NCBI RefSeq assembly: GCF_004310335.1
Contig: NZ_SIRS01000004.1
Span: 124,001 to 188,000, forward strand
DNA length: 64,000 nt
Reading direction: 5' to 3'
DNA from: Hyunsoonleella pacifica
GTDB lineage: Bacteria > Bacteroidota > Bacteroidia > Flavobacteriales > Flavobacteriaceae
How positions within the stretch are numbered: the first letter of the stretch is position 1; each line of letters opens with the position of its first letter. Of the stretch, positions 1 to 64,000 are shown one piece after another. A model generated the notes under the pieces. The model worked only from the letters and a program-made list of their open reading frames with translations. It did not search any database and was not told the DNA's origin. A program made the translations under genes and the position numbers.

Positions 1-151
1 ATGTAAATATAATACGGCTTTTACCCTGTAAACTTATACCAAAATGAGGATATTTGGTATTAATCTTTAAGTTTTTGACTTGATACTTTTTAATTTGAGC
101 AAAACTCAAAGAACCAACTAATAAAAGTAGAGCTAGTGCTATTTTTTTCAA
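1..151 (-). CDS. Secreted protein, N-terminal fragment (cut by window edge)
   Basis: The minus strand opens at a TTG (149-151) and reads KKIALALLLLVGSLSFAQ, a clear cleavable signal peptide, followed by about 30 residues rich in K, I and Y. It stays open to the window edge, so most of the gene is missing. A TATATTTG box lies at 175-182, leaving a short leader. The mature start resembles the beginning of some flavobacterial OmpA/WD40-like outer-membrane proteins, but the fragment is too short to name a family. An ATG start is not available nearby in frame; the TTG start is an inference. Confidence 0.6.
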   Translation of the reverse strand, partial: MKKIALALLLLVGSLSFAQIKKYQVKNLKINTKYPHFGISLQGKSRIIFT

Positions 152-174
152 AGTAAAGAAGTTTGGTATACAAA

Positions 175-182
175 CAAATATA
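175..182 (-). promoter_or_regulatory. Bacteroidota -7 box before the truncated secreted protein
   Basis: The minus strand reads TATATTTG, a full match to TAnnTTTG, 24 nt upstream of the proposed TTG start. No convincing -33 TTTG was found at the usual distance. Confidence 0.35.
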
Positions 183-210
183 CAAATGTTTCGCTACAAG
201 ATAATTACAC

Positions 211-1386
211 TTATTCGCGTCGGTATTTTTTGGTGTCCTCAAACACATGCGTTAATATATCTTGATCCTGCTGAGTAAACTCCTCATTTCGTCTAGACAT
301 TACCACCTTAGCAACTTCAAATGCCTTTTTAGTTAAATACGTTGAAAATCCACTACTACCACCCCAACTAAAACTTGGCACAAAATTTCTTGGAAATCCA
401 CTACCAAAAATATTAGCACTTACTCCTACAACAGTACCTGTATTAAACATGGTATTTATACCACATTTACTGTGATCTCCCATCATAAGTCCACAAAACT
501 GTAGTCCTGTTTTAGCAAACCCTTCAGTTTCATAGTCCCATAATCTTACCTCTGCATAGTTGTTTTTTAAGTTAGAATTATTAGTGTCTGCTCCAAGATT
601 ACACCATTCACCTAAAACTGAGTTCCCTAAATACCCATCATGACCTTTACTAGAATATCCAAAAATCACAGAATTACCTATCTCTCCTCCTACCTTACTA
701 TATGGCCCAACTGTAGTTGGTCCGTAAATTTTTGCACCTAACTTAACTGTTGCATTTTCACATAAAGCTAGTGGACCTCTTATTATCGCACCCTCCATAA
801 TTTCGGCATTTTTTCCAATATAAATTGGGCCATTGGAAGCATTAAGTGTTGCAAATTCTAACTTAGCACCCTCTTCTATAAAAATATTTTCTGAAGCAAT
901 TATATTATTACTTTCAGGAATTGTTTGGGAAGTCCTGTCTTTCGTAAGCAATGCAAAATCTTCTTCTATAGCTTTTCCATTCTTGGAAAAAATATCCCAA
1001 GTATGCACTATTTGAATACATTCAATGTCGCATTCAATAGTTTCATAAGACTTAAAATCAATATTATCTTGTCCATCTTTTGTATAAAATGCAATAACAT
1101 CTTCTCCTCTAAATATAGCTTGGTTCTCTTTTAATTGTTTAACCATTTCAACTAATTGAAAATTTGGAAGGTAAGATGCATTTAACATTATATTTTCTTC
1201 CATTTCAACCATGGGGTACTTTTCAGATAGGTAATCTTCTGTTACAGTTGTAGTGGTAGTCTCTAAATAGGATTCCCATTTTTCTCTAATAGTTAAAATA
1301 CCAACACGAATATCAGCAACAGGTCTAGTAAATGTAAATGGCAGCAAATTATTACGCACAGGACCATCAAAAAGTATATAATTCAT
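211..1386 (-). CDS. GlmU-like putative sugar nucleotidyltransferase with hexapeptide-repeat domain
   Basis: The 391-residue protein has an N-terminal nucleotidyltransferase-like half (start MNYILFDGPVRNNLLPFTFT) and a C-terminal left-handed beta-helix of hexapeptide repeats from about residue 190 (IYIGKNAEIMEGAIIRG and following). This is the Bacteroidetes GlmU-like family. It is distinct from canonical bifunctional GlmU: the usual N-terminal LxAGxGxRM nucleotide-binding loop is not present at the start. It may transfer a nucleotide or acyl group to a sugar phosphate for the cell envelope, but the substrate is unknown. It is co-directional with the L31 gene upstream, but a terminator (1471-1500) separates them. 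Confidence 0.8.
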   Translation of the reverse strand: MNYILFDGPVRNNLLPFTFTRPVADIRVGILTIREKWESYLETTTTTVTEDYLSEKYPMVEMEENIMLNASYLPNFQLVEMVKQLKENQAIFRGEDVIAFYTKDGQDNIDFKSYETIECDIECIQIVHTWDIFSKNGKAIEEDFALLTKDRTSQTIPESNNIIASENIFIEEGAKLEFATLNASNGPIYIGKNAEIMEGAIIRGPLALCENATVKLGAKIYGPTTVGPYSKVGGEIGNSVIFGYSSKGHDGYLGNSVLGEWCNLGADTNNSNLKNNYAEVRLWDYETEGFAKTGLQFCGLMMGDHSKCGINTMFNTGTVVGVSANIFGSGFPRNFVPSFSWGGSSGFSTYLTKKAFEVAKVVMSRRNEEFTQQDQDILTHVFEDTKKYRRE

Positions 1387-1465
1387 TTAAGTTTTAGTTT
1401 ATATTAAGATCTCTACTTAAAAAAATCTAATTACAAATAATTTTAAAAATCTATCATTTAGTAAA

Positions 1466-1500
1466 AATAAAAAAGCCTTTCTACAGAGGAAAGGCTTTTA
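1466..1500 (-). terminator. Rho-independent terminator of rpmE
   Basis: AAAAGCCTTTC and GAAAGGCTTTT pair around a short loop. Read on the minus strand the stem is followed by a T-rich run, so it ends L31 transcription 20 nt after the stop codon. Confidence 0.85.
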
Positions 1501-1520
1501 TGCATATATTTTGTGTAAGT

Positions 1521-1775
1521 TTACTTCTTAAACTTAGCATATTTGTTTTTAAACTTATCAATACGACCAGCTGTATCTACCAATTTAGATTTACCAGTGT
1601 AGTAAGGATGAGATGTTCTAGAAATTTCCATTTTTACAAGTGGGTACTCAACACCATCAACTTCAATCGTTTCATTTGTATCAGCAGTAGACTTAGTTAA
1701 AAACACATCGTCGTTAGACATATCTTTAAATGCTACTATTCTGTAATTTTCTGGATGTATACCTTTTTTCATCAC
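1521..1775 (-). CDS. rpmE: 50S ribosomal protein L31 type B
   Basis: This 84-residue protein starts [20 protein letters not shown] and contains [11 protein letters not shown] and the basic tail [11 protein letters not shown], all typical of bacterial L31. It lacks the zinc-binding cysteines of the C+ form, so it is the zinc-independent (type B) form. The start may equally be the second Met (1772), which fits the usual MKKGIHP beginning. It is a single-gene transcript with its own promoter and terminator. Confidence 0.95.
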
Positions 1776-1807
1776 TTTACGCTTTAAATCTTAATTTTTT
1801 AGAGGTG

Positions 1808-1837
1808 CAAATTTAAGTAATTTTTACAAATCTACAA
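1808..1837 (-). promoter_or_regulatory. Promoter of rpmE
   Basis: On the minus strand a TTG (1835-1837), a 19-nt spacer and TAAATTTG (1808-1815) match the Bacteroidota -33/-7 pattern, 33 nt before the L31 start. Confidence 0.5.
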
Positions 1838-1863
1838 TTACTTTTTTATATTTTTTATTTAGG

Positions 1864-1892
1864 TTTGAAAATGTAACGTTTTGTTATCTTTG
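1864..1892 (+). promoter_or_regulatory. Promoter of the DUF4199 / glycosyltransferase pair
   Basis: TTTG (1864-1867), a 17-nt spacer and TATCTTTG (1885-1892) give a full match to the Bacteroidota sigma-A promoter. The ATG at 1930 follows after a leader of about 30 nt. Confidence 0.65.
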
Positions 1893-1929
1893 CTTACTAA
1901 CCATCCATATAACTAAAACAACAAAAAAT

Positions 1930-2445
1930 ATGGAAACCAAACAATTAACACCAGGCAAATTTGCAGTAAATTATGGTCTTATACTAGGCATAATTATGAT
2001 TGTAATTACAGCTATAACCTATTTTTCTGGTATCATGGAAAAAGGGGAGCAATGGCCAAATTTCATCTTGTATATTATATTTCCTGTTATTATAATTTAT
2101 GCTATAAATCGTTACAAAAAGCATAACGGAGGCTTGCTTACATTAATTGAGGCTATTAAAGTTGGCGTAGCAGTTGCCGTGATAAGTGCTTTGATTAGTA
2201 CCGTTTTTAATGCACTATTATTTTATGTAATTGATCCTGAGCTAACCGATAAAATAATGGATATTACTCGAGAAAAGCTTTATGAGAATCCAAAAATGAC
2301 AGAGGAAATGATAGATAAGACAATGGAAACTATTAAAAAGTTCTCTAACCCTTTGTTAGGTGGGGCTATAGGTATTGGACTTAGTGCATTATTTGGCTTG
2401 ATCTATTCCGTTATTGGTGGTTTAGTAATGAAAAAAGAAGCATAG
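1930..2445 (+). CDS. DUF4199 family membrane protein
   Basis: This 171-residue integral membrane protein has about four hydrophobic segments: LILGIIMIVITAITYFSG, a second near FILYIIFPVIIIY, a third around VGVAVAVISALIS, and a C-terminal glycine-rich one. An amphipathic, charged loop (DKIMDITREKLYENPKMTEE) lies between segments three and four. The pattern fits DUF4199, a Bacteroidota family of unknown function often found directly before a GT2 glycosyltransferase, as here (3-nt gap). A role in envelope lipid or sugar handling is only suggested by that neighbour. Confidence 0.85.
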   Translation: METKQLTPGKFAVNYGLILGIIMIVITAITYFSGIMEKGEQWPNFILYIIFPVIIIYAINRYKKHNGGLLTLIEAIKVGVAVAVISALISTVFNALLFYVIDPELTDKIMDITREKLYENPKMTEEMIDKTMETIKKFSNPLLGGAIGIGLSALFGLIYSVIGGLVMKKEA

Positions 2446-2448
2446 TTA

Positions 2449-3396
2449 ATGAACATATCCGTAGTTATACCACTACTTAACGAAGAAGAATCTTTAAAAG
2501 AATTATATGATTGGATTGTACAAGTAATGCAATCCAATCATTTTTCTTATGAAATTATTTTCATTGATGATGGTAGTACAGATAATTCATGGAAAATTAT
2601 TTCTGAATTATCCGATGAGGACATTAATGTAAAAGGTATAAGATTTCTACGAAACTTTGGAAAATCACAAGCACTACATGCTGGGTTTGAAAAAGCCCAA
2701 GGTAGCGTTATCATCACTATGGATGCTGACTTACAAGACAGTCCTGATGAAATTCCAGAACTTTACAACTTAATTATTGCAGAAGGTTATGATTTGGTTT
2801 CTGGTTGGAAAAAGAAACGTTATGATGCTGTTCTTACAAAAAATTTACCTTCAAAATTATTTAACTGGGCCGCTCGAAAAACTTCTGGTGTTAAATTACA
2901 TGACTTTAATTGCGGACTTAAATCCTACAGAAAAGCTGTGGTTAAAAATATAGATGTAAATGGCGAAATGCATCGTTATATCCCAGTTTTAGCGAAAAAT
3001 GCTGGTTTTAGTAAAATTGGAGAAAAGATTGTAAAGCATCAAGCTAGAAAATACGGAGAAACCAAATTTGGTATTAACCGATTTATACATGGTTTTTTAG
3101 ACCTTATAACTATTTGGTTTTTGTCTCATTTTGCTAAGCGCCCTATGCATTTATTTGGTGCATTAGGCGTTATTATGTTTATTATTGGGTTTGGATTTGC
3201 ATTCTATTTAGGTATTGATAAATTATATATTAACAAAACTGGCAGATTAATTACTCAACGCCCTCAATTCTATATTGCTTTAGCAACCATGATTATTGGC
3301 ACACAATTTTTCGTAGCTGGATTTTTAGGCGAACTAATTCTTCGAAATAGAACAGATAAACGCCGTTACCTCATAAAAAATGAGTTAAATTTCTAA
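2449..3396 (+). CDS. Family 2 glycosyltransferase, polyprenyl-phosphate type (DPM1/GtrB-like)
   Basis: The N-terminal GT-A domain carries VVIPLLNEEESL, the nucleotide-binding IDDGSTDNS and the metal-binding DADLQDSP (DxD equivalent). Two hydrophobic helices follow near residues 235-260 and 275-300, as in enzymes that load a sugar from a UDP or GDP donor onto polyprenyl phosphate at the inner membrane. Length (315 aa) is normal for the family. It follows the DUF4199 gene after 3 nt and is probably co-transcribed with it. The sugar cannot be read from sequence. Confidence 0.88.
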   Translation: MNISVVIPLLNEEESLKELYDWIVQVMQSNHFSYEIIFIDDGSTDNSWKIISELSDEDINVKGIRFLRNFGKSQALHAGFEKAQGSVIITMDADLQDSPDEIPELYNLIIAEGYDLVSGWKKKRYDAVLTKNLPSKLFNWAARKTSGVKLHDFNCGLKSYRKAVVKNIDVNGEMHRYIPVLAKNAGFSKIGEKIVKHQARKYGETKFGINRFIHGFLDLITIWFLSHFAKRPMHLFGALGVIMFIIGFGFAFYLGIDKLYINKTGRLITQRPQFYIALATMIIGTQFFVAGFLGELILRNRTDKRRYLIKNELNF

Positions 3397-3470
3397 TTTA
3401 ATCGTTTTACCTTTCATGAATATTTATAGAAAAAGGCTTTGATTTAAAGTCATTTTTTTAATCAAATGTT

Positions 3471-3478
3471 TACTTTTG
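3471..3478 (+). promoter_or_regulatory. -7 box before the phosphohexomutase gene
   Basis: TACTTTTG matches TAnnTTTG and lies 24 nt before the ATG at 3503. It helps fix the start, because an upstream in-frame codon at 3476 would lie within the promoter. A -33 element is not clear. Confidence 0.45.
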
Positions 3479-3502
3479 TTTATACTTAAAAATAAGATAA
3501 TT

Positions 3503-5233
3503 ATGATTCACATAGAACCAAAAATTTTAGATAGAATAAACTCTTGGTTAACCCCTACTTTTGATGCAGAAACACAACAAGTCATTAAAGATAGTATTGC
3601 GAATCATCCTAAAGATATTCAAGAGAGTTTTTATAAAGATTTAGAGTTTGGTACTGGAGGCATGAGAGGTGTTATGGGGGTTGGCACCAACAGAATTAAC
3701 AAATATACGCTTGGAAAAAGCACACAAGGTTTAAGCAATTATTTACTTAAGCAATTTCCTAATGAAACACCTAAAGCGGTTATAGCGTATGATTGTAGAC
3801 ATAATAGTAAGACGCTAGCCAAAGTAGTAGCTGATGTGTTTTCAGCTAATAGTATCGATGTTTTTTTATTTGAAGATTTACGCCCTACTCCAGAATTATC
3901 TTTCGCAGTAAAACATCTAAACTGCCACTGCGGTATTGTTTTAACAGCTTCTCACAATCCACCTGAATATAATGGATATAAAGTGTATTGGCAAGATGGT
4001 GGGCAATTGGTGCCTCCACATGACAGTGCTGTAATTAACGAAATAAACAATATAAACTATTCTGATATAAAATTTGAAGCAAATAACTCCTTAATTACCT
4101 ACATAGGAAATGATGTAGATGATAAATTTATTGATGCTTCAGTAGAAAATGGAAGTGTTGGAGCTTCACAAACAGCCAAAGACGATTTGAAAATTGTTTT
4201 TACCTCACTTCATGGCACTTCTATTACTGCAGTTCCAGAAACGTTAAAACGTGCTGGTTATAAAAATGTACATATTGTTGAGGAACAGCGTAAGCCAGAC
4301 GGTGGATTTCCTACAGTAAAATCGCCCAATCCAGAAGAACCAGCAGCATTAAAAATGGCTTTGGAATTAGCTGAAGAAGTTGGAGCAGATATTGTAATCG
4401 GTACAGATCCAGATTGTGACAGATTAGGCGTTGCTGTACGTAATTCTGATAACGAATTACAACTACTTAATGGTAATCAAACCATGATTATGATGGTAGA
4501 TTTTCTATTAAAAAAATGGAAATCTGAAAGCAACATAAAAGGAAAAGAATTTATTGCCACTACTATAGTTTCTACACCAATGCTCAATAAACTGGCAGAA
4601 GCTTATAATGTAGACAACAAGATTGTACTAACTGGATTTAAGTGGATTGCAAAATTAATAAAAGACTACCCTGAGTTAGACTTTATTGGAGGTGGTGAGG
4701 AAAGTTTTGGTTTTATGGTAGGCGATTTTGTGAGAGACAAAGATGCTGTTACCTCTACTCTTTTGGCTTGTGAAATCGCCGCAATAACTAAAGCTAATGG
4801 CAGTTCGTTCTTTGAAGAATTAGTAAAGCTTTATGTTGAGCATGGATGTTTTAAAGAGAAACTAATCTCACTAACTAAAAAAGGAATTGAAGGTGCAGAA
4901 GAAATTAAACAGATGATGGTAGATGCGCGTCAAAATCCTCTGACTGAGATAAGTGGGTCAAAAGTGGTAAAAATTGAAGATTACGAATCTGCAACATCTA
5001 AAAATTTAGCTACAGGAGAAACTACAACACTTGACATTCCTAAATCTAACGTAATTATTTATTATACCGAAGATGGAAGTCAAATAGCATTGAGACCAAG
5101 TGGTACAGAACCTAAAATAAAGTTTTATGTAAGTGTAAATTCTAAATTGGATGCTACTGAAAACTTTAAAACTTTAGAGCAGCAATTAGACACTAAAGCT
5201 GAAACTATCCTTAAGGATATGAATTTGATTTAA
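3503..5233 (+). CDS. Phospho-sugar mutase (phosphoglucomutase/phosphomannomutase)
   Basis: The protein belongs to the alpha-D-phosphohexomutase superfamily: GTGGMRGVMGVGTNRIN near the N-terminus, the phosphoserine loop TASHNP, the Mg-binding loop GTDPDCDRLG, the sugar-specificity region GGGEESFGF, and the C-terminal phosphate-binding RPSGTEPKIKFY. It interconverts hexose 1- and 6-phosphates for glycogen, polysaccharide or nucleotide-sugar synthesis. At about 576 aa it is of the long PgcA-like type. The start MIHIEPKILDRI is preferred over a codon 27 nt upstream because of the promoter position. The stop overlaps the start of the ABC exporter by one base (TAATG). Confidence 0.92.
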   Translation: MIHIEPKILDRINSWLTPTFDAETQQVIKDSIANHPKDIQESFYKDLEFGTGGMRGVMGVGTNRINKYTLGKSTQGLSNYLLKQFPNETPKAVIAYDCRHNSKTLAKVVADVFSANSIDVFLFEDLRPTPELSFAVKHLNCHCGIVLTASHNPPEYNGYKVYWQDGGQLVPPHDSAVINEINNINYSDIKFEANNSLITYIGNDVDDKFIDASVENGSVGASQTAKDDLKIVFTSLHGTSITAVPETLKRAGYKNVHIVEEQRKPDGGFPTVKSPNPEEPAALKMALELAEEVGADIVIGTDPDCDRLGVAVRNSDNELQLLNGNQTMIMMVDFLLKKWKSESNIKGKEFIATTIVSTPMLNKLAEAYNVDNKIVLTGFKWIAKLIKDYPELDFIGGGEESFGFMVGDFVRDKDAVTSTLLACEIAAITKANGSSFFEELVKLYVEHGCFKEKLISLTKKGIEGAEEIKQMMVDARQNPLTEISGSKVVKIEDYESATSKNLATGETTTLDIPKSNVIIYYTEDGSQIALRPSGTEPKIKFYVSVNSKLDATENFKTLEQQLDTKAETILKDMNLI

Positions 5234-7068
5234 TGAGTCATTTTAAAAATATCTTAGGGTATGCAAAGCCCTACAAGCGATATGCCATAGGACACGTTAT
5301 TTCTAACGTGTTTTTTGCATTATTTGGCACCTTATCATTTATTGCTTTAAAACCAATGTTGGATGTTATTTTCGATAAGGAAAAGGTTGTTCCTAAGTCA
5401 AAGCCGGTATATACTAGTATTGATAAATTGGGGGAATTTGCAGGAGATTATCTTAATTTCGAAATGCATCAGTTTACAGGTGGAGATAAAGCAAAAGCAT
5501 TAATGTTTACCATCGGGTTAATTGTAGTCATGTTTCTACTTAAAAACCTATTTGGATATCTTGCCAATTACTTTCTGGTCTTTTTAAGAAATGGTGTAAT
5601 TCGAGATATTAGAAACAGGGTATACAAAAAAACTATGGAGCTGCCTTTATCCTTCTTTTCAGACCAAAGAAAAGGCGATATACTTGCGAGAGTTACTGGT
5701 GATGTTCAAGATTTACAATATTCTTTTTTATCTGTTTTGGAACTCATTGTTAGAGAACCTCTAACAATTTTATTTACCATTATTGCTATGGTATACATTA
5801 GTCCAAAACTCACATTATTTGTGTTTATTTTTATACCAGTTATGGGGTTTGTTATTTCAAGAATTGGCAAAAGCTTAAAGCGAAAATCAGACCGTGTCCA
5901 AAAAGAACAAGGTATGTTTTTATCTACTTTAGAAGAAACACTAACTGGCTTAAGAATAATAAAAGGGTTTAGTGCAGAAGATAAATTCAACGAAAAGTTT
6001 CAAGAATCTACATCTAGATTTTATCGTTTCTCTAACAAATTGATGAATCGTCAAAATTTAGCTTCTCCAGCAAGTGAATTTTTAGGCATTTGTATGATAT
6101 CTGTAATATTATGGTATGGTGGTAATCTTGTTTTAAATAATGATGCAAGCTTAGCTCTAGACGGAGGTAACTTCCTTATTTACATGGGATTAGCTTACAA
6201 TATATTAACTCCAGCAAAAGCTATTTCTAGAGGCCTATATAACATCAAAAAGGGAAGTGCAGCCGCTGAACGTATTCAAGAAATAATTGATACGCCAAAT
6301 CCTTTAAAAGACAAACCAAATGCTCAGATTAAAGAAGGTTTCGCTTCTAAAATAGAATTTAAAGATGTCTCGTTTAAGTATGAGGATGACTATGTGCTAA
6401 AAGACTTTTCTTTGACAATCCCTAAGGGAAAAACAGTGGCACTAGTTGGTCAATCTGGTAGTGGAAAATCTACAGTAGCCAACCTGATTACACGTTTTTA
6501 TGATGTTAACAAGGGGGAAATTTTGATTGACGGTATAAACATTCAAGATTTAACAACAAGCTCCCTTAGAAAGCAATTAGGAATAGTAACTCAAGATGCC
6601 ATTTTATTTAATGATAGTATTAAAAACAACCTAAAGCTAGGTAACAAAAATGCTACAGATGATGAAATTTTAGAAGCTTTAAAAGTAGCTAATGCTTGGG
6701 AATTTGTAAAAGACTTACCTGAAGGCATCGATACAAATATAGGAGACGCAGGAAACAAATTATCTGGTGGACAAAAACAACGCTTAAGTATTGCAAGAGC
6801 AGTTTTAAAAAGCCCTCCTATTATGGTGTTGGATGAGGCTACTTCTGCTTTAGATACCGAAAGTGAACGTTTGGTTCAAATAGCATTGGAAAATATGATG
6901 AAAAATAGAACTTCTATTGTGATTGCGCACAGATTATCTACAATTCAAAATGCAGATGAAATTTTAGTGTTAAGTAAAGGAGAAATCGTTGAGCAGGGAA
7001 AACATAGCGATCTAATCGCCAAAAAAGGAACTTATCATAAACTGGTTGAAATGCAAAGTATAGGATAG
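5233..7068 (+). CDS. ABC exporter, fused permease and ATPase (MsbA/lipid exporter-like)
   Basis: This is a half-transporter of 611 aa with an N-terminal six-helix exporter domain and a C-terminal ATPase. All catalytic motifs are intact: Walker A GQSGSGKST, Q-loop VTQDAILF, signature LSGGQKQR, Walker B IMVLDEATSALD and H-loop IAHRLST. The overall pattern resembles MsbA-type lipid or drug exporters. It is translationally coupled to the phosphohexomutase gene and the unit ends in a strong terminator at 7098. Substrate unknown. It is a useful contrast to the degenerate ABC protein at 60.5 kb. Confidence 0.88.
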   Translation: MSHFKNILGYAKPYKRYAIGHVISNVFFALFGTLSFIALKPMLDVIFDKEKVVPKSKPVYTSIDKLGEFAGDYLNFEMHQFTGGDKAKALMFTIGLIVVMFLLKNLFGYLANYFLVFLRNGVIRDIRNRVYKKTMELPLSFFSDQRKGDILARVTGDVQDLQYSFLSVLELIVREPLTILFTIIAMVYISPKLTLFVFIFIPVMGFVISRIGKSLKRKSDRVQKEQGMFLSTLEETLTGLRIIKGFSAEDKFNEKFQESTSRFYRFSNKLMNRQNLASPASEFLGICMISVILWYGGNLVLNNDASLALDGGNFLIYMGLAYNILTPAKAISRGLYNIKKGSAAAERIQEIIDTPNPLKDKPNAQIKEGFASKIEFKDVSFKYEDDYVLKDFSLTIPKGKTVALVGQSGSGKSTVANLITRFYDVNKGEILIDGINIQDLTTSSLRKQLGIVTQDAILFNDSIKNNLKLGNKNATDDEILEALKVANAWEFVKDLPEGIDTNIGDAGNKLSGGQKQRLSIARAVLKSPPIMVLDEATSALDTESERLVQIALENMMKNRTSIVIAHRLSTIQNADEILVLSKGEIVEQGKHSDLIAKKGTYHKLVEMQSIG

Positions 7069-7097
7069 TTTATTTTCGATTAAAATATTACAAAAAG

Positions 7098-7133
7098 AAA
7101 AAGGATAGTGATTTGGGCAACTATCCTTTTTTT
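7098..7133 (+). terminator. Rho-independent terminator after the ABC exporter
   Basis: AAAGGATAGT and ACTATCCTTT form a perfect stem around a ten-base loop, followed by a T run. Confidence 0.85.
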
Positions 7134-7371
7134 ATTCATGCTAGACTTGGGGACGACTAACATATATAAGTAGGTTTCTGTTACAAATCTATATCAAAAA
7201 TGCATACGAAACAAGAAAAAAATGCATTTTATCGTATTTATTTACATTTTATCGATATTTAATTTTATAATTGTATGATTATTAAACAATTACAATAGCA
7301 AGGCGTTTTTAAAAAAAATCACGTATTAAACTTTAGCTATATTTAACAGTCTAAAATTTTAAATCACTTTT
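7134..7371. other. Intergenic region before the first ECF sigma gene
   Basis: No gene was seen. The stretch is very AT-rich and contains two imperfect copies of CATTTTATCG(A)TATTTA about 21 nt apart (7225-7261), and an ECF-like promoter at its right end, listed separately. Confidence 0.5.
7328..7356 (+). promoter_or_regulatory. Possible ECF-type promoter of the first sigma gene
   Basis: AAACTT (7328-7333), a 15-nt spacer and GTCTAAAA (7349-7356) resemble the AAC / GTC elements of ECF promoters, 16 nt before the GTG start. It differs from the four sites of the second sigma factor, so it would be read by a different ECF factor, possibly autoregulation. Confidence 0.35.
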
Positions 7372-7914
7372 GTGAACAACGAAATTCAACTTGTAAAAGA
7401 GTTGCAATCGCAACAACATAAAGAGAAAGCCTTTAGAGAACTTATTTCTCTCTACAAGGAGCGCTTGTATTGGCATATCCGTAACATTGTTAAATCACAT
7501 GAGGATACTGATGATGTCTTGCAAAATACATTTATTAAAATTTATAAAAACATTAATAACTTTAAGGGAGATAGTAAATTATTTTCTTGGATGTATCGCA
7601 TTGCTACTAATGAATCTATAACGCTGCTAAATAAAAATGCTAAACGTTTACAGATTACCAGTGAAGAAGTACAACAGTTAGCTATTAACAACCTAACCTC
7701 TGATGTTTATTTTGAAGGAGATGCTATTCAATTAAAGCTTCAAAAAGCTATAGCAACTCTACCCGAAAAACAGCAATTGGTATTTAATATGAAGTATTTT
7801 GAAAATTTAAAATATAAAGAAATATCAGACATCCTAGAAACTAGTGAAGGCGCCCTAAAAGCATCTTACCATATTGCAGTAAAAAAAATTGAAGTATACT
7901 TAACTGATAATTAA
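7372..7914 (+). CDS. ECF RNA polymerase sigma factor (first of two in the window)
   Basis: The 180-aa protein has sigma region 2 (HIRNIVKSHEDTDDVLQNTF with the core-binding DDVLQ) and region 4 (LPEKQQLVFNMKYFENLKYK then an HTH around EISDILETSEGALKASYHIA). It lacks regions 1 and 3, as in ECF factors. It starts at GTG; no ATG is available nearby in frame. It is followed by a single-pass membrane protein (7959) and a secreted helical protein (8477), an arrangement common in Flavobacteriia in which the downstream genes are thought to hold or sense for the sigma factor. Confidence 0.93.
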   Translation: MNNEIQLVKELQSQQHKEKAFRELISLYKERLYWHIRNIVKSHEDTDDVLQNTFIKIYKNINNFKGDSKLFSWMYRIATNESITLLNKNAKRLQITSEEVQQLAINNLTSDVYFEGDAIQLKLQKAIATLPEKQQLVFNMKYFENLKYKEISDILETSEGALKASYHIAVKKIEVYLTDN

Positions 7915-7958
7915 ACCTTTTTACGAATTATGCGTCTAAATAAATGAATGCTTAAATA

Positions 7959-8465
7959 ATGAAAAACAAAAACTTACATAGCACAAAGACTACTGGTTTT
8001 AAAACTCCAGAGGGTTATTTTGATGATTTAGATGAAAAATTACTACAATACATTAAAAGTGATGACCTTTCTGTTGATAAAATTCCATCAGGTTTTAAAG
8101 TACCAGAGCATTATTTTGAAGGAATTGAAGATAATATCATTACAGCCGTTTCAAAAGAAAAAGACACCAAAGTAATACCTTTATTCAGCAAAAAGAATAT
8201 TCGTTATGTTTCTAGTATTGCTGCTTCGGTATTATTATTGATTAGTTTATTTATATTTAATAACAAACCTGAATTTGACGATCTAGAAACACAAACCGTT
8301 GAAAATTATATTATTGATGCCAATATTAGTTCTTATGAAATAGCCTCTTTATTATCCGAAGATGATATTAATGAACACACATTTATCACAAATGATATTG
8401 AAGATGAAACTATAGAGGCTTATCTTTTAGACACAGGCGACTTTGAAAGTTTAATGATTGAATAA
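7959..8465 (+). CDS. Single-pass membrane protein, probable partner of the ECF sigma factor
   Basis: The 168-aa protein has a soluble N-terminal part of about 85 residues with two related motifs (FKTPEGYFDDLDEKL and FKVPEHYFEGIEDNI), then one membrane helix (YVSSIAASVLLLISLFIF), then a very acidic C-terminal part. The N-terminal domain would be cytoplasmic and the acidic tail periplasmic. This layout and the position right after the sigma gene suggest an anti-sigma or sigma-anchoring role. No zinc-type anti-sigma HxxxCxxC motif is present, so that function is only inferred. Confidence 0.7.
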   Translation: MKNKNLHSTKTTGFKTPEGYFDDLDEKLLQYIKSDDLSVDKIPSGFKVPEHYFEGIEDNIITAVSKEKDTKVIPLFSKKNIRYVSSIAASVLLLISLFIFNNKPEFDDLETQTVENYIIDANISSYEIASLLSEDDINEHTFITNDIEDETIEAYLLDTGDFESLMIE

Positions 8466-8476
8466 AATTTTAAAAA

Positions 8477-8920
8477 ATGAAACAATTAACTACTATAATA
8501 CTTGTGCTATTTTGTACTCTTAGCACCTATGCGCAACCAAGACATAGCGAGCGTATTAAATCTTTAAAAATTGCTTTTATTACGGATCAGTTAAATTTAA
8601 CTACAGAAGAAGCTCAAAAATTTTGGCCTGTTTACAATGATTTTGAGGAAAAGACGTCTAAAATTAGATTTGAAAAAATAAGAAGTATAAGAAATAATAT
8701 TCGTAATAATTATGACTCACTTACTGACGAAGAGGCGAAAGCTTTAATTAAAAAAATGAGCGCTGCAGAAAACAAATTACATGAATTACGCAATACATAT
8801 CACGCTAAAATCATGGATATTATTCCTGCCAAAAAAATTATCAAACTAAAAATAGCTGAAGAAGATTTTAAGAAAAAAATGTTAAAAGAATTGAGAAATA
8901 GACGAAAAGAGAAGCCTTAA
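8477..8920 (+). CDS. Secreted helical protein ('sensor of ECF-type sigma factor' type)
   Basis: A signal peptide (MKQLTTIILVLFCTLSTYAQ) precedes about 125 residues predicted to be alpha-helical, with the motif LNLTTEEAQKFWPVYNDFEEK typical of the flavobacterial periplasmic proteins annotated as sensors of ECF sigma factors and distantly like Spy/CpxP. Its highly basic C-terminus (KELRNRRKEKP) ends at a bidirectional terminator. It lies 11 nt after the membrane protein gene, so the three genes form one operon. The ligand or stress sensed is unknown. Confidence 0.75.
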   Translation: MKQLTTIILVLFCTLSTYAQPRHSERIKSLKIAFITDQLNLTTEEAQKFWPVYNDFEEKTSKIRFEKIRSIRNNIRNNYDSLTDEEAKALIKKMSAAENKLHELRNTYHAKIMDIIPAKKIIKLKIAEEDFKKKMLKELRNRRKEKP

Positions 8921-8937
8921 AAGCTTCTCTTTTTTTA
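8904..8937. terminator. Bidirectional terminator between convergent genes
   Basis: AAAGAGAAGC and GCTTCTCTTT pair around a seven-base loop with a T run on the plus side and an A-rich flank that serves the minus strand. It overlaps the 3' ends of both neighbouring genes. Confidence 0.8.
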
Positions 8938-9981
8938 TTTACGAAATATTAATTTAGAGATTTTACCTTTACCAGCTGCGTACGCCATAGAGTCGTTTAA
9001 AAACCTAACAGTGTAAAAGCCTTCATCACTTAAGTGTTGCCATGTATTACCCGCATCATTACTAAAATCAATACCCTTAAAACCGACTGCTACTAATTCC
9101 ATTCCATTACTATTCGGTACATATTGCACACAACTACGATATCCTGGATTTTTATGTTGTGCAACTAACTCCCATGTTTTACCACCATCTTCAGTTCTAA
9201 TTTTATTGTCACTATTATCATCTGGGTTTGTATAATCGCCACCTATCGCAAATCCGTTTAGTTCATCATAAAAAGTAATGGAATAAATGCCTTCTGTATC
9301 TTTATCTTTGATTATAGGTGTATCGTACACTTTCCAAGTTTTAGCTTTATTGGGCGAGTAATATACACGCCCTGCAGTTGTAGCTATCCAAGTATGACTA
9401 CCAACAATTGCAATATTAGTATCACTGGCAGCAAAAGCTCCTTCATTTTCCAAGGCTTTTGGAATATCATCACAAGATAACTTAGTCCAATGTTCTCCTC
9501 TATCACGTGTAATAATAATGCTTAAACAACCATCTACAGCATCTCCTATAGCGATCCCCTCTTGATCATTCCAAAACTCCATAGAGTCGTAAAAAGCTTT
9601 TGGATGTGTTTCCTTGTAAACCACTTGATTATCAAAAATTCCTACACCAAATAGTAAGGCAGGGCTTTCTATACCCAAGACAAATCCACCTTCACTAGTA
9701 GCAGATATTGCTCTAAAGTTGGGTATTATTGTATCATATTTATGCTGTACTAAAAACTCGTAATCAGTAATACCTTCGTGTTCATTAAGTATTCCTACCT
9801 CACCCGCTGAAGTAGCAAAACACCCAAAACTTTCTCCATAAACTTCTAATGCTCTAACATTTAACAGAGAATCTTCAACAATATTTTCAATATTTACTTT
9901 AGAAATCCGATCTCTCCTTTTTTCCTGTTTTTTACAAGACACAAAAACCAAAAGCACTAAAACCACAATAAAATAACGCAT
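8935..9981 (-). CDS. Lipoprotein with BNR/YCF48-like beta-propeller
   Basis: The start MRYFIVVLVLLVFVSCKK is a lipoprotein signal with Cys at about residue 15; a longer in-frame start at 10029 would add 16 residues and bury the signal. The rest contains several repeats of the type GGKTWELV, GNTWQHLSDEGF and GEHWTKLSCDD, the BNR/YCF48 signature of six- or seven-bladed propellers. In this phylum such proteins are often labelled 'oxidoreductase' without evidence; a binding or scaffold role in the periplasm or at the surface is more reasonable. A terminator lies between it and the SCO gene, so it may be a separate transcript. Confidence 0.78.
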   Translation of the reverse strand: MRYFIVVLVLLVFVSCKKQEKRRDRISKVNIENIVEDSLLNVRALEVYGESFGCFATSAGEVGILNEHEGITDYEFLVQHKYDTIIPNFRAISATSEGGFVLGIESPALLFGVGIFDNQVVYKETHPKAFYDSMEFWNDQEGIAIGDAVDGCLSIIITRDRGEHWTKLSCDDIPKALENEGAFAASDTNIAIVGSHTWIATTAGRVYYSPNKAKTWKVYDTPIIKDKDTEGIYSITFYDELNGFAIGGDYTNPDDNSDNKIRTEDGGKTWELVAQHKNPGYRSCVQYVPNSNGMELVAVGFKGIDFSNDAGNTWQHLSDEGFYTVRFLNDSMAYAAGKGKISKLIFRK

Positions 9982-10005
9982 AATCTTGAATTTTATTAAA
10001 AATAG

Positions 10006-10037
10006 AAAAAGCTTCGAGAATAAACTCAAAGCTTTTA
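10006..10037 (-). terminator. Terminator after YHYH-MORN-SCO cassette 1
   Basis: AAAAAGCTT-C-GAG pairs with CTC-A-AAGCTTTT across six bases; read on the minus strand a T-rich run follows. The same AAGCTTCGAG core recurs in the terminator of cassette 2 at 15781. Confidence 0.65.
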
Positions 10038-10059
10038 ATCAAAAAATCTATTAATCAAA

Positions 10060-10728
10060 TCATCCTTCTTTTTTCAGTGCTTTAATATCTTCAATTAATT
10101 GTTGTACAGCTGTTTTATTTAAACCATTATAAATACCCCGGATGTGTCTTCGCTTATCAATCAAAACGAAGTTTTCGGTATGTAAAAAATCGTCCTTAGT
10201 TTTTAGCTTACCCAAATCTTCTTCCACAAAATAAGCTTGCCTTCCTAAATCATATATTAAAGAGCGTTCTCCTGTTACCAAATGCCATTTATCACTATCT
10301 ACTTGTTTATCCTCTGCATAAGCTTTTAATACAGAAACAGAATCTGTTTCTGGTGTAACCGTATGTGATAACAATAACACAGAATCATCTGTTAAAAATT
10401 CGTCTTGCAGTACCTTCATATTTGCTGTCATTTTAGGACAAATACCTGGACATGTTGTAAAAAAGAAATCTGCTATGTAAATTTTATCTTTAAATGTATT
10501 TTGTGTAACAATTTTCCCCTCTTGATTCACTAATTCAAAATCTGAAATTTTATGAAATGTATTCAGTTTTTCATCTTCAACATTAAACCAATGTGGCGTA
10601 AATGTTGCCTCGTTGTAAAAAGGTAAAGTAGTCACCCTGCCTTGTTTTTCCTCAATATTTTTACACGAGAAAGACAATACAAAAAGTACAATAGTATAAA
10701 ATATATATTTACATGTTAATCTTTTCAT
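10060..10728 (-). CDS. SCO family (SCO1/SenC) lipoprotein, cassette 1
   Basis: A lipoprotein signal (TIVLFVLSFSC, Cys22) is followed by a thioredoxin fold with CPGIC (Cys93 and Cys97) and the distal His in LHTENFVLID, the three copper ligands of SCO proteins. SCO proteins bring copper to, or reduce, the CuA site of cytochrome oxidases; they can also serve as general periplasmic thiol/copper proteins. The cbb3 oxidase in this window has no CuA site, so this copy probably serves another target. It overlaps the upstream MORN gene by 20 nt. A close paralogue lies at 15832. Confidence 0.9.
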   Translation of the reverse strand: MKRLTCKYIFYTIVLFVLSFSCKNIEEKQGRVTTLPFYNEATFTPHWFNVEDEKLNTFHKISDFELVNQEGKIVTQNTFKDKIYIADFFFTTCPGICPKMTANMKVLQDEFLTDDSVLLLSHTVTPETDSVSVLKAYAEDKQVDSDKWHLVTGERSLIYDLGRQAYFVEEDLGKLKTKDDFLHTENFVLIDKRRHIRGIYNGLNKTAVQQLIEDIKALKKEG

Positions 10729-11269
10729 CCTCTAATTCATAACACAATTTTGCTTTTCTTAAACCAAAAGTTCTACCATTTTTAGCTTCGTAATTAATAT
10801 AAATTTCTCCGTTTTTTAACCAAGCTTGCTGTAAGCCTTCTTCTTGACCTTTATTATAATGTGTCTTTCTTGCTATTTGCCCTGTAGAAAACCACCTTTT
10901 TTGTTCTCCTTGCTTCAGTCCATTTACAAATTGTGATTCGGATGCTAAAACCCCATTATCCCACCAAACTTTCATTGTATCGTCCAAACGATTTTCATTA
11001 TAATTAGATTCCTTTTGAAGTTTTCCATTAGCAAACCATTTTTGCGCCTTACCTTGTTTAGCTCCATCAATATAACCAATACGTTCAGCTATATTTCCAT
11101 TGGTATGAAAACTCACAGCATATCCATTAAATAGCTCATTTTCATGAAACCATCTACCAAGATTGGGCTTTAGGATAACTTCTTGTTTATTGACTTCTAT
11201 ATTTGCTACAGTTCTAGTAGAATTTTTATGTTTTGCACATCCAAAAACACAGCATAATATAAAACACAA
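10709..11269 (-). CDS. MORN-repeat lipoprotein (YwqK-like), cassette 1
   Basis: The protein carries at least four MORN/YwqK-type repeats (GYAVSFHTNGNIAERIGYID, GKAQKWFANGKLQKESNYN, DTMKVWWDNGVLASESQF, GEQKRWFSTGQIARKTHYN), which form an extended beta-sheet. 'YwqK antitoxin' is a database label, not a demonstrated role. The start is uncertain: TTG at 11269 gives a short lipoprotein signal (CFILCCVFGC); an ATG at 11350 would overlap the YHYH gene by 74 nt. The tight packing between the YHYH and SCO genes is repeated in cassette 2. Confidence 0.78.
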   Translation of the reverse strand: MCFILCCVFGCAKHKNSTRTVANIEVNKQEVILKPNLGRWFHENELFNGYAVSFHTNGNIAERIGYIDGAKQGKAQKWFANGKLQKESNYNENRLDDTMKVWWDNGVLASESQFVNGLKQGEQKRWFSTGQIARKTHYNKGQEEGLQQAWLKNGEIYINYEAKNGRTFGLRKAKLCYELEDEKINM

Positions 11270-11276
11270 ACAAAAC

Positions 11277-12053
11277 CTAGTTGATGCTACTTGGAGTGCC
11301 TTGATAATCTCCTGGAAAAATAATATAGTATTGATTAAGGTATAGTTCATTCTCGATATGATAATGGTATTCTACAATATCAGTAGTATGCTGAGTAACT
11401 GATGTGTGTCCGCCAGAAGCATCCAAATCGGTTGGATATGTTCCAGTAGAATTACATTTTCTTCCATAAATAAAAAATCCATCAGCCAATATACCTACTA
11501 ACTTTTCGTCATCATTTGTCCAAGCTTTTGGTTCTAAATGATAATGGTAAGCTTGCGGACCAATATGCCCACCTGTATAATCCAAACTAGCAGCTGCCTG
11601 ATTTAACGGTCCGTTACCTTCTTGATCATTATAAATTGCTGCACCACTTACAGCTATCCCTATAGCCCCTAAACGTGTAGCTGTAGAGGTACTCGCCAAT
11701 TGAGGATTTTGGGATACCATTAATGTTGCTGATGCATCATATCCTGGAATTCTACTTGGCGTAAGTTGCACGTTAGGCTCATCCATATAAAGCGCATTAC
11801 CTTCTCCCCAATAGACGGTTTCATGGTTAGGCAAACCTGTAGTTTCTATAACTACATTAGAGCCACTTAAATAAACATCTGTTTCATCTTTATCGAACTC
11901 AGCAAATGCTGGATGTAGTTCTCCTGTAGTTTCTTCTTCCATCTCTGTATCTTGAGAAGTACTATCATCACTATTGCCACAAGCTATAAAAGCAAATACA
12001 AAAAGTAAAGAAATACTTAAAAGGGTAAAAGATGGCTTTAATACATTTTTCAT
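11277..12053 (-). CDS. YHYH-domain lipoprotein, cassette 1
   Basis: A lipoprotein signal ending LLFVFAFIACG is followed by an acidic linker and a YHYH domain, with two literal YHYH motifs (AYHYHLEP and EYHYHIEN), GPLNQ, and ILADGFFIYGRK. The tyrosine/histidine clusters suggest a metal site, but no biochemical function is established for the family. CGNSDD after the signal resembles the acidic lipoprotein export signal of Flavobacteriia, so it may face outward. It is followed closely by the MORN and SCO genes. Paralogue at 17093. Confidence 0.88.
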   Translation of the reverse strand: MKNVLKPSFTLLSISLLFVFAFIACGNSDDSTSQDTEMEEETTGELHPAFAEFDKDETDVYLSGSNVVIETTGLPNHETVYWGEGNALYMDEPNVQLTPSRIPGYDASATLMVSQNPQLASTSTATRLGAIGIAVSGAAIYNDQEGNGPLNQAAASLDYTGGHIGPQAYHYHLEPKAWTNDDEKLVGILADGFFIYGRKCNSTGTYPTDLDASGGHTSVTQHTTDIVEYHYHIENELYLNQYYIIFPGDYQGTPSSIN

Positions 12054-12060
12054 ACTATTT

Positions 12061-12159
12061 TTATTTACAACAAACGCAAATCATTACGATGTTAAGAGTT
12101 ATCACTATTAGAACAATTGCTATTAGTAGATATATTAGTTTGTTCTGGTTAAGTTTCAT
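12061..12159 (-). CDS. Possible 32-residue single-pass membrane peptide
   Basis: An ATG at 12159 opens 32 codons: a short polar start (MKLNQNK), one long hydrophobic helix (LIYLLIAIVLIVITLNIVMI) and the cysteine-rich end CVCCK. The stop lies 7 nt before the YHYH start. It begins 23 nt after the -10 element of an ECF-type promoter, so it would be the first translated gene of cassette 1. The CxCC tail could bind metal at the membrane face. No homologue is known to me, and cassette 2 lacks an obvious counterpart, so it may be chance. Confidence 0.4.
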   Translation of the reverse strand: MKLNQNKLIYLLIAIVLIVITLNIVMICVCCK

Positions 12160-12181
12160 TTATTTGGGGTTTGTTTATCTT

Positions 12182-12212
12182 TTTAGATGCATGTTTTAAA
12201 GAAAACTTGTGC
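12182..12212 (-). promoter_or_regulatory. ECF promoter, site 4 (before cassette 1)
   Basis: The minus strand reads GCACAAGTTT, then 13 nt after the AAGTTT block CATCTAAA (12182-12189). Sequence and spacing are the same as at sites 1-3 (15723, 15025, 14075). Confidence 0.6.
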
Positions 12213-12220
12213 TTTTAATA

Positions 12221-12259
12221 AAAAAGACTTCATAATTAGTATTTATATGAAGCCTTTTT
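12221..12259 (-). terminator. Terminator of the CotH gene
   Basis: AAAAAGACTTCATA pairs with TATGAAGCCTTTTT with one mismatch; on the minus strand it ends in a T run, 20 nt after the CotH stop. It separates the CotH transcript from cassette 1. Confidence 0.7.
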
Positions 12260-12279
12260 CTACCAATCAACCAAACAAA

Positions 12280-13728
12280 TTATTTGTTTAAATAACTATT
12301 CACTGCTGTTGTGCGAGATGATACGTGACTCTTCAATTCATTAACTGCTACTTGAAAATCTGCACTTGTATTTAAAAAGGTATATCCTGAGACTTCTGAT
12401 GTAGCATATTGCTCAATTAATGCAGTATACGAATCGTAAAGCGCTTGTATGCTACTCACTTTAAACGGACCATCAATTACTTCTTGTAAATAGGTGTCAT
12501 ATTTAGCTTTGTATACTTCATCTTGATACATGTACCCAATTAATGGCCATTCAGACGCTGAAATATCAGAAAAATCCAAACTGGGAGATCCCCCACGTTT
12601 CCCTTCTTGTAATGCTTCATTATTATCCCAGGGAATCCAAGTTAATTTATTAGTATCTGAATTATTATATAGATAATAATTATGTGTCATACGTCCATAA
12701 GTATCCCAGTTTTGAATAACTGTATTTACTGCCAAATATTTTAAAAATACATCTGTATCAAAAACAGTCTCTAGATTATTTCTCCATGTAACAGCATCAG
12801 TAGTTCTTAAATTATCATTTATGGCAGTTAGCAATGCTTGTACATCTGAAAAATCAGCTTCATCTTCATTAGTTTTCTTTTCATATTCATCTTCATTATA
12901 AGTGCCCACTGCAAAACTGGCTGCATCTCCATCTGGTTTATATAAATTACCATCATCATCAGAGAATTGTGTATCTAAAACACTTCCATCAACTTCTTCA
13001 ACTAACGTATACAATCCAAAATACTCAGGGCCGTTACCATGATCTACATAAAGTGTATAAAACGCAGTATGGGAGCCTACTAACCCAGCATTTCTAAATA
13101 CATCTCCTGCAACTTTTTCTCGTAGCATAGATTTGTCATCATAATTATTTTTGAGACTAAACTTTTTAAAACCATAAAAACGTTGGTTATCTATTTGAGG
13201 ATAATCATCCTCAAACTCATCAAAATCTAGTTTAAATGACAGCTTTAAAATCCCGTTTCGCCAACTAGATTGTAAACTGGAATTCCCTTTAAATCTTACG
13301 CCTACACGATACCATTGTTTACCATTATAAAACACTTCGGCTGGCACAAAAATTGGGTCTTCATCGGTTTCGATTAAACCGCCACCTGGACCACCGCCAC
13401 CAGACCCAAAACTACCGTACATAGCCGTCATATCATCCAACATACTTTGCCAACGGGTTTCTGTAATTACTATATCTAGCCTTTTTACTGTGTTATCCTC
13501 AAACACTTCATCAAAATTAGGATCTATATCTTTAGTATGTGTTTCTGTAGTCCAATCTGTAGCTTCAAAATCTGTATCATCTACAACTACCTCAACGTCT
13601 TCCTCTTCCCCTTCTTCCAAGATTTCTTCTGTATTAGAATCATCATTGCTACATCCTATTAGTGCAACTAAAATCAATATTAACAAAGAGGTCTTTATTG
13701 TTACCTTAAATATATTTATCTTATTCAT
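12280..13728 (-). CDS. CotH-kinase family lipoprotein
   Basis: A lipoprotein signal (ILILVALIGC) is followed by a strongly acidic stretch (SNDDSNTEEILEEGEEEDVE), typical of exported flavobacterial lipoproteins, then a CotH kinase domain: VRFKGNSSLQ, KKFSLKNNYDDKSMLREK, EYFGLYTLVEEVDG and LTWIPWDNNEAL. CotH proteins are atypical kinases; the Bacillus CotH phosphorylates spore-coat proteins, and other members occur on bacterial surfaces or modify secreted proteins. The glycine-rich insert FGSGGGGPGGG lies before the domain. It follows the EF-hand gene by 20 nt; Ca-binding partner and kinase may act together, which is inference. Confidence 0.9.
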   Translation of the reverse strand: MNKINIFKVTIKTSLLILILVALIGCSNDDSNTEEILEEGEEEDVEVVVDDTDFEATDWTTETHTKDIDPNFDEVFEDNTVKRLDIVITETRWQSMLDDMTAMYGSFGSGGGGPGGGLIETDEDPIFVPAEVFYNGKQWYRVGVRFKGNSSLQSSWRNGILKLSFKLDFDEFEDDYPQIDNQRFYGFKKFSLKNNYDDKSMLREKVAGDVFRNAGLVGSHTAFYTLYVDHGNGPEYFGLYTLVEEVDGSVLDTQFSDDDGNLYKPDGDAASFAVGTYNEDEYEKKTNEDEADFSDVQALLTAINDNLRTTDAVTWRNNLETVFDTDVFLKYLAVNTVIQNWDTYGRMTHNYYLYNNSDTNKLTWIPWDNNEALQEGKRGGSPSLDFSDISASEWPLIGYMYQDEVYKAKYDTYLQEVIDGPFKVSSIQALYDSYTALIEQYATSEVSGYTFLNTSADFQVAVNELKSHVSSRTTAVNSYLNK

Positions 13729-13748
13729 ACCTTCAATTTTTTAAAATT

Positions 13749-14048
13749 TTAATCTCTTTCTTTCCCATCTTTTCTACGTTTTGGTTTTGGGGCTTTCTTT
13801 AATTCTTCTTCAGTAATAAAACCATCTTCATTAGCATCAACTTCATCAAAATGTTCTTTTAAAGGACCTTTTATTTCCTTCTTTGATAATTTTCCATCTT
13901 CATTAGCATCCATTTTTTCTAATAACTGTTTGAAAGTTGGCGGCTCTCTTCTTTTTTGTTTATCATCAGATTGCCCAAAAGCGTTATTTGTCATAAACAG
14001 GGCGATAGCTACAATCAATAATGCCATTCTAAATTTGTCTCGTTTCAT
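13749..14048 (-). CDS. Secreted EF-hand protein
   Basis: A signal peptide (ALLIVAIALFMTNNAFGQ) precedes two canonical EF-hand loops, DANEDGKLSKKE and DANEDGFITEEE, with all the calcium-ligating positions present, separated by KGPLKEHFDEV. The C-terminus is very basic (KAPKPKRRKDGKERD). At 99 aa it is a minimal Ca-binding module for the periplasm or outside. It starts the EF-hand/CotH transcript, 27 nt after ECF promoter site 3. Confidence 0.9.
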   Translation of the reverse strand: MKRDKFRMALLIVAIALFMTNNAFGQSDDKQKRREPPTFKQLLEKMDANEDGKLSKKEIKGPLKEHFDEVDANEDGFITEEELKKAPKPKRRKDGKERD

Positions 14049-14074
14049 TGGTTTAAATTTTATCGTTATATATT

Positions 14075-14104
14075 TTTAGATGTGTTCATGATTCTAAACT
14101 TGTG
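14075..14104 (-). promoter_or_regulatory. ECF promoter, site 3 (before EF-hand/CotH)
   Basis: Minus strand CACAAGTTT, N13, CATCTAAA (14075-14082). Its distance to the EF-hand ATG (27 nt) suits a short leader. Confidence 0.6.
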
Positions 14105-14134
14105 GCTGCTAATGTTAAAAAAAGCATAAATAAA

Positions 14135-14164
14135 AAAGACGCTCTGGAATTGAGCGTCTTTATT
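14135..14164 (-). terminator. Terminator after the Spy-like gene
   Basis: AAGACGCTC and GAGCGTCTT form a perfect stem with a seven-base loop; on the minus strand it ends in TTTTTT. It closes the sigma / membrane / Spy-like transcript before the EF-hand promoter. Confidence 0.85.
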
Positions 14165-14177
14165 CTTTTTTAAACAA

Positions 14178-14693
14178 TTAATGTTCTGGTAGATGAGGAG
14201 GTCTGTGTTCTGGTCTAGGGGGTCGGTCTCTATGAGGTGGACCTTTTTCTCTAAATCCCCCTCTTAATGCATCTTGGAGTATTTTACCAAATCTTTCTTT
14301 TTGCTCAACACTACACAGTTCTTGAACTTCTTTAAAGTGCCGAAACACTTCTAAATCTTTTAAAGTCTCCATATCTCCAATTAAAACAGCAATAGAATCT
14401 ACATCTTTATCTACCATTGAGGTATCTGAGAAGCCACTAAACAATTTATCTTTTAATGTCCTAATTTCATCTGATATTCCTTTCATCTTTTGTCTATGCT
14501 TATGGGTTAAAGCTCTAAACGCTTGCTTTTGTTTATCATCAAAACCAAGTTCGTTTATCAAAAAATCAGCTGGAGGCTTGTGTTTCTGTACTTTTTGTTC
14601 TGTTTCACTACTACCTAAATAGTTGTAGAGAAAAAACCCATTTACAATAATAAGGAAGAGAAGTAAAATATATAAGGGTAAATTTTTCTTCAT
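14178..14693 (-). CDS. Membrane-anchored Spy/CpxP-like periplasmic protein
   Basis: One N-terminal membrane helix (LYILLLFLIIVNGFFLYNYL) is followed by a helical domain with LGFDDKQKQAFRALTHKHRQKMKGI, similar to the Spy/CpxP/ZraP group of periplasmic chaperones and metal sensors, and ends in a tail of P, R, H and E (HRDRPPRPEHRPPHLPEH). The histidine-rich tail could bind copper, zinc or nickel. It is third in the sigma operon, a place often held by a stress-sensing protein that works on the sigma/anti-sigma pair; metal sensing is inferred. Confidence 0.75.
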   Translation of the reverse strand: MKKNLPLYILLLFLIIVNGFFLYNYLGSSETEQKVQKHKPPADFLINELGFDDKQKQAFRALTHKHRQKMKGISDEIRTLKDKLFSGFSDTSMVDKDVDSIAVLIGDMETLKDLEVFRHFKEVQELCSVEQKERFGKILQDALRGGFREKGPPHRDRPPRPEHRPPHLPEH

Positions 14694-14695
14694 AA

Positions 14696-15016
14696 TTAAT
14701 TATTTAAAATTGAAGTACTTGTATCGTTAGTAGATAACCCATAAGACTCAGCAAACTCGCTAACATTTTCTTCATAAGTTGATGTTTCTTGTAATCTCGT
14801 AAATGCCATTACATTTAAAACTACAACGCAAACTAAAGTAGCCAACTGCAATTTAGGTGTAAACCAAGACCAAGCGATGTGTTCCTCCTTCTTTTCAGCA
14901 AATAAAACATGCATCGTTTTATCTTTAAAAAAGGGAGATACATTAACCGTTTCAGTATTATCCAAAATGTTTAAAGTCTCGTCAATTTTCTGTTGTAGGT
15001 TCTTATTGCTTTCCAT
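14696..15016 (-). CDS. Single-pass membrane protein, probable anti-sigma partner
   Basis: The 106-aa protein has a cytoplasmic-type N-terminal half (LQQKIDETLNILDNTETVNVSPFFKDK), one membrane helix (LQLATLVCVVVLNVMAF) and a short acidic/Thr-Ser-rich periplasmic tail. It sits between the sigma gene (38 nt) and the Spy-like gene (2 nt). The position and topology fit a small anti-sigma factor, although no known anti-sigma domain can be named. Size and layout are similar to the partner at 7959 but shorter. Confidence 0.68.
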   Translation of the reverse strand: MESNKNLQQKIDETLNILDNTETVNVSPFFKDKTMHVLFAEKKEEHIAWSWFTPKLQLATLVCVVVLNVMAFTRLQETSTYEENVSEFAESYGLSTNDTSTSILNN

Positions 15017-15024
15017 ATCAAATA

Positions 15025-15054
15025 TTTAGATGCATTAAGTTTTAAAAACTTGCG
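15025..15054 (-). promoter_or_regulatory. ECF promoter-like site 2 (between sigma and membrane partner)
   Basis: Minus strand CGCAAGTTT, N13, CATCTAAA (15025-15032), directly after the sigma stop codon. The -10 lies only 9 nt before the ATG at 15016, so a transcript would be nearly leaderless; this makes the site less secure than the others. Confidence 0.4.
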
Positions 15055-15633
15055 TTAATTATTGTTTTTATAAAAATTTTCTAAAAGCTTCTGTAAATTC
15101 TTTTTTGCCCTGAACATCAACGACTCCACTGAAGACAAACTTTTCCCCACAATATCACTAATCTCTTGATAGCTTTTTCCATCTACTTTATGCAAAGTAA
15201 AAACCACTTTTTGAATCTCTGGTAATTGGTTAATTGCATAAAATAGCGTCTCACTTTTTTCCTTATTTTCTAAAATAATCCCTGGATGGTTCATTTCCGT
15301 AAAATAACTGCTTTTATCTATAGGAATTTCATTTCCTAAAATCGATTGCATAAATCCAAAACGCTTTTTGGTGTTACGCTTTCTAATAAATTCCAAACAT
15401 TTATTGGTAGTTATCCGATAAATCCATGTGGACAATTTAGAATTTCCTTTAAATTTACTAATAGAATTAAATATTTCCACAAAAACCTCTTGTGCAATAT
15501 CCTCAGCATCCTCCTTGTTTGGAATAAACGAAATACATGTAGCAAATACCTTTTGCTGAAAATCATCCAACAACTTCCCATACGCATTGGCGTTATGGTT
15601 CCGTAATCCTGCTATAAACTCGTTTTCCGTCAA
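15055..15633 (-). CDS. ECF RNA polymerase sigma factor (second of two)
   Basis: Region 2 (CISFIPNKEDAEDIAQEVFV, then FKGNSKLSTWIYRITTNKCL for -10 reading) and region 4 (LPEIQKVVFTLHKVDGKSYQ then the HTH EISDIVGKSLSSVESLMFRA) are both clear; 192 aa is normal for ECF factors. It heads a minus-strand operon with a membrane partner and a Spy-like protein. A CAAGTTT-N13-CATCTAAA promoter lies upstream and the same motif precedes the EF-hand/CotH genes and cassette 1, so this factor most likely drives itself and its neighbours. Confidence 0.95.
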   Translation of the reverse strand: MTENEFIAGLRNHNANAYGKLLDDFQQKVFATCISFIPNKEDAEDIAQEVFVEIFNSISKFKGNSKLSTWIYRITTNKCLEFIRKRNTKKRFGFMQSILGNEIPIDKSSYFTEMNHPGIILENKEKSETLFYAINQLPEIQKVVFTLHKVDGKSYQEISDIVGKSLSSVESLMFRAKKNLQKLLENFYKNNN

Positions 15634-15688
15634 ATACCTAATTCAAATTACATTACCAATTCTATACTAATGATAATTTTTATCGATA

Positions 15689-15709
15689 CATCAAAGCTAA
15701 GCTTTGATG
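15689..15709 (-). other. Hairpin in the leader of the second sigma gene
   Basis: CATCAAAGC and GCTTTGATG pair perfectly around a 3-nt loop, between the predicted promoter (15723) and the ATG (15633). No T run follows, so it is not a standard terminator; it may stabilise or control the mRNA. Confidence 0.45.
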
Positions 15710-15722
15710 AAAGCTTTTTCAG

Positions 15723-15753
15723 TTTAGATGCTTAAAAAAAATAAAACTTGTGC
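15723..15753 (-). promoter_or_regulatory. ECF promoter, site 1 (before the second sigma gene)
   Basis: Minus strand GCACAAGTTT, N13 after AAGTTT, CATCTAAA (15723-15730). It predicts an mRNA leader of roughly 80 nt and autoregulation of the sigma gene. Confidence 0.6.
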
Positions 15754-15780
15754 TTTATATTATTTTTTTATCAAATACAG

Positions 15781-15812
15781 AAAAGCTTCGAGAATACTCC
15801 CGAAGCTTTTTA
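15781..15812 (-). terminator. Terminator after YHYH-MORN-SCO cassette 2
   Basis: AAAAGCTTCG and CGAAGCTTTT form a 10-bp stem. It shares its core with the terminator after cassette 1 (10006), which supports duplication of the whole unit. Confidence 0.65.
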
Positions 15813-15831
15813 TTAAATACACATAGCTACA

Positions 15832-16485
15832 TCAAATTTCTTGTTTTAATATTTCAATGTGTCGCTTTAAGCGTTCTACATCTATGGGTAAAGTACCATT
15901 ATAAACACCACGTATATACCCCAGTTTATCTACCAAAACAAAATTCTCAGTATGTATAAAATTATTTTCATCTTGAGTTTTTGTAAAATCTTCATCTGCA
16001 AAATAACCTGTTCTAGCAATAGCGTAAAGTGCATCTTTATCCCCTGTGACTAAATGCCATTTGTTAGAATTAACATTATATTTTTCAGCATAACGCTTTA
16101 GTAACGGCACTGAATCTCGCCAAGGCATTACAGTATGAGACAATAGCATAATATCCTTATCCGCTTTATAAGCTTCTTGAATAACTGCCATGTTTTTAGT
16201 AAGCTTAGGGCAAATACCTGGACAACTTGTAAAAAAGAAATCAGCAATGTAAATTTTACCTTTATACGTATTGTTGTTTACTGTATCTCCTTTTTGATTT
16301 ATAAATGCAAACTCAGGTATTTTATGTTTTGGTGTGTCCCATTCTGGAGTAAAATCTGCAGCATTAAAATAGGGTAATCTTGTAATTTTATTAGAGATAT
16401 TTTTATCCGTTTTAGTTTTACAAGATGTGCTAAATAATAAAATTATAGCAAAAAATAAATATGACAAGATGTTTCCTCGTGCCAT
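15832..16485 (-). CDS. SCO family (SCO1/SenC) lipoprotein, cassette 2
   Basis: From the start at 16485 the signal reads MARGNILSYLFFAIILLFSTSC, a good lipoprotein signal with Cys22; a longer form from 16545 would overlap the MORN gene by 23 nt. The thioredoxin-like domain has CPGIC (Cys88, Cys92) and the conserved His in FIHTENFVLVDK. It matches the SCO protein at 10060 over nearly its full length (for example KIYIADFFFT-CPGICPK and LLSHTV). The function proposed there applies; two copies in similar neighbourhoods suggest specialised partners rather than general oxidase assembly. Confidence 0.9.
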   Translation of the reverse strand: MARGNILSYLFFAIILLFSTSCKTKTDKNISNKITRLPYFNAADFTPEWDTPKHKIPEFAFINQKGDTVNNNTYKGKIYIADFFFTSCPGICPKLTKNMAVIQEAYKADKDIMLLSHTVMPWRDSVPLLKRYAEKYNVNSNKWHLVTGDKDALYAIARTGYFADEDFTKTQDENNFIHTENFVLVDKLGYIRGVYNGTLPIDVERLKRHIEILKQEI

Positions 16486-16522
16486 TAGAAGCAGTCGAAA
16501 ACAAATCAATTGAGAAAATATA

Positions 16523-17092
16523 TTATTGCACTTCATCTTTGTCAACTGTAACTGTATAACATTTTTTTAATCCAATTAAACCAAAACGCTCACCAGCAAT
16601 TACTTCATAATTTGCTTTTATAGCTCCATTTGGTTTCCACATTAATTGTTTCCCCTCTTCTTTGCCTTTATTATAATTAAAATCTCGAAATGGTTGTCCA
16701 GATTTATACCATTCCTTTACTGTGCCATGAAACTCGCCTTTATCATTAAAATGATATTCAAACTTCAAAATACCCGAAGGCCACCACGATTTATGAATAC
16801 CTGTTTTAAAACCTTCAGTATAAAAACGCTCACTTAATATATTACCGCCTTTATACCAGATGTTTTCAGCTCCATGTTTCTTCCCTCCTTCGTATGTAAC
16901 TTCAGATTTTAAATTTTTAGCATCATAATAGTCTAATAATTTCCCGCTAAAAGGTGTCTCATTATAAAATAAAATACCATTAATAAGTTTTAGGTTTTCA
17001 TCTAATACATTGATCGTTTTTCTATCAGATGGCATCTTGCAGCTACCAAAAACTATCAATAAAAAGATCATATGAAAATACGTAAACTTCAA
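16523..17092 (-). CDS. MORN-repeat lipoprotein (YwqK-like), cassette 2
   Basis: TTG at 17092 follows directly on the TAG of the YHYH gene, giving the lipoprotein signal KFTYFHMIFLLIVFGSC. Four to five MORN/YwqK repeats follow (GKKHGAENIWYKGGNILSE, GIHKSWWPSGILKFEYHF, GTVKEWYKSGQPFRDFNYN, GKEEGKQLMWKPNGAIK), then the motif GERFGLIGLKKCYTV, which matches GRTFGLRKAKLCYEL at the end of the cassette 1 protein. The shared C-terminal FGL...CY motif, outside the repeats, shows that the two are true paralogues and may mark a partner-binding end. Confidence 0.82.
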   Translation of the reverse strand: MKFTYFHMIFLLIVFGSCKMPSDRKTINVLDENLKLINGILFYNETPFSGKLLDYYDAKNLKSEVTYEGGKKHGAENIWYKGGNILSERFYTEGFKTGIHKSWWPSGILKFEYHFNDKGEFHGTVKEWYKSGQPFRDFNYNKGKEEGKQLMWKPNGAIKANYEVIAGERFGLIGLKKCYTVTVDKDEVQ

Positions 17093-17869
17093 CTATCGTG
17101 ATATATTTCCTGGCGTACCGTAAAAGCCATTACCGTTAATGTAAGGGTCCTGATTGGTAATATGATAATGATAAATACCATCAGGAAAATCAGCAGTTCC
17201 ATGCGTGTGCCCATGGTATACATCCAAATCATCATTGGTTATTATTACCCCATTTTCTTCAGGCCCATACACAGGAAATCCATCGGCTAAAAGACCTAAA
17301 AATGCATCTTCACCAAACTGCCCTGTCAAATAAGTAGGCTCAATATGGTAATGGTATTGACCTCCCCCGGCAGGATGCCCTAAATGTTGATCAAACGAAT
17401 TTATTTCATTAGTTAAAGGAGAACCACCTGCAGCATATTGGTTAAAGAATACAACACCATTTCTAGAAATACCAATAGGCCCCATTGACGTGGCTTGTTT
17501 ATTAGTGGCTTCTTCAGGATTTAAAGTTATAGTAAACACAATGTTTTGTTCTGCAATCTCGTTTGGGTTCTGTCTAAAATTAGTATTAGTGCCATTATAG
17601 GCTTCATATAAAGGGTTATTAATAGGCCAATACGGACTTGTATGATTTGGCAAATTGGCTGTAGTAAACGTTACAGTACTTCCATTTACGGCATACGATA
17701 AACCTGTACCTTCAAATTTTGATAGAATATTGCTAATATCATAAGAGTTTTCTGGAATAACCACTTCTTCATCTATAGTCAAATCGTTAACGCTATCATC
17801 TCCATTAGAACATGCTATTATCGCAAAAATTAAAAGCATGAACTGTATTATAAATTTGGGTGTTTTCAT
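17093..17869 (-). CDS. YHYH-domain lipoprotein, cassette 2
   Basis: The lipoprotein signal IQFMLLIFAIIACS is followed by NGDDSVNDL (acidic export-type sequence) and a YHYH domain with QYHYHIEP and IYHYHITN, plus LGLLADGFPVYGPEENG and the histidine cluster YHGHTHG. The last has no exact match in the cassette 1 copy, which has GGHTSVTQHTTD there. Same length (258 aa) as its paralogue. It is preceded by the sulfatase gene with a 20-nt gap and followed at once by the MORN gene. Confidence 0.88.
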   Translation of the reverse strand: MKTPKFIIQFMLLIFAIIACSNGDDSVNDLTIDEEVVIPENSYDISNILSKFEGTGLSYAVNGSTVTFTTANLPNHTSPYWPINNPLYEAYNGTNTNFRQNPNEIAEQNIVFTITLNPEEATNKQATSMGPIGISRNGVVFFNQYAAGGSPLTNEINSFDQHLGHPAGGGQYHYHIEPTYLTGQFGEDAFLGLLADGFPVYGPEENGVIITNDDLDVYHGHTHGTADFPDGIYHYHITNQDPYINGNGFYGTPGNISR

Positions 17870-17889
17870 AGTAAAAAAATTTTATTAGT

Positions 17890-19200
17890 TTATATTTTAA
17901 TGTTATTTAATTGGGTTTCCAAATTGGTTTTATTGCTGGCTTCTTCGTTGGTTAAACCTCCGTTAGAATTCAATAAATTTGTGGTCTCCAGAGGGTCTGA
18001 TGACAAATTGTAAAAAGCTTCTGTATCATCAACAAAACGTATGTACTTATACGTATCATTTCTTATAGCATAATCAAAACCAACACCTCCACTATTTACT
18101 TCAGCATAACTGTAGTCCCTTACCTTTACTCCAGACGTGCTCAACATGGGTTTAAAATCTTTGCTATCACTCATAGCACCAACCTCGGCATCAGCAATAG
18201 ACGCTATGGTTGCAAATAAATCCGTAGAATTTAAAATAGCATCCTCGGTAACACCTTTTCTAGTAACACCAGCTCCAGAAATAATCATAGGTACACGAAT
18301 ACCACCTTCGTATACACTATTTTTTGCACGTCTCCCAGGATACTCTTGTACTACCCGATTAGGAGTACCATTATCGCCAATAAAAACAATAATCGTATTA
18401 TCGCGCTCTTCTTGCGTCATAGAATCAAGAAGTCTTCCAATTTCGGTATCCATAGCTTCCAGCATAGCCATATAATATGGTAACGGATTATTATCCACAC
18501 TCGCTTGGTCGCTAGGCAAATTGCCTTGACTGTGTAAATTAGTATCTGGTAAATGAAACGGTGTATGGGGTGCATTATATGCCAACCATAAAAACCAAGG
18601 TTGCGTTTGTGCATTAACCCAATCAATAGCCAAATCGGTAAATTTAGTGGTAGTGTATACGTCACTATCAATGGTCTGCCCATTCTCAACCAAACTCCAC
18701 TCCCAATAATCCCTTACACCACCAGATAAAAATCCCGCATATGTACCTACCCCCATGTTATTAGGATGAGTAGTATCAGAAGATAAATGCCACTTCCCGA
18801 TAACCGCATGGGCATATCCAGAATTATTGGTATCTAAATGCCGTTGTATCGAAGTTTCACTAGTAGACAGAACATCTCCAACGCCTGTTACACCAGTTCT
18901 AAAACCATATTTACCAGTAAGTATACTGGCACGGGTTGGCGTACACACTGCATAAGACCATATGTTATTAAACACAATACCGCTAGATATCATGCTCTCT
19001 AAATTTGGCATATTAGGCTTAATATCCCCGATAGCATAGCCAGGGGAAGCATCCACCCCCATATCATCAGCTATAATTAAAAGAATATTAGGCGTATTAG
19101 TAGCAATGTTTGTATCGTCTTTAGGCGTATCAATATCGTCAGAAGATCCACAGGATAGCAAGGCAATTAATAAAACAAAAGTAAGTGTTGGTAATTTCAT
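17890..19200 (-). CDS. Sulfatase (arylsulfatase type) lipoprotein
   Basis: After a lipoprotein signal (TFVLLIALLSC) and acidic SSDDIDTPKDD, the alkaline-phosphatase-like domain begins with NILLIIADDMGVD, whose two Asp bind the active-site Ca. The sulfatase signature is CTPTR (Cys86-Arg90) in the context CTPTRASILTGKYGFRTG; the Cys would be converted to formylglycine by an FGE, which is not encoded here. GKWHLS and the later DNGTPNR are further active-site parts. Substrate unknown; marine flavobacterial sulfatases often act on algal polysaccharides, but no polysaccharide-utilisation genes are nearby. It leads the second YHYH cassette. Confidence 0.92.
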   Translation of the reverse strand: MKLPTLTFVLLIALLSCGSSDDIDTPKDDTNIATNTPNILLIIADDMGVDASPGYAIGDIKPNMPNLESMISSGIVFNNIWSYAVCTPTRASILTGKYGFRTGVTGVGDVLSTSETSIQRHLDTNNSGYAHAVIGKWHLSSDTTHPNNMGVGTYAGFLSGGVRDYWEWSLVENGQTIDSDVYTTTKFTDLAIDWVNAQTQPWFLWLAYNAPHTPFHLPDTNLHSQGNLPSDQASVDNNPLPYYMAMLEAMDTEIGRLLDSMTQEERDNTIIVFIGDNGTPNRVVQEYPGRRAKNSVYEGGIRVPMIISGAGVTRKGVTEDAILNSTDLFATIASIADAEVGAMSDSKDFKPMLSTSGVKVRDYSYAEVNSGGVGFDYAIRNDTYKYIRFVDDTEAFYNLSSDPLETTNLLNSNGGLTNEEASNKTNLETQLNNIKI

Positions 19201-19511
19201 TTGGAGTATGATTTTCTTTCTAAGACTAAAACAAATACAAAAGGTTTAATTATTTTTTTAGCGTTCCCCTCTCGGGTCAGGCTTTCCGTTTCAAGTCCTC
19301 GCACCTCCTACGTCGGGCTGTGGGCTTTCCTCTGCAATCCCTGCCGGCAGGCAGGCTTAACGCACGTATCTGCCAAAACCAATGCAAAACCAAAAAACAA
19401 GACCACCAAAAAACAATCAGCAAAGTACACAATAAAACAAAACGTTTAAACAAAGTAACAAATCAACAATTAAACAATTTAAACGTACCTTTGCACCCTC
19501 AATAAAACACC
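19201..19511. other. Intergenic region with repeat A
   Basis: No gene was seen. It holds repeat copy A (19261-19376, listed separately), whose higher GC stands out from the flanks, followed by an A/C-rich stretch up to the methyltransferase start. No promoter of the CAAGTTT/CATCTAAA type was found before the sulfatase gene. Confidence 0.6.
19261..19376 (-). repeat. Interspersed repeat, copy A (reverse orientation)
   Basis: Its reverse complement matches copy B (52890-52990): GGCAGATnnGTGCGTTA at one end, CGACGTAGGAGG in the middle, GAAAGCC and GGGT/CGAC blocks, and AACGC at the other end. It begins GCGTT and has TTAACGC near its end, so the ends are inverted. It also contains the palindrome CTGCCGGCAG. 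No ORF fits it. Confidence 0.7.
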
Positions 19512-20729
19512 ATGCGATTACACAGAAACCTCTGCTTTGCCGTAATAGACGGATTAACGCAAATCTTTAACGAAGCGCAGTATGCCGATAAAGTCATCCA
19601 ACAACTCCTAAAACGCGATAAACGCTGGGGCGCTCGAGACAGAGGTTTTGTAGCCGAAACTACTTATGACATCGTACGCTGGAAACGTCTCTACGCAGAA
19701 ATAGCAGAAGTAAAAGAACCTTTTGATCGTGATAACCTTTGGCGCATGTTCGCCGTTTGGGCAACATTAAAAGGCATAAAGCTACCCGATTGGAAATATT
19801 TTGAAAATACCCCAACCCGAAAAATAAAAGGACGTTTTGATGAACTCTCAAAAACCAGAAAGTTAAGAGAATCTATACCTGATTGGATTGACGAGCTGGG
19901 ATTAAAAGAACTGGGAGAAACTAAATGGACCAAGGAAATCGCTATGCAAAATGAGCAAGCTGATGTAATTTTAAGAGTTAATACCCTAAAAACTACAAAG
20001 GATCAGCTTCAAAACATACTATCAGACGAAAATACTATTGAAACCGAATTCATAAAAGGCTATCCATCAGCCTTAAAATTGACTAAACGCGCCAATGTAT
20101 TTGTAACCGATGCTTTTAAAAAAGGGCTTTTTGAAGTGCAAGACGCCTCATCCCAATTGGTCGCAGAATTTTTAGATGTAAAGCCCGGAATGAAGACAGT
20201 AGATGCTTGTGCTGGTGCAGGTGGCAAAACACTACATATAGCTTCTTTAATGGAAAACAAAGGACAAATTGTAGCGATGGACATCTACGAAAGCAAACTT
20301 AAAAAACTAAAAATAAGAGCACGTAGAAACGGCGTACACAACGTTGATCTAAAAGTGATTGATTCCACAAAACCAATTAAAAAATTACACAACAAAGCAG
20401 ACCGCGTTTTAATAGATGCTCCGTGCTCTGGCTTAGGTGTATTGCGTCGCAACCCTGATGCCAAATGGAAATTAGAACCCGAATTTTTAGATAGAATTAG
20501 AGGTGTACAACAAGATGTTTTACAACAATACTCTAAAATGGTAAAACCAAATGGAAAACTAGTTTACGCTACCTGTTCCGTATTACCATCAGAAAATCAA
20601 AACCAAGTAGAAGCCTTTTTAAAATCAGAAGCAGGCACCAATTTTGAGTTTGTAAAAGACAAAAAAGTGCTGGCGCATGAAAGCGGATTTGATGGGTTTT
20701 ATATGGCGTTGTTAGTAAAAAAAGCTTAG
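19512..20729 (+). CDS. RsmB/NOP-family 16S rRNA (cytosine-C5) methyltransferase
   Basis: A SAM-binding domain is visible with VDACAGAGGKTLHIA (motif I), IVAMDIYESKLKKLK, the catalytic-loop motif DAPCSGLGVLRRNPD (motif IV) and YATCSVLPSENQNQV (motif VI with the nucleophilic Cys). The N-terminal part (about 150 aa) is an RNA-binding region. The product methylates a cytosine of rRNA using SAM. 405 aa is typical of the Bacteroidetes type, which lacks the full NusB-like domain of E. coli RsmB. It stands alone on the plus strand. Confidence 0.92.
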   Translation: MRLHRNLCFAVIDGLTQIFNEAQYADKVIQQLLKRDKRWGARDRGFVAETTYDIVRWKRLYAEIAEVKEPFDRDNLWRMFAVWATLKGIKLPDWKYFENTPTRKIKGRFDELSKTRKLRESIPDWIDELGLKELGETKWTKEIAMQNEQADVILRVNTLKTTKDQLQNILSDENTIETEFIKGYPSALKLTKRANVFVTDAFKKGLFEVQDASSQLVAEFLDVKPGMKTVDACAGAGGKTLHIASLMENKGQIVAMDIYESKLKKLKIRARRNGVHNVDLKVIDSTKPIKKLHNKADRVLIDAPCSGLGVLRRNPDAKWKLEPEFLDRIRGVQQDVLQQYSKMVKPNGKLVYATCSVLPSENQNQVEAFLKSEAGTNFEFVKDKKVLAHESGFDGFYMALLVKKA

Positions 20730-20807
20730 TTACTTTCCATTCTTAACTTATTTCAGAGTCTCGTTTTAAGTACTTTAGATATATCACAAATAAATTATCA
20801 TAGTTAA

Positions 20808-21662
20808 TTGGCATACACTATTCCAAATATATTTTTTGTAGTTCTAATCGGAATTTCTACCGCTTATTTAACTTTTTTAACTACAAAAGGGCAACTAACG
20901 GACAACAGGTATACCAACATATTTAAGAAATTGACAAAAAGAGGCAAACTAGTCCTTTTTGCTCTTCTTTTCATACTCTCTTTATTAATTGGTCAAGAAA
21001 TTAACAACCAAAATCTTAATAGAAATAGGGATTTTCAGCTACTCAATGAAAGACAAGAAAGAGACATCTTTATAAAGAAAGGTATAGATTCAAGCACCTC
21101 AAAAATATTTAATAATTTATCAAAAGCTTTTGCTGAACAAGGTTTAAAAATTGACTCTGTTAATAATTCCATAATAAAATTGAGGGACTCAATAAAAAGT
21201 ACTATCAGAGTTGACAAACAACCTTTTTCTGTTTTCAAGATTGATACTAGTGGCATCTCAATAAAAAAAGATACAAATAACAAAGATTACATAAATATTT
21301 CATTCACTAGTAGAGATGCGCCTTCATACGACTTAAATGTAACATGTTATCTGCTTACGGTGTTTAACAATAAAGCTCATGAGCTTTATAAACTTAATCC
21401 TCTTCCAAAACACCAAATATATCCGACCAACGCAATTTGGGACTTTAGATGGATGACTAATATTGAAGATATTTCCAAAATCTATTTGAGAGCCATAGGC
21501 ACTTATAAAAGTGTCGGCAAAAAGAAACTATTCCATATTGATGATATAATTATTTACGACAATAAAACCAAAGAAAACAATGTTCTAGTAAGTTCTGGCA
21601 GAGAAGATTTCATAAACTTTTTGAAACAATATCCAAAAAACAAAATAATTAATATTGATTAG
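20808..21662 (+). CDS. Hypothetical membrane-anchored protein
   Basis: Translation probably begins at TTG (20808). Two N-terminal hydrophobic helices (IPNIFFVVLIGISTAYLTFL and GKLVLFALLFILSLLIG) are followed by a charged, coiled-coil-like region (RNRDFQLLNERQERD..., SKAFAEQGLKIDSVNNSIIK) and a beta-rich C-terminal domain from about residue 150. I recognise no family. The bipartite membrane/coiled-coil/soluble layout suggests a sensor or scaffold. It is separated from its neighbours by short gaps but has no evident functional link to them. Confidence 0.65.
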   Translation: MAYTIPNIFFVVLIGISTAYLTFLTTKGQLTDNRYTNIFKKLTKRGKLVLFALLFILSLLIGQEINNQNLNRNRDFQLLNERQERDIFIKKGIDSSTSKIFNNLSKAFAEQGLKIDSVNNSIIKLRDSIKSTIRVDKQPFSVFKIDTSGISIKKDTNNKDYINISFTSRDAPSYDLNVTCYLLTVFNNKAHELYKLNPLPKHQIYPTNAIWDFRWMTNIEDISKIYLRAIGTYKSVGKKKLFHIDDIIIYDNKTKENNVLVSSGREDFINFLKQYPKNKIINID

Positions 21663-21687
21663 TATTTTGTAAATTCTCTCTTTTATA

Positions 21688-22551
21688 ATGAGTCCATATT
21701 TCAATTCGATTATAACCAAAGCCCTGAACACTTCAATTGAGGAACTAACTCAAATTTCAGGTGGAGATATCTCACAAGCCTATAAAATCTCAACACCACA
21801 AGCAGATTACTTTTTAAAGGTTAATAATGCACCAGATGCGTTAACCATGTTTCAAACTGAAGCTTATGGTTTACAATCCATAGCTAAAACCAATACCATA
21901 AAAACACCAAAAGTCATAGCTTGTGATGTTTTTGAGAATTCAGCATTTTTAATTTTAGAGTTTATTGCGTCGAAATCTCCTTCTACTCAAGATTTTAAAA
22001 CCCTTGGAGCTCAATTAGCACAATTACATAAATGTACATCCAAGTATTTTGGGTTAGATAGTGATAACTTTATCGGGCTATTGCCACAAAGTAACATCCA
22101 GCACAAAATATGGGTAGATTTTTATACGTATCAACGCTTACAACCACAATTAGAACTAGCCAAACAAAAAGGCTTGCTTCAAGACTCTGAATGCCCAAAA
22201 CCAGAACATATTAAAAATAAATTAAAACCACTTTTTGAAGACATAACACCTAGCTTGTTACACGGCGATTTATGGAGTGGCAATTATTTAATTTCAAAAA
22301 ACGGCACGCCTTGTCTAATTGACCCAGCAGTATATTACGGACACGCTGAAGTGGATATTGCTATGAGTAAACTTTTCGGCGGTTTTAGTCAATCGTTTTA
22401 TTCAGCTTATCACGATTATTTTCCTATGGATATAAACACTAAAACAAGAATAGAAATTTATCAATTATATTATTTATTGGTGCATTTAAATATGTTTGGA
22501 CACTCATATTATGATTCCGTAAATTCTATTTTGAAAAGACATTTTACTTGA
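21688..22551 (+). CDS. Fructosamine kinase family protein
   Basis: The FN3K/APH fold is shown by GGDISQAYKI (glycine loop), YFLKVN (ATP-binding Lys), the catalytic LLHGDLWSGNYL and metal-binding CLIDPAVYYGHAEVDIAMSK, all characteristic of fructosamine-3-kinases. The enzyme phosphorylates ketoamines formed by glycation of protein amines, so that they break down and the amine is freed. 287 aa is normal. It follows the hypothetical gene by 25 nt, so co-transcription is possible. Confidence 0.92.
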   Translation: MSPYFNSIITKALNTSIEELTQISGGDISQAYKISTPQADYFLKVNNAPDALTMFQTEAYGLQSIAKTNTIKTPKVIACDVFENSAFLILEFIASKSPSTQDFKTLGAQLAQLHKCTSKYFGLDSDNFIGLLPQSNIQHKIWVDFYTYQRLQPQLELAKQKGLLQDSECPKPEHIKNKLKPLFEDITPSLLHGDLWSGNYLISKNGTPCLIDPAVYYGHAEVDIAMSKLFGGFSQSFYSAYHDYFPMDINTKTRIEIYQLYYLLVHLNMFGHSYYDSVNSILKRHFT

Positions 22552-22647
22552 TTTTGTAAAAACTTACTACTAATTTCGTTTGCAACCAGATATGTACCAT
22601 TAAAATTATATATCCTTAAAGTTAGTATTAATATCAAAATCCAATCT

Positions 22648-23385
22648 TTGAAAATAATTGTTGCTCTAACCATTTGTATTCTATTTTCGAATTGTAATGT
22701 AGATTCGAGTAAATTAAGCGCTTTTAATAATTTGAAAAATACTATTTGGATTGACTCACTTTGTAATGAATTTCATTTCAAAGATTCTACGTTCATAAAA
22801 AGAGGTTTATTTATGAAAGAGTCAATTTTTGACGAAATCGGAAAATTGAATTTAAACAAGGAAATTGAATTGCTCTTTGACTATGGCAATAACGAAATTA
22901 AAAAGTTTTATTTAGAAAGTAATCTAGAAGGCAAACTTGTTTTTAAACCTTTGGATAAGTACAGCGATTATATAACTTTATTTAAAAAAGATTCAATAGA
23001 AAATACTGGACTAAAAATAGAAGAATTAAAACTAAAAATAGAGCCTCTTTATCTATGTTCCTCTGGTATAACTGAATTAATAATTACAAAAGATAAAAAA
23101 ACTGAATATAGAAGAATTGAAAAGAACTATGAATTGGAAGTAACAACTTTTTCTGATTCAGCATTTCATCAATTGGAACAATATTTAGAAATTCTAAAAT
23201 TTGACAAGTACAAAGAGATTTATGATTTTCCCGGTTTTGATGGAACGAATTATGAATTGAATTTAAAAACAAACCTTTACAGCAAAACTATTAAATGTAC
23301 ACAACGTCCAACAGAGGGATTACGTAATTTAATGTCATTTATGTATTTGAAATTACAAACCGAACAAAAGATTACTACCAATTAA
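22648..23385 (+). CDS. Hypothetical lipoprotein
   Basis: TTG at 22648 starts a short lipoprotein signal (KIIVALTICILFSNC). The remaining 230 residues are rich in K, E and L with no motif I recognise; a repeated pattern of short beta strands around FKDSTFIKRGLF and KTIKCTQRP can be guessed. Codon use is like that of its neighbours. It is a stand-alone gene before purL. Function unknown. Confidence 0.6.
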   Translation: MKIIVALTICILFSNCNVDSSKLSAFNNLKNTIWIDSLCNEFHFKDSTFIKRGLFMKESIFDEIGKLNLNKEIELLFDYGNNEIKKFYLESNLEGKLVFKPLDKYSDYITLFKKDSIENTGLKIEELKLKIEPLYLCSSGITELIITKDKKTEYRRIEKNYELEVTTFSDSAFHQLEQYLEILKFDKYKEIYDFPGFDGTNYELNLKTNLYSKTIKCTQRPTEGLRNLMSFMYLKLQTEQKITTN

Positions 23386-23550
23386 TGAACATAATTAATT
23401 ACTTTTTCTCGCCTACCTCTGAAAACACCTGTAAATTCAACAACTTAGTGGGTACTTTACCTAAATTTCTCGAAGGAGGTGGACAACGCCCATAAATTTC
23501 TTGTTAAAAATACTGTTAATAACAGGTTATCCTTCAGACAAAAAAGACAC

Positions 23551-23578
23551 TTTGAATCGCTAAAAAAGTGTATTTTTG
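23551..23578 (+). promoter_or_regulatory. Promoter of purL
   Basis: TTTG (23551-23554), a 16-nt spacer and TATTTTTG (23571-23578) match the Bacteroidota consensus and support the ATG at 23610 rather than an upstream one at 23568, which lies inside the spacer. Confidence 0.6.
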
Positions 23579-23609
23579 CACTTTCTATAAACATCCAAAC
23601 GCAACACGA

Positions 23610-26600
23610 ATGATTCATTTCTTTGGGAACGTAAATAGCAAGGTTTTTGCGGTTCAAACAACAAAAGAATTAGGTCCTGAAACAATTTCAAAATTAACAT
23701 GGCTTTTTGGTAACCAACCTAAAATTGAACAAGCATCTTTAGATGCTTTTTTTGTTGGACCTCGTGCCGCAATGATTACACCTTGGAGTACCAATGCGGT
23801 GGAAATCACTCAAAACATGGGGGTTTCTGGTATTATACGCATTGAAGAGTTTCAAGCAGTTTCCGTAGATTTTGCAGATTTTGACCCGATGATTTCTGAG
23901 AAATTTAATGGCTTACACCAAGAAAGTTTTACCATTGATATTGAACCCGAACCAATTTTAGACATTGAAGATATTGCGGCGTATAACGTACAGGAAGGCT
24001 TATCTTTAAGCGATGAAGAAGTGGCCTATTTAGAGGGTGTTTCAAAGAAAATAGGTCGCCCATTGACGGATTCTGAAGTGTTTGGATTTTCTCAAGTGAA
24101 TTCTGAGCATTGTCGCCATAAAATTTTTAATGGCACATTTGTGATTGATGGCGAAGAAAAATCGACGTCATTATTCAAATTAATTAAAGAAACGTCAAAG
24201 CAAAATCCTAACGATATTGTTTCGGCATATAAAGATAATGTAGCCTTTATAAAAGGTCCAAAAGTAGAACAGTTTGCACCAAAACGTGCTGATGTTCCTG
24301 ATTTTTATAGGACTGAAAATTTTGATTCTGTAATTTCACTAAAAGCAGAAACACACAACTTTCCTACCACGGTGGAGCCTTTTAACGGTGCCGCTACAGG
24401 TTCGGGAGGCGAAATTCGTGATAGACTTGCAGGTGGTAAAGGCTCTATTCCTTTGGCTGGAACTGCAGTGTATATGACGTCTTATTCTCGACTAGAAGAC
24501 AACCGTCCTTGGGAAAATGGCGTTGAAGAACGCGATTGGCTATACCAAACCCCAATGGATATTCTAATAAAGGCCTCTAATGGTGCGTCAGACTTTGGTA
24601 ATAAATTCGGTCAGCCTTTAATTTGCGGCTCGGTATTAACGTTTGAACATGAAGAAGATGCCCGCAAACTAGGGTTTGATAAAGTAATTATGCAAGCTGG
24701 TGGAATTGGTTACGGCAAACAAGACCAAGCCTTAAAAGACACACCTAAAACAGGCGATAAAATAGTAATTCTTGGTGGCGAAAATTACCGTATCGGTATG
24801 GGAGGCGCTGCGGTATCAAGTGCTGATACTGGAGAATTTGCCTCAGGTATCGAATTGAATGCAGTACAACGTTCTAACCCAGAAATGCAAAAGCGTGCTG
24901 CCAATGCGGTACGAGGTATGGTGGAGAGTGATGAAAACTTTATTGTTTCTATTCACGACCATGGTGCTGGTGGACATTTAAATTGCCTATCAGAATTGGT
25001 GGAAGATACAGGTGGAAAGATTGATTTAGATGCTTTACCTGTTGGCGACCCTACCCTATCGGATAAAGAAATTATTGGTAACGAATCTCAAGAACGTATG
25101 GGGTTAGTTATTTCTGAAAAACATATTGACACGCTTAACAAAATAGCAGATCGTGAACGTTCGCCAATGTACACCGTCGGGGATGTTACTGGCGACGACC
25201 GTTTTACCTTCAAATCTAAAACCAGAGGCAATACGCCAATGGATTTAGCCATGGAAGACATGTTTGGCAGTTCGCCAAAAACGGTAATGACAGATAATAC
25301 CGTAAAACGAAACTATGCTGATGTTGCGTATCATTCTGACAATTTTCAAAGTTATTTAGAGCAAGTATTACAGCTAGAAGCCGTAGCCTGTAAAGATTGG
25401 TTAACTAACAAAGTAGACCGTTGCGTTGGTGGTAAAGTAGCAAAACAACAATGTGTTGGTCCGTTACAAATTCCATTAAACAATGTTGGCGTAATGGCAT
25501 TGGATTATAAAGGAAAAGAAGGTATTGCCACTTCTATTGGCCACTCGCCTATTTCTGGATTGATTAATCCTGTAGCTGGAAGTAGAAATTCAATAACAGA
25601 AGCCTTAACTAATATTATTTGGGCACCTTTAAAAGATGGACTTAAAAACGTTTCCCTGTCTGCAAACTGGATGTGGCCTTGTAAAAATGATGGCGAAGAT
25701 GCACGTTTGTATGAGGCTGTAGAAGCCATTTCAGAATTCGCTATAGATTTAGGCATTAATGTGCCTACCGGAAAGGATTCGCTTTCTATGAAACAAAAAT
25801 ATCCTAACGAGGATGTAATTTCTCCAGGAACAGTTATCATTTCTGCCGCAGCCAATTGTAACGCTATTTCTAAAGTTGTTGAGCCTGTTTTAAAGAAAAA
25901 CGCAGGAAGTATATATTATATCAATATATCTCAAGACGATTTTAAATTAGGTGGTAGTTCGTTTGCGCAAGTATTAAATAAAATCGGGAACGATGCGCCC
26001 AATGTAAAGGATGCTAACTATGTTAAAAACGTATTTAACACCATTCAAGATTTAATTAGAGACGAACAAATAGTTGCAGGACATGATATAGCATCGGGTG
26101 GATTAATTACAACGCTTTTAGAATTGTGTTTCGCGGACACGAATTTAGGTGTTGAGTTAGATCTCTCCGCTTTAAATGAAAACGACTCCATTAAATTATT
26201 ATTTGCTGAAAATGCTGGAATTGTAATTCAGACGAAAGACGCTTCTATCGAAAAGATATTAGCTGATACTAAAATCGAATTTTTTAATATTGGTAAAGCT
26301 ACTGAAAGCGATACCTTAAGCATCATTAATAATACTGATGTGTTCACACTAACAGTATCTACATTACGTGATGTTTGGTACAAAACCTCTTTCTTATTAG
26401 ACCAAAAGCAAACTACAAATGGTTTAGCACAAGACAGGTTTAATAATTATAAAAAGCAACCATTACAATATACATTCCCAAAACATTTTACAGGGAAACT
26501 GAAAGACGTCATTGCGAACGAAGTGAAGCAATCTCCCACTTCAAATGATGAGATTACCACGTCGCAAGGGTCTCGTAATGACAGAAGGAAACCTAAAGCA

Positions 26601-27335
26601 GCCATCCTTCGTGAAAAAGGTTCAAACTCCGAACGTGAAATGGCAAACGCTATGTATTTAGCAGGTTTCGATGTGAAAGACGTACACATGACCGATTTAA
26701 TCTCTGGTCGTGAAACTTTAGAAGATATTCAGTTTTTAGGAGCTGTTGGAGGCTTCTCTAACTCTGATGTTTTAGGTTCTGCTAAAGGTTGGGCTGGTGC
26801 CATAAAGTATAACGAAAAAGCAAAAGCAGTTATAGACAATTTCTTTGCTAGAAAAGACACATTATCTGTTGGGATATGCAATGGCTGTCAGCTTTGGATG
26901 GAACTAGACCTTATCAACCCAGAGCATGAGGTACATGGCAAAATGCATCATAACGATTCGCATAAGCACGAAAGCAGTTTTACATCGGTAAAAATTCAAG
27001 AGAATAATTCTGTGATGTTATCCTCGTTAGCAGGAAGCACTTTAGGGGTTTGGATTTCACATGGCGAAGGTAAATTTAGCTTGCCATACACTGAAGACCA
27101 ATACCATATTGTGGCAAAATACGGTTATGAAGGTTACCCACACAATCCTAATGGTTCGGACTTTAACACCGCAATGATGACTGATAAAACGGGACGCCAC
27201 TTGGTAACTATGCCACATATTGAACGTTCCACCTTCCAATGGAATTGGGCAAATTATCCTGATGGCAGAAAAGATGAAGTTTCGCCTTGGTTAGAAGCAT
27301 TTGTGAATGCTAGAATATGGATTGAGAAACAATAA
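23610..27335 (+). CDS. purL: Phosphoribosylformylglycinamidine synthase, large fused form
   Basis: The 1241-aa enzyme makes FGAM from FGAR, glutamine and ATP in purine synthesis. Seen are the PurS-like N-terminal region, the linker with SQVNSEHCRHK, the first synthase domain (SLKAETHNFPTTVEPFNGAA, SGGEIRDRLAGG), a second repeat (IASGGLITTLLELC), and a C-terminal glutaminase domain with KAAILREKGSNSEREM, the nucleophile context GICNGCQLWMEL and the catalytic His in the PHIERS region. A 75-bp palindromic repeat (26508-26582) adds about 25 residues, VIANEVKQSP and following, in frame at the linker before the glutaminase domain. Start chosen at MIHFFGNVNSKVFAV. Confidence 0.96.
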   Translation: MIHFFGNVNSKVFAVQTTKELGPETISKLTWLFGNQPKIEQASLDAFFVGPRAAMITPWSTNAVEITQNMGVSGIIRIEEFQAVSVDFADFDPMISEKFNGLHQESFTIDIEPEPILDIEDIAAYNVQEGLSLSDEEVAYLEGVSKKIGRPLTDSEVFGFSQVNSEHCRHKIFNGTFVIDGEEKSTSLFKLIKETSKQNPNDIVSAYKDNVAFIKGPKVEQFAPKRADVPDFYRTENFDSVISLKAETHNFPTTVEPFNGAATGSGGEIRDRLAGGKGSIPLAGTAVYMTSYSRLEDNRPWENGVEERDWLYQTPMDILIKASNGASDFGNKFGQPLICGSVLTFEHEEDARKLGFDKVIMQAGGIGYGKQDQALKDTPKTGDKIVILGGENYRIGMGGAAVSSADTGEFASGIELNAVQRSNPEMQKRAANAVRGMVESDENFIVSIHDHGAGGHLNCLSELVEDTGGKIDLDALPVGDPTLSDKEIIGNESQERMGLVISEKHIDTLNKIADRERSPMYTVGDVTGDDRFTFKSKTRGNTPMDLAMEDMFGSSPKTVMTDNTVKRNYADVAYHSDNFQSYLEQVLQLEAVACKDWLTNKVDRCVGGKVAKQQCVGPLQIPLNNVGVMALDYKGKEGIATSIGHSPISGLINPVAGSRNSITEALTNIIWAPLKDGLKNVSLSANWMWPCKNDGEDARLYEAVEAISEFAIDLGINVPTGKDSLSMKQKYPNEDVISPGTVIISAAANCNAISKVVEPVLKKNAGSIYYINISQDDFKLGGSSFAQVLNKIGNDAPNVKDANYVKNVFNTIQDLIRDEQIVAGHDIASGGLITTLLELCFADTNLGVELDLSALNENDSIKLLFAENAGIVIQTKDASIEKILADTKIEFFNIGKATESDTLSIINNTDVFTLTVSTLRDVWYKTSFLLDQKQTTNGLAQDRFNNYKKQPLQYTFPKHFTGKLKDVIANEVKQSPTSNDEITTSQGSRNDRRKPKAAILREKGSNSEREMANAMYLAGFDVKDVHMTDLISGRETLEDIQFLGAVGGFSNSDVLGSAKGWAGAIKYNEKAKAVIDNFFARKDTLSVGICNGCQLWMELDLINPEHEVHGKMHHNDSHKHESSFTSVKIQENNSVMLSSLAGSTLGVWISHGEGKFSLPYTEDQYHIVAKYGYEGYPHNPNGSDFNTAMMTDKTGRHLVTMPHIERSTFQWNWANYPDGRKDEVSPWLEAFVNARIWIEKQ
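26508..26582 (+). repeat. Palindromic repeat inserted in frame in purL
   Basis: GTCATTGCGA (26508-26517) and TCGTAATGAC (26573-26582) form the outer arms, with GCAATCTC / GAGATTAC inside. The arms and the GAAGCAATCT core belong to a widespread palindromic element type (GTCATTGCGA...TCGCAATGAC). It is exactly 25 codons long, has no stop in the purL frame and sits in an interdomain linker. Confidence 0.75.
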
Positions 27336-27342
27336 AAAACTA

Positions 27343-27379
27343 AAGTAACCCCAAAACACCTTACACGTTTTGGGGTTAC
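27343..27379. terminator. Bidirectional terminator between purL and the MFS gene
   Basis: AGTAACCCCAAAAC and GTTTTGGGGTTACT pair perfectly over 14 bp. The T-rich flank is on the minus-strand side, so it best serves the MFS gene; it also lies just after the purL stop. Confidence 0.85.
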
Positions 27380-27422
27380 TAACCAATTACAAAAAAATCA
27401 ATTAATCATAAAATTCGCAACG

Positions 27423-28691
27423 TTAAGCGAACTTCAATTTTTTATTTACGTTTTTATCTTTTTTTTGGTACGCTTTTACTACAGTACGCTTCATTAATAG
27501 CGACACCAATAAAGCCACAACAAACAAACCTGCAAATACTTTAAGCGTAGTATCTAAAGAGCCTGTAGCGGTTTTAACCATATCGTATATTGTTGGCCCT
27601 ACTACTCCTGCTAATCCCCAAGCCGCTAGTACCATACCGTGGATAGCTCCTAATTGTTTGGTACCAAATAAATCTCCTAAAAATGCGGGCAAGGTTGCAA
27701 AACCACCACCATACATAGTAATTACCGTAAACAATACAACTAAGAACAACATTTCCATACCAATTTGTGGTAAGAAATAGAAAGCTAATATTTGAAATCC
27801 GAAAAACACAATATAGGTATTGGCACGCCCAAAATAATCGGATAGTGTAGACCACATAATTCTACCCAAGCCGTTAAACACACCTATTAAACCCACAATA
27901 GCTGCGGCTTCCATTGGAGTGTAGTTTAATTTCTCTTGCATCATAGGGCTTGCTGCTGATATAATAGCGATACCACATGCAATGTTTATAAACATCATAA
28001 TCCAGATGTAATAAAAGCGTGGGGTTTTTAAAGCTTCATTCGCCGTAATATTTGCCAAATCTTTTTTAATGGTTTTACCTTCTCCCGGTTTAAAACCATC
28101 TGGTAAATATCCTTCTGGTGGTCTTTCGATGTATCTCGCTGAAGATAAAATTAAAACCATGTAAATTACTCCTAAAATGTAAAACGCATTGGATACCCCA
28201 ACAGCCTCAAAAAGCGATTGCATTACGGGTCCAAAAATTAAGGCGGCAAAACCAAAACCCATAATAGCCATTCCTGTTGCTAAACCACGACGGTCTGGAA
28301 ACCATTTTACCAAAGTACTTACTGGCGTAATATAGCCTAAACCTAAGCCTATACCACCTATAACGCCATAGCACAAATAGAACAACCATAAGGCTTCTAG
28401 TTGTACTGCTAACCCAGAACCTAAAATACCTATACCGTAAAACAAACCAGCTGTTGTACCACTTACTTTAGGGCCAACTTTTTCTACCCATCGTCCTAAA
28501 AAAGCAGCTGATAACCCAAGTAATAAAATGGCGATTTTAAATGCCCATTTTATCACACTACCATCTACATCAAATATATCTTTAACAGGGTTGGTCATTA
28601 CCGAATAGGCATATACCGACCCGATAGAAATATGTATGCCCACAGCCGATGCTGCGATTAACCAACGATTTTTTAGTTTTTGTGTACTCAT
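27423..28691 (-). CDS. MFS transporter, OFA (oxalate/formate antiporter) type
   Basis: Twelve membrane helices over 422 aa. The N-terminal GIHISIGSVYAYSV and the loop KWFPDRRGLATGMAIMGFG are typical of the OFA family, which includes OxlT and related monocarboxylate carriers. A basic C-terminal tail is present. It is the third gene of a pflB-pflA-MFS unit on the minus strand (37 nt after pflA), so export of formate or uptake/export of a related monocarboxylate is the natural guess. A dedicated FocA channel is not present in the window. Confidence 0.88.
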   Translation of the reverse strand: MSTQKLKNRWLIAASAVGIHISIGSVYAYSVMTNPVKDIFDVDGSVIKWAFKIAILLLGLSAAFLGRWVEKVGPKVSGTTAGLFYGIGILGSGLAVQLEALWLFYLCYGVIGGIGLGLGYITPVSTLVKWFPDRRGLATGMAIMGFGFAALIFGPVMQSLFEAVGVSNAFYILGVIYMVLILSSARYIERPPEGYLPDGFKPGEGKTIKKDLANITANEALKTPRFYYIWIMMFINIACGIAIISAASPMMQEKLNYTPMEAAAIVGLIGVFNGLGRIMWSTLSDYFGRANTYIVFFGFQILAFYFLPQIGMEMLFLVVLFTVITMYGGGFATLPAFLGDLFGTKQLGAIHGMVLAAWGLAGVVGPTIYDMVKTATGSLDTTLKVFAGLFVVALLVSLLMKRTVVKAYQKKDKNVNKKLKFA

Positions 28692-28728
28692 AATTTTTAT
28701 GGTTTGAGTATAGCCTTCGCTTTACTCA

Positions 28729-29502
28729 TTAATTTACTCTAACGTCTTTAAAATATGCTTTTAGTATGGCTACTGCCGCATCAATCTCTTCAGGTTTATT
28801 CTCTCTGGCATCTTTTAACGGGTAATCCCAACCTAAAGCATCCCATTTATGCACGCCTAATTTATGGTAGGGCTGCAATTCTATTTTTTCTATGGTTTTA
28901 TAATCTTTAAAATACGCACCCATTTGGTGCAATAGTTCTGGTGTATTGGTTATTTCTGGAATAAGCACATAGCGTAACCACATAGGCTTACCAGAAGCTT
29001 CTCTGTATTTTGCAAAATTAAATGTGGTTTCCTTATTTTTTTGCCCAGTAATGTACTCATAGCCTTCTTCGGTCATATGCTTAATATCCAGCATTACCAA
29101 ATCGGCATAATCATCTAATAATTCCTCTGTAAAATGATTGATAATTCTACCATTAGTATCAATATTGGTATGGATACCTTCTTCCTTTAAACGCTTAAAC
29201 AGCGGAAGCAACTCTTTTGATTGTAACAATGGCTCGCCACCAGAAACGGTAACACCACCGCGTTTTCCAAAATAAGGCTTCTCTTTAATGGCCATTTGCA
29301 CTAAATCTTCTATTGGATATTCTTTACCGCCATGAGTATCTATAGTATCTGGATTGTGGCAATACAAACACTTTAGTTTACAACCTTGTAGAAAGATTAC
29401 CATGCGTACTCCTGGGCCATCATGTGTGCCAAAGGATTCAATGGAATGCACTCTTAATATGTTATCTTTATGTTGGATGACTTTAGGTTTTATAGTTAGC
29501 AC
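28729..29502 (-). CDS. pflA: Pyruvate formate-lyase activating enzyme (radical SAM)
   Basis: The radical SAM cluster motif CKLKCLYC sits in VIFLQGCKLKCLYCHNPDT, preceded by SIESFGTHDGPGVR, diagnostic for PflA. GGVTVSGGEPLLQ gives the SAM-binding GGE. The enzyme forms the glycyl radical on PflB using SAM and a reduced 4Fe-4S cluster, in the absence of oxygen. The first start codon is GTG at 29502, within the 3' arm of a hairpin (29498-29548). It is followed by the MFS gene and preceded by pflB (64-nt gap). Confidence 0.95.
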   Translation of the reverse strand: MLTIKPKVIQHKDNILRVHSIESFGTHDGPGVRMVIFLQGCKLKCLYCHNPDTIDTHGGKEYPIEDLVQMAIKEKPYFGKRGGVTVSGGEPLLQSKELLPLFKRLKEEGIHTNIDTNGRIINHFTEELLDDYADLVMLDIKHMTEEGYEYITGQKNKETTFNFAKYREASGKPMWLRYVLIPEITNTPELLHQMGAYFKDYKTIEKIELQPYHKLGVHKWDALGWDYPLKDARENKPEEIDAAVAILKAYFKDVRVN

Positions 29503-29548
29503 CTGAAAAAGAAGCGTTTTATACTTTACACTTCTTTTTTCAGATGCT
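29498..29548 (-). promoter_or_regulatory. Hairpin between pflB and pflA, covering the pflA start
   Basis: AGCATCTGAAAAAAGAAG and CTTCTTTTTCAGGTGCT (minus-strand sense) form a long stem with one mismatch and one bulge. The GTG start of pflA is in the second arm. It could dampen transcription or limit pflA translation relative to pflB. Confidence 0.5.
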
Positions 29549-29566
29549 TACAGCATATAAATAGAA

Positions 29567-31792
29567 TTAGATAGACTCGTGGAATGATCTTGTGATTACC
29601 TCCATTTGTTGCTCTCTAGTAAGTCTTACAAAATTCACAGCATAACCAGAAACCCTAATGGTTAATTGCGGGTATGCTTCTGGATGTTCCATCGCATCTA
29701 GTAAGGTGTCTTTATCTAAAACATTCACATTAACGTGTTGTGCATTTTTAGAAAAATAACCATCCAAGATACAGGCTAGGTTTTCAATACGCTCATCCGC
29801 ATCAGCTCCTAAAGATTTAGGAACAATGGAAAAGGTATTAGAAATACCATCCTGAGAATCTTCATAATGAATTTTTGCTACAGAATTTAATGATGCGATA
29901 GCACCTTGTGAGTCTCTACCGTGCATTGGGTTTGCTCCAGGCGCAAATGGTACACCTTTAGCTCTCCCATCTGGTGTAGCTCCTGTTTTCTTACCATATA
30001 CCACATTTGAGGTAATGGTTAATACAGACATAGTAGGTTCTGCATTTTTATAAACTGCTAGTTGTTTTAACTCTTTATTAAAATCTGCCACGGCATTTGC
30101 AGCTAAAACATCTACGCGATCATCATCATTACCATAGCAAGGGAAATCGCCTTCAATTTTAAAATCTACAGTTAAACCTTCTTCATTTCTAATAGGTGTT
30201 ACCTTCGCATATTTTATAGCTGATAAAGAATCGGCCACAATTGATAAGCCTGCAATACCATAAGCAATATTAATTTCAGGATTAGTATCAATAAGTGCCA
30301 TTTGTGCTTTCTCATAATAGTACTTATCGTGCATGTAGTGAATAATATTCATAGAATCGTTATACACGCGAGCTACTTCTTTCATGGCGATTTTAAAATT
30401 AGCCATTACTTTATCAAAATCAAGTACTTTACAGTTACAAGGCGCAATACCATCTACCATTTTAGTCCCTGTAATTTCACAACGTCCGCCGTTTATAGCC
30501 AGCAATAAGGTTTTGGCTAAATTGGTACGCGCTCCGAAAAATTGAATAGACTTTCCCAGCGCCTGATATGATACGCAACACGCTATACCGTAATCGTCAG
30601 ACCCTCTGGTTTTTCGCATTAATGCATCATTTTCAAACTGGATTGAAGAGGTATCAATAGCCACCTTAGCACAAAAATCCTTAAAATTTTGTGGCAAATC
30701 TTTAGACCAAAGAATCGTCATATTTGGCTCTGGAGATGGGCCTAAATTATAAAGTGTATTTAAAAATCTAAAAGATGTTTTAGTAACTTTAGTTCTGCCA
30801 TCCTCAAACATACCGCCAATAGCTTCAGTTACCCACGTTGGGTCACCTGCAAAAATTTCATCATAAGCACTCATTCTTAAATGGCGTACCATTCTTAATT
30901 TCATTACAAACTGGTCAATATACTCTTGTGCTTCAGCTTCAGTAATAATACCTTCCTGTAAATCTTCTTCAATAAAAATATCTAAGAATGTAGACACATT
31001 ACCTAAAGACATCGCAGCACCATCTTGTTCTTTAACCGCAGCTAAATATCCCATATATGTCCATTGCACCGCTTCTTGAGCATTTTCAGCAGGACGACTT
31101 AAATCTAAATCGTACTTAGCTCCTAACTCTATAATTTCATTGAGGGCTTTAATTTGGTCTGACACCTCTTCACGTAAACGAATAACAGCATCAGTCATAG
31201 GGCCACCAATATTTGCTAAATCTTGTTTTTTAGCTTCAATTAAAGTAGTGATACCATACAATGCCACACGACGATAATCGCCAATTACCCTACCACGTGC
31301 GTAATTATCTGGTAATCCTGTTAAAAACCCTAGCGAACGGAATTTTTTAATTTCAGCATTATAGGCTGAAAACACACCGTCGTTATGTGTCTTTACATAT
31401 TTTGTAAATAATTCTGTTAAGTTATCATTTGGTTTTACACCCTGTTCTGCCAAGGCTTTTTGTACTACTTTAAAACCTCCAAAAGGTTTCATGGTACGCT
31501 TTAGTAACTCATCGGTTTGTAAACCAACTATAACTTCGTTTGCTTTATCAATATAACCTGCATTAAATGCGCTAACGGTTGAAATCGTATCAGTATCTAA
31601 TGCGCGTACACCATTATTTTGGCGTTCTTCCTTGGTGGCTTCTTTACAGATGTCCCATAATTTTTGAGTTTTGGCTGTTGGGCCTTCCAAAAATTCGTGC
31701 GTTCCATGATAAGGTGTTATGTTATTACTAACAAAATCTCTAACATCAATCTTATCATTCCAAATTCCGGGTCTAAATGCTTTTACTTCCAT
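29567..31792 (-). CDS. pflB: Formate C-acetyltransferase (pyruvate formate-lyase)
   Basis: The 741-aa glycyl-radical enzyme splits pyruvate with CoA into acetyl-CoA and formate. The adjacent active-site cysteines are in [13 protein letters not shown], and the radical glycine lies near the C-terminus in [13 protein letters not shown]. The start at 31792 ([20 protein letters not shown]) matches the usual PflB beginning; a longer in-frame start at 31840 would run into the -7 box. The FNR-like box and -7 box at 31838-31880 explain control by low oxygen. It is followed by pflA and the MFS carrier. Confidence 0.96.
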
Positions 31793-31837
31793 CTCTAATT
31801 TGTATTTATATGTTGTATATGCCAATGTTTGACTATC

Positions 31838-31845
31838 CAAAGGTA
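31838..31845 (-). promoter_or_regulatory. -7 box of the pflB promoter
   Basis: The minus strand reads TACCTTTG, a full TAnnTTTG match. It lies 46 nt before the chosen pflB ATG (31792) and 36.5 nt from the centre of the FNR-like box. Confidence 0.6.
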
Positions 31846-31868
31846 GTACCCCATTACATATTAAATCA

Positions 31869-31880
31869 TGACAATTGTCA
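31869..31880 (-). promoter_or_regulatory. FNR/Crp-type operator of pflB
   Basis: TGACAATTGTCA is a perfect 12-bp palindrome of the type TGAC-N4-GTCA. Its centre is about 43 nt before the expected start of transcription, the class II activator position. The same box and distance occur at 50431 and 53004. Confidence 0.6.
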
Positions 31881-32138
31881 GTAAACCATTAAAAAAGAGG
31901 ATTTTGAAGATATTAAGATAAAGCCCAGAGAAATTCCAATAAATAGGATTCCATCAGCTTAGTTCTTTTATGTTTTTTTAAAAAAAGCGTTAAAAATTTG
32001 ATAATTTAAAAATGAAAGCTAACTTATTTTCATAATTTCATCTAAAAATTGCATACATTGTCTTTCCTTTTAGGAATTAAGCCAATTTGAAAATCTTATT
32101 TATTTTCATAATTTGCATTAATACATTCTACTATTCTT

Positions 32139-33911
32139 ATGACTGAGATAACACGACTTTTTGACTTTCCATATTACCAATTAGAAAACCACCCGTTAGA
32201 TGCTTCGCTGAACACCAAAAAAAATGGTAAATGGGAGAAAACATCTACTAAAGATTATTTAGATAAAGCCAATGCTATAAGTAGAGCCTTGTTGAAATTG
32301 GGCGTTAAGAAAAATGACAAAATTGCAATTATTTCATCGAATAATAGAACCGAATGGAATATTGTGGATATAGGCATTTTACAAGTTGGCGCACAAAATA
32401 TCCCGATTTATCCAACTATTAGCTCTGATGACTATGAATATGTTTTGAATCATAGCGAATCCATTTATTGTTTTGTAAGCTGTACCGAAGTTCTAGAAAA
32501 AATAAATAAGGTTAAAAAGAAAACGCAACTCAAGGAAGTCTATTCATTCGACCATATTGATGGGTGCAAACACTATTCAGAATTGTTAGAGTTAGGGGCA
32601 GAGGATGTAAACCAGAAAGACGTTGAGGGTCGAAAAGTAGATATAAAACCTGAAGAATTAGCAACAATAATCTACACTTCTGGAACAACAGGAAAGCCCA
32701 AAGGTGTTATGCTATCACACAATAATATCGTTTCTAATGTACTTTCGGCATCCAATAGATTTCCTTTAGACAAAAACTCCCGAGCTTTAAGTTTTTTGCC
32801 TATTTGCCATATTTTTGAACGTGTGTTTACCTATCTATATCAGTACCGTAGCATTGAAACCTACTATGCTGAAGCTATTGATAAAATAGGTGATAATGCC
32901 AAAGAAATAAAACCACATACAATGACTGTTGTACCACGACTCATCGAGAAAGTGTATGACAAAATAATGGATAAAGGCACAGATCTTACAGGCCTTAAAA
33001 AGAAACTGTTCTTTTGGGCGGTAGAGCTAGGTGCGCAGTTTAAACCCTACAGCCAAAATGGTTTTTTGTATGGACTGAAACTTGCTATCGCACGAAAACT
33101 AATTTTTAGTAAATGGCAAGCAGCTCTGGGAGGAAATATTGTTTTTATGGCTTCAGGAAGTGCTGCACTACAATCCCGACTTGGAAGAATTTTTGGAGCT
33201 GCCGACATGCCCATAATGGAATGTTATGGCTTAACTGAAACCTCTCCAGGAATATCCGCCAGCGACCGAAGAAACAATGGCTGGAAAATTGGTTATGTAG
33301 GGCGAGTTATTGATGGCGTTGAAGTAAAAATAGCTGAAGATGGCGAAATATTATGTAAAGGTCCCAATGTTATGATGGGCTATTATAAAGACCCTGAAAA
33401 AACTGCTAGTGTGATGACAAATGACTATTTCCATACAGGAGATAAAGGTGAGATTGACGCTGATGGCTTTTTAAAAATTACAGGACGTAAAAAAGAAATG
33501 TTTAAAACTTCTGGTGGAAAATACATCATCCCTACACTTCTAGAAAATGAGTTAAAGCAATCTAGATTTATTGAGCAGATAATAGTTATTGGTGAGGGAG
33601 AGAAAATGCCAGCTGCCTTAATTCAACCAAATTTTGAATTTGTTAAAGATTGGATAGAACGTAAAAATCACACCGTTGGAGATACTTTAGAAGATATTGC
33701 TGCATCTGAAATTATTCAAAAACGCATTCAGAAAGAAGTTGATAAATGCAATAAAAAATTTGGAAAGTGGGAACAAATTAAAAAGTTTGAAATTACTGCC
33801 GAAGAATGGTCTATTGATGCAGGACATCTCACACCCACCATGAAAATGAAACGAGACGTTATTAAAAAGATGTATTCTAATTTAATTGAGAATATATATC
33901 GTCCATCTTAA
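32139..33911 (+). CDS. Long-chain acyl-CoA synthetase (AMP-dependent ligase)
   Basis: The adenylate-forming fold is seen from the P-loop IIYTSGTTGKPKGVMLSHNN, the ECYGLTETSPG motif, YFHTGDKGEIDADGFLKITG and the C-terminal hinge GRKKEMFKTSGGKYI. At 590 aa it belongs to the FadD15/FAA1-type family that activates fatty acids with ATP and CoA. It is a single gene, but with the beta-oxidation operon 0.6 kb downstream it supplies acyl-CoA to that pathway. Confidence 0.92.
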   Translation: MTEITRLFDFPYYQLENHPLDASLNTKKNGKWEKTSTKDYLDKANAISRALLKLGVKKNDKIAIISSNNRTEWNIVDIGILQVGAQNIPIYPTISSDDYEYVLNHSESIYCFVSCTEVLEKINKVKKKTQLKEVYSFDHIDGCKHYSELLELGAEDVNQKDVEGRKVDIKPEELATIIYTSGTTGKPKGVMLSHNNIVSNVLSASNRFPLDKNSRALSFLPICHIFERVFTYLYQYRSIETYYAEAIDKIGDNAKEIKPHTMTVVPRLIEKVYDKIMDKGTDLTGLKKKLFFWAVELGAQFKPYSQNGFLYGLKLAIARKLIFSKWQAALGGNIVFMASGSAALQSRLGRIFGAADMPIMECYGLTETSPGISASDRRNNGWKIGYVGRVIDGVEVKIAEDGEILCKGPNVMMGYYKDPEKTASVMTNDYFHTGDKGEIDADGFLKITGRKKEMFKTSGGKYIIPTLLENELKQSRFIEQIIVIGEGEKMPAALIQPNFEFVKDWIERKNHTVGDTLEDIAASEIIQKRIQKEVDKCNKKFGKWEQIKKFEITAEEWSIDAGHLTPTMKMKRDVIKKMYSNLIENIYRPS

Positions 33912-34007
33912 TTTAAAACACTAAGACAATACTCATTAAACAAATGATTATTAAATAGTTATTCATTTTTTTAGTATATTTAAACATAACCAATTAAAAC
34001 TAAAAAA

Positions 34008-34400
34008 ATGAAAACAAAGCATTTTCTAGTCTCTGGAATCGTTGGAGGCATCGTAGATTTCCTTTTAGGATGGTTGTTTTACGGCATTATTTTTATAGAC
34101 ACATTTCCACAACCCGAGGAAAGTGGACAAACTATGTTATTTATCTTTCTAGGTTGTTTAACCTTTGGCTTATTTGTATCATACATTTACAATAGGTGGG
34201 CACAAATTACAACCGCTGCAACAGGTGCTAAAGCAGGTGCTATCATAGGACTATTTATAGGACTATTTTATAATTTCTTCAATATTGCAATGTACCCTGA
34301 ATTCACATTTCAACTAGCTGCCTTAGATGTTGGTATTTCTATAGTAATGACAACTATTATTGGTGCTGCTATAGGTGCTATAAATGGTAAATTAGGATAA
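34008..34400 (+). CDS. Small four-helix membrane protein of unknown function
   Basis: The 130-aa protein has four hydrophobic helices: VSGIVGGIVDFLLGWLFYGIIF, MLFIFLGCLTFGLFVSYIY, AGAIIGLFIGLFYNFFNIAM and VGISIVMTTIIGAAIGAI. The general layout is like DUF1761-type proteins, but I cannot assign it firmly. It is monocistronic, with a terminator right after it (34423). Confidence 0.7.
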   Translation: MKTKHFLVSGIVGGIVDFLLGWLFYGIIFIDTFPQPEESGQTMLFIFLGCLTFGLFVSYIYNRWAQITTAATGAKAGAIIGLFIGLFYNFFNIAMYPEFTFQLAALDVGISIVMTTIIGAAIGAINGKLG

Positions 34401-34422
34401 TTATCGCTTTACTTATTCATAT

Positions 34423-34449
34423 AAACACCTCCTAACGAGGTGTTTTTTT
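34423..34449 (+). terminator. Terminator after the small membrane protein gene
   Basis: AACACCTC and GAGGTGTT pair perfectly across CTAAC and are followed by a T run. Confidence 0.85.
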
Positions 34450-34465
34450 GCATACATATTTTTAC

Positions 34466-34491
34466 AATATATTATGCATGCATAATATATT
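34466..34491 (+). promoter_or_regulatory. Perfect 26-bp palindrome, likely MarR operator
   Basis: The core TTATGCATGCATAA extends symmetrically on both sides to 26 bp. It covers the place of the -33 element of the marR promoter (-7 box at 34497), so binding would block transcription of the whole fad operon. This is the usual mode of MarR autoregulation. Confidence 0.65.
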
Positions 34492-34496
34492 TTTAT

Positions 34497-34504
34497 TATA
34501 TTTG
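34497..34504 (+). promoter_or_regulatory. -7 box of the MarR-fad operon
   Basis: TATATTTG matches TAnnTTTG, 20 nt before the MarR ATG (34525). Confidence 0.55.
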
Positions 34505-34524
34505 AAAAATTCTAACTCTCGAGA

Positions 34525-34965
34525 ATGAAAGACAAGACAATAGATTACGTTCTAAGAACCACTTGGCTAACGGTTAATAAAATGTATAACGAAGAAGCTG
34601 CTAAATTTGAAAGCACTATGGCAACTGGTTTTACACTGCTTAGTATAGACCCAGAAAAAGGCACGCCTTCAACTGCTTTAGGCCCTAAAATGGGAATGGA
34701 AGCTACCAGTTTATCTCGTACATTAAAAACCATGGAAAAAAGAGGCTTAATAGAGCGTCATCCTAACCCAGAAGATGGTAGAGGTGTTTTGATTCATTTA
34801 ACGGATTTTGGAAAAGAGAAACGAGAGCTTTCAAAAGAAAAAGTGTTAACCTTTAATGAAGCCATCAAAAAAAATATAGACGAAGACAAATTAAGTCACT
34901 TCTATGAAGTTGCTGAAACTATAAATGAATTGGTTTCAAATAAAAAAATATATAAAAACAAGTAA
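34525..34965 (+). CDS. MarR-family transcriptional regulator of the fad operon
   Basis: The 146-aa winged-helix protein has a recognition helix around GMEATSLSRTLKTMEKRGLI and the wing RHPNPEDGRGVLIHLTDFG, typical of MarR. It heads the operon with fadN 18 nt downstream. A long palindrome overlaps its promoter. By position it most likely responds to acyl-CoA or fatty acids and represses the beta-oxidation genes; the ligand is inferred. Confidence 0.9.
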   Translation: MKDKTIDYVLRTTWLTVNKMYNEEAAKFESTMATGFTLLSIDPEKGTPSTALGPKMGMEATSLSRTLKTMEKRGLIERHPNPEDGRGVLIHLTDFGKEKRELSKEKVLTFNEAIKKNIDEDKLSHFYEVAETINELVSNKKIYKNK

Positions 34966-34983
34966 ATTTTAGTGTAAACAAAC

Positions 34984-37392
34984 ATGGGTAAACGCATTAT
35001 AAAAAAAGTTGCTGTAGTAGGTTCTGGTATCATGGGAAGTGGTATTGCGTGTCATTTTGCTAACATTGGCGTAGAAGTTCTACTTTTAGATATTGTTCCT
35101 AGAGAACTTTCAGATGTTGAAAAAGCAAAAGGGTTAACTTTAGAAGATAAAAGTGTTAGAAATCGTTTGGTAAACGATGCACTTAAAGCATCTTTAAAAT
35201 CTAAGCCCTCTCCTATTTACCATCAAAAATTTGCGAGTAGAATTACAACAGGAAATCTAGAAGATGATATCTCCAAGGTTAAAGACGTAGATTGGATTAT
35301 TGAAGTTGTTGTGGAACGTCTTGATATTAAAAAACAAGTTTTTGAAAATTTAGAAAAGCACAGAACTCCTGGAACGCTTATTACCAGTAACACGTCTGGT
35401 ATTCCTATTCAATTTATGAGTGAAGGCAGAAGTGAAGATTTTCAGAAGCATTTCTGTGGTACGCATTTCTTTAACCCACCACGATATTTAAAGTTATTTG
35501 AAATTATTCCTGGGCCTAAAACTGATGCCTCTATACTAGAGTTTTTAAATGGTTATGGAGAGCAATACTTAGGGAAGACTTCAGTTGTTGCTAAAGACAC
35601 ACCAGCATTTATAGGAAACCGTATTGGTATATTTAGCATTATGAGTTTATTTCATACGGTAAAGACCATGGGTTTAACCATTGAAGAAGTTGATAAATTA
35701 ACTGGCCCAGTAATTGGGCGACCAAAATCAGCTACCTTTAGAACAGTTGATGTTGTAGGTTTAGATACTTTAGTACATGTAGCCAACGGTATTGCCGATA
35801 ATTGTAAGAATGACGAACGTTTAGAACTATTTAAGCTTCCTGAATTTATATCCACTATGGTTGATAATAAATGGTTAGGCAGCAAAACAGGACAAGGATT
35901 TTACAAAAAGGTTAAAGGCGAAAGCGGTAAAAGCGAAATTCTGTCATTAGACTTAGATACTTTAGAATATAGACCTAAAAAACGTGCAAAGTTTGCAACT
36001 TTAGAGTTAACCAAATCTGTGGATAAAGTTATCGATAGATTCAAAATTTTAGTATCCGGCAAGGATAAAGCAGGAGAATTTTACAGAAAAAGTTTTGCGC
36101 AGTTATTTGCTTATGTAACCTATAGAATTCCTGAAATCTCAGACGAACTATATAAAATTGATGACGCGATGAAAGCTGGATTTGGATGGGAACATGGTCC
36201 TTTTCAAATTTGGGATGCTATTGGTGTTGAAAAAGGTTTAGAATTAATTAAAGCGGAAGGCTTAGAAGTTGCCAATTGGGTAAATGATATGGTATCTTCA
36301 GGTAACACATCATTTTATACTGTACAAAACGGAGCAACTTACTCTTATGATATCCCGTCAAAATCACAAAATAAAGTGCCAGGACAAGATGCTTTTATCA
36401 TTTTAGATAATATTAGAAAATCTAACGAAGTGTTCAAAAACTCAGGTATTGTTATTGAAGATTTAGGCGATGGTATTTTAAACTGTGAGTTTCAATCTAA
36501 AATGAATACCATTGGAGGCGATGTTTTAGCAGGATTAAATAAAGCTGTTGATTTAGCTGAGAAAGATTTCGAGGGATTGGTTATAGGAAATCAAGGTGCT
36601 AATTTCTCAGTAGGTGCAAATATTGGTATGATTTTCATGATGGCTGTAGAGCAGGAATATGAAGAATTAAATGGTGCTATAAAATATTTTCAAGATACGA
36701 TGATGCGCATGCGCTACTCAGCTATACCTACTATCTCTGCACCACATGGTATGTCACTCGGTGGGGCTTGTGAATTGTCAATGCATGCTGATAAAGTAGT
36801 TGCTGCTGCTGAAACTTATATTGGTTTAGTGGAATTTGGTGTTGGGGTTATCCCTGGTGGAGCTGGTTCTAAAGAAATGGCGCTTCGTGCTTCTGACACC
36901 TTCAGAAAAGGAGATGTGGAGTTAAATGTGCTACAAGAGTACTTTTTAACTATAGGAATGGCAAAAGTATCAACTTCTGCTTATGAAGCTTACGATTTAG
37001 GTATTCTCCAAAAAGGAAAAGATATCGTTGTTGTTAACAAAGATAGACAGATAGCTACAGCCAAAGCACATGCAAGACTTATGGCAGATGCAGGATATAC
37101 ACAACCCGTAAAACGTAAAGATGTAAAAGTTCTCGGAAAACAAGCACTAGGTATGTTTTTAGTAGGAACCGATGCTATGGAAGCTAGTAACTATATTAGT
37201 GAACACGATCATAAAATTGCTAATAAATTGGCTTATGTTATGGCTGGAGGCGATCTATCTGAGCCTACACTAGTAACCGAACAATATTTATTGGATTTAG
37301 AACGAGAGGCTTTCTTAAGTTTATGTACAGAACGTAAAACTTTAGAACGTATCCAGCACATGCTAAAAACGGGGAAACCACTTCGCAACTAA
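34984..37392 (+). CDS. fadN: 3-hydroxyacyl-CoA dehydrogenase / enoyl-CoA hydratase, FadN type
   Basis: The N-terminal NAD-binding domain begins VAVVGSGIMGSGIACHFANI and continues with TSGIPI and THFFNPPRYLKLFEII, the dehydrogenase motifs. The C-terminal region from about residue 510 has the crotonase features VIGNQGANFSVGANIGM and SAPHGMSLGGACELSMHADK. In FadN the domain order is dehydrogenase then hydratase, as here, opposite to FadB. It carries out the two central steps of beta-oxidation. It is 802 aa and is followed by fadA and fadE. Confidence 0.93.
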   Translation: MGKRIIKKVAVVGSGIMGSGIACHFANIGVEVLLLDIVPRELSDVEKAKGLTLEDKSVRNRLVNDALKASLKSKPSPIYHQKFASRITTGNLEDDISKVKDVDWIIEVVVERLDIKKQVFENLEKHRTPGTLITSNTSGIPIQFMSEGRSEDFQKHFCGTHFFNPPRYLKLFEIIPGPKTDASILEFLNGYGEQYLGKTSVVAKDTPAFIGNRIGIFSIMSLFHTVKTMGLTIEEVDKLTGPVIGRPKSATFRTVDVVGLDTLVHVANGIADNCKNDERLELFKLPEFISTMVDNKWLGSKTGQGFYKKVKGESGKSEILSLDLDTLEYRPKKRAKFATLELTKSVDKVIDRFKILVSGKDKAGEFYRKSFAQLFAYVTYRIPEISDELYKIDDAMKAGFGWEHGPFQIWDAIGVEKGLELIKAEGLEVANWVNDMVSSGNTSFYTVQNGATYSYDIPSKSQNKVPGQDAFIILDNIRKSNEVFKNSGIVIEDLGDGILNCEFQSKMNTIGGDVLAGLNKAVDLAEKDFEGLVIGNQGANFSVGANIGMIFMMAVEQEYEELNGAIKYFQDTMMRMRYSAIPTISAPHGMSLGGACELSMHADKVVAAAETYIGLVEFGVGVIPGGAGSKEMALRASDTFRKGDVELNVLQEYFLTIGMAKVSTSAYEAYDLGILQKGKDIVVVNKDRQIATAKAHARLMADAGYTQPVKRKDVKVLGKQALGMFLVGTDAMEASNYISEHDHKIANKLAYVMAGGDLSEPTLVTEQYLLDLEREAFLSLCTERKTLERIQHMLKTGKPLRN

Positions 37393-37413
37393 TTGCAATT
37401 AATTAGAAGTTAG

Positions 37414-37445
37414 TATTTAGTACTAAGAAGTCTAAGTACTAAAAT
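37414..37445 (+). repeat. Intercistronic inverted repeat between fadN and fadA
   Basis: ATTTAGTACT and AGTACTAAAAT can pair across ten bases in the 76-nt spacer. No T run follows. The surroundings are made of degenerate TAGTA/CTAA units, a type of spacer found between flavobacterial genes. Confidence 0.45.
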
Positions 37446-37468
37446 CTAACAACTAAAGACTAAAAAAG

Positions 37469-38659
37469 ATGAAACAAGCATATATAGTAAAAGCATACAG
37501 AACCGCAGTTGGAAAAGCGCCCAAAGGTGTTTTTAGGTTTAAAAGAACCGATGAATTAGCTGCTGAAACCATTCAATACATGATGAAAGAGCTTCCTGAA
37601 TTGGACAAAAAACGTATTGATGATGTTATAGTAGGTAATGCCATGCCAGAAGGTTCTCAAGGTTTAAACATGGCACGTTTAATCTCATTAATGGGATTAG
37701 ATATAATTGATGTTCCTGGAGTAACTGTAAATCGCTTTTGTTCCTCAGGAATTGAAACTATTGGAATTGCTACGGCAAAAATTCAAGCCGGCATGGCAGA
37801 TTGTATTATTGCTGGTGGCGCAGAAAGCATGAGTGCAGTTCCTATGACAGGTTACAAAACAGACCTTAATTACGATCTTGCAAAATCTGGCAGAGAAGAA
37901 TATTACTGGGGTATGGGAAATACTGCTGAGGCCGTAGCTAATGAATTTAAAGTGTCGCGTGAAGATCAAGATGAATTTGCATACAACTCGCACATGAAAG
38001 CCCTAAAGGCGCAAGCCGAAGATAGATTTCAAGATCAAATTGTGCCTATTGAAGTAACACAAACTTATGTTGATGAAAACGGTAAAAAAGCAACAAAGAG
38101 TTATACCGTTACCAAAGATGAAGGTCCAAGAAAAGGTACAAATCTTAGTGCTCTAGCAAAATTGCGACCTGTATTTGCGCAAGGCGGAAGCGTTACTGCT
38201 GGTAACTCTTCCCAAATGAGTGATGGTGCAGCTTTTGTAATGGTTATGAGTGAGGACATGGTAAAAGAACTGAATCTTGAGCCTATAGCAAGATTAGTAA
38301 ATTACGCAGCAGCTGGTGTAGAGCCAAGAATTATGGGTATTGGACCAGTTAAAGCTATCCCTAAAGCATTAAAACAAGCAGGATTACAACAAAATGATTT
38401 AGAGTTAATAGAGCTTAATGAAGCATTTGCATCTCAATCGCTTGCTGTTATTAGAGAATTAGGTTTAAATCCAGATATCATTAACGTAAATGGAGGTGCA
38501 ATTGCATTAGGTCATCCATTAGGATGTACTGGTGCCAAACTTTCTGTACAGTTGTTTGATGAAATGCGTAAACGTGATATGAAAGGTAAATACGGTGCAG
38601 TAACCATGTGTGTGGGTACTGGACAGGGTGCTTGTGGCATCTTTGAATTTTTAAACTAA
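37469..38659 (+). CDS. fadA: Acetyl-CoA C-acyltransferase (thiolase)
   Basis: The 396-aa thiolase has the acyl-binding Cys in VNRFCSSGIETIG, GGAESMSAVPM, the conserved NEAFASQ, the catalytic His in GGAIALGHPLGCTGA, and the second Cys in TMCVGTGQGACGIFE. It releases acetyl-CoA in the last step of beta-oxidation. Located between fadN and fadE (21-nt gap to the latter). Confidence 0.95.
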   Translation: MKQAYIVKAYRTAVGKAPKGVFRFKRTDELAAETIQYMMKELPELDKKRIDDVIVGNAMPEGSQGLNMARLISLMGLDIIDVPGVTVNRFCSSGIETIGIATAKIQAGMADCIIAGGAESMSAVPMTGYKTDLNYDLAKSGREEYYWGMGNTAEAVANEFKVSREDQDEFAYNSHMKALKAQAEDRFQDQIVPIEVTQTYVDENGKKATKSYTVTKDEGPRKGTNLSALAKLRPVFAQGGSVTAGNSSQMSDGAAFVMVMSEDMVKELNLEPIARLVNYAAAGVEPRIMGIGPVKAIPKALKQAGLQQNDLELIELNEAFASQSLAVIRELGLNPDIINVNGGAIALGHPLGCTGAKLSVQLFDEMRKRDMKGKYGAVTMCVGTGQGACGIFEFLN

Positions 38660-38680
38660 AAAAGACATAAAAGAAAATAA

Positions 38681-40492
38681 ATGGAAGCAACAGAAAAAGA
38701 TATTTTACGCGGCGGTCAGTTTCTAGTAAAAGAAAGCAACTGCGAAGACATTTTTACACCTGAGGATTTTAATGAAGATCAGCTCATGATGAAAGAAGCT
38801 GTTTCTGAATTTGTTGATAGAGAAATTTGGTCAAAAAAAGCGCAGTTTGAACAAAAAGATTATGCATTAACAGAATCCTGTATGCGTCAAGCTGGAGAAC
38901 TTGGCTTTTTAAGTGTTGCCGTTCCTGAAGAATATGGCGGTATGGGTATGGGCTTTGTAGACACATGTTTGGTTTGTGATTATATTTCTGGAGCAACAGG
39001 TTCTTTTAGTACTGCGTTTGGAGCACATACAGGTATTGGTACTATGCCAATTACCTTATATGGCAATGAAGCACAAAAACAAAAATATGTACCAAAATTA
39101 GCTTCTGGAGAATGGTTTGGCTCGTATTGTTTAACAGAGCCTACTGCTGGTAGTGATGCCAATTCTGGACGAACAAAAGCAGTACTTTCAGATGATGGAA
39201 AAACATATAAAATCACTGGACAAAAAATGTGGATTTCTAACGCAGGTTTTTGTAGTGTTATGATTGTTTTTGCTCGTATTGAAGATGATAAAAATATCAC
39301 AGGTTTTATAGTAGACTACGACCCTGAGAATCCTAACGGAATTACAATGGGTGAAGAAGAACACAAATTAGGAATTCGAGCTTCTTCCACACGTCAGGTA
39401 TTTTTTAATGAAACTGTAGTGCCTGTAGAAAATATGTTATCTACTAGAGGGAACGGTTTTAAAATTGCAATGAATGCACTTAATGTTGGTAGAATTAAAT
39501 TGGCAGCAGCTTGTTTAGATGCGCAAAGACGCACTATAACTGAATCTGTAAAATACGCTAATGAGCGCATTCAGTTTAAAACACCTATTTCAAGTTTTGG
39601 AGCTATCCGTCAAAAAATTGCAGAAATGGCTACCAACTGTTGGGTTGGAGAAGCAGCGAGTTATCGTGCTGCAAAAGACATAGAAAAACGTATTGAACTT
39701 CGCAAAAAAAATGGTAAAGACACACATCAAGAAGCAGAACTTAAAGGTGTTGAAGAATATGCTATTGAATGCTCTATCTTAAAAGTTGCAGTATCGGAAT
39801 TTGTACAACATTGTACAGATGAGGGTATTCAAATTTTTGGAGGTATGGGCTTTTCAGAAGAAACACCAATTGAATCTGCTTGGAGAGATGCACGTATTGC
39901 AAGAATTTACGAAGGTACAAACGAAATTAACCGTATGCTGAGTATTGGTATGCTCATCAAAAAAGCTATGAAAGGACATGTAAATGTTCTCGAACCAGCT
40001 ATGGCTGTAAAAGAAGAGTTAATGGGTATTCCATCATTTGATGTTCCAGATTACTCAGAATTGTTTTCAGAAGAAAAAAATATCATTAAAAATTTAAAGA
40101 AATTGTTTTTAATGGTAGCTGGTGCAGCACTTCAAAAATATGGTGAAAAAATTGAAGAACAACAACAATTAATGTTAGCGTCTTCTGATATATTGATTCA
40201 AATTTACTTGGCAGAATCTGCAATTTTACGTGCAGAAAAAATGGCTAAAAAACAAGGAGAAGATAATGTTAAGGAACAAATTGCTATGGCAAAATTAAAT
40301 TTATTCCATGCTATAGACGTTATTGAAACTGCAGGTAAACACTCCATTATTTCTTTCTCCACAGGCGATGAACAAAAAATGATGTTAGTTGGTTTAAAGC
40401 GTTATATCAAATATGTAAACATGCCTAATATTATTGAGCTAAGACATATTATTGCAGAAAAGGTAATTAAAGAAAATAAATATTGTTTTTAG
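38681..40492 (+). CDS. fadE: Acyl-CoA dehydrogenase
   Basis: FAD-dependent acyl-CoA dehydrogenase fold: GELGFLSVAVPEEYGGMGMG, the FAD-binding YCLTEPTAGSDANSGRTKA, and IFGGMGFSEETPIESAWRDA near the end of the core domain, with YEGTNEINRM. The catalytic Glu is probably in the YEGTNEI stretch. At 603 aa it has a C-terminal extension of about 200 aa, as in B. subtilis FadE. It performs the first oxidation of acyl-CoA and ends the operon at the terminator 40537. Confidence 0.95.
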   Translation: MEATEKDILRGGQFLVKESNCEDIFTPEDFNEDQLMMKEAVSEFVDREIWSKKAQFEQKDYALTESCMRQAGELGFLSVAVPEEYGGMGMGFVDTCLVCDYISGATGSFSTAFGAHTGIGTMPITLYGNEAQKQKYVPKLASGEWFGSYCLTEPTAGSDANSGRTKAVLSDDGKTYKITGQKMWISNAGFCSVMIVFARIEDDKNITGFIVDYDPENPNGITMGEEEHKLGIRASSTRQVFFNETVVPVENMLSTRGNGFKIAMNALNVGRIKLAAACLDAQRRTITESVKYANERIQFKTPISSFGAIRQKIAEMATNCWVGEAASYRAAKDIEKRIELRKKNGKDTHQEAELKGVEEYAIECSILKVAVSEFVQHCTDEGIQIFGGMGFSEETPIESAWRDARIARIYEGTNEINRMLSIGMLIKKAMKGHVNVLEPAMAVKEELMGIPSFDVPDYSELFSEEKNIIKNLKKLFLMVAGAALQKYGEKIEEQQQLMLASSDILIQIYLAESAILRAEKMAKKQGEDNVKEQIAMAKLNLFHAIDVIETAGKHSIISFSTGDEQKMMLVGLKRYIKYVNMPNIIELRHIIAEKVIKENKYCF

Positions 40493-40536
40493 AGTTTAAA
40501 CTCTAAACATATCGTGTGACTAATTCAAATGTAAAA

Positions 40537-40569
40537 GGCGCTTCAAATTCAATTTTGAGGCGTTTTTTT
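40537..40569 (+). terminator. Terminator of the fad operon
   Basis: CGCTTCAAA and TTTGAGGCG pair with one G-T, followed by a T run, 46 nt after the fadE stop. Confidence 0.75.
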
Positions 40570-40662
40570 ATTTCTTTATCTTGTAGTTTTTAAAAAATTG
40601 TCTAGTAATGTCCTCTATTATCAGATTTAGAACGTCTTATATATAAATTAAAACTTTTTATC

Positions 40663-41157
40663 ATGAAAACATTTATAATAATAGCGTTTATATTAAAAGG
40701 ATTTGTATTAACTACTAATGCCTACACTCAATCTGAAAAAGAATTAGAACCAAAATTAGAAAATATAACTTGGATTTCAGGGAATTGGAAAGGTGAAGCC
40801 TTTGGAGGGCAAACCGAAGAAAATTGGAGTAAACCATCTGGAGGCTCTATGATGGCAACTTTCAAATTAATAAATGATGGATCAGTTACTTTTTATGAAA
40901 TAGAAGTAATCAGAGAAGTTAATAACACTTTAGTACTTCAATTAAAACACTTTAATAATAAATTAGAAGGTTGGGAAACAAAAGACGAAACGGTTGACTT
41001 TCCTTTAAAACGTATAACAAAAAACAAAGTTGAATTTGAAGGTATGACTTTTGAAAATATTAGTCCTAACGAAATGAACGTTTACGTAGGCGTTAAGCAT
41101 AAAGACGGGACAGTTGAAACAGTTAAATTCAATTATAAAAGAGATAAATGCAATTAA
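40663..41157 (+). CDS. Secreted DUF6265 (lipocalin-like) protein
   Basis: A signal peptide (FIIIAFILKGFVLTTNAYTQ) precedes a domain with ENITWISGNWKGEAFGGQTEENW and SKPSGGSMMATFKLI, the DUF6265 pattern, predicted as a beta-barrel like lipocalins. The function is unknown. The last codons overlap the start of the M28 peptidase gene by ten nt. Confidence 0.85.
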   Translation: MKTFIIIAFILKGFVLTTNAYTQSEKELEPKLENITWISGNWKGEAFGGQTEENWSKPSGGSMMATFKLINDGSVTFYEIEVIREVNNTLVLQLKHFNNKLEGWETKDETVDFPLKRITKNKVEFEGMTFENISPNEMNVYVGVKHKDGTVETVKFNYKRDKCN

Positions 41158-42482
41158 AACTTACTTTAATTTTTGTAGTCGTAATTCAATGCAGTTACAG
41201 TCAATCAGAAAAAGACATTTATGATATTATAAATGCCATTTCAGCTGAACGTATTGAAAAAGATATACAAACACTTGTGAATTTTGGTACCAGAAATACG
41301 TTTAGCGACACTATTTCTGAAACGCGGGGTATAGGAGCTGCTCGGAGATGGATAAAAAAAGAATTCGAAACTATTTCTAGCAATTGCAATAATTGCTTAA
41401 ACGTATCCTATCAGAAAGATTTTGTAACTAAAGAAGGTAATAGTCGTGTACCTCATGATGCTTGGGTAGTTAATGTAGTGGCTATTCAAAAAGGTACTAA
41501 ATACCCTAATCGTTATGTGATTATGAGTGGCGATATTGACTCTCGTGCAAGTGACACTATGGATTTTACTACAGATGCGCCAGGAGCAAATGATAATGCA
41601 TCTGGTATGGCAGGAACTATAGAAGCTGCACGTGTTTTATCTAAATACAAATTTGAAAGCAGTATTGTTTACGTTGGTCTGTCTGGAGAAGAACAAGGCC
41701 TTTTTGGTGGTGCAGGACTCGCTAAATATGCAAAAGATAATAATTGGGATATTATTGGTGTACTAAATAACGACATGATTGGTAACATCAAAGGTGTAGA
41801 TGGTGTAATTGACAACAGAACCTTTAGAATTTTCTCTGAACCTGTCCCTCCTACAGAAACAGAACATCAAAGAAAACTGAGACGTTTTTACGGTGGGGAA
41901 GTTGATGGTATTTCTAGACAATTGGCCCGTTATATCCATAAAAACACCAGAAAATATATGCCAGAAATGAACCCTATGATGATATACCGATTAGATCGTT
42001 TTGGTCGTGGTGGTCACCACCGTCCATTCAACGATTTAGGGTTTGCTGGTGTACGTATTATGGAGGCTCATGAAAATTACACGCAACAGCATCAAGACAT
42101 TAGAGAAGAAAATGGGATTAAATATGGAGATGTAATAGAACACGTTAACCTTGATTATGCTAAAAAACTTACTGCCGTAAACGCTATTAATTTAGCAAGT
42201 TTAGCTTGGGCACCCCCCGCACCAAAAGAAGTCGCTATTGGAGGTGTGGTTGAAGCATCTGCACGCTTTATATGGGAAAAAGTTGATGACGCTAAAGGCT
42301 ACAAGGTATATTGGAGAGATACCACCTCCCCCACATGGGATAACAGTCGTTATGTTGAAGGGGTTTTAGGCACCACTTTACATGGTATTGTTATTGATAA
42401 TTATTTCTTCGGAATTGCAACTGTTGGAGAAAATGGCTTTGAAAGCCCTGTTGTATTTCCAAATAGTTTAATGGTACGATAA
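41148..42482 (+). CDS. Secreted M28-family zinc aminopeptidase
   Basis: After a signal peptide (LTLIFVVVIQCSYSQ) the M28 domain shows the zinc ligands and catalytic residues in APGANDNASGMAGTIEAAR (Asp), YVGLSGEEQGLFG (catalytic Glu and ligand) and NNDMIGN, with a late HHRPFNDLGF that supplies the last His. A C-terminal segment from about residue 350 (GGVVEASARFIWEKVDDAKG...) looks like a fibronectin type III domain. It would act on peptides outside the cytoplasm. It is translationally coupled to the DUF6265 gene and followed by an M1 peptidase. Confidence 0.9.
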   Translation: MQLKLTLIFVVVIQCSYSQSEKDIYDIINAISAERIEKDIQTLVNFGTRNTFSDTISETRGIGAARRWIKKEFETISSNCNNCLNVSYQKDFVTKEGNSRVPHDAWVVNVVAIQKGTKYPNRYVIMSGDIDSRASDTMDFTTDAPGANDNASGMAGTIEAARVLSKYKFESSIVYVGLSGEEQGLFGGAGLAKYAKDNNWDIIGVLNNDMIGNIKGVDGVIDNRTFRIFSEPVPPTETEHQRKLRRFYGGEVDGISRQLARYIHKNTRKYMPEMNPMMIYRLDRFGRGGHHRPFNDLGFAGVRIMEAHENYTQQHQDIREENGIKYGDVIEHVNLDYAKKLTAVNAINLASLAWAPPAPKEVAIGGVVEASARFIWEKVDDAKGYKVYWRDTTSPTWDNSRYVEGVLGTTLHGIVIDNYFFGIATVGENGFESPVVFPNSLMVR

Positions 42483-42494
42483 AATTTTATATAA

Positions 42495-44147
42495 ATGAAT
42501 TACAACAGACTATTTATAACTTTCTTATTTACACTTTCATTCTTTTTGGGATATTCACAAGGATTATTATCTAAAAAAACAAACTTTACCAGACAAGATA
42601 CTTTAAGAGGAAGTATTACACCCGAACGCGAATGGTGGGATTTAACCTATTATCATTTAGATATTAAAGTAGAACCTGATAAAAAATTTATTTCTGGCAA
42701 AAATACAGTTCAGTACAAGGTTTTAGAAGAAGACTCTATTATGCAAATTGATTTGCAATCTCCTATGAGCATTTTGAAAGTGATACAAGATGAGCAAGAA
42801 TTAAAAGTGAAGCATGATGGTAACGCACATTTTGTTCATCTTGTAAAAAATCAAACGGTTGGTAATATAGAAACTATCGATATATATTACAAAGGTCATC
42901 CAAAAGAAGCTATAAGAGCACCATGGGATGGCGGTATTTCCTGGAAAAAAGATAAAAACAACAATCATTTTATTGCTTCCTCATGCCAAGGTTTGGGTGC
43001 AAGTGTTTGGTGGCCTTGTAAAGATCACATGTACGACGAGGTAGATAGTATGAAAATTAGTGTAAACGTTCCAGACAAACTAACCAATGTATCTAATGGA
43101 AGATTACAGTTGGTAGAACGTATAGGAGACACAAAAACGTACCATTGGACTGTAAAAAGCCCTATAAATAATTATGGTGTAAATATTAATATTGGTGATT
43201 ATGTAAATTTCTCTGAGATATATGATGGGATGGCTGGAAAATTAGATATGAACTATTACGTACTAAGTTACAATCTAGAAAAAGCCAAAGCACAGTTTAA
43301 ACAAGCTCCAAAAATGATGGAAGCTTTTGAGCATTGGTTTGGACAATATCCATTTTACGCAGATAGTTTCAAATTAGTTGAAACACCATATTTGGGTATG
43401 GAACACCAAAGCTCTGTAACTTATGGCAATAAATTTAAAAATGGATATTTAGGTAGAGATTTATCAGGTACAGGTTGGGGTTTAAAGTTTGACTTTATTT
43501 TGGTTCATGAGTCTGGGCATGAGTGGTTTGCTAATAGCATTACCAATAAAGATGTAGCCGATATGTGGATTCATGAAAGTTTTACCGCGTATTCCGAAAA
43601 CTTGTATTTAGATTATCATTTTGGAAAAGAAGCTTCTGCTGCCTATGTGATAGGTACGCGTAAGCTTATTGAAAATAAAAACCCGATTATTGGCCTTTAT
43701 AATGTAAATAAATCAAGTGATGGCACAGATATGTATTACAAAGGTGCTAACATGCTTCATACACTACGTCAGCTTATAAAAGATGATGAGAAATGGCGGA
43801 ATATTTTGCGTAAAATAAATGTTGAGTTTTACCATCAAACAGTAATAACCAAACAGATTGAAGACTTTTTAAGCAACGAAACTGGCATTGATTTAACTGA
43901 GTTTTTTAATCAATATTTAAGAGATACTCGAATTCCAACATTAGAATTTTCTCATAAAAAGAAAAAACTAAGATACAGATGGACCAACATTGTTGACAAT
44001 TTTGATATGCCCATTCAGATAAAAATTGGAGATGATACGCAATGGATTTATCCAAAATCTGAATGGCAAACATTAGAAACACCTTCAAGTAAATTACCAA
44101 TTACTGTAGACAAAAACTTTTATGTGTATTCCAAAGAAGTACTTTAA
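42495..44147 (+). CDS. Secreted M1-family metallopeptidase
   Basis: The signal peptide (LFTLSFFLGYSQG) is followed by the M1 beta-saddle domain and gluzincin active site VHESGHEWFANSITNKDVAD, with HExxH; the third zinc-ligand Glu lies 18 residues on in WIHESFTAYSE. The exopeptidase motif GxMEN is changed to GMEHQSS, as in many Bacteroidetes M1 proteins, so it may have peptidase specificity different from classical aminopeptidases. 550 aa. Directly followed by the YdeI-like pseudogene. Confidence 0.9.
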   Translation: MNYNRLFITFLFTLSFFLGYSQGLLSKKTNFTRQDTLRGSITPEREWWDLTYYHLDIKVEPDKKFISGKNTVQYKVLEEDSIMQIDLQSPMSILKVIQDEQELKVKHDGNAHFVHLVKNQTVGNIETIDIYYKGHPKEAIRAPWDGGISWKKDKNNNHFIASSCQGLGASVWWPCKDHMYDEVDSMKISVNVPDKLTNVSNGRLQLVERIGDTKTYHWTVKSPINNYGVNINIGDYVNFSEIYDGMAGKLDMNYYVLSYNLEKAKAQFKQAPKMMEAFEHWFGQYPFYADSFKLVETPYLGMEHQSSVTYGNKFKNGYLGRDLSGTGWGLKFDFILVHESGHEWFANSITNKDVADMWIHESFTAYSENLYLDYHFGKEASAAYVIGTRKLIENKNPIIGLYNVNKSSDGTDMYYKGANMLHTLRQLIKDDEKWRNILRKINVEFYHQTVITKQIEDFLSNETGIDLTEFFNQYLRDTRIPTLEFSHKKKKLRYRWTNIVDNFDMPIQIKIGDDTQWIYPKSEWQTLETPSSKLPITVDKNFYVYSKEVL

Positions 44148-44724
44148 ATGACAAAAGATTTACCCGAACTTTATTTTGAAAGAGATACAGATTGGTACGA
44201 CTGGTTACTTCAAAATCATGCTACCACAAAGGATATTTATCTCATCTTCTATGAATTAGAGCTAAACATACCAACGATGCGCTGGGAAGAAGCTGTTAAA
44301 GTAGCACTATGCTTTGGATGGATTGATTCTACTAAAAAGCTTAGGCAATGGTAAAAGAAGGCAATACTTCTCGCCTAGAAACCCCAAGAGTACTTGGAGT
44401 GCCTTGAATAAAAAATATATTGAAGAATTAGAAAAAGCTGGATTAATTCATAAGTCTGGTTGTAAAATGATTGATCTTGCCAAAAAAACAGGTACTTGGA
44501 GTGCCATGGATGATGTTGAAAACGGCATAATTCCAGAGGATTTAAAAATTGCTTTTGACAAAAATGAACGTGCTTTTGAAAATTATAAAAACTTTTCTAA
44601 AGGCTACAGAAAGTCCTATCTCTCTTGGCTACATAGTGCAAAACGAGAAGCAACACGAAAAAAACGCATAACTCAAATTATTGAATTATGCGCTAATAAT
44701 ATTAAAAGCAGAGACGCTTGGTAA
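44148..44724 (+). pseudogene. YdeI/OmpD-associated family protein, frameshifted
   Basis: The first frame (44148-44354) encodes ELYFERDTDWYDWLLQNHAT through ALCFGWIDSTKKLRQW and then stops; the second frame continues with KSLGNGKRRQYFSPRNPKST to the end (KSRDAW at 44724). Together they make one YdeI-like protein of about 190 aa with the DUF1905/YdeI patterns WIDS-(x)-KSL and FSPRNPKSTWS. A loss of two bases within ACTAAAAAGC (near 44329-44338) would explain the break. The family was linked to bacteriocin or peptide stress tolerance in other bacteria. It may be a true null allele, a sequencing error at an A run, or programmed frameshifting (least likely). Confidence 0.8.
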
Positions 44725-44726
44725 AA

Positions 44727-46238
44727 CTATATCCCGCTTATAAAACTCCCATATGGGTCTTTAAACTGCATGCCTTCAGAAAAGCGATGTTTACTCAACT
44801 GTTTATATTCCGCTAATGCCCAAAGCACAAATTCTTTAACGAAATAACTATCTTCTTTTTTAAGGTTAGGCTGAAATTTACCTAATAAATCATCCAGTGG
44901 AGAAACGGCATCTAACATATTTTTGTATTCTTTATCTCTTAAATCATCTAATAGCTCAAAACCTTCTTTTTGATGGAAAAACCAAGATACGATATCATCA
45001 TAAGGTGTTTCTTCATCTTGTTTTTTGAGTTTTTCAATCTTCGGAAAAAATTCTTCAAATAAACTTTTAACAGCATTACCTATAAGATTATAGGCTACTA
45101 CAGCAGCGCCTTCTTGCTCTCCTTCATACACTAATTCTACCTTTCCTGTAACTGAAGGTATTACCCCTACAAAATCACTTAACCTCAAGGTAGTATGTTC
45201 ATCTCCAGCTATTAAAGCTCGCCTTTCTGCAGTACTTAATAAGTTCTCGAACGCTGTGATGCTTAACCTTGCACTTACACCTGATTTTGCATCTATATAT
45301 TCGCTTTCTCTAGCTTCAAAAACAATTTGTTCTAATACATCTTTTGCCAAATCTGGCACATATATATTTTCTTTTTGACCTTCAACTAAATTAGCTTCTT
45401 GTTCTGTGATTAAGCGAGCTGTTTCAATGTCCTCTGGATAATGTGTTAAAATCTGCGAACCAATTCTATCTTTTAAAGGTGTAACTATACTTCCTCTATT
45501 AGTATAATCTTCAGGATTTGCAGTAAATAAAAATTGAATATCTAAGGGCAAACGTACCTTAAACCCTCTAATTTGGATATCGCCTTCTTGCAAAATATTA
45601 AATAGCGCTACCTGAATTCTAGCTTGTAAATCGGGTAACTCGTTAATTACAAAAATGCAACGATTGGCTCTTGGTATCATACCATAATGAATCACACGAT
45701 CATCTGCATAACTCAATTTTAAATTGGCTGCCTTTATAGGGTCTACATCTCCAATAATATCAGCAACCGTTACATCTGGTGTTGCTAATTTCTCGGCAAA
45801 ACGCTCACTCCTATGCAACCAAGAAATTGGGGTATCATCCCCTTTTTCCTTTATGAGTTCAATTGCATATCGCGAAATGGGGTTTAATGGGTCGTCATTT
45901 ACTTCAGAACCTGCCACATATGGAATATATTCATCTAATAGATTTAACATCAACCGTGCTAAACGTGTTTTTGCTTGTCCTCGTAACCCTAACAGGTTGA
46001 TGTTATGTCTTGATAGAATAGCACGTTCTAATTCTGGTATCACCGTATTTTCATATCCATGTACACCTTCAAAAGTAGTTTCTTTATTTTTTATTTTTTG
46101 AATCAAATTATCTCTTAACTCATCCTTTATAGATTTTGATTGATATCCTGATTGTTTTAATTCTCCTAAAAGCCTCGCCCTAACCCTCTCCGAAGGAGAG
46201 GGAACTGTTTCCTGCTTACTTTTCTCTTTATTGCTCAT
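44727..46238 (-). CDS. MoxR/magnesium-chelatase-like AAA+ ATPase
   Basis: The AAA+ domain has a Walker A variant LLGLRGQAKTRLARLM, an Asn-Glu pair in FVINELPDLQARIQVALFNI in place of the usual Walker B DE, and sensor 1 FTANPEDYTNRG. Similar proteins occur with a VWA partner, as here (46296), in MoxR/ChlI-type chaperone pairs that insert metals or remodel protein complexes. The N-terminus contains VPSPSERVRAR, encoded by a palindromic repeat (46184-46202), which appears to be inserted compared with the expected start. Runs opposite to and ends 2 nt from the YdeI-like pseudogene. Confidence 0.85.
   Translation of the reverse strand: MSNKEKSKQETVPSPSERVRARLLGELKQSGYQSKSIKDELRDNLIQKIKNKETTFEGVHGYENTVIPELERAILSRHNINLLGLRGQAKTRLARLMLNLLDEYIPYVAGSEVNDDPLNPISRYAIELIKEKGDDTPISWLHRSERFAEKLATPDVTVADIIGDVDPIKAANLKLSYADDRVIHYGMIPRANRCIFVINELPDLQARIQVALFNILQEGDIQIRGFKVRLPLDIQFLFTANPEDYTNRGSIVTPLKDRIGSQILTHYPEDIETARLITEQEANLVEGQKENIYVPDLAKDVLEQIVFEARESEYIDAKSGVSARLSITAFENLLSTAERRALIAGDEHTTLRLSDFVGVIPSVTGKVELVYEGEQEGAAVVAYNLIGNAVKSLFEEFFPKIEKLKKQDEETPYDDIVSWFFHQKEGFELLDDLRDKEYKNMLDAVSPLDDLLGKFQPNLKKEDSYFVKEFVLWALAEYKQLSKHRFSEGMQFKDPYGSFISGI
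46184..46202 (-). repeat. Palindromic repeat in the 5' coding end of the MoxR-type gene
   Basis: CCCTCTCC-GAA-GGAGAGGG is a perfect 8-bp stem with a 3-nt loop; the flank TTAGGGCGAGG completes a familiar repeat. In the gene's frame it codes for PSPSERVRAR. Confidence 0.7.
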
Positions 46239-46264
46239 ATTTTTTATTTTATTGTTGAGTGTTT

Positions 46265-46291
46265 CTCCCCTTTGGGGAGATTGAGAGGGGC
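46265..46291 (-). repeat. Second small palindromic repeat between the MoxR and VWA genes
   Basis: CTCCCC-TTT-GGGGAG is followed by ATTGAGAGGGG. It is a second repeat type in the 57-nt spacer. It may stabilise the upstream VWA mRNA or act as a weak attenuator; no T run follows on the minus strand. Confidence 0.55.
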
Positions 46292-46295
46292 TTTT

Positions 46296-47426
46296 CTATC
46301 CTCGTATCCTCTTTTTTCTATTTGTTTCATAATCTTCAAAAATCATTTCTCCTAGACCTTTCAACCCAGTATAGAATGCTTTTCCTTGATTTGCATAGGT
46401 AAACTCCCTTACAAATTGCATTAAATAGCTATCTTTTGCTATCATAAATGTTGTGATTGGAATATGCAGACGTCTGGCCTGTTGTGCCATCATGTAGCAT
46501 TTATTGATAATATGAGTATCTAACCCCATACTATTTTTATAATATTGCCCATCTGGTAAACGTAAACAACTAGGTTTACCATCTGTAATCATAAAAATCT
46601 GTTTATTCGTATTTCGCTTTCGTCTTAACAAATCCATCGCTAATTCTAATCCCGCCACCGTATTTGTGTGATAAGGACCTACTTTTAAATATGGTAAGTC
46701 TTTAATCTCTATTCGCCATGCATCATTACCAAATACAATAATATCTAATGTGTCTTTTGGATATCTTGTTGTTATTAATTCTGCCAATGCCATGGCTACA
46801 CGTTTTGCTGGTGTAATGCGGTCTTCTCCATATAAAATCATACTATGGCTAATATCAATCATTAGCACAGTACTCATTTGGGATTTATGCAAGGTTTCTT
46901 CAACAACTAAATCATCTTCAGATAGTGTGAAATCAGATATTCCGTGATTTATTTGGGCATTCTTTAAACTTTCAGTCATAGATACTTTATCCAAAGCATC
47001 TCCAAATTGGTAGCCTCTAAAATCTCCAGTATGCTCGTCTCCTATTCCTGGACTTTTACTTTTATGATTACCTTGTCCACTACGTTTTATCTTACCAAAT
47101 ATTTGATCTAATGCCTGCTGACGTATTGCTCGTTCCGTCTTAGCAGTAATTGCTAATGAAGAACCATTACCATCAGGGTCTATTTCTTCTCGTAGATAGC
47201 CTTTCTTTTTCAGGTCTTCAATAAAATCCTCAATGGTGTACTCTGGTGTGGTAAGCTTGTATTCCTTATCTAATTCTCGTAACCAACTAATCGCCTCATC
47301 AAAATCTCCAGAAGTGTGTGTTATAAGTTCTTTAAAAATTTCAAAAAGTGTATCAAAAGGCGATTTGTAAGGTGCTTCGAATGATTTAAAAGCAAATCCT
47401 TTTCTAAAAACTTTGTTGTTTTTCAT
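46296..47426 (-). CDS. VWA-domain protein, partner of the MoxR-type ATPase
   Basis: The C-terminal half contains a von Willebrand A fold with MIDAS motif VLMIDISHSMILYG (DxSxS) and IFMITDGKPSCLRLPDGQYY for later metal-binding residues. The N-terminal half is helical and charged (EELITHTSGDFDEAISWLRE). MoxR/VWA pairs act as AAA chaperone plus substrate adaptor. The two genes run in the same direction and probably form an operon with the VWA gene first (57-nt spacer). Confidence 0.85.
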   Translation of the reverse strand: MKNNKVFRKGFAFKSFEAPYKSPFDTLFEIFKELITHTSGDFDEAISWLRELDKEYKLTTPEYTIEDFIEDLKKKGYLREEIDPDGNGSSLAITAKTERAIRQQALDQIFGKIKRSGQGNHKSKSPGIGDEHTGDFRGYQFGDALDKVSMTESLKNAQINHGISDFTLSEDDLVVEETLHKSQMSTVLMIDISHSMILYGEDRITPAKRVAMALAELITTRYPKDTLDIIVFGNDAWRIEIKDLPYLKVGPYHTNTVAGLELAMDLLRRKRNTNKQIFMITDGKPSCLRLPDGQYYKNSMGLDTHIINKCYMMAQQARRLHIPITTFMIAKDSYLMQFVREFTYANQGKAFYTGLKGLGEMIFEDYETNRKKRIRG

Positions 47427-47665
47427 AGCAGTATAAAAATACTACATTTTCAAATAAAAAAAGAAGACTAGTGATAGATTTATCAATTTCTTTAACTAGA
47501 TCCAAACTTTACAGAAATACACCTCTTCCTTGCCTTAAAAATGTGTTTTAATAATAAGTATGTTTATAGTTTCAAGCTGTACAATTATAATTATTAGACA
47601 ATTAATATTTCTTATATTAGAGAAATCCTACATTGGGTTTGTTAATTCTTTAAAAGTCAATCAAT

Positions 47666-49612
47666 ATGAAAAAATTATTAATCTTTTGTGCTTTGGTTGT
47701 TTTCTTCTCTTGTAAAAAAGAGAAAGGCACCAAAGAAGTTGCTTTAAATCTAAAGCAATATACCATTGAACAGTTCATGGATAATGAAGCTGTAGGCGGA
47801 GGAAGTTTTTCTCCAGACAAATCAAAGCTGTTAGTATCTAGCAACAAATCGGGCATTTATAATATGTATACTGTGCCAACAACTGGTGGCGAGTTTGTAC
47901 CAATTACTCAGTCTGATTCCTCATCAGTGTTTGGAATATCCTATTTCCCAGAAGATGAGCGTATGTTATATCGTGCAGATAATAATGGAGATGAGATATA
48001 CCATATCTACCTTAGAGATATAGATGGTTCTATAAAAGATTTAACTCCAGATGAAGGTGCAAGAGCCACTTTCTACGGTTGGGCCCATGATGGCAAAAGT
48101 TTTGGCTACGGTTCTAATAAGAGAGATAAACGTTTTATGGATATATATGAGATGAATGTTGAAGACATGTCCTCTACACTTATATATAAAAATGATGAAG
48201 GTTATAATATGAATACTATTTCTAGCGATAAAAACCTTTTTGCATTGAGTAAAACCATTAACACTAACGATAGTGATTTGTTTATTTACAATAGAAATAA
48301 CAAATCTCTTACCAAAGTTAATGAAAACCAAAGTTCAAATTCTGGACAAGATTTTTCACTAGACGGAAAATCACTTTATTATACAACTGATAAGGGTAGT
48401 GAGTTTTCGTATGTTATGAAATACGATATTGTTACTGGAAAAAAAGAAAAGATTTTAGAAAAACCATGGGATATTATGGGGATGTATTTTACTCATAACG
48501 AAAAATATATGGTAGCATATATTAATGAAGATGGAAAAAATGCTATTGAAATAACAGATGTAGCATCTGGTAACATTATAGATTTACCAGACTTTAATAA
48601 TGGTAATATTACTAGTGTTGGATTTTCTAGAGACGAAAATATGATGCGCATGTATGTTGGCGGCTCTAATAGTCCTGCAAATTTATTCACATATAATATT
48701 AAGACTAAAGCGCAACATAAATTAACAGATGTACTTAATGATGAGATTGCCCCAGAGCATTTGGTAAAAGCAAAAGTAATTAGATACAAATCTTTTGATG
48801 GTGTTGAAATTCCTGCAATTTATTATTTACCTCATCAAGCTTCAACAGAACATAAAGTCCCTGCGCTAGTATTAGTTCATGGTGGCCCTGGTGGCCAGAG
48901 CAGACAAAACTTTAGTTCGCTCACTCAATATTTGGTAAACCATGGGTATGCCGTTTTAGCAGTAAATAATAGGGGAAGTAGTGGGTATGGCAAAACGTTT
49001 TTTCAAATGGATGATTTAAACCATGGTGAGAAAGATTTACAAGATTGCGTAGAAGGCAAAAATTGGTTAAAAATTCAACCTGAAATTGATGCTAATAAAA
49101 TAGGTATTATGGGTGGCTCTTACGGTGGTTATATGACTATGGCTGCCTTAACTTATAAACCTGAGGAGTTTGCAGTTGGTGTTAACATTTTTGGTGTAAC
49201 AAATTGGTTACGTACATTAAAAAGTATTCCGCCATGGTGGGAATCATTTAAAGATGCACTTTACAAAGAACTTGGAAATCCGCATACAAAAGATTCTGTA
49301 CGATTAAGAAGAATTTCTCCTTTATTCCATACTGACAAGGTTACAAAACCATTAATCGTTCTACAAGGTGCAAAAGACCCAAGGGTTCTTCAAGTAGAAT
49401 CTGATGAAATAGTTGAAGGCGTAAAGAAAAATGGTGTTCCAGTTGAATATGTTTTATTTGAAGATGAAGGCCATGATTTTGTGAAAAAGAAAAATCAAAT
49501 TGAAGCCTATAGCAGTATTTTAAAGTTTTTAGACACCTACTTGAAAAAAGAAAATCAACCCATTGATGGAGAATCACAAGTAAAAGAAATTGAGGCAAAA
49601 AATGCTGAATAA
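47666..49612 (+). CDS. S9-family prolyl oligopeptidase-like lipoprotein
   Basis: A lipoprotein signal (LLIFCALVVFFSC) is followed by an N-terminal beta-propeller (about residues 40-370) with repeats such as GGSFSPDKSKLLVSSNKSG, and a C-terminal alpha/beta hydrolase domain. The catalytic Ser is in GIMGGSYGGYMTM, Asp in QGAKDPRVLQ and His in EDEGHDFVKK. It would cleave peptides in the periplasm or at the surface. Monocistronic; its 3' end meets the Crp/Fnr gene at a shared terminator. Confidence 0.93.
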   Translation: MKKLLIFCALVVFFSCKKEKGTKEVALNLKQYTIEQFMDNEAVGGGSFSPDKSKLLVSSNKSGIYNMYTVPTTGGEFVPITQSDSSSVFGISYFPEDERMLYRADNNGDEIYHIYLRDIDGSIKDLTPDEGARATFYGWAHDGKSFGYGSNKRDKRFMDIYEMNVEDMSSTLIYKNDEGYNMNTISSDKNLFALSKTINTNDSDLFIYNRNNKSLTKVNENQSSNSGQDFSLDGKSLYYTTDKGSEFSYVMKYDIVTGKKEKILEKPWDIMGMYFTHNEKYMVAYINEDGKNAIEITDVASGNIIDLPDFNNGNITSVGFSRDENMMRMYVGGSNSPANLFTYNIKTKAQHKLTDVLNDEIAPEHLVKAKVIRYKSFDGVEIPAIYYLPHQASTEHKVPALVLVHGGPGGQSRQNFSSLTQYLVNHGYAVLAVNNRGSSGYGKTFFQMDDLNHGEKDLQDCVEGKNWLKIQPEIDANKIGIMGGSYGGYMTMAALTYKPEEFAVGVNIFGVTNWLRTLKSIPPWWESFKDALYKELGNPHTKDSVRLRRISPLFHTDKVTKPLIVLQGAKDPRVLQVESDEIVEGVKKNGVPVEYVLFEDEGHDFVKKKNQIEAYSSILKFLDTYLKKENQPIDGESQVKEIEAKNAE

Positions 49613-49614
49613 TA

Positions 49615-49647
49615 AAATAAGGCTCTGAATATTTCAGAGCCTTATTT
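49615..49647. terminator. Bidirectional terminator between the S9 peptidase and fnr-type genes
   Basis: AAATAAGGCTCTGAA and TTCAGAGCCTTATTT pair perfectly over 15 bp with a 3-nt loop, with A/T runs on both sides suitable for termination in either direction. Confidence 0.9.
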
Positions 49648-49657
49648 AGTTTATCTT

Positions 49658-50335
49658 TTATTCCACACGCCGCAGTCCATTGGAATCTTCGATTTTTATG
49701 TATTTACCAACCGTAGAAATTAATCCCTGTTTTTTGAACTGAGATAGTACTCTTATTGCCGATTCTGTAGCAGTACCTACAATATTAGCGTAATCTTCAC
49801 GAGATAACATAAGGCTTATTGTACCATCAGGGTTAGTTCCAAAATTCTTCTCTACATAAAGCAGAGTTTCGGCTAAACGCTGTTTTACTGATTTTTGAGC
49901 CATGTCTACAATGATGTCGTCAGCTTCCTTTAGATCATGCGCCATATCTTTTAACATGTCTAATGTAAACTTAGGGTTTCTTTGTAAATCTGAGATGATT
50001 TCACTCTTAGGTATAAAACAAACTTCCATATCATTTAAGGCAGTAGCTTGTAAGTTAGAACTTTCGTTAGACACCAAAGAACGCTGCCCGATAAGCTCTC
50101 CTTTAACAACCATCTTTACAATTTGATCTTTACCATTTTCACTCAATTTAGTTAACTTACATATACCGTCCTTAACACAGTAAACACCATTTATGGTCTC
50201 TCCTTCATCAAAAATAACTTCTCCCTTCTTGATAGTTCTGGATGTTTTACAACTAGAGATACGAACTAGCTCATCTTTAGTTAAAGATTTTAGTGCATTA
50301 AATTGTTTGATAATGCATTGTTCACATTTACTCAT
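49658..50335 (-). CDS. Crp/Fnr-family transcriptional regulator, FNR-like
   Basis: The start at 50335 gives MSKCEQCIIKQFN with Cys4 and Cys7, and Cys29, Cys53 and Cys59 later, a pattern that could hold an oxygen-sensing Fe-S cluster. The cyclic-nucleotide-type beta barrel and the C-terminal HTH follow (LSREDYANIVGTATESAIRV). The recognition helix has E and R four residues later (ESAIR), as in Crp and Fnr, which read the TGA of the half site; this fits the TGAY...GTCA boxes at 31869, 50431 and 53004. It is divergent from ccoI and next to the cbb3 genes, so it most likely controls them at low oxygen. Confidence 0.9.
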   Translation of the reverse strand: MSKCEQCIIKQFNALKSLTKDELVRISSCKTSRTIKKGEVIFDEGETINGVYCVKDGICKLTKLSENGKDQIVKMVVKGELIGQRSLVSNESSNLQATALNDMEVCFIPKSEIISDLQRNPKFTLDMLKDMAHDLKEADDIIVDMAQKSVKQRLAETLLYVEKNFGTNPDGTISLMLSREDYANIVGTATESAIRVLSQFKKQGLISTVGKYIKIEDSNGLRRVE

Positions 50336-50430
50336 ACCAGACCTATTTAGTATTGTAAAAATAGGCAAACAAATCCGTAAAACCAATAGTAAGTAATAGT
50401 CTGAAACGAATATTTTATTTTACGAAAAAC

Positions 50431-50444
50431 ATGACGGATGTCAT
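50431..50444 (+). promoter_or_regulatory. FNR/Crp-type operator of ccoI
   Basis: ATGACGGATGTCAT is a palindrome of the type TGAC-N4-GTCA. Its centre is 36.5 nt before the last base of CAATTTTG (50467-50474), a near match to TAnnTTTG, the same distance as at pflB and ccoS. Confidence 0.6.
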
Positions 50445-50466
50445 ATTTTAAAAGCTTCTTATGTAT

Positions 50467-50474
50467 CAATTTTG
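50467..50474 (+). promoter_or_regulatory. -7 box of the ccoI promoter
   Basis: CAATTTTG differs from TAnnTTTG in one position. A weak -7 box is usual for an activator-dependent promoter. It lies 24 nt before the ccoI ATG. Confidence 0.45.
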
Positions 50475-50498
50475 CTTTAGGTAAAAAGAGCAAATATT

Positions 50499-52874
50499 AT
50501 GGAAGCAAAAACATGTTTCCACTGTGGTTTAGATGCCACAACTTCAGGAATTTTTTTTGATGAAAAATCATTTTGTTGCAATGGTTGTAAAACTGTGTAT
50601 GAGATATTTTCTACTAACGATTTAACTTGTTATTACGATTTACAAAACGCACCAGGTGCTACACCAAAAGAGATAGAAGGCAAGTATAATTTTTTAGATA
50701 ATGAAAAAATTGTAGAAAGCCTTTTGGAGTTTAATGATGAGAAAACACAAATTGCGACGCTTTACATTCCTCATATTCATTGTAGTTCCTGTATTTGGAT
50801 ATTAGAAAATTTAAATAAGTTGCATCCTTCAATTAGTACATCTATTGTAAATTTTGGAAAGAAAACTGTTAGAGTAAATTACAACACTACGCATTTTTCT
50901 TTAAAAGAATTGGTTAGGCTTCTAAACAGTATCGGCTACGAACCCTTTATAAGTTTGGATGATTATAGTGTTGGTAAAAAAAATGCAGATCGTTCTTTAA
51001 TTTATAAACTGGGAATTGCGGGATTTGCCTTTGGAAATATTATGTTTTTGTCGTTTCCTGAATATTTCCAAGTTGATGGTTTTTGGATTGAGCAATATGC
51101 CCCTGTTTTTAGATGGCTCATGTTTACTTTTTCACTTCCAGTAGTTTTTTATTGTTCTCAAGACTATTTTATTTCTGCATACAAAGGCCTAACATCTAAA
51201 CTTTTAAATATTGATGTACCCATTGCTTTGGGTATTACAGTTTTGTTTTTAAGAAGTACTGCTGAAATTGTATTTGATATTGGTACTGGCTTTTTTGATA
51301 GCTTGTCTGGATTGGTGTTCTTCCTGCTACTCGGGAAATTTTTTCAACAGAAAACTTATAATTTTTTATCGTTTGAACGTGATTACAAATCTTATTTCCC
51401 TATCGGAATTACCAAAATAGACAATAAAGGCAAGGAGCAATCTATTCAGGTATACGATATTAAAAAGGGAGATAGACTTTTAATTAGAAACGAAGAGTTA
51501 ATTCCTGTAGACTGTATTTTAATTAATGGTAATGCTAGGATTGACTATAGTTTTGTAACTGGAGAATCCGATGCCGTTTCAAAACAATCCGGCGATAAAC
51601 TTTTTGCTGGAGGTAAACAAACCGAAGGTAGTATTGAAGTGGATGTTTTAAAAACTGTTGAGCAAAGTTACTTAACACAACTATGGAGTAACGATGTGTT
51701 TAACAAAAATAAGGAAGATAGCTTTACCAATCTTACTAATAGTATCAGTAAGCAGTTTACTTTAGCTGTACTCAGTATCGCGATACTAGCAACAAGCTAT
51801 TGGCTAATCGTGGATAGTTCTAAGGCATTAAATGTATTTACCGCGGTACTTATTATTGCTTGCCCTTGTGCTATTGCTTTGGCTGCACCGTTTACTTTTG
51901 GGAACTTATTACGCATTTTTGGTAAGCAAAAATTTTATGCTAAAAACGCCTCTGTTATCGAACAATTGGCTGCAATTAACACCATAATTTTTGATAAAAC
52001 TGGAACTATTACAGCTAATAAGGAAACCACCATAGCTTACGAAGGCACTGCGCTTTCTGAAGCTGAGGAAGTACTATTAAAGAGCTCTTTAAGAAATTCT
52101 AACCACCCGTTAAGTCGTTCGTTATATGCGCTTTTGGAAGATAATGATATTTTAACTTTAGAAGATTATGAAGAGCATATTGGTAAGGGTATCTCGGCAA
52201 AACATCACACAAATTCTATTAAAATTGGATCTGCGCCTTTTGTTGGCTATACTTCTGAAACTACTACTTTAAATACCACTGTTCATGTAAGTACAAACAA
52301 TACTTATAAAGGTAGGTTTACCTTTTATAACAAATATAGAAAAGGACTTTCGAAATTATTTAATCAGCTGAAGAAAGGTTATGATTTAGTGATTTTATCC
52401 GGAGATAATGCTGGAGAAAAAGAAAACTTAACTAAACTATTACCTGCTAAAACAAAGCTGTTTTTTAATCAGAAACCTGAGGATAAATTGGAATACATAA
52501 AACACCATCAAAACTCTGGTGCAAAAGTATTAATGATTGGAGATGGTTTGAATGATGCTGGTGCATTGGCACAAAGTGATGTTGGCATTGCTATCTCGGA
52601 GAATGTAAATGTATTTTCTCCTGCTTGTGATGTTATTTTAGATGCTACCCAGTTCAACAAATTATACGATTTTATTAAAGCCTCAAAAAAAGCGATAACC
52701 ATTATAAAATGGAGTTTTGCGCTATCGTTTATCTACAACACTATAGGTTTATATTTTGCTGTTACAGGGCAACTGGCTCCTGTAGTAGCTGCTATTTTAA
52801 TGCCTTTAAGTTCTATTAGTATTGTAGCATTTACAACAGTTTTTACCAACGTTTTGGGAAGAAAACTAAAATAG
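50499..52874 (+). CDS. ccoI: Heavy-metal P1B-type ATPase for cbb3 oxidase (CcoI/FixI)
   Basis: The N-terminal Cys-rich part CFHCG and FCCNGC, then a heavy-metal-associated domain with HIHCSSCIW (Cys95, Cys98), then the P-type ATPase: membrane metal motif ACPCAIALAAP, phosphorylation motif DKTGTIT, and MIGDGLNDAGAL. 791 aa. Cu-transporting CcoI supplies copper for the haem-copper centre of cbb3 oxidase. It is upstream of ccoS and ccoNO, with its own FNR-type box. The N-terminal Cys4 part is typical of the Bacteroidetes form. Confidence 0.95.
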   Translation: MEAKTCFHCGLDATTSGIFFDEKSFCCNGCKTVYEIFSTNDLTCYYDLQNAPGATPKEIEGKYNFLDNEKIVESLLEFNDEKTQIATLYIPHIHCSSCIWILENLNKLHPSISTSIVNFGKKTVRVNYNTTHFSLKELVRLLNSIGYEPFISLDDYSVGKKNADRSLIYKLGIAGFAFGNIMFLSFPEYFQVDGFWIEQYAPVFRWLMFTFSLPVVFYCSQDYFISAYKGLTSKLLNIDVPIALGITVLFLRSTAEIVFDIGTGFFDSLSGLVFFLLLGKFFQQKTYNFLSFERDYKSYFPIGITKIDNKGKEQSIQVYDIKKGDRLLIRNEELIPVDCILINGNARIDYSFVTGESDAVSKQSGDKLFAGGKQTEGSIEVDVLKTVEQSYLTQLWSNDVFNKNKEDSFTNLTNSISKQFTLAVLSIAILATSYWLIVDSSKALNVFTAVLIIACPCAIALAAPFTFGNLLRIFGKQKFYAKNASVIEQLAAINTIIFDKTGTITANKETTIAYEGTALSEAEEVLLKSSLRNSNHPLSRSLYALLEDNDILTLEDYEEHIGKGISAKHHTNSIKIGSAPFVGYTSETTTLNTTVHVSTNNTYKGRFTFYNKYRKGLSKLFNQLKKGYDLVILSGDNAGEKENLTKLLPAKTKLFFNQKPEDKLEYIKHHQNSGAKVLMIGDGLNDAGALAQSDVGIAISENVNVFSPACDVILDATQFNKLYDFIKASKKAITIIKWSFALSFIYNTIGLYFAVTGQLAPVVAAILMPLSSISIVAFTTVFTNVLGRKLK

Positions 52875-52889
52875 AGGCTGTAATGAATT

Positions 52890-52990
52890 TGGCAGATTAG
52901 TGCGTTAGGGATTGAACGGCATGTTTGAAATCCCCGACGTAGGAGGGATTGAGTAGTGAAAGCCCGACCCCTTGTGGGTAACGCCCAAAG
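52890..52990 (+). repeat. Interspersed repeat, copy B
   Basis: This is the forward form: GGCAGATTAGTGCGTTAGGG, then ATTGAACGGCATGTTTGAAA, the CCCCGACGTAGGAGGGATTG core, GAGTAGTGAAAGCCCGACC, and GGGTAACGCCC. It is related to copy A (19261-19376) and a degraded copy at 58262. It lies inside the cbb3 cluster without breaking a gene. Confidence 0.75.
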
Positions 52991-53003
52991 AATAAAAGGA
53001 AAC

Positions 53004-53017
53004 ATGATAAATGTCAT
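53004..53017 (+). promoter_or_regulatory. FNR/Crp-type operator of ccoS-ccoNO
   Basis: ATGATAAATGTCAT fits TGAY-N4-GTCA. Its centre is 36.5 nt before the end of the -7 box TATTTTTG at 53040-53047. Confidence 0.65.
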
Positions 53018-53039
53018 CTTTTAAAAATAAGTATGAAAG

Positions 53040-53047
53040 TATTTTTG
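53040..53047 (+). promoter_or_regulatory. -7 box of the ccoS-ccoNO operon
   Basis: TATTTTTG matches TAnnTTTG exactly, 20 nt before the ccoS ATG (53068). Confidence 0.6.
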
Positions 53048-53067
53048 AACCATAACTTCAATTAGGT

Positions 53068-53253
53068 ATGAGTGTTATATATATTTTGCTAGCAGTAAGC
53101 ATTATAGTGGCTATTGCATTTTTTGTAGCCTTTGTGATTGCCGTTAAAAAAGGGCAGTTTGATGATAGCTACACCCCTTCAGTACGCATATTATTCGAAG
53201 ACGAATTGATAAAAGATAAAACCAATAAAACGATACTAACCAAGAAAGAATAA
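53068..53253 (+). CDS. ccoS: cbb3-type cytochrome oxidase assembly protein CcoS
   Basis: A 61-residue protein with one N-terminal membrane helix (YILLAVSIIVAIAFFVAFVI) and a polar C-terminal part with GQFDDSYTPSVRILFEDEL, both typical of CcoS. In other bacteria CcoS is needed to place cofactors in CcoN. It precedes ccoNO by ten nt. Confidence 0.93.
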   Translation: MSVIYILLAVSIIVAIAFFVAFVIAVKKGQFDDSYTPSVRILFEDELIKDKTNKTILTKKE

Positions 53254-53263
53254 ATTTTTAGAT

Positions 53264-55447
53264 ATGGAAATGCAACAATTTCATTACGATAATAAAATCG
53301 TTACTAAATTCCTTTATGCAACCATTATTTTTGGCGTTGTAGGAATGGTAGTAGGTTTACTGCTTGCCTTTATGTTTTTATTCCCTAATTTAACTGATGG
53401 CATCTCATGGTTGAGTTTTGGACGTTTACGCCCATTACACACTAATGCTGTGATTTTTGCCTTTGTAGGGAATGCCATGTTTGCTGGGGTATACTACTCG
53501 TTACAACGCTTATTAAAAACACGTATGGCGAGTGACCTTTTAAGTAATATTAACTTTTGGGGGTGGCAGCTAATTATTGTTGCTGCTGCTATTTCCTTAC
53601 CGCTAGGATACACAACATCTAAAGAATATGCTGAACTAGAATGGCCTATTGATATTGCTATTGCACTAGTTTGGGTTGTTTTTGGTGTGAATATGATTTG
53701 GACGATTTTAAAACGTCGTCAACGTCATTTATATGTAGCTGTTTGGTTTTATATTGCTACGTTTGTTACCGTTGCAGTACTCCATATTTTTAACAGTTTG
53801 GAATTACCTGTTAGTGGTTTAAAAAGTTACTCTGTTTACGCAGGTGTACAAGATGCCTTGGTACAATGGTGGTATGGGCATAATGCGGTAGCATTTTTCT
53901 TAACAACACCTTTCTTAGGACTGATGTATTACTTTGTTCCTAAAGCTGCTAACAGACCTGTGTATTCCTATAGATTATCTATTGTACACTTCTGGTCATT
54001 AATATTTATTTATATCTGGGCAGGGCCACATCACTTATTATATACTGCTTTACCAGACTGGGCTCAAAACCTTGGTGTCACGTTTTCTGTTATGTTATTA
54101 ATGCCGTCTTGGGGTGGTATGATAAACGGATTATTAACCTTACGCGGTGCTTGGGATAAAGTACGTACAGATCCTGTTTTAAAATTTATGGTAGTAGCTA
54201 TTACTGGTTACGGTATGGCTACTTTTGAAGGCCCTACGCTATCGCTTAAAAGTGTTAATGCGGTTGCTCACTTTACAGACTGGATTATTGCCCACGTGCA
54301 TGTTGGTGCCTTAGCTTGGAATGGGTTTATGGCTTTTGGATTGATTTACTACTTAATTCCAAGATTATTTAAAACAAAGTTATACTCTTTAGGTTTAGCC
54401 AATTTACATTTCTGGTTAGGCACCTTAGGTATTATTATTTATGCTTTACCAATGTACGTTGCTGGATTTACGCAATACGCTATGTGGCAACAGTTTAATC
54501 CTGATGGCACTTTAGTTTATGGTAACTTTTTAGAAACGGTTACTGAAATTATACCTATGTATTGGATGCGTGCCATAGGTGGTACGATGTATATTATAGG
54601 CATGCTTATCCTAGTTGCAAATGTTATTGCCACAGTAAGAAATGGTAGTAAAGTTGAAGATGAATTGGCAGAAGCACCAGCTTTAGAACGTGTTACCAAA
54701 AAGCGTACTGCAAGTGAAGGTTGGCACACTTGGCTTGAGAGACGCCCTATACAACTAACCTTATTAGCAACGGTAGCTATTTTAATTGGAGGTATTATAC
54801 AGATTGTACCAACAATTATGGTAAAATCAAATATTCCAACTATTGCTAGTGTAAAACCATACACACCTCTAGAACTTGAAGGTAGAGACATTTATATCCG
54901 TGAGGGTTGTGTGGGTTGTCACTCTCAAATGATTCGGCCGTTTAGGCATGAGGTTGAACGTTATGGCGAATACTCAAAAGCTGGGGAGTATGTATATGAC
55001 CATCCATTCCTTTGGGGTAGTAAACGTACTGGACCTGATCTACACAGATTAGGTGGAAAATATTCAGACAACTGGCACTTTAACCACATGTACGATCCCC
55101 AAAGTACCTCATCAGGATCTATCATGCCGCGTTATCAGTGGTTAATTAAAAACGAATTGGACAAATCTCAAACCGAAGCCAAAATGAAAACTATGGTTTC
55201 GCTTGGTGTACCATATTCTGATGAAGACATCGCCAACGCCCAACAAAGTATGTTGGAGCAAGGTAGCCAAATTGAAGAAAACTTACATAACGATCCTGAT
55301 TTCGCAAAAATATACGAAGCAGACAAAAAATACGCTGCAGAAAATAGCGAAACCTTCATTGAAATGAAAAATAGAGAGATTGTGGCTTTAATTGCTTACT
55401 TGCAACGTTTAGGAACAGACATTAAAGTAGAAACCGCCCAGAAATAG
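53264..55447 (+). CDS. ccoNO: cbb3 cytochrome c oxidase, fused CcoN-CcoO subunit
   Basis: The first about 480 residues are CcoN: twelve helices with haem/CuB histidines in PLHTNAVIFAFVGN, QWWYGHNAVAFFLTT, AGPHHLLYT and DWIIAHVHVGALAW. The last about 240 residues are CcoO: a membrane helix, then the mono-haem domain with GCVGCHSQMIRPFRHEVERY (CxxCH) and IMPRYQWLI with the Met ligand. The fusion of N and O is characteristic of Bacteroidetes. It reduces oxygen to water with high affinity and pumps protons. It is followed by ccoQ and ccoP. Confidence 0.96.
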   Translation: MEMQQFHYDNKIVTKFLYATIIFGVVGMVVGLLLAFMFLFPNLTDGISWLSFGRLRPLHTNAVIFAFVGNAMFAGVYYSLQRLLKTRMASDLLSNINFWGWQLIIVAAAISLPLGYTTSKEYAELEWPIDIAIALVWVVFGVNMIWTILKRRQRHLYVAVWFYIATFVTVAVLHIFNSLELPVSGLKSYSVYAGVQDALVQWWYGHNAVAFFLTTPFLGLMYYFVPKAANRPVYSYRLSIVHFWSLIFIYIWAGPHHLLYTALPDWAQNLGVTFSVMLLMPSWGGMINGLLTLRGAWDKVRTDPVLKFMVVAITGYGMATFEGPTLSLKSVNAVAHFTDWIIAHVHVGALAWNGFMAFGLIYYLIPRLFKTKLYSLGLANLHFWLGTLGIIIYALPMYVAGFTQYAMWQQFNPDGTLVYGNFLETVTEIIPMYWMRAIGGTMYIIGMLILVANVIATVRNGSKVEDELAEAPALERVTKKRTASEGWHTWLERRPIQLTLLATVAILIGGIIQIVPTIMVKSNIPTIASVKPYTPLELEGRDIYIREGCVGCHSQMIRPFRHEVERYGEYSKAGEYVYDHPFLWGSKRTGPDLHRLGGKYSDNWHFNHMYDPQSTSSGSIMPRYQWLIKNELDKSQTEAKMKTMVSLGVPYSDEDIANAQQSMLEQGSQIEENLHNDPDFAKIYEADKKYAAENSETFIEMKNREIVALIAYLQRLGTDIKVETAQK

Positions 55448-55505
55448 TTAGTGGTTATTGGTTGGTGGTTATTAGTTAAAGCTGCCGACCATAACCAGTA
55501 ATCAA
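55447..55505 (+). repeat. Degenerate direct/inverted repeat in the ccoNO-ccoQ spacer
   Basis: GGTTATTGGTT and GGTTATTAGTT occur in tandem, with the inverse ACCATAACCAGTAAT behind. It is similar in kind to the spacer between fadN and fadA, and may be a hairpin in the transcript. Confidence 0.35.
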
Positions 55506-55518
55506 AAACTTGAATATC

Positions 55519-55704
55519 ATGTTAAAATTTGTAAAACATCACATGGAGAGCATTACAGGGATTGAGATCTATCCAATCATTTCATTGCTTATCTTTTTTA
55601 TCTTTTTCATAGCGCTTTTTTGGTGGGTAGTAACTGCAAAAAAAGACTATATAAAAAGAGTTAGTAATATACCATTAGACAACCAAAATAACGACACATT
55701 ATGA
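55519..55704 (+). CDS. ccoQ: Small cbb3 oxidase subunit CcoQ-like
   Basis: A 61-aa protein from ATG at 55519 (an in-frame TTG at 55510 gives three more residues) with one helix IISLLIFFIFFIALFWWVVTA and a charged end. It fits the CcoQ position (between CcoO and CcoP) and size; CcoQ helps stabilise the complex. The family is short and weakly conserved, so the name rests mainly on context. Confidence 0.8.
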   Translation: MLKFVKHHMESITGIEIYPIISLLIFFIFFIALFWWVVTAKKDYIKRVSNIPLDNQNNDTL

Positions 55705-55708
55705 AACC

Positions 55709-55747
55709 GACAGTTCTAAATATCTTCTTATTTCGGAATTGTCGTGG
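55709..55747 (+). other. Hairpin between ccoQ and ccoP
   Basis: CGACAGTTC and GAATTGTCG can pair with one G-T wobble, in the ccoQ-ccoP spacer. No T run follows; it may affect mRNA processing or stability within the operon. Confidence 0.35.
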
Positions 55748-55789
55748 AGGTTACATTTGTCCGCTAAAAAACAATAAAACAACCATCAA

Positions 55790-56716
55790 ATGAAAAATTT
55801 AATTCCATCTTGGATTCGCGTTCCAGTTATATTCTTTATCATCTTTGGAGCAGTTGAGTTCTTTATAGATTCTGGTGAGAAACCTGCATTTATTGAATAC
55901 CCTACAGTACTATTATTTCTCTTATTAGTATTGCTAATTCTAATTGCCATTGAAGCGATTGTTGGCGCATTAGAAAATGTAATGCTTCATAAGTTAGACG
56001 AAGAAGCTAAGGCCCGCTTCTTGGCTGAAAAGGAAAAAACATATCAATTCACTTGGCTAAAAGAAACCTATAAAAAACTATTGGGACAAAAGCCTATTGA
56101 AGAAGAAGGCGAAATCATATTAGACCACAATTATGATGGTATTAAAGAGCTAGATAATAACTTACCCCCGTGGTGGCTCTACGGGTTTTATGCATCGATA
56201 GTTTTTGCTGCCATTTATCTCGTAAGATTCCATATATTTAATGGGCCTACACAATTAGACGAGCTAGATACGCAATTGGCAGAGGCCAGAATAGAGATTG
56301 AAGCATACAAAAAAACAGCAAAAGACTTAGTGGATGTTAATACAGTAGTATTACTTACTGATGCTGAAGATTTGAGTACTGGTAAATCTATTTTTGAAAC
56401 CAATTGTGTTGCATGCCACATGGCAGATGGCGGTGGTGGTATTGGTCCAAACTTAACCGATAAACACTGGATATTAGGTGGTGGTATTAAAAATGTATTT
56501 AAAACAGTTTCTGAAGGCGGACGCTCTGGGAAAGGTATGATTCCTTGGAAAGCTCAACTGAAAGCATCGCAAATAGCCAAAGTAGCAAGCTATGTGTTAA
56601 CGCTTCAAGGTACTACCCCAGCAAACCCTAAAGCTCCTGAGGGAGATATTTGGGTAGATGAAACTGTACCTACTGAGTCTCCTGAAGTACAAACTGACGC
56701 AACTAATACAAAATAA
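55790..56716 (+). CDS. ccoP: cbb3 cytochrome c oxidase subunit CcoP (single haem)
   Basis: Two N-terminal helices (VPVIFFIIFGAVEFFI and VLLFLLLVLLILIAIE), an amphipathic linker with PPWWLYGFYASIVFAAIYLV (a third helix), and one cytochrome c domain with NCVACHMADGGGGIGPNL and the Met ligand in GKGMIPWKAQL. Proteobacterial CcoP has two haem c groups; here only one CxxCH is seen, so this is a mono-haem form. 308 aa. Confidence 0.94.
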   Translation: MKNLIPSWIRVPVIFFIIFGAVEFFIDSGEKPAFIEYPTVLLFLLLVLLILIAIEAIVGALENVMLHKLDEEAKARFLAEKEKTYQFTWLKETYKKLLGQKPIEEEGEIILDHNYDGIKELDNNLPPWWLYGFYASIVFAAIYLVRFHIFNGPTQLDELDTQLAEARIEIEAYKKTAKDLVDVNTVVLLTDAEDLSTGKSIFETNCVACHMADGGGGIGPNLTDKHWILGGGIKNVFKTVSEGGRSGKGMIPWKAQLKASQIAKVASYVLTLQGTTPANPKAPEGDIWVDETVPTESPEVQTDATNTK

Positions 56717-56779
56717 GAAATTAAGCGAAGTTCTTTAACCAAACCTACGAGACTTTGACCTTTTAGGATACATAAAAAA

Positions 56780-58204
56780 ATGGAAACCCCAGAAAACGAA
56801 ATATTCAGAGATTCAATTGGTACTATTACCGAAGATGGTAAACGTGCTTGGGTATTTCCTAAAAAACCAAGTGGTAGGTTTTACGAGTACCGTAAGTACG
56901 TTAGTTACTTTTTACTGGCTTTCCTATTTCTGTCTCCATTTATAAAAATCAATGGTAACCAATTTTTGATGTTCAATATATTAGAGCGTCGGTTTAATAT
57001 TTTTGGATTTCCGTTTTGGCCACAGGACTTTCACTTGTTTGTAATTTCCATGTTAATTGGTGTAATCTTCATCACATTATTTACAGTGGCTTTTGGACGT
57101 ATTTTTTGTGGATGGATTTGTCCGCAAACCATTTTTATGGAAATGGTTTTTAGGCGAATAGAATATTGGATTGAAGGCGATCGTAACAAACAACGTAAAC
57201 TTGATAGACAAAAATGGAATACTGAGAAAATTAGAAAAAAAGGAATTAAATTTCTAATATTCGCCATCATTTCTTTTTTAATTGCTAATGTATTTTTGGC
57301 TTATTTGATTGGTAGTGATAAATTGATAGGATACATTACTGATGGCCCATTTAACCACTTAAGCACCTTAATTTCTTTATTAATATTTACTGCTGTATTT
57401 TATTTTGTGTTTGCTTGGTTTAGAGAACAAGTGTGCATTATTGCATGTCCTTATGGAAGATTACAAGGCGTACTTTTAGATACCAAATCCATTGTTGTAG
57501 CATACGACCATAAACGTGGAGAGGGAGAAAATGGTAGAAAGAAATTCAGAAAAAATGAAGACCGTGCCAATTTAGGTCATGGAGATTGTATAGATTGTTT
57601 ACAGTGCGTACACGTTTGCCCTACAGGTATTGATATTAGAAATGGTACGCAACTAGAATGTGTAAACTGTACAGCTTGTATTGATGAGTGCGACCATATC
57701 ATGGAAAGTATTAATCTTCCAAAGGGATTGATTAGATATGCTAGTGAAGAAAACATAGAACGAAAAGCCAAGTTTAATCTTACGGCCAGAATGAAAGGTT
57801 ACATTGCAGTACTTTCTATAATGATTGGTTTATTAGTTGGAATGCTGTTTTTACGACATGATGTAGAAGCCAATGTATTACGGTTACCTGGGCAATTATA
57901 CGAACGCAAAGAACGGAATATTATTAGCAATGTTTTTACTTATAAATTGGTAAACAAGACTTCTGATGATATTAAAGACGTTAGCCTGAAATTAATGTCT
58001 CATAAAGGAGAATTAAAATTGGTATCTACTCATGATACATTTGTAGTACCAAGACAAGATATTGCAGAAGGGACGTTATTTATTGAAATAGACAATTCGG
58101 CTTTAACAGGAGATAGAAATAAAATTAAAATAGGTGTATATAAAGGCGATAAACTTATAGAAACAACAACAGCTAACTTTTTAGGACCGAGGAGTTACAG
58201 GTAA
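56780..58204 (+). CDS. ccoG: cbb3 oxidase accessory protein CcoG (RdxA/FixG)
   Basis: An integral membrane ferredoxin-like protein of 474 aa: four to five helices, the membrane motif GRIFCGWICPQTIFMEMVF, two Fe-S motifs in CIDCLQCVHVCPTGIDIRNG and CVNCTACIDECD, and a C-terminal periplasmic domain (Ig-like, from about residue 360). CcoG reduces copper or maintains the thiols for cbb3 assembly. The start MEMPENE-type end METPENEIFRDSIGTI is typical. Confidence 0.95.
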   Translation: METPENEIFRDSIGTITEDGKRAWVFPKKPSGRFYEYRKYVSYFLLAFLFLSPFIKINGNQFLMFNILERRFNIFGFPFWPQDFHLFVISMLIGVIFITLFTVAFGRIFCGWICPQTIFMEMVFRRIEYWIEGDRNKQRKLDRQKWNTEKIRKKGIKFLIFAIISFLIANVFLAYLIGSDKLIGYITDGPFNHLSTLISLLIFTAVFYFVFAWFREQVCIIACPYGRLQGVLLDTKSIVVAYDHKRGEGENGRKKFRKNEDRANLGHGDCIDCLQCVHVCPTGIDIRNGTQLECVNCTACIDECDHIMESINLPKGLIRYASEENIERKAKFNLTARMKGYIAVLSIMIGLLVGMLFLRHDVEANVLRLPGQLYERKERNIISNVFTYKLVNKTSDDIKDVSLKLMSHKGELKLVSTHDTFVVPRQDIAEGTLFIEIDNSALTGDRNKIKIGVYKGDKLIETTTANFLGPRSYR

Positions 58205-58261
58205 CTGAGTTTACTGTAAACAGTTGCAGTAAAGCAGTCTTACCCTTTAGGTAAAATGACG

Positions 58262-58335
58262 TTATCGGATAAGTACATTAGAAATTGAACGGCATACTTG
58301 AAAACCAAGACATGGGAAGGATTGAGTAGTAAAAT
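58262..58335 (+). repeat. Interspersed repeat, degraded copy C
   Basis: ATTGAACGGCATACTTGAAAA, a diverged core and AGGATTGAGTAGTAAAA align with the first two thirds of copy B. It occupies part of the ccoG-fixH spacer. A short inverted repeat GTTTAC-T-GTAAAC sits just before it (58209-58221). Confidence 0.6.
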
Positions 58336-58414
58336 ATTTGTATTCATTAATTCCAAATAAAATGCGTAAATAAAGCAAGAACCAAAAGGGAAATTATTAT
58401 AAACACATAAGATT

Positions 58415-58861
58415 ATGAAACTAAATTGGGGAACCGGAATTGTACTAGCTTTTATAGGCTTTATTGCCTTTATAATGTACTTTATAATATCTATGAGTAT
58501 TGGAGATAGGTTTGACAATACCTTAGTAAGCGAGGATTATTATAGTGAGGAATTAAAATACCAAAAAGATATAGATAAGCTAAAAAATGCTAAAGACTTA
58601 AAAATAAAAATTAGTTACAAAAGAACTAACGAAGGATTAAGAATTAGTTTTCCTGAAGGTATCAATTATAAAAAAATCACTGGAAAATTGTTCCTGTATA
58701 GGCCATCTAACAAACAACTAGACTTTGAAACTGCTATTTCATTGTCTAATTCTTATTTGCTCATACCTGACGAACGTTTGGTAGATGGCCGTTGGAACAT
58801 TAAAGTAGATTGGCAATATAACGGAAAATCTTATTTATTTAAGGAATCTATAAACTATTAA
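58415..58861 (+). CDS. ccoH: FixH/CcoH family protein
   Basis: One membrane helix near the N-terminus (GIVLAFIGFIAFIMYFIISM) and a periplasmic domain starting VSEDYYSEELKYQKDID, a FixH signature, then a beta-rich fold. In other bacteria CcoH/FixH is a late assembly factor that contacts CcoN. It is 148 aa and is followed by the TauE-like gene after one nt. Confidence 0.93.
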   Translation: MKLNWGTGIVLAFIGFIAFIMYFIISMSIGDRFDNTLVSEDYYSEELKYQKDIDKLKNAKDLKIKISYKRTNEGLRISFPEGINYKKITGKLFLYRPSNKQLDFETAISLSNSYLLIPDERLVDGRWNIKVDWQYNGKSYLFKESINY

Positions 58862-58862
58862 C

Positions 58863-59564
58863 ATGTTATTATCGGCATTTATACTGGGGCTATTAGGGAG
58901 TTTTCACTGCATTGGCATGTGTGGCCCTATTGCTTTTATGTTGCCCGTTGATCGTTCCAATTGGGTAAAAAAAACATCACAAATTACGATATATCATTTT
59001 GGCAGGCTACTGGCTTACAGTATTATCGGACTCATTTTTGGGCTAATTGGTAAAAGCCTTTATATTTTTGGTCTGCAACAACAATTATCTATTATTATTG
59101 GAGTTTTAATGATTTTAGTAGTTATCATTCCTCAAAAAACATTAAATAAACACAACTTTTCTAAACCAATTTATAGGATTATTTCCAAAATAAAATCAGC
59201 TTTAGGTAGTGCACTTAAAAAGAAAACTATGGATACTTTTTTAACCATCGGTTTTTTAAACGGCTTCTTACCTTGTGGCTTGGTATATATGGCACTGTTT
59301 GCTACTATTGCAGGAGGTAACGCAACCCAAGGTAGCTTATACATGGCTGTTTTTGGCTTGGGCACCATTCCATTAATGACTACAGCAATCTATTTTAGCC
59401 ACCTCCTAAAAGGCAAGGTAAGACAGCGTATACAAAAAGCCATCCCTGTTTTTGTGGTAATTATCGGTACACTCTTTATTTTACGTGGTCTAGGTCTTGG
59501 TATTCCATACCTTTCTCCTGCACCTATTTACGATATGGTAACTAATAGTATAGATTGTCATTAA
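58863..59564 (+). CDS. DsbD_2/TauE-like membrane protein of the cbb3 cluster
   Basis: A 233-aa protein of about six helices. GSFHCIGMCGPIAFM at the N-terminus and GFLNGFLPCGLVYMALF in the middle are the conserved motifs of the DsbD_2 / COG2836 group ('sulfite exporter TauE/SafE family'). The Cys and His in the first motif could bind copper or carry electrons. The same gene follows fixH in many Bacteroidetes, so it is most likely an oxidase maturation factor rather than a sulfite exporter. Confidence 0.88.
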   Translation: MLLSAFILGLLGSFHCIGMCGPIAFMLPVDRSNWVKKTSQITIYHFGRLLAYSIIGLIFGLIGKSLYIFGLQQQLSIIIGVLMILVVIIPQKTLNKHNFSKPIYRIISKIKSALGSALKKKTMDTFLTIGFLNGFLPCGLVYMALFATIAGGNATQGSLYMAVFGLGTIPLMTTAIYFSHLLKGKVRQRIQKAIPVFVVIIGTLFILRGLGLGIPYLSPAPIYDMVTNSIDCH

Positions 59565-59589
59565 AATTAATGAAGTTCTCATGTTAAGA

Positions 59590-59615
59590 CGTGGTCGGGC
59601 CTGCCTATCTGCCAA
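59590..59615 (+). repeat. Interspersed repeat, fragment D
   Basis: GTGGTCGGGCCTGCC followed by TATCTGCCAAAAT matches only the ends of copy A. It looks like a remnant after internal loss. Confidence 0.4.
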
Positions 59616-59757
59616 AATTATGTTTTATAACCAAAAACCCTCTCTTTTTGCAAAATACACTTTCCTGTAAACCCTCATTATTTATACACGTTATACATAT
59701 CCATAAGATTTACTTATAGATAATATTAGTAAAAATAATAGTTTTATTAACAGTTTT

Positions 59758-59779
59758 AATAGTATTGCTATTATTTTTG
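59758..59779 (+). promoter_or_regulatory. Promoter and possible TetR operator
   Basis: The -7 box TATTTTTG (59772-59779) overlaps an inverted repeat AATAG-N5-CTATT (59758-59772); a larger pair AAAAATAATAG (59731-59741) / CTATTATTTTT (59768-59778) surrounds it. This is a fitting place for autorepression by the TetR-type protein, but AT-rich symmetry may occur by chance. Confidence 0.4.
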
Positions 59780-59797
59780 CGTTTAAAATAATTATTT

Positions 59798-60469
59798 ATG
59801 GACTCATTACTTTCAAATTTAAAGATTGCCGTTCCAGAAAAAATATATGTAAAAGATCCTGAATCATCATCTTTAGGAAAACGTATTGTAGAACACAGCA
59901 TTATTTTAATAGACGACATTGGTTTTGATAGTTTTACTTTTAAAAAACTAGGCTCCTTAATAGGCTCTAACGAAAGTTCTATATATCGCTATTTTGAAAG
60001 TAAACATAAACTATTACTGTATTTGTCCTCATGGTACTGGGCATGGATAGAGTATCAATTGGTAATTGAAACTCACAACCTTAACCCGTCGGATAAATTA
60101 CTAAAAGGCATTGAAGTAGTATCTAGAAGAACTAAGGAGGATTCAAACTTCTCGCATATTAACGAAGTGATTTTAAATCGTATTATGGTAAACGAGAATT
60201 CTAAATCATTTTTAACCAAAGAGGTAGATCAAGAAAATAAAGAGGGCTACTTTGTGATCTATAAACGTATCGTACACCGTTTACGAGATATGGTTATTGC
60301 ATTAAAACCCGATTATATTTTCCCATCTAGTTTGGCTAGTACTATCATAGAAGGGAGTTTACATCAACACTTTTTAAAAAGCCATTTCAAATCCATGACA
60401 GATTGTGATACAGACATAACCCCAACAGAATTTTATAAAGATTTAGTATCAAAAACTTTACAATACTAA
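59798..60469 (+). CDS. TetR/AcrR-family regulator of the export genes
   Basis: The N-terminal HTH spans SIILIDDIGFDSFTFKKLGS and LIGSNESSIYRYFESKHKLL, the typical TetR pattern with YRYF in the recognition helix. The C-terminal half is a helical ligand-binding domain. It lies 2 nt before the ABC gene, so it is co-transcribed with the ABC/HlyD/TolC genes and probably represses them. 223 aa. Confidence 0.9.
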   Translation: MDSLLSNLKIAVPEKIYVKDPESSSLGKRIVEHSIILIDDIGFDSFTFKKLGSLIGSNESSIYRYFESKHKLLLYLSSWYWAWIEYQLVIETHNLNPSDKLLKGIEVVSRRTKEDSNFSHINEVILNRIMVNENSKSFLTKEVDQENKEGYFVIYKRIVHRLRDMVIALKPDYIFPSSLASTIIEGSLHQHFLKSHFKSMTDCDTDITPTEFYKDLVSKTLQY

Positions 60470-60471
60470 CT

Positions 60472-62130
60472 ATGGAACAATTAATAATGACACCCTGGAA
60501 ACGTCTTGTAGGGTTACTAAAATTAGAAAAAAGAGACATCTTACAAATATTTTACTATGCCATTTTTGCTGGGGTTGTAGCGTTATCTCTGCCACTTGGA
60601 ATACAAGCTATTATAAACCTTATTCAAGGTGCTCAAATATCAACATCTTGGGTAATTCTTGTAATTATAGTTACATTAGGTGTTGCTTTTCAAGGGTCGT
60701 TGCAATTAATGCAACTTAGGATAATTGAAACCATACAGCAGCGTATCTTTATGCGTTCTTCTTTCGAACTGGCTTACAGGTTTCCAAAAATTAAGATGGC
60801 AGAATTACGCAACTATTATCCGCCAGAGTTAGCCAATAGATTTTTTGATACGCTTACTATACAAAAAAGCTTATCAAAAATATTGATAGATGTACCTACA
60901 GCTGTTTTACAAATTGTGTTTGCACTAATATTACTATCGTTTTACCATCCATTTTTTATTATTTTTGGCTTGCTACTATTAATTCTAGTGTTTGTCGTAT
61001 TTAAATTTACTGCAATAAAGGGTTTAGAGACAAGTTTAAAAGAATCTAAAAACAAATACAAAGTTGCGCATTGGATTCAAGAAATTGCGCGATCTGTAAT
61101 AAGTTTTAAATTATCTGGAAGCACAAGTTTAGGTATTCATAAAAACGATCTACTTGTTAGTGAATACTTAAAAGCTCGTGAAAGTCATTTTAGAGTTTTG
61201 GTTTTGCAATTTATTCAAATGATAAGCTTTAAGGTTATTGTTACAGCAAGCTTGTTATTAATAGGTGGGGCCTTGGTACTAAATCAAGAAATGAATATTG
61301 GACAGTTTGTCGCTGCAGAAATCATTATTCTTCTTGTGATTGCTTCAGTTGAAAAATTAATTTTGGGCTTAGAGTCTTTCTATGACACCCTCACTTCCCT
61401 TGAAAAAATAGGTCAGATTGTAGATAAGGATATGGAAAGTCAATCTGGAGAACAAATTCCAACTAGCAAAGGGTTATCTGTAGAATTAGAAAATGTATCT
61501 TATGGAGTTAACAATAGAGACAAACACATTCTTAAAAATATTTCCCTTAAAATAAACCCTAAAAGTAGAATACTTATAAAGGGAGAAAGTGGTTCTGGTA
61601 AGTCTACGTTGTTACGTTTAGTATCTGGTGTTATAGAGGCAACCTCAGGACATGTTTATGTTAACGAGATGTCTATAAGCAGTCTACACTTAAACTTTTA
61701 TCGCTCCCAGTTAGGCTTATCACTTTCAGACGAAACTCCTTTTGAAGGCACTATTAGAGATAATCTAACGTTTTCTAACACTTCTATTACAGACGATAAA
61801 ATTCATGAAGTATTAGAGGTTGTAGGGCTTAAAAACTTTCTTAAGGAGCAACCCAATGGTTTAAATACCATTCTTTATCCTGACGGTAGACAATTATCCT
61901 ATACCCTATCTAAAAAGTTAGTGTTGGCTAGGGCAATTTTAAAATCACCAAAAATATTAATTCTTGAAGATGCCCTAGATAGATTTAATAAAAAAGAAAC
62001 CAGTGCTATCATTGAATATTTAACTGACAGCAGTAAACCTTGGGGACTTGTTGTAGTAAGTAGTAGCAGTGCATGGATTAATAAATGTACTGAGATTATT
62101 ACCCTAGAAAAAGGTTCTATTAAAATTTAA
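60472..62130 (+). CDS. ABC exporter with degenerate nucleotide-binding domain
   Basis: An N-terminal six-helix exporter domain (about residues 1-310) is followed by an ATPase domain with intact Walker A IKGESGSGKSTLLRL. The other motifs differ from functional ABC proteins: the Q-loop position reads GLSLSDETPF instead of xxxQD, the signature is QLSYTLSKK instead of LSGGQ, the Walker B end is ILILEDALDRF (ED in place of DE) and the H-loop is VVVSSSSAW with no His. It has no C39 peptidase domain. Partners are HlyD and TolC proteins downstream, so it is a type I secretion-like system. The ATPase may be inactive or may need another subunit. Confidence 0.85.
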   Translation: MEQLIMTPWKRLVGLLKLEKRDILQIFYYAIFAGVVALSLPLGIQAIINLIQGAQISTSWVILVIIVTLGVAFQGSLQLMQLRIIETIQQRIFMRSSFELAYRFPKIKMAELRNYYPPELANRFFDTLTIQKSLSKILIDVPTAVLQIVFALILLSFYHPFFIIFGLLLLILVFVVFKFTAIKGLETSLKESKNKYKVAHWIQEIARSVISFKLSGSTSLGIHKNDLLVSEYLKARESHFRVLVLQFIQMISFKVIVTASLLLIGGALVLNQEMNIGQFVAAEIIILLVIASVEKLILGLESFYDTLTSLEKIGQIVDKDMESQSGEQIPTSKGLSVELENVSYGVNNRDKHILKNISLKINPKSRILIKGESGSGKSTLLRLVSGVIEATSGHVYVNEMSISSLHLNFYRSQLGLSLSDETPFEGTIRDNLTFSNTSITDDKIHEVLEVVGLKNFLKEQPNGLNTILYPDGRQLSYTLSKKLVLARAILKSPKILILEDALDRFNKKETSAIIEYLTDSSKPWGLVVVSSSSAWINKCTEIITLEKGSIKI

Positions 62131-62142
62131 AAACGAATAGTT

Positions 62143-63501
62143 ATGCTTAATATTTCACATAACCAACTAAACAAAAAAATAGACCTATCTAAATTTAAGT
62201 CTGGGGAGGATATAATGAACAAAGAATACTACAAGTATTTTAATAGGTTTTTATTAGGAGCTGCCATACTTATGTTTATCGTGTTGTTTTTACCTTGGAC
62301 GCAGAACATTTCTGGTAAAGGTTTGGTTACCACGCTGAAACCAAATCAGCGTCCGCAAACCATTCAATCTCAAATACCTGGACGTATAGAAGATTGGTAT
62401 GTACAAGAGGGCGATACTGTAAAAGCGGGAGATACCATTCTAAGAATTTCTGAAATTAAGAGTGAGTATTTTGATGACCGATTGGTGGAACGTACCAACG
62501 ACCAGATTGTAGCAAAATCATCTTCTGTTAATGCTTATGGCGGAAAGGTAGAAGCTTTAAACAGACAAATTTCTGCCTTGCAAAGCGAGCGTTCTTTAAA
62601 ACTAGAGCAAACCAGAAACAAACTGCTGCAATCGCAACTTAAGGTAAAAAGCGATAGTATTGATTTAGAAGCAGCAAAAACCAATTTAAAAATTGCCGAA
62701 ACGCAGTATAATCGTATTGCTACACTACAAGAAGAGGGGTTAAAGGCTGTAAAAGATGTTGAAGAAAAACGTTTAAAATTACAGGAAACCCAAGCAAAAT
62801 TTATATCACAACAAAACAAGTATTTGGCAAGCCAAAACGAAGTGATAAATGCAGAATTAGAACTTTCCAGAACCAAAGCCTCGTTTGCAGATAAAATATC
62901 TAAGGCACAGAGTGATATGTTTACGGCACAATCCAGTCAGTTTGATACCAGAGCACAGGTTACGAAACTAGAAAATGCTAAAACTAATTACGAACGTAGA
63001 AATAGTTTGTTATATGTAACAGCTCCTGTAAACGGCATCATCAATAAAGCCCTAAGAGGTGGTTTAGGCGTTACATTTAAAGAAGGAGAAGAATTAGTAG
63101 GCATTATGCCATTGCAATACGATTTAGCAGTTGAAACATTTGTTCGCCCTATAGATTTACCGTTAATACATATTGGAGAACATGTACGTGTACAATTTGA
63201 TGGTTGGCCTGCCATAGTTTTTAGTGGATGGCCCAATGTATCTTATGGTACTTATGGTGCAAAAGTTGTAGCTATAGAAAATTTTATAAGCGATAATGGT
63301 AAATATAGAATACTACTAGCACCAGATGAGTCAGACCATGAGTGGCCAACTGCTATTCGTGTAGGCTCTGGAGCGCAAACTATTGCCTTACTAGAAGATG
63401 TCCCAATTTGGTTTGAGCTATGGCGACAAATTAACAGTTTCCCTCCTAACTATTACCAACCTGAAGGAAACAAAACAGCCTCAAAAAAAGATAAAAAATG
63501 A
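62143..63501 (+). CDS. HlyD-family membrane fusion protein
   Basis: A cytoplasmic N-terminal stretch of about 40 aa, one helix (FLLGAAILMFIVLFLPWTQN), a lipoyl/barrel-sandwich half (RIEDWYVQEGDTVKAGDTIL), a long coiled coil (about residues 110-280, with KVEALNRQISALQSERSLKL and similar heptads), the second half (LLYVTAPVNGIINKALRGGL) and a beta-barrel domain. It links the ABC protein to the outer-membrane TolC. It starts 12 nt after the ABC gene and overlaps the TolC gene by 4 nt. Confidence 0.9.
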   Translation: MLNISHNQLNKKIDLSKFKSGEDIMNKEYYKYFNRFLLGAAILMFIVLFLPWTQNISGKGLVTTLKPNQRPQTIQSQIPGRIEDWYVQEGDTVKAGDTILRISEIKSEYFDDRLVERTNDQIVAKSSSVNAYGGKVEALNRQISALQSERSLKLEQTRNKLLQSQLKVKSDSIDLEAAKTNLKIAETQYNRIATLQEEGLKAVKDVEEKRLKLQETQAKFISQQNKYLASQNEVINAELELSRTKASFADKISKAQSDMFTAQSSQFDTRAQVTKLENAKTNYERRNSLLYVTAPVNGIINKALRGGLGVTFKEGEELVGIMPLQYDLAVETFVRPIDLPLIHIGEHVRVQFDGWPAIVFSGWPNVSYGTYGAKVVAIENFISDNGKYRILLAPDESDHEWPTAIRVGSGAQTIALLEDVPIWFELWRQINSFPPNYYQPEGNKTASKKDKK

Positions 63502-64000
63502 GAATAACCATAGTAAGTATACTAATTTTCTTTAGTGGTTTAGCCTCAGCCCAAGATTCTACTTCGGTAATTTCCTTAGCTGAATATTTAGGGTATGTTA
63601 AATCGTTTCACCCTATTGTAAAACAAGCTAATTTGGTCATAAACGAAAGTGAAGCCAAATTAATGAAGGCTCGTGGTGCATTCGATCCTAAGCTTGAAGT
63701 GGATTACGACAGAAAGAAATTTAAAAATACGGAGTATTTTGATAAGCTAAATGCTACTTTTAAAATCCCAACATGGTTTGGCATTGAGTTTAAAGGCAAC
63801 TTTGAAGAAAACACTGGGGAATTCCTTAATCGAGAAGCCGACGTTCCGCTGGATGGCTTATACAGCGCGGGGGTTTCTATACCAGTAGCTCGTGGCTTAC
63901 TTACCAACAAACGTATGGCTATGTTAAGGCAATCGCGTTTGTATATAAAACAAGCACAGGCAGATAGGCAAATACTTGTTAATAATATTATATACGAAGC
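63498..64000 (+). CDS. TolC-family outer-membrane efflux protein, N-terminal part
   Basis: ATG at 63498 overlaps the HlyD stop (ATGA). The first 18 residues are a signal peptide (ITIVSILIFFSGLASAQ), then VISLAEYLGYVKSFHPIVKQ, a TolC-type start of the first helical hairpin, and GLYSAGVSIPVARGLLTNKR for the outer beta-strand region. The gene runs off the window at about 167 codons. It completes a TetR-ABC-HlyD-TolC export set. Confidence 0.88.
   Translation, partial: MRITIVSILIFFSGLASAQDSTSVISLAEYLGYVKSFHPIVKQANLVINESEAKLMKARGAFDPKLEVDYDRKKFKNTEYFDKLNATFKIPTWFGIEFKGNFEENTGEFLNREADVPLDGLYSAGVSIPVARGLLTNKRMAMLRQSRLYIKQAQADRQILVNNIIYE

Follow-up and report, generated by a model that had tools for sequence, protein, structure and literature searches.

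A putative CnrYXH-like ECF sigma factor switch with its own promoter code in Hyunsoonleella pacifica

Introduction

Two described ECF sigma factor systems offer useful points of reference for the locus considered here. In CnrYXH, the cobalt/nickel switch of Cupriavidus metallidurans, CnrH-dependent promoters precede both the system's own regulators and its output genes (cnrYp and cnrCp; PMC9045368), while the FecI-type control of methanobactin genes by MbnI/MbnR places an ECF sigma factor system near the genes for MbnP and MbnH (PMC3621798). Here, we describe a locus within a 64,000-nucleotide stretch of the H. pacifica genome (the window, meaning the whole stretch analysed) that probably encodes a transmembrane switch of CnrYXH-like type, with a promoter code of its own, controlling its own locus and a set of exported genes. 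The evidence in the sequence is a motif that is private in its distribution and nearly fixed in strand and spacer, that co-occurs with the sigma factor gene and stands upstream of genes, together with the predicted fold of one neighbouring protein.

The locus and its promoter-like motif

The regulatory part of the locus comprises three genes:

15055..15633, minus strand: ECF sigma factor gene, 192 aa, TTG start, with Pfam Sigma70_r2 and r4_2 matches
14696..15016, minus strand: putative anti-sigma factor, 106 aa, one hydrophobic segment, no Pfam match
14178..14693, minus strand: putative periplasmic sensor with a CnrX-like predicted fold, LTXXQ/Metal_resist superfamily

The sigma factor scores above the TIGR02937 cut-off. 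In and around these genes, the motif CAAGTTT-N13-CATCTAAA occurs in four exact copies, the only ones in the window, all on the minus strand and each with 13 nt separating AAGTTT from CATCTAAA. Motif search gave the following sites, to which two hairpins are added:

15723..15752 (core 15723-15750), minus strand: site 1, CACAAGTTT-N13-CATCTAAA, its core 89 nt upstream of the sigma factor start codon
15025..15054 (core 15025-15052), minus strand: site 2, CGCAAGTTT-N13-CATCTAAA, its first base directly after the sigma factor stop codon and its end 8 nt ahead of the next ATG
14075..14104 (core 14075-14102), minus strand: site 3, CACAAGTTT-N13-CATCTAAA, preceding the EF-hand and CotH genes
12182..12211 (core 12182-12209), minus strand: site 4, CACAAGTTT-N13-CATCTAAA, preceding a 32-codon ORF and cassette 1
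14135..14161, minus strand: terminator-like hairpin downstream of the sensor gene
15781..15810, minus strand: terminator-like hairpin in the interval between cassette 2 and site 1

An earlier sequence-only reading had reported these four sites with their fixed spacer and had assigned them to the sigma factor, its membrane partner, the EF-hand/CotH pair and the 32-codon ORF with cassette 1; coordinates and assignments were both reproduced, and the exact motif appeared in 0 of 100 dinucleotide shuffles of the window. The motif halves, an AAGTTT-type -35 and a TCTAAA -10 about 15 nt apart, fit the usual ECF promoter geometry. No Rfam family matched within the window at gathering thresholds.

The same reading had called for a genome-wide search, and here the motif proved far from frequent: in 4,127,878 bases (4.13 Mb) the four window sites are the sole exact matches, and a reversed-pattern control gave 0. 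A single one-mismatch site lies on another contig (C12), within a 944-aa ORF of the opposite strand. Recruiting further members by a mismatch-tolerant search was abandoned, as up to three mismatches returned 540 matches against 510 for the reversed control, i.e. background. Within the window, no fifth place reaches at least 15/17 positions with spacers of 12-14, and the three extra places at 14/17 (same spacers) precede neither cassette 2 nor the sulfatase gene. The claim that these two lack a site thus stands for this genome; among relatives, a sulfatase-like gene is preceded by a site in a same-genus genome (L043) and in L122.

In 80 related loci (1.62 Mb) there are 211 exact sites with spacer 13, every one of them on the sigma factor strand, compared with 2 sites at spacer 12 and 3 at spacer 14. 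The dinucleotide CG or CA precedes CAAGTTT-N13-CATCTAA in 220 of 230 sites, a conserved CR that refines the motif to CRCAAGTTT-N13-CATCTAAA, and the distance from site end to start codon is mostly 21-35 nt, site 2 excepted. A promoter-like bipartite motif is shared by the regions upstream of the sigma factor gene and of its candidate targets, the pattern by which an ECF regulon is recognised in sequence.

Co-occurrence of motif and sigma factor

Within the genus, motif and sigma factor ortholog are found in the identical 5 of 12 genomes. Across 299 genomes of the family, the motif is present in 30 of 35 that carry the ortholog vs 6 of 264 that do not (Fisher p 3.6e-30), and in those six all sites fall within ORFs of at least 421 aa. 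The comparison with related species proposed by the sequence-only reading came out in its favour, the motif being conserved in relatives that have the sigma factor gene. Most of the 93 family sites (75) lie within 7.5 kb of the sigma factor gene, 73 of these 75 on its strand and two exact sites (G239 and G227) in the opposite orientation; sigma-bearing genomes have 12 exact sites away from it (the locus was read for 5 of the 12), and in G093, which counts among the 30 genomes with the motif, the exact site is on another contig only. Five of the 35 ortholog-bearing genomes (G258, G217, G198, G221 and G097) have no exact site; the first four, which were checked for site 2, all have it at 14-16/17. 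Similarly, 6 of the 80 related loci have near versions only.

The link between sigma factor and motif is very probable, the motif marking what would be a promoter private to the ECF sigma factor encoded at 15055-15633. That it is instead the operator of a transcription factor, with the sigma factor gene merely adjacent, is most improbable. An inverted repeat, AAGTTTTTAAAACTT, does sit in the spacer of window site 2, as in some operators, and the two family sites noted above point away from the sigma factor gene; but the repeat is not kept across site classes, the motif halves fit ECF geometry, the motif tracks the sigma factor from genome to genome, and no transcription-factor gene is common to the loci among the ORF families scanned in the neighbourhood map. 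The shared orientation of all 211 exact sites in the 80 loci and the nearly fixed spacer also count against an operator, and a two-way one was discarded on these grounds, G239 and G227 being the two exceptions. If the motif is indeed the promoter of this sigma factor, its code is exclusive enough for a single pattern to pick out a genome's candidate regulon, making function testable for families of little or no known role, such as YHYH proteins, CotH lipoproteins and small membrane ORFs.

Conservation of sites 1 and 2

Site 2 had been considered the weakest of the four, and the comparison reverses this: all 80 related loci have it at 14/17 or better, whereas the sigma factor gene's own site 1 is present in 42 of 80. 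At the same threshold, site 2 is found in 34/34 loci of the genus and family ortholog set, 0/5 sigma factor paralogues and 10/19 distant class relatives (40-55% sigma factor identity), where control windows gave 0/950; the other 9 of the 19 fall under 14/17. Since site 1 is so often missing, the expectation that the sigma factor drives its own gene fits this genome, where the site is present, and is optional in relatives. The universality of site 2 next to the patchiness of site 1 leads us to infer that feedback is mainly negative, with self-amplification optional, and poses a question of design, namely why the site of inhibitor and sensor is retained in 80/80 loci and that of the activator in only 42/80. 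In 41 of 73 loci, only 8-10 nt separate the end of site 2 from the ATG of the putative anti-sigma gene, so the message starting there may be leaderless or nearly so.

The putative anti-sigma factor and sensor

The 106-aa protein is likely to act as inhibitor and the CnrX-like protein as sensor. The former belongs to a family present in 76 of 81 loci by ORF clustering, and its short length and single hydrophobic segment fit the CnrY type (class II); its profile gave no sequence link to CnrY or any other solved anti-sigma factor in the PDB, and the general Pfam and NCBIfam models gave no match to an ASDI domain (class I). The latter is present in 81/81 loci and has a predicted N-terminal helix (residues 5-29) as its membrane anchor.

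What the sensor responds to is where a second explanation enters, in which the promoter system is the same and what is sensed, in the manner of Spy or CpxP, is stress on the envelope or on periplasmic proteins in place of a metal. Among solved proteins, Spy and not CnrX comes closest in sequence profile (E 2.9e-4 and 1.2e-8), LTXXQ is the most frequent Pfam match (44/60 at E up to 0.1), and the majority of the cargo looks exported, all of which would suit a stress sensor. By predicted fold, however, Foldseek places CnrX on top (probability 1.00, target TM 0.80, E 4.5e-3), above CpxP and Spy, with weak E-values throughout (none at or below 0.001). The alignment, moreover, conserves H66, M70 and H119, with near-invariant His and Met positions (H66 in 58/60 and H119 in 44/60 sequences, and both in 8/8 of a selected class-wide set), and distant relatives carry copper-family cargo. 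We regard a stress signal as possible, and on balance doubtful.

Cargo genes and the nature of the signal

Sites 3 and 4 precede the following genes:

13749..14048, minus strand: EF-hand protein, 99 aa, signal-like N terminus
12280..13728, minus strand: CotH kinase family protein, 482 aa, lipoprotein-like N terminus
12061..12159, minus strand: 32-codon ORF, one membrane segment (by eye)
11277..12053, minus strand: YHYH protein of cassette 1, lipoprotein-like, 258 aa
10709..11350, minus strand: MORN_2 repeat protein of cassette 1
10060..10728, minus strand: SCO1/SenC protein of cassette 1, with a CPGICP stretch

In 8 other loci, too, a site is followed by a small ORF resembling the 32-codon one, and cargo elsewhere sometimes includes VTC or sulfatase genes. 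An N-terminal hydrophobic segment is predicted for 119 of 123 first ORFs past cargo sites vs 205 of 594 background ORFs. With EF-hand and YHYH proteins told apart by length and the YHYH string, the first gene after 125 cargo sites is of the YHYH-string type in 56 cases, short EF-hand type in 32, CotH in 15 and VTC in 3, and among 81 loci YHYH is found in 77, SCO in 63 and CotH in 44. The EF-hand, CotH, VTC and sulfatase cargo does not itself point toward copper.

These counts could be taken to describe a calcium or phosphate/polyphosphate surface programme, in which EF-hand, CotH kinase and VTC/DUF4956 proteins are the real output and SCO1 and YHYH accessory, and the numbers of EF-hand-type, CotH and VTC first genes, with CotH in over half of the loci, speak for it. 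We think this unlikely, as YHYH is the commonest first gene and, with SCO, the more widespread across loci, and as YHYH adjoins the sigma factor unit in 4 of 6 distant loci outside the family (L222, a seventh region, being left out), where no CotH or VTC was seen among the minority of ORFs scanned. The YHYH proteins of these four are Pfam-confirmed in L217 and L219 and assigned by resemblance in L218 and L223. Some distant relatives retain the site and YHYH together with MbnP and MbnH/MauG-like genes, whose matches fall under the NCBIfam curated cut-offs for MbnP and MbnH and over the Pfam cut-offs for MbnP and CCP_MauG.

The YHYH family has, as far as we found, no assigned function. Its predicted structure has a pLDDT of 58.8, its profile found nothing better than E 0.15 in the PDB, and one of the two YHYH blocks in our alignment is invariant by selection because members, window cassettes aside, were picked for holding the YHYH string. 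Searches of the open-licence literature returned nothing joining YHYH with CotH and SCO, or YHYH with Flavobacteri, and nothing uniting at least four of ECF, CotH, sigma factor, Bacteroidetes and EF-hand.

Copper is proposed as the signal, tentatively, because SCO1 is encoded here and because YHYH has MbnP and MbnH/MauG-type genes next to it in distant relatives. The earlier suggestion that the exported proteins are metal-linked draws strength from the predicted sensor fold and from these copper-family genes, while the signal itself is something we infer.

A model for the switch

In the CnrYXH-like switch that we favour, the ECF sigma factor would at rest be tethered to the membrane by the short one-helix protein (14696-15016), and whether this protein lets go would depend on the CnrX-like protein (14178-14693). 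The likeliest signal is a metal ion, and the cargo makes copper the likeliest metal. Once released by it, the sigma factor would read CRCAAGTTT-N13-CATCTAAA, whereupon four units would be transcribed: the sigma factor; the anti-sigma factor with the sensor; the EF-hand and CotH proteins; and the membrane microprotein with YHYH-MORN-SCO1. Activation would also supply more inhibitor and sensor. The earlier proposal that the sigma factor controls its own locus and exported genes gains support, at the level of sequence, from a motif that is rare, conserved and at a preferred distance before genes.

More speculatively, this might be an ancient Bacteroidota ECF system for copper or another periplasmic metal, predating the divergence of families and perhaps of classes, with a defining promoter directly at the sigma factor stop codon, a near-leaderless anti-sigma message and an activation that builds its own brake, and with YHYH proteins as its core output, acting on copper at the cell surface together with SCO1 or MbnP/MbnH.

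Comparison with known systems

The sigma factor's closest PDB relatives are RpoE-type sigma-E and SigW (CnrH also matched, E 2e-7), and in this respect the system resembles the RpoE and SigW type; it departs from that type in its short partner, which carries no Pfam or NCBIfam domain, and in the CnrX-like adjoining gene. What it shares with MbnI/MbnR (PMC3621798) is an ECF sigma factor system near MbnP/MbnH genes, here in distant relatives; it is unlike it in that the FecR-like anti-sigma factor and TonB-dependent receptor of the FecI/FecR type are absent among the scanned sigma factor neighbours. The likeness to CnrYXH lies in an ECF sigma factor, a short membrane protein and a sensor of predicted CnrX fold encoded together, and in promoters, putative here and CnrH-dependent there (PMC9045368), ahead of both regulators and output genes. 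The locus differs from CnrYXH in its sigma-partner-sensor gene order, in the separate promoter-like site between sigma factor and partner, and in its cargo, which has no CnrCBA-type efflux pump among the island genes scanned and consists of YHYH, SCO1, EF-hand, CotH and other proteins.

Layout of the locus and the motif in its genome

The sequence-only reading had placed four minus-strand copies of a candidate extracytoplasmic function (ECF) sigma factor promoter motif, CAAGTTT-N13-CATCTAAA, at 15723, 15025, 14075 and 12182 of the window, and all four were recovered there on that strand. They are also the only exact matches in the whole genome (4,127,878 bases), in which a reversed pattern used as a control has no copies, so that the motif is not one frequent at random places. 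With up to three mismatches allowed, the motif gives 540 matches against 510 for the control, which is background, and the sole place with one mismatch falls within a 944-aa ORF of the opposite strand.

Features of the locus, in reading order
15810-15781, minus, terminator-like hairpin, before site 1
Site 1, minus, after the hairpin and before the sigma gene
15055-15633, minus, ECF sigma gene
Site 2, minus, between the sigma gene and the gene for the 106-aa protein
14696-15016, minus, 106-aa protein with one hydrophobic segment
14178-14693, minus, 171-aa protein
14161-14135, minus, terminator-like hairpin, after the 171-aa protein gene
Site 3, minus, then the EF-hand protein gene and the CotH protein gene
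Site 4, minus, then the 32-codon membrane ORF (12061-12159) and the YHYH, MORN_2 and SCO1 genes (cassette 1)

A second YHYH-MORN-SCO group (cassette 2) and a sulfatase gene lie upstream of site 1 and, as the sequence-only reading had noted, have no site of their own. The sigma leader contains an insert with the hairpin CATCAAAGCTTAGCTTTGATG (15640-15722), for which no Rfam match was found; similar inserts are present at the same place in three related loci (L112, L117 and L126) and absent from two (L113 and L116), a pattern expected of a small repeat element. Eight other loci have counterparts of the 32-codon ORF, 29-52 codons long and, judged by eye, with a single membrane segment; these begin 19-34 nt 3' of a site and were drawn from 28 sites with the first long ORF more than 60 nt away. 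The cargo varies like an island between two flanks, namely, at 7372-8920 (plus strand), a second ECF sigma gene and after it two genes that match nothing in Pfam, the family of the last being found in 51 of 81 loci, and, on the other side, a presumably RsmB-like gene found in 75 of 81.

Promoter-like character and co-occurrence with the sigma factor

Among the best 80 of 394 related loci (1.62 Mb), 211 exact sites have the 13-nt spacer, compared with two at 12 nt and three at 14 nt, while spacers of 8-11 or 15-19 nt, sites on the opposite strand and matches to the reversed control are all absent; 74 of the 80 loci contain at least one exact site. The dinucleotide C-R directly precedes 220 of 230 CAAGTTT-N13-CATCTAA sites, giving a refined motif, and the commonest distance from site to start codon is 26 nt in the EF-hand/YHYH cluster and 24-31 nt before sigma.

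Within the genus, the motif occurs in five of 12 genomes, and the same five have a sigma ortholog (at least 91% identity); no ortholog was found in the other seven, two of which (G003 and G009) have only a paralogue of 32-33% identity. Across the family, 36 of 299 genomes have the motif and 35 the ortholog (E 1.4e-78 or better, with five matches at E 5.8e-42 to 2.8e-32, in G087, G297, G133, G144 and G020, counted as non-orthologous). Conservation of the motif in relatives is borne out by its presence in 30 of the 35 ortholog-bearing genomes versus 6 of the 264 others (Fisher p 3.6e-30), the reversed control giving five matches in the same 299. Of the 93 family sites, 75 lie near sigma (maximum distance 7.4 kb), 12 elsewhere in sigma-bearing genomes and six in genomes without it, all six of the last inside ORFs of at least 421 aa (either strand). 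A near-sigma site is found in 29 of the 30 genomes with both motif and sigma, G093 having its exact site elsewhere, and 73 of the 75 share the strand of sigma. The other two (G239 contig 3:49811 and G227 contig 27:93413) are exact sites just upstream of the sigma gene but pointing away from that gene, like a divergent promoter. Two copies lying far from sigma precede genes identified by eye: the one in L043 (on G002 contig 15) is 24 nt ahead of a gene like the sulfatase of the window, and the one in L058 (on G239 contig 2) is 194 nt ahead of a gene like the VTC family.

The site after the sigma gene is the universal one

Sites were scored over 17 positions with a spacer of 13, one -10 position being allowed A or T. 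At 14 or more, site 2 is present in 80 of 80 loci versus 42 of 80 for site 1, which reverses the earlier view of site 2 as the weakest; in two further loci (L174 and L175) site 1 scores 16/17 at a spacer of 12. In 67 of 73 relaxed sites 2, the core motif begins at the third base after the sigma stop codon, so the refined motif starts at the base directly after that codon. The site ends 8-10 nt before the next ATG in 41 of the 73; no gene is called after four of them, and the others range from an overlap (-12) to 198 nt, some of them through misassigned start codons.

Site 2 also passes in all 34 ortholog loci taken from the genus and the family searches, which cover 30 of the 35 family genomes (the window's genome among them) and four more of the genus, some strains being also among the 80 loci; it passes in none of five paralogous sigma loci, and 17 of 1700 control windows from the 34 reach 14. 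In the best 19 of 38 class matches outside the window's genome, with sigma factors 40-55% identical, it passes in 10 at a threshold of 14 and in 13 at 12, the corresponding figures for 950 control windows being 0 and 30. When 345 genomes from across the phylum were scanned for the pattern, only the window, G751 and G732 matched. In G751, of the same phylum, the site is directly 3' of a sigma gene, and the genes after it encode a protein of 99 aa, a Metal_resist protein and one of MauG type; in G732 it falls within a called ORF or just 5' of the first ATG of that ORF, and no sigma gene was recognised across the 3 kb read there. One distant locus (L220, in G611) has a 16/17 site before sigma and none of at least 15 elsewhere in 12 kb and, several genes farther downstream, a sulfatase that carries a T9SS sorting tail.

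Cargo genes and a possible link to copper

Cargo sites number 125 across 81 loci. By Pfam names, the gene called first after the site is YHYH in 56, short EF-hand-type in 32 and CotH in 15; in seven it belongs to the same cluster but is longer and lacks the YHYH string. The remaining first genes are VTC (three), Cthe_2159 (three) and, once each, sulfatase, BNR, Lcl_C and another gene; five sites have no gene called within 400 nt. By locus, YHYH is present in 77 of the 81, SCO in 63, MORN in 59, CotH in 44 and VTC in six. By our own threshold, an N-terminal hydrophobic segment is present in 119 of the 123 ORFs that come first after a cargo site, versus 205 of 594 background ORFs. An alignment of 45 YHYH sequences has 30 invariant columns, six of them histidine, although one of the two YHYH blocks is invariant by selection, the sequences having been chosen (window cassettes aside) for that string.

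SCO1 handles copper. In three loci outside the family (L217, L218 and L223), a second site stands before a YHYH-type gene and two others; in L217 and L218 these other two match MbnP and di-haem peroxidase in Pfam, and L219 has YHYH and di-haem peroxidase. NCBIfam names the L217 pair as MbnP and MbnH families, both below its cut-offs. Sections of one paper discuss MbnP/MbnH in relation to copper homeostasis and state that, in 2013, no data linked close MbnP homologues to copper (PMC3621798), and CorA is described as a copper-binding protein in part of another (PMC3912023). Taken together, SCO1 and the MbnP/MbnH-type genes suggest copper as the best-supported candidate for the signal or substrate.

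Putative sensor, putative anti-sigma and comparison with CnrYXH

The family of the 171-aa protein, the putative periplasmic sensor, matches LTXXQ in 44 of 60 members and Metal_resist in 35 of 60 (E up to 0.1). Its nearest relative by sequence is Spy, and its model (pLDDT 86) has as top PDB fold matches structures of CnrX (probability 1.00, TM by target about 0.8, E 4.5e-3), from the cobalt/nickel switch of Cupriavidus metallidurans. Conserved residues are H66 (58/60), M70 (54/60), H119 (44/60) and C127 (49/60), with H66 and H119 in all eight of a hand-picked set (the window and seven of the 19 distant loci). No recognised domain was found in the 106-aa protein, nor an anti-sigma relative in the PDB; its position, size and membrane segment suggest a putative anti-sigma factor. 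Within the sections of PMC7406223 at hand, CnrY is a class II anti-sigma factor, and 6% of Bacteroidetes ECFs adjoin a class I one.

The locus is a candidate ECF regulon, private and deeply conserved, and no paper on this system was found among the matches listed in the open-licence literature. Most likely it works like CnrYXH. A precedent for promoters before both regulators and output is found there, CnrH-dependent promoters standing, in the portion of PMC9045368 at hand, before cnrY and cnrC, together with an RpoD promoter. The window locus differs from CnrYXH in its cargo and in the conserved internal promoter-like site that would serve the putative inhibitor and sensor.
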